The translations under genes were made by a program, and so were the position numbers. Positions 1 to 13,307 of a DNA stretch of 13,307 nt are shown here, one piece after another. This DNA comes from Holophagaceae bacterium (lineage in GTDB: Bacteria > Acidobacteriota > Holophagae > Holophagales > Holophagaceae), in assembly GCA_025355915.1 (NCBI GenBank), contig JANXYT010000377.1, positions 1 through 13,307 on the forward strand. Direction: 5' to 3'. Positions within the stretch are counted from its first letter, which is position 1, and each line of letters starts with the position of its first letter. The notes beneath the pieces were generated by a model. The model was not told the DNA's origin. It worked only from the letters and a program-made list of their open reading frames with translations, and searched no databases.

Positions 1-156
1 GGCTTGCGCTGGGTGGCCCGGGGAGACCTCCATGAATTGCCTTTGGGGAATCGGGATCAGCGGCTCAGAGACCTGCTGGATACGCCGGGCCAGGTGCCAC
101 TGGGGGCGCCAGACCTGGCGGAGCTGATCAGAGCTTGTGCAGACCCTTTGGGGTAA
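1..156 (+). CDS. C-terminal fragment of an unidentified protein (5' end outside window)
   Basis: An open frame enters from the left edge in frame 1 and runs 51 codons to TAA at 154-156. Third codon positions are mostly G or C, which supports real coding. The fragment begins GLRWVARGDLHELPLG and ends RACADPLG. The RWV-x3-DL-x2-LPL pattern loosely resembles the C-terminal Nudix-like domain of MutY adenine glycosylases or another Nudix protein, but too little is visible to name it. The gene converges with the GHMP kinase on the other strand and the two coding ends overlap by 29 nt (128-156). No terminator is visible between them. Confidence 0.5.
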   Translation, partial: GLRWVARGDLHELPLGNRDQRLRDLLDTPGQVPLGAPDLAELIRACADPLG

Positions 157-1123
157 TCCTCAGCTCCAGCGGCGGCAGCCCCATGTCCCGCAGCGTGGCT
201 TCGGCCGCCTCGCGCTGCCCGTCTTTCACCACCAGCAGGCAGCAGCCTCCGCCGCCCGCGCCGCAGGGCTTCATGCCGGCGTACCAGCCCTCGCGACGGC
301 CACGGTCGCGCACGGCCCGCATGGCGTCGGTCTCCACGGCGGGGGACATCCGCACCCGGGACCGGCCCTCCCGCTCCAGCAGGTCCGCCACTGCCGCCGG
401 ATCGGAAGGCAGCGCCAGGGCCATGTCCCGGGCGATTTCTCGAATATCGGACAGCGATTGTCGCGTCTGCGTGTCGCCCTCAATGAAGCGCTTGTAGGCC
501 TCCCAGTTCGTCAGGCCGGAGTGATGGGGCTTCCCGGTGTAGAACACCACCAGATCGGCCAACAGGCCGTGGTGGGGTTCGAGTTGTTCCCAGCGCGGGG
601 CGGCACCGTCCCAGTGGAGGGCCAGGGCCCCCCCCAGCGCCGCCGGATAGTAGTCCTGCCAGCCCGTGGGCGTTTGAAGCTCCCTACTTTCCAAGTCACG
701 TAGCATCGGTACTTTGGATGCAAGACCTTCACCGGCTTCCACACCCAGCGCCAGGCCCAGGAGTCCCACCCCCAGACAGGAGGAGACCCCCAGTCCCGAT
801 CCCTGGGGCACGGGGCTATGGATGACCACGGAGGCGGGCGGCACGCCCGAGGCGTCCAGGACCCGCCATACCCAGGAGAGGTCCCGGGGCGGTTCCGTGG
901 GCCAGGTCCGGAAGGAGAGATCCAAACCGAGGTCGCGGCTGGTGATCCTGTGGCCGGGTCGAGTCCGGGACACCTCGATCTCGATCCACAAATCCACGGC
1001 AGCGTTCACGGTGAGGCAGCCGCCCATCATGGCGTAGATGGGCCATAAATCCAGCGTCCCTCCCGCGAAATCAATGCGGACGGGGACGCGCCAGGTTTCC
1101 GAAGTCACGGTGGACCGGTTCAA
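128..1123 (-). CDS. GHMP-family sugar kinase (heptose-7-phosphate kinase / galactokinase-like)
   Basis: The 331-aa protein has the three GHMP kinase motifs in order. Motif 1 is PVRIDFAGGTLDLWP (residues 13-28). Motif 2 is the ATP-binding glycine-rich loop PVPQGSGLGVSS (about 104-115). Motif 3 is MKPCGAGGGGC (about 284-294). GWQDYYPAALGG (154-165) matches the GxQDxxxAAxGG segment of HddA-like heptose kinases, with D157 the likely catalytic base. Phosphorylation of a sugar or sugar phosphate in the cytoplasm, perhaps for cell-surface glycans, is therefore likely; the substrate is not readable. The start used is TTG at 1121-1123, overlapping the cpoB stop as TTGA and so probably translationally coupled. 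A GTG at 1106-1108 (codon 6) is an alternative and still precedes motif 1. Stop is TGA. Confidence 0.85.
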   Translation of the reverse strand: MNRSTVTSETWRVPVRIDFAGGTLDLWPIYAMMGGCLTVNAAVDLWIEIEVSRTRPGHRITSRDLGLDLSFRTWPTEPPRDLSWVWRVLDASGVPPASVVIHSPVPQGSGLGVSSCLGVGLLGLALGVEAGEGLASKVPMLRDLESRELQTPTGWQDYYPAALGGALALHWDGAAPRWEQLEPHHGLLADLVVFYTGKPHHSGLTNWEAYKRFIEGDTQTRQSLSDIREIARDMALALPSDPAAVADLLEREGRSRVRMSPAVETDAMRAVRDRGRREGWYAGMKPCGAGGGGCCLLVVKDGQREAAEATLRDMGLPPLELRITPKGLHKL

Positions 1124-1836
1124 AGGCCCAGGTCACTCAGTTCCTGCTGGGCCGTGCGGGCCTCGGCGCTGCCGGAGAACCCGTCCACCAGCTCGCGGAA
1201 GGCTTTCACGGCGGCAGGCTTGAGCCCCTGCTTGAGAAAACACTGGGCGCGCTTGAGCTTGGCGGGCAGGAACTGGGGGGAGGCCGCGTGGTCCTTGATG
1301 ATCCGGTCGAAGGTGGCCTGGGCTTTGTCGAAGGCGCGCTGGTTGTAGTGGCAGAGCCCGAGGAAGAAGAGGGCCTCGGCTCGCTTCGTGGTCTGGGGGT
1401 AGGTCTTCAGGAAGAGGTCAAGGCCCTCGGCCGCGAGTGGGTAGTTCCCTCGGTTGTAATCCAGCACGGCCGCGTTGAAGGCCCGTTCATCCTCGGCGGA
1501 GACGGCAGCAGAAGGCTGGGGGTCGGCGACCGGCCGGCTGCCGCCCCGGGACTGGCTGTTGAGGCGGTTGTTCAGCACCCGGGTGGTGTCCTGCACCTGC
1601 CGCAGGCTCTCCTGAAGATCCGCCTGGAAGCGGCGGTCCTGGCCGCGAGCCTCGGCCGAAGCCTGCTGGTCCGACTGCGCCCGTTTGTTGCCTTCCTCCA
1701 CCGACTGGCGGAGCTTGAAGACCTCCAGCTTGAGATCTCCCACTTCCTGCTCCACCCGGCGAAGCTGGTCTTCGGAGTTGCAGCCAATGGCGAGCAGCGC
1801 GGCCAGGACGGGAAGCATCATCGTGCGAGTGCTCAT
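1120..1836 (-). CDS. cpoB: CpoB/YbgF-type Tol-Pal coordinator lipoprotein (coiled coil + TPR)
   Basis: The 238-aa product begins with a short hydrophobic signal ending in lipobox LLAIGC, so C19 is the probable lipidation site. N20 follows, not Asp, so outer-membrane sorting is expected under the Lol +2 rule known from enterics. Residues about 20-100 form a charged heptad-like coiled coil, as in YbgF. After a Pro/Ser/Ala linker, about residues 115-235 are tetratricopeptide repeats (FNAAVLDYNRGNYPLAAEGL, AEALFFLGLCHYNQRAFDKA, then a third). In E. coli CpoB links Tol-Pal to septal peptidoglycan synthesis. It follows pal on the same strand after a 75-nt gap holding a terminator-like hairpin. The ATG has a good AGGAG site (1842-1846, 5-nt spacing). 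The E. coli protein is usually periplasmic and not lipidated, so the lipobox is a lineage difference. Confidence 0.88.
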   Translation of the reverse strand: MSTRTMMLPVLAALLAIGCNSEDQLRRVEQEVGDLKLEVFKLRQSVEEGNKRAQSDQQASAEARGQDRRFQADLQESLRQVQDTTRVLNNRLNSQSRGGSRPVADPQPSAAVSAEDERAFNAAVLDYNRGNYPLAAEGLDLFLKTYPQTTKRAEALFFLGLCHYNQRAFDKAQATFDRIIKDHAASPQFLPAKLKRAQCFLKQGLKPAAVKAFRELVDGFSGSAEARTAQQELSDLGL

Positions 1837-1841
1837 GGGGA

Positions 1842-1846
1842 CTCCT
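1842..1846 (-). promoter_or_regulatory. Ribosome binding site of cpoB
   Basis: On the minus strand AGGAG lies 5 nt upstream of the ATG at 1834-1836. It fixes the start and shows cpoB can be translated independently of pal. Confidence 0.7.
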
Positions 1847-1861
1847 GAGTTGTTTCCATCC

Positions 1862-1893
1862 TAAACGAAAAGCGGGGGCGACTGCCCCCGCTT
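1862..1893 (-). terminator. Rho-independent terminator after pal
   Basis: A perfect 10-bp stem (AAGCGGGGGC at 1870-1879 with GCCCCCGCTT at 1884-1893) closes a 4-nt loop. On the minus strand it is followed by a T-rich tail TTTTCGTTT. It starts 18 nt past the pal stop and ends about 25 nt before the cpoB ATG, so it should end or attenuate tolB-pal transcription before cpoB. Confidence 0.75.
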
Positions 1894-1911
1894 CGCGTGA
1901 AATGGGTGAGG

Positions 1912-2643
1912 CTACTTGAGCTTGAACTCGCCGCGGCGGTTCTGGCTCCAGCAGGATTCCTTCGCCTCGGTGCAGAGGGGCTTCTCCTTGCCATAGCTGA
2001 TGGTGGTGAAGCGGGCCTCATCCACACCCAGGGTCTTGAGGTAGGCCAGGGCAGCTGCGGTGCGCTGGTTGCCAAGGGCCAGGTTGTACTCGTTGGTACC
2101 GCGCTCATCGCAGTGGCCTTCGATCTCGAGTTTGCCCGCGGGGAAGGCCTTCATGAAATCGGCGATGCCCTAAAGAATGGCGCGGTCCTTCTCCTTGATC
2201 TCAGCCTTGTCGTAATCGAAGTGGATGGTCTGGAGGGCTGCCTCGGCAGCCTTCTTGAAGGCAGCGGCCTTCTCGGCATCGGCAGTGGCCTTGCGAGCAG
2301 CTTCCTCGGCGGCGATCCGGTCAGCGGCGGCCTTCGCATCGGCGGCGGCCTTGTCGGCAGCGGCCTTCTCGGCAGCAGCCTGATCGGCAGCGGCCTGGTC
2401 AGCCTTGGCCTTGTCCCAACCGTCGTTCCAGCCCTGGATCTTGTGGGGGATTGACTTGGCATCCTTGGCGGTCACATAGGGATTGGTCTCACGGGCTTTC
2501 CCATCCTTGAACGCCTGGTAGCCCTCGTTGAAGGCAGCCTGAGTTTCAGCCTTGATCTCCTCAGCGGTCTTGGGCGGCTTGCAGGCCAGACTGCCAAGGG
2601 TGAGCACGATGGCTGCGGGGACGAGGTAGATTCCGTATCGCAT
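1912..2643 (-). pseudogene. pal: Pal peptidoglycan-associated lipoprotein, interrupted by in-frame TAG at codon 158
   Basis: Read through the internal TAG this is a 243-codon Pal. The signal peptide ends in lipobox LGSLAC (C21). Residues 38-82 hold a GYQA...NPY...GW..GW pattern resembling ribosome modulation factor. Residues about 82-130 are an Ala/Lys/Glu-rich helical linker. The OmpA-like peptidoglycan-binding domain starts at IHFDYDKAEI (about 139-148) and contains the Pal signature GHCDERGTNEYNLALG after the stop. TAG (2170-2172) sits between DRAIL and GIADFMK, where many Pal proteins have Gln, so one C-to-T change from CAG would explain it. Frame and signature are intact on both sides, so any decay is very recent, or the base is a sequencing error, or the codon is suppressed. 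The normal stop is also TAG (1912-1914). A GGAGGA site (2652-2657) precedes the ATG. Pal anchors the outer membrane to peptidoglycan and binds TolB. Confidence 0.88.
2170..2172 (-). other. In-frame amber codon inside pal
   Basis: The minus-strand codons read GCC ATT CTT TAG GGC ATC GCC. The segment upstream ends at codon 157 and the segment downstream continues in the same frame to 1912. The next in-frame ATG (codon 164, 2152-2154) would restart a product without signal peptide, lipidation site or first strand of the OmpA domain, so reinitiation would not give a working Pal. Confidence 0.9.
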
Positions 2644-2651
2644 AGGGTTGT

Positions 2652-2675
2652 TCCTCCAGGATGGGTTTGAGTATA
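2652..2675 (-). promoter_or_regulatory. Possible pal promoter -10 box and Shine-Dalgarno site
   Basis: In the 66-nt tolB-pal gap the minus strand has TATACT (2670-2675), a good -10 match, followed by GGAGGA (2652-2657) 8 nt before the ATG. A TTGGCA (2697-2702) lies 21 nt upstream of the -10, too far for a standard -35, so the promoter is tentative. The ribosome binding site is clear. Confidence 0.4.
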
Positions 2676-2709
2676 GAGGGACCGTACTCAGAGAATTGCC
2701 AATTATTTT

Positions 2710-3990
2710 TCAGCGCCCGCGAATCCACCGGGGGCTCTGGCAACCCCCAAGCTCCGTCAGCCGAACGATCTGGCGACCCGAGAGGTCGGTGGTGAAGATC
2801 TGAGACGAACCGAAGCGATTGCTGGTGAAGACCAGCCGGCGCTCATCAGGGGACCAGGCGGGCGATTCAGAAGTGCTCACACCAGTGGTGATCTGGTAGG
2901 CCTTTCCTTCCCCCAGCTTGTAGACAAAAAGATCGAACTTGCCCTCGAACCGGGACACGTAGGCCACCGTGGCACCGTTGGGACTCCAGGAGGGGCTGGC
3001 GTTGTAGGACCCTTCACCGGTCAGGCGGCGGAGGTTCGAGCCGTCATCCTGCATGAGGAACACCTGGGGGCCACCTTCGCGGTCCGACGTGAACGCAAGC
3101 TGGTTGCCGTTCGGGTTCCAGCTCGGCTCGGTATTGATGCCGTTGCCGTCCGTCAACCGCCGGGCCCGGCCCGCAGCAAGGTCCAGCATCATGATGTCGC
3201 TATTGCCACGGCGGTCGCCCTGCACGAAGGCCAGGCGCTTGCCATCCGGCGACCAGACCGGCGAGGACACCAGGCCGCCTCCACCGCTAGCGGGATACAA
3301 CTTCTCGTGGGGTCCGTCCTTGTGACGCTGACCCCAGATTTCCGGGGAGCCTCCCTTGTAGGTGACGTAGGCCAATCGGCCGTCGGCTGCCACCGTCGGC
3401 GAGAGGGTCAGGCTGCCGTGCCGGGTGAGTTGCAGGAGCCCCGCCCCGTCGCGATCCAGCTGGAAAATCTCCTTCACGCCCGGGGAGACCTGGCGCACGA
3501 ACACGATGCGGCTGGAAGCCACTCCCTTTTCGCCGGTCAGGCGGCCGATCAGATCGTCGGCGAGGTAGTGGGCGAGGTAGCGGAGCGGCACGATCCTGTT
3601 GGCATTGTAGGTGCGCGTGAACACACCTTTTTCGGCCGCAGTGTCCAGGGCGGAGGCCTCCAGCTTGAGATCGCCGTTGGCGGCCTTCGACAGCTTGGTG
3701 TTCAACAACCATTGGGCCCCGGCCTCCTTCCAGGCCGCCAGGGGCGCGGCATCAGCCGGCAACCGTTCCTGAAGCATGGCGATGACACCCGTCTCATCGA
3801 GATCCCGCTTGAGGACCGCTGTGAACTCCATGCGGACCGCAGCCTCGTCCACCCCAGTGACTTTGGGCGAGGTCATGGCCAGCACCAGCTTCGCGCTGCT
3901 GGTGGCGCTCAGCACCACCTCCGTCTGCTGGGCGAAGAGGCCAGAGGCGGCAAGGGCACAAAGAAAGGTCCGAATGAGGAATCGCGACAT
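2710..3990 (-). CDS. tolB: TolB, periplasmic beta-propeller of the Tol-Pal system
   Basis: The ATG at 3988-3990 opens a Sec signal peptide (MSRFLIRTFLCALAASGLFA, cleavage probably after residue 20). A GGAG site lies 6-7 nt before it; reading further upstream would add 25 unlikely residues encoded by a palindrome. The mature 406-aa protein has an N-terminal domain (about 25-150; VVLSATSSAKLVLAM, then LARYLAHYL-like segments) and a C-terminal six-bladed propeller of WD40-like repeats. The blades are marked by WSPDGKRLAF, WNPNGNQLAF, WSPNGATVAY and WSPDERRLVF. TolB shuttles between Pal and TolA in the periplasm during outer-membrane constriction. Length matches the family. pal follows 66 nt downstream. 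The genes for TolQ, TolR and TolA are not in the window, so the usual tolQRAB-pal-cpoB cluster is split or rearranged. Confidence 0.93.
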   Translation of the reverse strand: MSRFLIRTFLCALAASGLFAQQTEVVLSATSSAKLVLAMTSPKVTGVDEAAVRMEFTAVLKRDLDETGVIAMLQERLPADAAPLAAWKEAGAQWLLNTKLSKAANGDLKLEASALDTAAEKGVFTRTYNANRIVPLRYLAHYLADDLIGRLTGEKGVASSRIVFVRQVSPGVKEIFQLDRDGAGLLQLTRHGSLTLSPTVAADGRLAYVTYKGGSPEIWGQRHKDGPHEKLYPASGGGGLVSSPVWSPDGKRLAFVQGDRRGNSDIMMLDLAAGRARRLTDGNGINTEPSWNPNGNQLAFTSDREGGPQVFLMQDDGSNLRRLTGEGSYNASPSWSPNGATVAYVSRFEGKFDLFVYKLGEGKAYQITTGVSTSESPAWSPDERRLVFTSNRFGSSQIFTTDLSGRQIVRLTELGGCQSPRWIRGR

Positions 3991-4006
3991 GGAATCTCCG
4001 GGCCTG

Positions 4007-4058
4007 GGGTCTGTTTTCAAATTGGGAGTGAGTCGCACCCCAATTTGAAAACAAACCC
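4007..4058. repeat. Long palindromic element between the Nudix gene and tolB
   Basis: The arms TGTTTTCAAATTGGG (4012-4026) and CCCAATTTGAAAACA (4039-4053) are a perfect 15-bp inverted repeat around a 12-nt loop. After one mismatch (4011/4054) the pairing continues for 4 bp to 4007/4058. The arms are AT-rich against a GC-rich background. There is no T-tract after the hairpin on the minus strand, so it is a poor terminator. The GGGGTCTG...-type outer arm recalls dispersed REP-like palindromes mobilised by RAYT transposases in other bacteria; that comparison is from memory and unverified. It could equally be an operator or an mRNA structure upstream of tolB. Confidence 0.8.
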
Positions 4059-4076
4059 TGAACATTCTTCAGCCTA

Positions 4077-4469
4077 TCAGAACGGAAGGAGGGAGCCGGG
4101 TCGCCCCTCCGCCCCCTGCGCCATCAGATCGAGCAACGCGACATTCATCGGGGGAATGGGCAGACGGAGCATCTCCTCCGCCGTGAACCAGCCCCAGGCC
4201 AGATCGGTGCAGGGAGCTCCTTCCGCATCCACCAGGAAGGGGTGGAGGCGGAGCACCCCTTCGAGGATCGGCCCTGGCCGGGCCACCCGGAGGACGATGC
4301 CCGCCTCTTCCAGGAGCTCCCGACCCAGGGCTTCCCCGGGCGTCTCGCCTTCTTCGACCTTTCCTCCCGGGAATTCCCAAAGGCCGGGCAGTACTGGATT
4401 GGCTGGATCGCGCCGCTGGAGGAACCAGCGCTCGCCGCGCCGGATCAAAGCCAGGGCCACGTCCGTCAT
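4077..4469 (-). CDS. Nudix hydrolase, MutT-like (8-oxo-dGTP diphosphatase type)
   Basis: The 130-aa protein begins MTDVALALIRRGERWFLQRR, typical of MutT, and carries a complete Nudix box: G36-x5-E42-x7-R50-E51-L-x-E54-E55-x-G57-I58. The box binds Mg2+ and catalyses nucleoside diphosphate-x hydrolysis; the MutT-like N-terminus and LPGLWEFPGGK suggest cleaning of oxidised dGTP from the nucleotide pool. The start ATG (4467-4469) overlaps the rnhB stop as ATGA, so the two are co-transcribed and probably translationally coupled. An in-frame upstream extension of 27 residues lies inside rnhB in another frame and looks unlike a protein. The exact substrate is inferred. Confidence 0.88.
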   Translation of the reverse strand: MTDVALALIRRGERWFLQRRDPANPVLPGLWEFPGGKVEEGETPGEALGRELLEEAGIVLRVARPGPILEGVLRLHPFLVDAEGAPCTDLAWGWFTAEEMLRLPIPPMNVALLDLMAQGAEGRPGSLLPF

Positions 4470-5290
4470 TCGGCCTCCCTGGCCGGATCTATCGTGAGGG
4501 CCAGCTGGGCCAGACGGTCCGCGTAACGCCGCCGCAGCGTCTCGACCCACACCAATTTCAGGTGGCCGTATGAAGGCCGAAGTTCCCGTTCGACCCAGTC
4601 CCGGAGCCCGGCCACCGAGTCGCAGCGGTCGAGGCTGTGGTACAGCGCGTCGCGCAACTCCTCATCCAAATGCTGCCCTGCTGCCACGGGCGCATAACTG
4701 ATGCGGTGGACCGGGCTCACGCCAAGTTCCGCCAGCCGCGCCCGGTGCAGGGCTGTGCCGTAGCCCTTGTGCTGGCCAAAGCCATAGCCAGGATGTGCCT
4801 CGTCCATGGCGATCATCACCGCGTCCCGGTGAGCCTTGGCCAGGATGCTGGCGGCCCCGATGGCGCAGCTGAGAGCGTCCCCGTCCACCACCAGGCGCTC
4901 GGGCAGACCCGTTCTTGGTCCACGGTTGCCATCAATGAAGAGGATCCGAGGCCGCAGAGCCAGATTCGCCACGGATTGTCGCATCGCCATCATCGTGGCC
5001 TCGAGGATGTTCTCCCGGTCGATGGCCATGGAATCGATCTCCGCGATGCCATAGGCAGGAAGGATGGCCTTCAGCTCCGCCGCCAGCGCCTCGCGCCGTT
5101 CAGGTTTCAGCTGCTTGCTGTCCCTTACCCCCCTCAGCACATGGCCCCACTTGTGGACCGTTGGCGCATTCATAACCGCGCAGGCAGCCACCACCGGCCC
5201 CGCCCAGGCGCCCCGCCCCGCCTCGTCCACGCCCCCCCAGGCCACCCCGGGTGGCACATTGCCGAGGTCCCAGTCGAGGGGATTGATCAT
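4466..5290 (-). CDS. rnhB: Ribonuclease HII
   Basis: The 274-aa protein has the RNase HII catalytic set: D22 and E23 in VDEAGRG, D120 in ILFIDGNRG, and D156 in ILAKAHRD. It also has GYGFGQHKGYGT and SPVHRISYAPV, both family hallmarks. It cuts RNA in RNA/DNA hybrids and removes single ribonucleotides from DNA. It is longer than the usual ~200 aa because of a C-terminal tail of about 65 residues (after about 205), rich in Arg, Leu and Trp and not recognised. It heads a two-gene unit with the Nudix hydrolase (ATGA overlap), both acting against wrong nucleotides. No clear Shine-Dalgarno precedes the ATG. A TAGCTT box lies exactly 6 nt upstream and a heptamer array lies just above it. Confidence 0.93.
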   Translation of the reverse strand: MINPLDWDLGNVPPGVAWGGVDEAGRGAWAGPVVAACAVMNAPTVHKWGHVLRGVRDSKQLKPERREALAAELKAILPAYGIAEIDSMAIDRENILEATMMAMRQSVANLALRPRILFIDGNRGPRTGLPERLVVDGDALSCAIGAASILAKAHRDAVMIAMDEAHPGYGFGQHKGYGTALHRARLAELGVSPVHRISYAPVAAGQHLDEELRDALYHSLDRCDSVAGLRDWVERELRPSYGHLKLVWVETLRRRYADRLAQLALTIDPAREAE

Positions 5291-5296
5291 GGCTCA

Positions 5297-5327
5297 AAGC
5301 TATCAGCTATCGGCCATCAGCTGTCAG
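5297..5327 (-). promoter_or_regulatory. Candidate rnhB promoter (possibly leaderless)
   Basis: On the minus strand TAGCTT (5297-5302) ends 6 nt before the rnhB ATG, the spacing expected if transcription starts at the ATG. CTGACA (5322-5327), 5 of 6 to TTGACA, lies 19 nt upstream of that box, or 17 nt upstream of the overlapping GATAGC. The CTGACA is supplied by a unit of the heptamer array. Confidence 0.4.
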
Positions 5328-5335
5328 CCATCGTG
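5301..5335 (+). repeat. Degenerate heptamer tandem array, consensus YATCAGC
   Basis: Five consecutive 7-mers read TATCAGC, TATCGGC, CATCAGC, TGTCAGC, CATCGTG (5301-5335). AGCTGTCAGC (5319-5328) also has an inverted copy GCTGACAGCT at 5354-5363 with a 25-nt loop. The array fills most of the 76-nt gap between the glycosyltransferase stop and the rnhB start. Confidence 0.7.
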
Positions 5336-5366
5336 GGTGCGAATCCGTTGAGAGCTGACAGCTCAT

Positions 5367-6047
5367 TCAGCACTTCAGCGATTCCCACGCGATGAGCCAG
5401 GTGTCCATCACCCCGCGAAAATGGCTCCTCGGCGGCCCAGGCCGATAGATGGCCTGGATGGGGATGTGGGCCCAGCGCAACTTCCAATCGGCGGCCTTCA
5501 TGGCGATCTCCATCTCGATGGCAAAGCCTGTGGTGCGGAGATCCAGGCGATCCAGCACCTTCTTGCGGATCATGCGGAAGCCGCTCTGGCTGTCCTCCCA
5601 GGTCACGCCTGCGATGCGGCCCAAGGTCCAGGTGCCCAGCGCGTTGGTGCGCCAGCGTTTGGCTGGGATCTTCGCCCGGTCCAGAAACCGGGAGCCGATG
5701 AGGAAGTCCGTGTCCGGGTGGGCAGAGAGATGCTCCAAGAACCGCTGGAGGTCTGCGGGATCGTGCTGGCCGTCCGCATCCAGGAAGAGGTAGAAATCAA
5801 AATCATCCGGACGAACGCGCGCGATGCCCGCGCGCAGGGCCTGGCCCTTCCCCCCGCCCTGCCCGCCCTGCCCGCCTTCGAGGCGCAGCACTTCGGCGCC
5901 GGCCGCGGCAGCCATCCTGCCGGTGCCATCCGTGGAACCATCGTCCACCACCAGGACGCGGTGGAGGCCGAAGGGCTTCAGCCCGTCCAGCACGGCCCCG
6001 ATCTGATCCGCTTCGTTCTGGGCGGCGAGAACTGCGGCTATTTTCAC
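5367..6047 (-). CDS. Family 2 glycosyltransferase (dolichyl/polyprenyl-phosphate mannosyltransferase-like)
   Basis: The 226-aa protein has a GT-A fold of family GT2: AAVLAAQNEADQIGAVL at the N-terminus, VVDDGSTDGT (33-42) for nucleotide-sugar binding, and the metal-binding DxD in FLDADGQHDP (D90, D92). SQSGFRMIRKKVL and TGFAIEMEIAMKA follow, as in DPM1-like and ArnC/GtrB-type enzymes. There is no C-terminal transmembrane segment, so it is probably cytosolic or peripheral. A Gly/Gln repeat (GGQGGQGGG, 58-66) expands the loop before the conserved GKG. It starts with GTG (6045-6047), overlapping the peptidase stop as GTGA. The role may be glycosylation of a polyprenyl carrier or an envelope polymer; donor and acceptor are not readable. 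Confidence 0.85.
   Translation of the reverse strand: MKIAAVLAAQNEADQIGAVLDGLKPFGLHRVLVVDDGSTDGTGRMAAAAGAEVLRLEGGQGGQGGGKGQALRAGIARVRPDDFDFYLFLDADGQHDPADLQRFLEHLSAHPDTDFLIGSRFLDRAKIPAKRWRTNALGTWTLGRIAGVTWEDSQSGFRMIRKKVLDRLDLRTTGFAIEMEIAMKAADWKLRWAHIPIQAIYRPGPPRSHFRGVMDTWLIAWESLKC
5853..5877 (+). repeat. In-frame 9-bp tandem repeat within the glycosyltransferase
   Basis: The 9-mer CCCGCCCTG occurs at 5853-5861 and 5862-5870, followed by a partial copy to 5877. On the coding strand it encodes repeated Gln-Gly-Gly, so unit gain or loss keeps the frame. Confidence 0.75.
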
Positions 6048-7843
6048 CGGCGCGGGCCTTGTTTCATCCTCGCAGCTGGCCAGGGTTGGCCGTACGAGGC
6101 TGTGAAGGCGGCTCGTTGCGCAGCACCGGCCCGCGGATCCGGAACCAGCCGATGGCTGCGCCCAGGGCTCTCCACAATCGGCACCACGACCTCGAATACC
6201 CGCCCCCGATCCGCTGCCAGCACGAGGACCTTCCCCCCGGGACCCGACTGGGCAAGGCCGCGCTGGACCTCCGCAGCGGTCGTGGTGCGCCAGCCATCCA
6301 CCGCCAGGATCTCCATGCCGAAGCTGAGACCAGCCGCCGCGGCCGGGCCCCCGGGAATCACGTTCTGCACCGTGGGGCCATTGGCAGCCAGCACGAGCCC
6401 TGTCCAGGCCCTTGCCCGGCGGAGGGCGGCGGGATCCTTCTGCTCCTCTTGAGACAACCCTTCCCAGGGGGCGAGTACTTCCACGGTCAGTCCGAAGGCC
6501 CTGTGAAGGGGCGCGGCATCCAGTTCAGCCCGGCCCGAAATGTAGGCGTCCCAGAAGGGCGCAGGTTCCTTCCCGGAAAGGTCCCGGAAGGCGCGGCGCA
6601 CGTCGGCATCGGCCAAGCCCGATTCGCCATGCCGGGTCCAAAGCAAGGCGAAGAGATCCGCCAGTCCCGCCTTGCCGCGGCTACCCTCGCGAATCACAGC
6701 GTCCATGAGCCAAGCCACCATCTCACCCTTGTCGTAGTAGCTGACGGAGCTGTTGGGGCTGAACTCATGCGGTTTGTAGAGGCGGATCCAAGTGTCCCAG
6801 CTGGATTCCTCGAGGCTCTGCTCGAGGCGTCCAGGGCGCTGCACTTGCTCACTCCAGCAGCGGGCCAGCTCTTTGGACGCATGGCTCCAAGGCACCACGC
6901 CTGCCCGCAGGACGATGACGTGCTCCATGTAGGACGTGAGCCCCTCGTGGAACCAGAGCAGCTTCGTGGGGTTTTCGCGGCTGTAGTCGAAGGGGCCCAG
7001 CACAGAGTCGTGGAGGCGCTTCACATTCCAGGCGTGGAAGAACTCATGGGCCACCAGCTGGTAGAGGGCGTGATAGCCCTCGGGCTTGTCGAAGGCGTGG
7101 CTATCGGCAATGAGGCTGGTGCAATCCCTGTGTTCGAGGCCGCCCCGGAGTTTCGGCGCGAAGGTGAACAGGAACACGTAACGCTTGAACGGAAACCCGC
7201 CGAAGATGGCGCCTGCGGCCTCCACAATCTTCTGGGTGGCCTCGGCGATGCGGCTCTCGTCGCCGTGATGCGCACCTGTGAAGGCCAGCTCGAACGCGGC
7301 GCCACCGCTCTTGAAGCGGCGGGTCCGGAAGGTGCCCAGCTCGAACGGGGAATCCACCAGCGTGTCGACATCCCTGGCGCGATAGGCACCCTGCTTTAGG
7401 GGCAAAGACGACGCCACCTTCCAATCCGCGGGGAACCCTTCGAAGCGGACCTCCACCGGCCGTTCCAGCTGCCCTTCGAGGTAGAGAAAGGTCGCTGCCG
7501 GGATGATCTGAGCGTGGGTGGCATCCACGTGATTGGTGCGCACGGTCAGATCATTGCCATAGACCCGGTAGCGAAGGGTGAGATCCCGTGTCGAGGCGGG
7601 CAGCTGCCAGCGCTGCTTGTCGAGTTTGTCCAGGGGCCGTTCCTTCCGGCCCTCCAGGAGCCTCACCCGATCCACGAATCGCGCGTAGTCCCGCACCAGG
7701 TAGGATCCTGGCGTCCAGGCTGGTATCGCTGCCACCGCACCGAGAGCCAAGGCCTCAGCTGGAAAAGTCAGCTCCACTTCGAATAGATGCTGGGTCAAGT
7801 CCACGGGACGCAAGGTGGCCCGGATCGGAGAAGGTTGTGCCAT
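6044..7843 (-). CDS. M61-family metallopeptidase (glycyl aminopeptidase-like) with C-terminal PDZ domain
   Basis: With the ATG at 7841-7843 the protein is 599 aa. The N-terminal beta region (PAWTPGSYLVRDYARFV, NDLTVRTNHVD) is typical of M61. The zinc site is HEFFHAWNVKR with H266, E267 and H270, and the third ligand E300 lies in WFHEGLTSY. About residues 480-570 form a PDZ domain (VIPGGPAAAAGLSFGMEILAVDGW). No signal peptide is apparent, so a cytosolic location is possible. A GAGG overlapping the TetR stop serves this ATG at about 6 nt; a GTG 48 nt upstream inside tetR would add 16 residues and is less likely. It lies between a TetR regulator and a glycosyltransferase in one tight unit. M61 enzymes release N-terminal Gly or Ala in studied cases; the natural substrate is unknown. 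Confidence 0.92.
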   Translation of the reverse strand: MAQPSPIRATLRPVDLTQHLFEVELTFPAEALALGAVAAIPAWTPGSYLVRDYARFVDRVRLLEGRKERPLDKLDKQRWQLPASTRDLTLRYRVYGNDLTVRTNHVDATHAQIIPAATFLYLEGQLERPVEVRFEGFPADWKVASSLPLKQGAYRARDVDTLVDSPFELGTFRTRRFKSGGAAFELAFTGAHHGDESRIAEATQKIVEAAGAIFGGFPFKRYVFLFTFAPKLRGGLEHRDCTSLIADSHAFDKPEGYHALYQLVAHEFFHAWNVKRLHDSVLGPFDYSRENPTKLLWFHEGLTSYMEHVIVLRAGVVPWSHASKELARCWSEQVQRPGRLEQSLEESSWDTWIRLYKPHEFSPNSSVSYYDKGEMVAWLMDAVIREGSRGKAGLADLFALLWTRHGESGLADADVRRAFRDLSGKEPAPFWDAYISGRAELDAAPLHRAFGLTVEVLAPWEGLSQEEQKDPAALRRARAWTGLVLAANGPTVQNVIPGGPAAAAGLSFGMEILAVDGWRTTTAAEVQRGLAQSGPGGKVLVLAADRGRVFEVVVPIVESPGRSHRLVPDPRAGAAQRAAFTASYGQPWPAARMKQGPRR

Positions 7844-7851
7844 GGCCGGCC

Positions 7852-8553
7852 TCAGCCCAGGACGCCGTGCAACCAGCGCCGAGTGACCCACTGGATCTCG
7901 TCGTCGGTGATCTGGTACTGCGGATCTCGCAGCTTATCCTCGATGAGCGAGCCCACCAGGGACGTGAAGAGCAGCACCTCCTTGCGGGCCTGTTCCAGGC
8001 TGGTGCCGAAGACGTGGTGCACGAAGAGACCGAGGGGACTCAGTCCCTTCTCCACCAGGGGCATCAGGTCCCGGAAACTGGAATCCGGTGATGGCACGGC
8101 GATGGAACGCAGGATGAAGCCGGTGAATTCCTGGCTTTCGAGCAGCAGGCCGAGGTAGGCCCGGGAGAGCTTCAGGCAGGCCTCATCTACGGCCCGCACA
8201 CCCTCGATGGGTTTGGCGAGAAAGGGCTCAACCATGGCCTGGATGCGCACGGCCATGCTGGCCAGCGACACGAGGCAAAGCTGCCGGAAGAGGCCTTCCT
8301 TGCTGCCGAAGTGATAGTAGAGCGTGGGCTTGGAGACACCGGCCTCCTCGGCCACTTCCTTCACCTGCACCCCGTCGTAGCCTTTGGCGGCGAAGTGCGA
8401 CAGGGCCGAAAGCAGGAGGCGGGCCTTGAGGTCCCCCTCGTCACTGAGGCGCTGCAGGGACGCATGGAAGCTGCCATGGGCACCCACGCCCAGGGCCTCG
8501 GGGCCGAAGACAGGCACCATCTCTTTGAGACCATGGTCAGGAACAGTGGACAT
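7852..8553 (-). CDS. TetR/AcrR-family transcriptional regulator
   Basis: The 233-aa protein has a TetR DNA-binding domain at about residues 44-90: LLLSALSHFAAKGYDGVQVKEV, then recognition segment AGVSKPTLYYHFGSKEGLF. The remainder is the alpha-helical ligand and dimerisation domain, with no recognisable ligand signature. About 40 residues precede the domain, longer than usual, but the ATG at 8551-8553 has GAGG 8 nt upstream, so the extension is probably real; an in-frame Met at codon 12 is an alternative. It is the first gene of a unit with the M61 peptidase and the glycosyltransferase and probably regulates that unit and itself. A 16-bp imperfect palindrome about 40 nt upstream is a candidate operator. 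Confidence 0.9.
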   Translation of the reverse strand: MSTVPDHGLKEMVPVFGPEALGVGAHGSFHASLQRLSDEGDLKARLLLSALSHFAAKGYDGVQVKEVAEEAGVSKPTLYYHFGSKEGLFRQLCLVSLASMAVRIQAMVEPFLAKPIEGVRAVDEACLKLSRAYLGLLLESQEFTGFILRSIAVPSPDSSFRDLMPLVEKGLSPLGLFVHHVFGTSLEQARKEVLLFTSLVGSLIEDKLRDPQYQITDDEIQWVTRRWLHGVLG

Positions 8554-8592
8554 AGGCTGCCTCGGAAGTCCCTTCAGGATGCCACGAACGGG

Positions 8593-8608
8593 CTTACCCC
8601 TGGTTAAG
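8593..8608. promoter_or_regulatory. Candidate TetR operator
   Basis: CTTACCCCTGGTTAAG is a 16-bp dyad with six of eight half-site positions symmetric (mismatches at 8597/8604 and the central pair). It lies in the 80-nt gap upstream of the TetR gene, where autoregulation would act. Assignment rests on position and symmetry only. Confidence 0.3.
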
Positions 8609-8611
8609 AGA

Positions 8612-8631
8612 CCTGTTCAGCCGATAACAGG
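8612..8631 (-). terminator. Weak hairpin after miaE, possible terminator
   Basis: CCTGTT (8612-8617) pairs with AACAGG (8626-8631) around an 8-nt loop, starting 2 nt after the miaE stop. On the minus strand the following bases are TCTCTTAACC, only partly T-rich, so termination would be inefficient. Confidence 0.35.
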
Positions 8632-8633
8632 GC

Positions 8634-9227
8634 TCAATGGACCGCAGACCTCCAGGGCAGTGTCAGGATGACTTCGGCTTCACGGTCCAGCCACCAGTCC
8701 AGGCGAGCGCGCGCCTGGGCGCCAAAGCGCTCCTCGGCCAAGCTCCGGTAGCCCAGCGCATGCCCGGCTTCGCACCGCTCCAGTTCCAGCAGGAAAGCCA
8801 ACCAGGGGGCGGACCCGGGTGCCGGGTTCAAAGTCCAGGCCCGCTCCAGCAGCCACAGCCGCTCGCAGCTGCGGGCCTCGATGAGCGCCGCGATGAGCAG
8901 GCGGTCCAGCAGCCCCTTGGTGGCCTGCTGATGAAGGGCCTTGGCATAGGCGTTTCCACCGTCCGGACGCAGGGTCCACCCGAAGCCCTGAAGAGCTTCC
9001 AGCCCCCGCCGGAAATGGTTCAGCTCCTCTTCCGCAATCCGCGCCAGCAGCACCGAGGCCCTGGGCATATCTGCCAAGGACTGGCTGAGGTTCAGGGCAC
9101 TGAGGGCCGCTTTCTTTTCGCAGTGGGCGTGATCGGACAGCAGTGCCGCGGGATCCTCCAGGGCAGCGGCCGCCCAGCCTTCGGGTGTGGGCGCGCGCAG
9201 CGGAAGCGGCGGCCTGAAGTCAGCCAT
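8634..9227 (-). CDS. miaE: tRNA-(ms2io6A37) hydroxylase MiaE-like diiron protein
   Basis: The 197-aa all-helical protein has a ferritin-like diiron ligand set: E37 in DHAHCEKKAA, E68 and H71 in EEELNHF, E117 in LIEARSCERL, and E153 and H156 in RCEAGHALGY. The spacing and the DHAHCEKKAA and IEARSCERL segments match MiaE. MiaE uses O2 to hydroxylate the prenyl group of the modified adenosine at tRNA position 37. Its ATG overlaps the end of the DUF2520 gene by 8 nt (ATGGCTGA), so the two are probably translationally coupled. The stop is TGA at 8634-8636, followed by a weak hairpin. The prenylating partners MiaA and MiaB are not in the window. Confidence 0.88.
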   Translation of the reverse strand: MADFRPPLPLRAPTPEGWAAAALEDPAALLSDHAHCEKKAALSALNLSQSLADMPRASVLLARIAEEELNHFRRGLEALQGFGWTLRPDGGNAYAKALHQQATKGLLDRLLIAALIEARSCERLWLLERAWTLNPAPGSAPWLAFLLELERCEAGHALGYRSLAEERFGAQARARLDWWLDREAEVILTLPWRSAVH

Positions 9228-9855
9228 GCATGCGCCCCAGTTTCAGGAAAATGTCACGCCAGGCATCTGGAAGCGCTGCCGCATCCCGGGCGATGGTGGC
9301 CTCGTCACCCCGGGCAAAGGGACCCGTGCGTCCCGTGGCGCCAAGCTCTCCTACATTGCGAAGGGTGGCCTCGGCCAGGGGCAGCAGGCCGCGGCCTGGG
9401 AGGGCTACCCCCTGGGCCCGCAACAGCGCCTCGGCGCCCAGCCACAGGGTGGCCGCATGGCCTGACGTCAGCACCGCCGCCGCGTGGTAGATCGGCTTCA
9501 ATTCTGCGGGCAGATCGAAGGCCGCGAACCCCAGATCACCGAAGGCCCGCCGGAGGTCATCCGGAACAGCACCGGTGATGGCCAGCGGTGTGCCGGTCCA
9601 ATCACGAGCCCGGCCATCGAAGCTGGTCAGCGGATGGGCGCAGGGCACGCCCTCCACCTGCAGGCTGCCCGCCAGATGCACGCAGCGTCCGGGAAAGCAC
9701 GCCGCGAGCCCCGGCACCGCCTGGTCGGGCACCGCCAGCAGCACCAGACCTTCGGGCCGGGCGGCGTGATCGACCAACGCCGCCCGAGGCCCCCAGGCCT
9801 CCGCCAGCGCTCGCCCCGCACGGCCCCGGCCCAGGATGGTGATTTCGACGGTCAT
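9220..9855 (-). CDS. Rossmann-like / DUF2520 protein (putative NAD(P)-dependent oxidoreductase)
   Basis: The 211-aa protein starts with a nucleotide-binding glycine motif, ILGRGRAGRALA (7-18), followed by VLLAVPDQAVPGLA as in reductases of the ProC/ketopantoate reductase fold. It then has HPLTSF (74-79) and a C-terminal helical DUF2520 domain with KPIYHAAAVLTSGHAATL and GPFARGDEATIARD. The fold suggests an NAD(P)-binding dehydrogenase; the reaction is not known for this family. It precedes and overlaps miaE by 8 nt. No Shine-Dalgarno is seen before the ATG at 9853-9855. A CACACT box lies exactly 6 nt upstream, which suggests a leaderless message. It is divergent from the gene at 9918. Confidence 0.85.
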   Translation of the reverse strand: MTVEITILGRGRAGRALAEAWGPRAALVDHAARPEGLVLLAVPDQAVPGLAACFPGRCVHLAGSLQVEGVPCAHPLTSFDGRARDWTGTPLAITGAVPDDLRRAFGDLGFAAFDLPAELKPIYHAAAVLTSGHAATLWLGAEALLRAQGVALPGRGLLPLAEATLRNVGELGATGRTGPFARGDEATIARDAAALPDAWRDIFLKLGRMHG

Positions 9856-9861
9856 GGGGAC

Positions 9862-9867
9862 AGTGTG
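9862..9867 (-). promoter_or_regulatory. Candidate leaderless -10 box of the DUF2520 gene
   Basis: CACACT on the minus strand ends 6 nt before the ATG. It is one base from TANNNT. The expected -35 position, 17 nt further up (9885-9890), falls inside the heptamer array. Confidence 0.35.
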
Positions 9868-9875
9868 GCGTAAAA

Positions 9876-9903
9876 CAGTCTTCAGTCTTCAGTCTTCAGT
9901 CTC
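9876..9903 (+). repeat. Heptamer tandem array (CAGTCTT)4
   Basis: Three exact CAGTCTT units (9876-9882, 9883-9889, 9890-9896) are followed by CAGTCTC (9897-9903). The array lies in the 62-nt gap between the divergent DUF2520 gene and the gene at 9918, covering the expected -35 position of both. Confidence 0.9.
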
Positions 9904-9905
9904 TC

Positions 9906-9911
9906 TACACT
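9906..9911 (+). promoter_or_regulatory. Candidate leaderless -10 box for the gene at 9918
   Basis: TACACT fits TANNNT and ends exactly 6 nt before the ATG, with no Shine-Dalgarno in the intervening TTCCTC. A start of transcription at the A of the ATG is predicted. The heptamer array ends 2 nt upstream of the box. Confidence 0.45.
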
Positions 9912-9917
9912 TTCCTC

Positions 9918-10616
9918 ATGTCCCACCCCCCGACTCCCTGGGCGCTCCCGCCCGATGTGCCCTGGCCGCGGTTCCTGCGGATGCTGCGGCAGGCGGATCC
10001 ACCGCGGGGCTGGCTCGAATCCGCGGCGGAGCTGCCGGACCTGAAGAAGCGGCCCCTGCTGCTGCGCTGGATCGCCCAGCACCCCAAGGCCCCGGCCCAC
10101 CTCCGCGCACGGCTGCTGGGCCGCCTGCCCTGGCGGGGCCTCGCGGCCGTGGCGGCGGATGCTGCGGCCCATCCCCAGGCTCGGCAACAGGCCACGGAGA
10201 AGCTGCAGCAGCTGTGGGTGGCTCTGACTACCGGTGAGCGCCGCAGCTTGGCCCTGCATGCGCCGCGGCCCCTGTGGGCGCTGGTCTGGCGGGCACCCGA
10301 TGGCGGTGTGCTGGCCGCCTTCCTCCTGCATCCGAAATTGGGGCTGGAAGCCCTGGTCGCCCTCATTCAACCGCCGCTCCGCCCCGCCCAGCTCGAGGCC
10401 CTGGCGGCTTCGCGCTGGCGCGAGGCCGGGCCCGTGGCGGAGCAGGTGCTGCGCGCCCTGGACCGCAGCCTCGCCCTGCCCGATTCGGGCCTGGTCCTGG
10501 GCCACGCCGCACCGTGGGTCAAGGCGCTGGACGAGGAAAGCCGACTCCTAGCCGCCAGCCGCATCGTGACGCCCACCCTCCGGCGGATGGTCCATCCGAG
10601 GCGCTTGACGGACTAG
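9918..10616 (+). CDS. Uncharacterised alpha-helical, HEAT-like protein
   Basis: The 232-aa product is not recognised. It is rich in Ala, Leu, Arg and Pro. It shows repeated helical hairpins of the kind LLLRWIAQHPKAPAHLRARL and VAADAAAHPQARQQATEKL, with His-Pro turns at about 30-40-residue intervals, which recalls HEAT or DUF2336-type repeats. There is no signal peptide, membrane segment or catalytic motif, so a cytosolic scaffold role is possible. The GC-rich third codon positions support coding. It has no Shine-Dalgarno and probably a leaderless start at 9918. The stop TAG (10614-10616) is interlocked with the elbB stop on the other strand in a CTAG. Confidence 0.75.
   Translation: MSHPPTPWALPPDVPWPRFLRMLRQADPPRGWLESAAELPDLKKRPLLLRWIAQHPKAPAHLRARLLGRLPWRGLAAVAADAAAHPQARQQATEKLQQLWVALTTGERRSLALHAPRPLWALVWRAPDGGVLAAFLLHPKLGLEALVALIQPPLRPAQLEALAASRWREAGPVAEQVLRALDRSLALPDSGLVLGHAAPWVKALDEESRLLAASRIVTPTLRRMVHPRRLTD
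10613..10616. other. Interlocked stop codons of two convergent genes
   Basis: The palindrome CTAG supplies TAG to the plus-strand gene (10614-10616) and TAG to elbB on the minus strand (10613-10615). No intergenic sequence or terminator separates the two. Confidence 0.95.
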
Positions 10617-11290
10617 ATCCGCTTCAAGACCTCAGCCACGCAGCGCTCGATGCCGACCCACACATCGCTCAGCCGTGCGTCGTCGAACATGTAGGCAGGC
10701 GTGGTGATGAGCTTGTGGGCTTCGTCGATGACGATCTCGCGGGCACTAGGGGTGCTCGTGTGGTGCTGGCCGAGCTTCTGCATGGCCGTGGCGCACCCGG
10801 TGTCATTGCCGAGGGTCAGCTCGGCAGAGCTGCGCCCCGACAGCACCAGCGCCACCAGGGCCGGGGCGATGCAGATGGCCCCCACGGGTTTCTTCGCGTC
10901 GAAAAATCCGCGCACGAAGGCCGCCACGTCAGGCCGGACGTCGGCTTCGGCGCCCTGGAAGGCGAACGAGCAGTGGTTCTTCGCCACGCCGTAGCCGCCG
11001 GGCATCACCAGCGCGTCGTAGTCCTCCACGCGGGCCTTGGCCAAGTCAAGGCACTGGCCCACCCGGGCGATGCGGGTGGCTTCTTCCAGGATGTTGCGGA
11101 CCGCGCCGGGCACGGGCTGACCCGTGGCGTGGTTGATGACATGGTGCTGGTCGGCGTTGGGGGCGATGCACTGAAAGGCCGCGCCGTGCTGGTCCAGAGC
11201 CAGCAGCGCGAGCACCGACTCCCGCACTTCCGCGCCATCGAGATGGCCGCAGCCAGCCAACAGCACCGCGACCTTCGGGGTCTTCGCCAT
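10613..11290 (-). CDS. elbB: ElbB-type DJ-1/PfpI superfamily protein (glyoxalase, isoprenoid-linked)
   Basis: The 225-aa protein aligns by eye along its length with ElbB: VAVLLAGCGHLDGAEVRESV at the start, CIAPNADQHHVINHATG, RNILEEATRIARVG, DALVMPGGYGVAKN and KPVGAICIAPALVAL. C140 in GAICIAP is the expected nucleophile elbow cysteine of the DJ-1/PfpI fold. ElbB has been tied to isoprenoid biosynthesis and shows glyoxalase activity in E. coli; the cytosolic role here is inferred from that. The ATG at 11288-11290 has a strong AGGAGG 5 nt upstream, so an in-frame Met 11 codons earlier is rejected. The stop TAG overlaps that of the convergent gene. It is divergent from the aminotransferase with 79 nt between starts. 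Confidence 0.92.
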   Translation of the reverse strand: MAKTPKVAVLLAGCGHLDGAEVRESVLALLALDQHGAAFQCIAPNADQHHVINHATGQPVPGAVRNILEEATRIARVGQCLDLAKARVEDYDALVMPGGYGVAKNHCSFAFQGAEADVRPDVAAFVRGFFDAKKPVGAICIAPALVALVLSGRSSAELTLGNDTGCATAMQKLGQHHTSTPSAREIVIDEAHKLITTPAYMFDDARLSDVWVGIERCVAEVLKRI

Positions 11291-11295
11291 GGGAG

Positions 11296-11320
11296 CCTCC
11301 TGATGGATGCGTCGATTATC
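11296..11320 (-). promoter_or_regulatory. elbB -10 box and ribosome binding site
   Basis: On the minus strand GATAAT (11315-11320) is a good -10 match and AGGAGG (11296-11301) precedes the elbB ATG by 5 nt. No convincing -35 is seen at 17 nt. A direct repeat ATCCATCG ATCCATCG lies just upstream (about 11318-11333). Confidence 0.45.
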
Positions 11321-11357
11321 CATCGATCCATCGAAAGGGAAGGACCGGCAGTTCGTC

Positions 11358-11363
11358 TACCCT
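11358..11363 (+). promoter_or_regulatory. Candidate leaderless -10 box of the aminotransferase
   Basis: TACCCT fits TANNNT and ends exactly 6 nt before the ATG at 11370. The spacer GGTCCC contains no Shine-Dalgarno at a usable distance. Confidence 0.4.
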
Positions 11364-11369
11364 GGTCCC

Positions 11370-12527
11370 ATGCGCCTCTCCTCCCGTCTGCCGCACAGTT
11401 TCGCGCCGAATGCCCTGTCGGCCCTGCTCACCGAGCTGCGCTCGGAGAGCCGGGAAGTCCTGGACCTCACGGTCTCGAACCCCACCCAGTGCGGATTCAC
11501 CTATCCGGAAGCGGAGATCCGAACCGCACTGTCCCTGCCTGCCATGCTGGACTACGACCCCGATTCCCAGGGGTCCAGGGCCGCCCGCGAGGCCATCGCC
11601 GCCCACCACGGCCATGGCCTGACTCCAGAGGAGCTGCTCCTCACCGCTTCCACCAGCGAGGGCTACGGCCTGCTGTTCAAGCTGCTGGGCGATCCGGGGG
11701 ACGAGGTGCTGGTGCCCAGCCCCAGCTACCCCCTGTTCGACTGGCTGGCGCGCCTGGAAGGCCTGCAGGCGCGGTCCGTGCCCTCCTACTTCCACGATCG
11801 CTGGCACTTGGACCTCGGCGGCCTCGAAGCCGCCCTCACCGCCCGCACCCGGGCCATCGTGGTGGTGAATCCCAACAACCCGACTGGACACTTCTTGTCG
11901 AGCGTCGAATGGTCAGGCCTGACGGACTTCTGCGCCCGCCACGGCCTGGCCCTGCTCGTGGATGAAGTCTTCAGCGGTTATGCCCTTGAGGCGGCTGACG
12001 ACTGCCTGCGGACGGTACTCGCCGATCCGGCGCCACCCTGCCCCGTGTTTCTGCTCTCGGGCCTGAGCAAGGTCGCCGCCCTGCCCCAGATCAAGCTGGG
12101 CTGGGTCGCCGTGCGCGGTCCCGGCGCGGCGGAGCACCTGGAAGCTCTTGCCTTCCTCGCGGACCAGTATCTCTCCGTCTCAGCCTCGGCCCAGGCGGCC
12201 GCCCCGGCACTGCTGGCCCTGGCACCGGCCCTCCGCACCCAAGTCCTGGCGCGTCTCCGGAGCAACCTCGCCCACCTAGATGAAGCCCTGGCAGCCAGCC
12301 CCCACCTATCACGGCTGCCGGTGGAAGGGGGCTGGTCGGTCCTGCTCCGGCGGCCCGCCGTGGATGCCGACGAGGCTTGCGCCCTGCGCCTGCTCCGGGA
12401 AGCATCCGTACTCGTACACCCCGGCTCCTTCTTCGACCTGACCGGCGATGGGCATCTGGTCCTCAGCCTGCTCACACCCGAAACCGTTTTCTGCAAGGGA
12501 CTGAGCCGCACCTTGCCCTTGATCTGA
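11370..12527 (+). CDS. PLP-dependent class I/II aminotransferase
   Basis: The 385-aa protein is a fold-type I aminotransferase. It has the phosphate-loop region TASTSEGYGLLF (92-103), PSPSYPLF with Y120, NPNNPTG (167-173), VDEVFSGY with D198 and Y204 contacting the cofactor, and LSGLSK with K234 as the Schiff-base lysine. The usual GxRxGW after the lysine reads QIKLGW (240-245). Near the C-terminus GHLVLSLLTP (361-370) has Val364 where most family members have the arginine that binds the substrate carboxylate. The substrate is therefore uncertain. The start at 11370 is chosen because it is preceded by a -10-like box and because an upstream in-frame ATG (11307) adds 21 residues unlike the family. 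It is 20 nt upstream of the DUF4178 gene. Confidence 0.9.
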   Translation: MRLSSRLPHSFAPNALSALLTELRSESREVLDLTVSNPTQCGFTYPEAEIRTALSLPAMLDYDPDSQGSRAAREAIAAHHGHGLTPEELLLTASTSEGYGLLFKLLGDPGDEVLVPSPSYPLFDWLARLEGLQARSVPSYFHDRWHLDLGGLEAALTARTRAIVVVNPNNPTGHFLSSVEWSGLTDFCARHGLALLVDEVFSGYALEAADDCLRTVLADPAPPCPVFLLSGLSKVAALPQIKLGWVAVRGPGAAEHLEALAFLADQYLSVSASAQAAAPALLALAPALRTQVLARLRSNLAHLDEALAASPHLSRLPVEGGWSVLLRRPAVDADEACALRLLREASVLVHPGSFFDLTGDGHLVLSLLTPETVFCKGLSRTLPLI

Positions 12528-12529
12528 CG

Positions 12530-12535
12530 CATAAT
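12530..12535 (+). promoter_or_regulatory. Candidate -10 box for the DUF4178 gene
   Basis: CATAAT (5 of 6 to TATAAT) lies in the 20-nt gap after the aminotransferase stop and 12 nt before the ATG at 12548, implying a leader of only about 6 nt. GGGA near the ATG is a weak ribosome site. Confidence 0.35.
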
Positions 12536-12547
12536 CACCGGGACCTC

Positions 12548-13307
12548 ATGAGCACTCTCGCCTCCTGCCCCAGCTGCGGTGCCGCCCTGACCTTCCGGCC
12601 CGGGACGATGGTCGCTGTCTGCGCCTATTGCAAGGCGCTGGCCGCCCGGAAGGACCGCGATCCCGAGTTGATCGGCAGGGTGGCCGATCTTGTGGATACG
12701 GGTTCGCCCCTGGGTCTGGGTGCCTCGGGAACCTACACGGGGCGGGCGTTCACGCTGGCTGGCCGGGTGCAGCTCAAACACCCCCTCGGCGGCGTCTGGG
12801 ACGAGTGGTACCTGGCCCTCGACGATGGCCGCTGGGGTTGGCTGGCCGAAGCCCAGGGCCGCTTCTACCTCACCTTCACCCAGACGCCCCACGCCACGCT
12901 TCCCCCGGCTGAAACCCTCCAGGCCGGTGGTTTGGCTGATCTCGGGCCCGACGGCCTCTGGACGGTAGGTGAAATCAGCGAAGCCACCTTCCACAGCGCC
13001 GAAGGCGAGATTCCCTGGGCCGTGGAACCCGGCGGCACCTACCGCTTCGCGGACCTCTCCGGCCGCAACGGCGCCTTCGCCACGTTGGATTACAGCGAGG
13101 AGCCGCCGCTGTTCTTTCTCGGCCGCGGGATCGCGCTGGCCGATCTGGGCATCCAGGGTGGCACCCGGAAGCCGCTCAAGGTGGGCACCCGGAACCTCAA
13201 CTGCCCCAAGTGCGGCAGCGCCCTGGCCCTGCGGGCGCCGGACCTGACCCAGCGGGTGGGCTGCCCCAGCTGCGGCAGCCTGCTGGCGGCGGAGAACGGC
13301 AAGCTCG
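12548..13307 (+). CDS. DUF4178 protein with two zinc ribbons (3' end outside window)
   Basis: The frame is open for 253 codons to the window edge. It begins with a zinc ribbon (C7, C10, C25, C28 in CPSCG and CAYC). The first DUF4178 domain (about 45-190) is recognised from GTYTGRAFTLAGRVQL, VWDEWYLALDDGRWGWLAEA and, later, GGTYRFADLSG. A second zinc ribbon follows (C219, C222, C239, C242 in CPKCG and CPSCG), so a second DUF4178 copy beyond the edge is likely. DUF4178 has no known biochemical function. In many genomes it sits with genes for a DUF350 membrane protein, a spermidine synthase-like enzyme or SpeD, so such genes may follow. The short gap to the aminotransferase allows co-transcription. 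No signal peptide is seen. Confidence 0.85.
   Translation, partial: MSTLASCPSCGAALTFRPGTMVAVCAYCKALAARKDRDPELIGRVADLVDTGSPLGLGASGTYTGRAFTLAGRVQLKHPLGGVWDEWYLALDDGRWGWLAEAQGRFYLTFTQTPHATLPPAETLQAGGLADLGPDGLWTVGEISEATFHSAEGEIPWAVEPGGTYRFADLSGRNGAFATLDYSEEPPLFFLGRGIALADLGIQGGTRKPLKVGTRNLNCPKCGSALALRAPDLTQRVGCPSCGSLLAAENGKL

Follow-up and report, generated by a model that had tools for sequence, protein, structure and literature searches.

An in-frame TAG at a conserved glutamine codon of pal in a draft Holophagaceae genome, best read as an isolated one-base change

The pal gene of a Holophagaceae bacterium carries a TAG at codon 158, best read as an isolated nonsense change of a single base in a glutamine codon; the gene is otherwise unremarkable. 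The gene lies in a window of 13,307 nucleotides (the whole stretch of DNA that was analysed), which constitutes an entire contig (C181) of a draft metagenome assembly comprising 506 contigs and 2,775,097 bases at 77.58% completeness. Between a base error and a real nonsense allele there is a near tie, with the error slightly favoured: at about even odds (roughly 0.5), the TAG would be an error of the consensus, or a minority base taken into it. The base itself would then be wrong, and the living population would make full-length Pal.

Translation of positions 2643-1912 yields 157 residues ending in KEKDRAIL, the TAG, and 85 further residues, from GIADFMK onward, up to a terminal stop that is itself TAG (1912-1914, minus strand). 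X158 is the sole codon of the gene read otherwise than by table 11, and neither a frameshift in pal nor a further stop in the frame downstream of codon 158 was seen. An in-frame amber codon followed by 85 codons of unshifted frame is what the preliminary description had reported, and translation and homology both bear it out; as assembled, pal does not form one uninterrupted reading frame. The 5′ piece contains a signal peptide, a lipobox-like LACK (read by eye), an RMF-like segment, a linker rich in Ala and Lys, and the initial 16 OmpA-domain residues. The GHCDERGTNEYN motif is located 3′ of the stop, in the piece in which no signal peptide was seen and whose first ATG lies at 2154, five codons beyond the stop. 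A scan of positions 1800-2800 gave no promoter-like site and one terminator-like site, against 0.9 expected.

Table 1. Coordinates of the interrupted pal gene and its neighbours in the window.
Feature	Position	Strand	Basis or remark
In-frame TAG, pal codon 158	2170..2172	-	Translation; CAG in 39/39 distinct relatives
pal, whole frame, interruption and terminal TAG included	1912..2643	-	Translation, PF00691, TIGR02802
pal 5′ piece, 157 residues	2170..2643	-	ORF list, translation, Pfam; lipobox by eye
pal 3′ piece, 85 codons, most of the OmpA domain including GHCDERGTNEYN	1912..2169	-	Homology, Pfam
tolB, upstream neighbour, uninterrupted	2710..4065	-	Mechanical ORF; true start possibly further in
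ybgF/cpoB-like gene, downstream neighbour, uninterrupted	1120..1836	-	ORF list, TIGR02795, TPR

With Pal of the Tol-Pal system the gene shares a lipobox-like N-terminus, a C-terminal OmpA-like domain, and the gene order tolB-pal-ybgF; it differs from Pal as represented by TIGR02802 and PF00691 in the in-frame TAG. With X at the stop, the OmpA model (PF00691) matches residues 142-230 at 65.5 bits (cut-off 27.2), and the 3′ piece alone scores 51.9 bits against the same cut-off, covering model positions 20-92 of 98. The Pal_lipo model (TIGR02802) gives 124.0 bits for the whole protein, again with X at codon 158, against a cut-off of 125.35, and 107.6 bits for the 3′ piece alone. Since the 85 post-stop residues are up to 95% identical to Pal of relatives and reach that OmpA score, the 3′ frame is beyond chance. 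Of the 89 OmpA-matched residues, a product that stops at residue 157 would retain 16. PMC7391070 describes binding of diaminopimelate by Pal through a conserved Asp and a conserved Arg, which are Asp71 and Arg73 in H. influenzae; judged from the motif, Asp179 and Arg181 would be their counterparts here. The upstream neighbour has TIGR02800 (TolB) as its best match at 304.6 bits, under the cut-off of 343.15, together with PD40 repeats and TolB_N (Pfam), and the downstream neighbour matches TIGR02795 best (69.3 bits, under the cut-off of 90.1) and contains TPR repeats.

A further difference from Pal is an RMF-like segment (PF04957, ribosome modulation factor) at residues 34-83 (window positions 2395-2544, minus strand), between lipobox and linker. 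It is common to the closest homologues, being present in 60 of 60 proteins scanned, i.e., the window Pal and its 59 closest homologues. By eye, it was also recognized at L100 and L085 and was absent at L088, L093, L095, L096, L097, L098, and L099. Such a segment is odd in a periplasmic lipoprotein, and a literature search on it in Pal found no paper.

The genome contains five OmpA-domain matches, pal included. A search of it with the 85 C-terminal residues of pal returned three matches, the other one among the matches listed being 30% identical. The second pal that had been thought worth looking for did not appear: there is no close one among the matches listed. Relatives G012, G013, and G034 each have a second Pal copy, 62-70% identical.

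What relatives carry at codon 158 was read at 109 loci, comprising 29 from a genome search and the 80 best of the 387 given by a second search. Identity across the 85 post-stop residues reaches 75% or more at 59 of these, which comprise 39 distinct sequences, and all have CAG; pal codon 158 is therefore one base from its relatives. Among all 89 distinct sequences CAG is the commonest codon (50), others including AAG, CAA, AAA, and GCC, and a stop occurs in none. The full-length homologues (P0122-P0243, n = 122) have Gln at this position in 121 cases and His in one; the nearest of them, P0122 (243 residues, 94% identity), carries Gln158. The stop thus stands at a sense codon of the relatives, and the proposal that the ancestral codon was CAG for Gln is confirmed. 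No truncated Pal was found elsewhere, the 120 proteins listed of the 161 matching the 157-residue piece all having at least 199 residues. The C-terminal part of Pal was detected in 58 of 59 other genomes searched, the miss being a 71%-complete genome (G027).

Constraint downstream of the stop is either present or was lost very recently, with at most slight relaxation and no clear decay. The dN/dS of the 3′ part is 0.046-0.156 between the window and relatives (15 pairs) and 0-0.069 among relatives (9 pairs, chosen by the analyst), and four replacements separate the 3′ part from P0122. At columns at least 90% conserved, the window Pal shows two deviations, as 35 of 123 proteins show two or more; for the sequence beyond the stop, two would appear ordinary.

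The wider genome was surveyed over 531,586 readable bases (100 contigs and the window, about one fifth of the genome); the survey also met 27 runs of N, totalling 66,337 bases, which resemble whole masked contigs. A codon model selected 439 gene-like ORFs, 397 of them closed by a stop. A scan for internal stops gave 24 candidates, of which pal and an Asp-box-type gene were tested by homology and the other 22 were read by eye as the start of the next gene; an earlier scan with 167 candidates was dropped, most of them being antisense frames. The Asp-box-type gene (contig C4, L179) contains a TGA at 2116-2118, between KSTNGGSS and SASIQLG. Homologous loci numbered 10, distributed over 9 of the 36 other genomes, and every one of them has Trp at this position; the codon was read in four of them and is TGG in all four. 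The pal TAG and this TGA are both consistent with single G:C-to-A:T changes. On contig C402 (L275), a TAA at 8310-8312 lies near the start of a response regulator whose receiver domain scores low (49.4 bits); degenerate by eye, this gene is probably a real pseudogene. In-frame stops of all three kinds are therefore present in the assembly. A domain survey of the genome found a stop inside none of 47 ABC_tran matches and inside one of 52 Response_reg matches. If the two clean stops in the 157,935 surveyed codons are both errors, a nonsense fraction of 0.0279 translates them into about 1.5e-4 errors per base, a substitution error rate that is possible in a low-quality draft.

A relative, G015, was examined in parallel. 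A codon model trained on it alone was discarded, the CAG/TGG counts indicating convergence on antisense frames. With the G000 model, 800 kb of G015 (6 contigs) yielded 31 candidates; by eye, none was a clear interruption and one was ambiguous (L300, minus strand, offset 10187). When G015 ORFs were compared with the contigs of the present genome (63 retained matches, partly shadow frames), the pal codon was the sole stop flanked on either side by identity of 80% or more. The window had no match in a plasmid collection, and a search of the literature for premature or nonsense stop codons in assembled metagenomes found nothing, from which no conclusion was drawn.

The preliminary description had raised three explanations; a base error and a recent nonsense mutation are both still viable, and there is evidence against amber suppression. 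A base error agrees with CAG in the relatives, Gln in nearly all homologues, an intact frame, and a second clean single-codon interruption, the TGA of C4, within the surveyed bases. It is slightly favoured because the C-terminus of Pal is so nearly universal among the genomes searched, the 3′ part is nearly intact, and the quality of the assembly is low. Ordinary pseudogenes could also account for two interruptions in 439 gene-like ORFs, and the C402 pseudogene, the replacements relative to P0122, and the raised 3′ dN/dS speak slightly against an error.

Nearly as probable is that the sampled strain truly carries a nonsense mutation of recent origin. Translation would end after 157 residues; the resulting lipoprotein may still be anchored, lacking 73 of the 89 OmpA-matched residues and, by comparison, the peptidoglycan contacts that Asp and Arg within the motif GHCDERGT would make, and the sampled strain would be a Pal mutant. 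The one-base distance from the relatives' CAG suits such an allele as well as it suits an error, and further interrupted genes occur in the genome (C4, C402). Loss is also conceivable since Tol-Pal genes are dispensable in some species: in PMC7391070, the system is described as not essential in E. coli K-12 and as essential in Caulobacter and Pseudomonas aeruginosa. The raised 3′ dN/dS and the four replacements lean slightly to a real and older nonsense allele. Against this stand the retention of the Pal C-terminus in other genomes, the lack of a stop at this codon in any of the distinct sequences, the open frames of the neighbouring tolB and ybgF, and the fact that no frameshift or later stop has followed. 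With nonsense alleles and point pseudogenes pal shares its one-base distance from the relatives' Gln codon and an otherwise intact frame; it differs in showing little decay and in having a base known from the assembly alone.

Amber suppression or programmed read-through, in which a suppressor tRNA would insert a residue, perhaps Gln, at codon 158 and so give full-length Pal, is very improbable. The gene shares a stop inside a conserved protein with the cases of stop-codon reassignment and suppression named in PMC8629427 among the kinds screened for, and an intact frame on both sides with a still largely constrained 3′ part is what suppression would lead one to expect. In contrast to those kinds, however, the present case consists of one TAG in one gene of a genome in which TAG is a common stop, release factor 1 is present, and a CTA tRNA was not found. 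The 397 closed gene-like ORFs end in TGA (226), TAG (120, pal codon 158 counted), or TAA (51), so that TAG still ends genes and is the second commonest gene end in the surveyed fifth; a general suppressor would extend most of the 120. The gene for release factor 1 (prfA) is present, scoring 488.2 bits (cut-off 423.25) without an internal stop. These results uphold the preliminary lean against general recoding, which had pointed to TAG as the stop of pal (1912-1914), of elbB (10613-10615, minus strand), and at 10614 (the end of the ORF 9918-10616, plus strand); all three do end in TAG. The stops of elbB and of the plus-strand ORF, for which no Pfam match was found, overlap at 10613-10616. Moreover, the commonest terminal codon of pal among the 39 distinct close relatives is TAG (24 of them), an amber suppressor could not read the TGA of the second clean interruption, and the codon-158 stop is not conserved, unlike a programmed site.

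The tRNA complement points the same way. The suppressor tRNA whose presence had been considered was not recovered: no CTA anticodon occurs at the 30 tRNA loci over the cut-off, an absence that is not proven in a genome 77.58% complete. Two near-complete relatives show 45 and 47 such matches, so some tRNAs must be unassembled here, and with about 22% of the genome missing a suppressor could be among them. The most obvious one-step source of a suppressor is tRNA-Gln(CTG), which was initially absent from the tRNA listing and was found via a relative's locus: contig C166 starts inside it, and its 42 overlapping bases equal those of the relative, CTG anticodon included, although this fragment is possibly not the sole copy. 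That an unassembled amber-suppressor tRNA exists in the population, so that TAG at codon 158 is tolerated and Pal is made partly by suppression, is accordingly given very little credence. An ARAGORN prediction in the window ('tRNA-???', 11180-11266) lies inside elbB, has an unreadable anticodon, and was taken as a false positive. Elsewhere in the genome (L330, contig C272), a tRNA-Glu(CTC)-like piece near an integrase-looking frame forms an arrangement that by eye resembles the attachment site of a mobile element.

Least probable of all is a split gene, in which re-initiation at the ATG at 2154 would yield an 80-residue OmpA fragment beside the 157-residue lipoprotein: the ATG is suitably close to the stop and two proteins of other lineages (P0004 and P0005, 80 and 81 residues) begin at the same Met, but the fragment, without a visible signal peptide, would remain cytoplasmic, and P0004 and P0005 are each known from one sequence on one contig (1,425 and 5,291 bases, respectively) and could be explained by a frameshift, a stop, or the end of the contig upstream. 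P0004 and P0005 may themselves come from other pal genes that are interrupted or misassembled.

The case serves as a caution: when a draft metagenome assembly shows one clean in-frame stop within a conserved gene, recoding does not follow from it, and in one fifth of the present assembly a further gene was found to be interrupted, by another stop codon. Were suppression at work, its efficiency would determine the level of an envelope-anchor protein. Should the base prove real, the sampled strain would represent a Geothrix-like bacterium with a natural Pal mutation, suited to asking whether this phylum can dispense with Tol-Pal.
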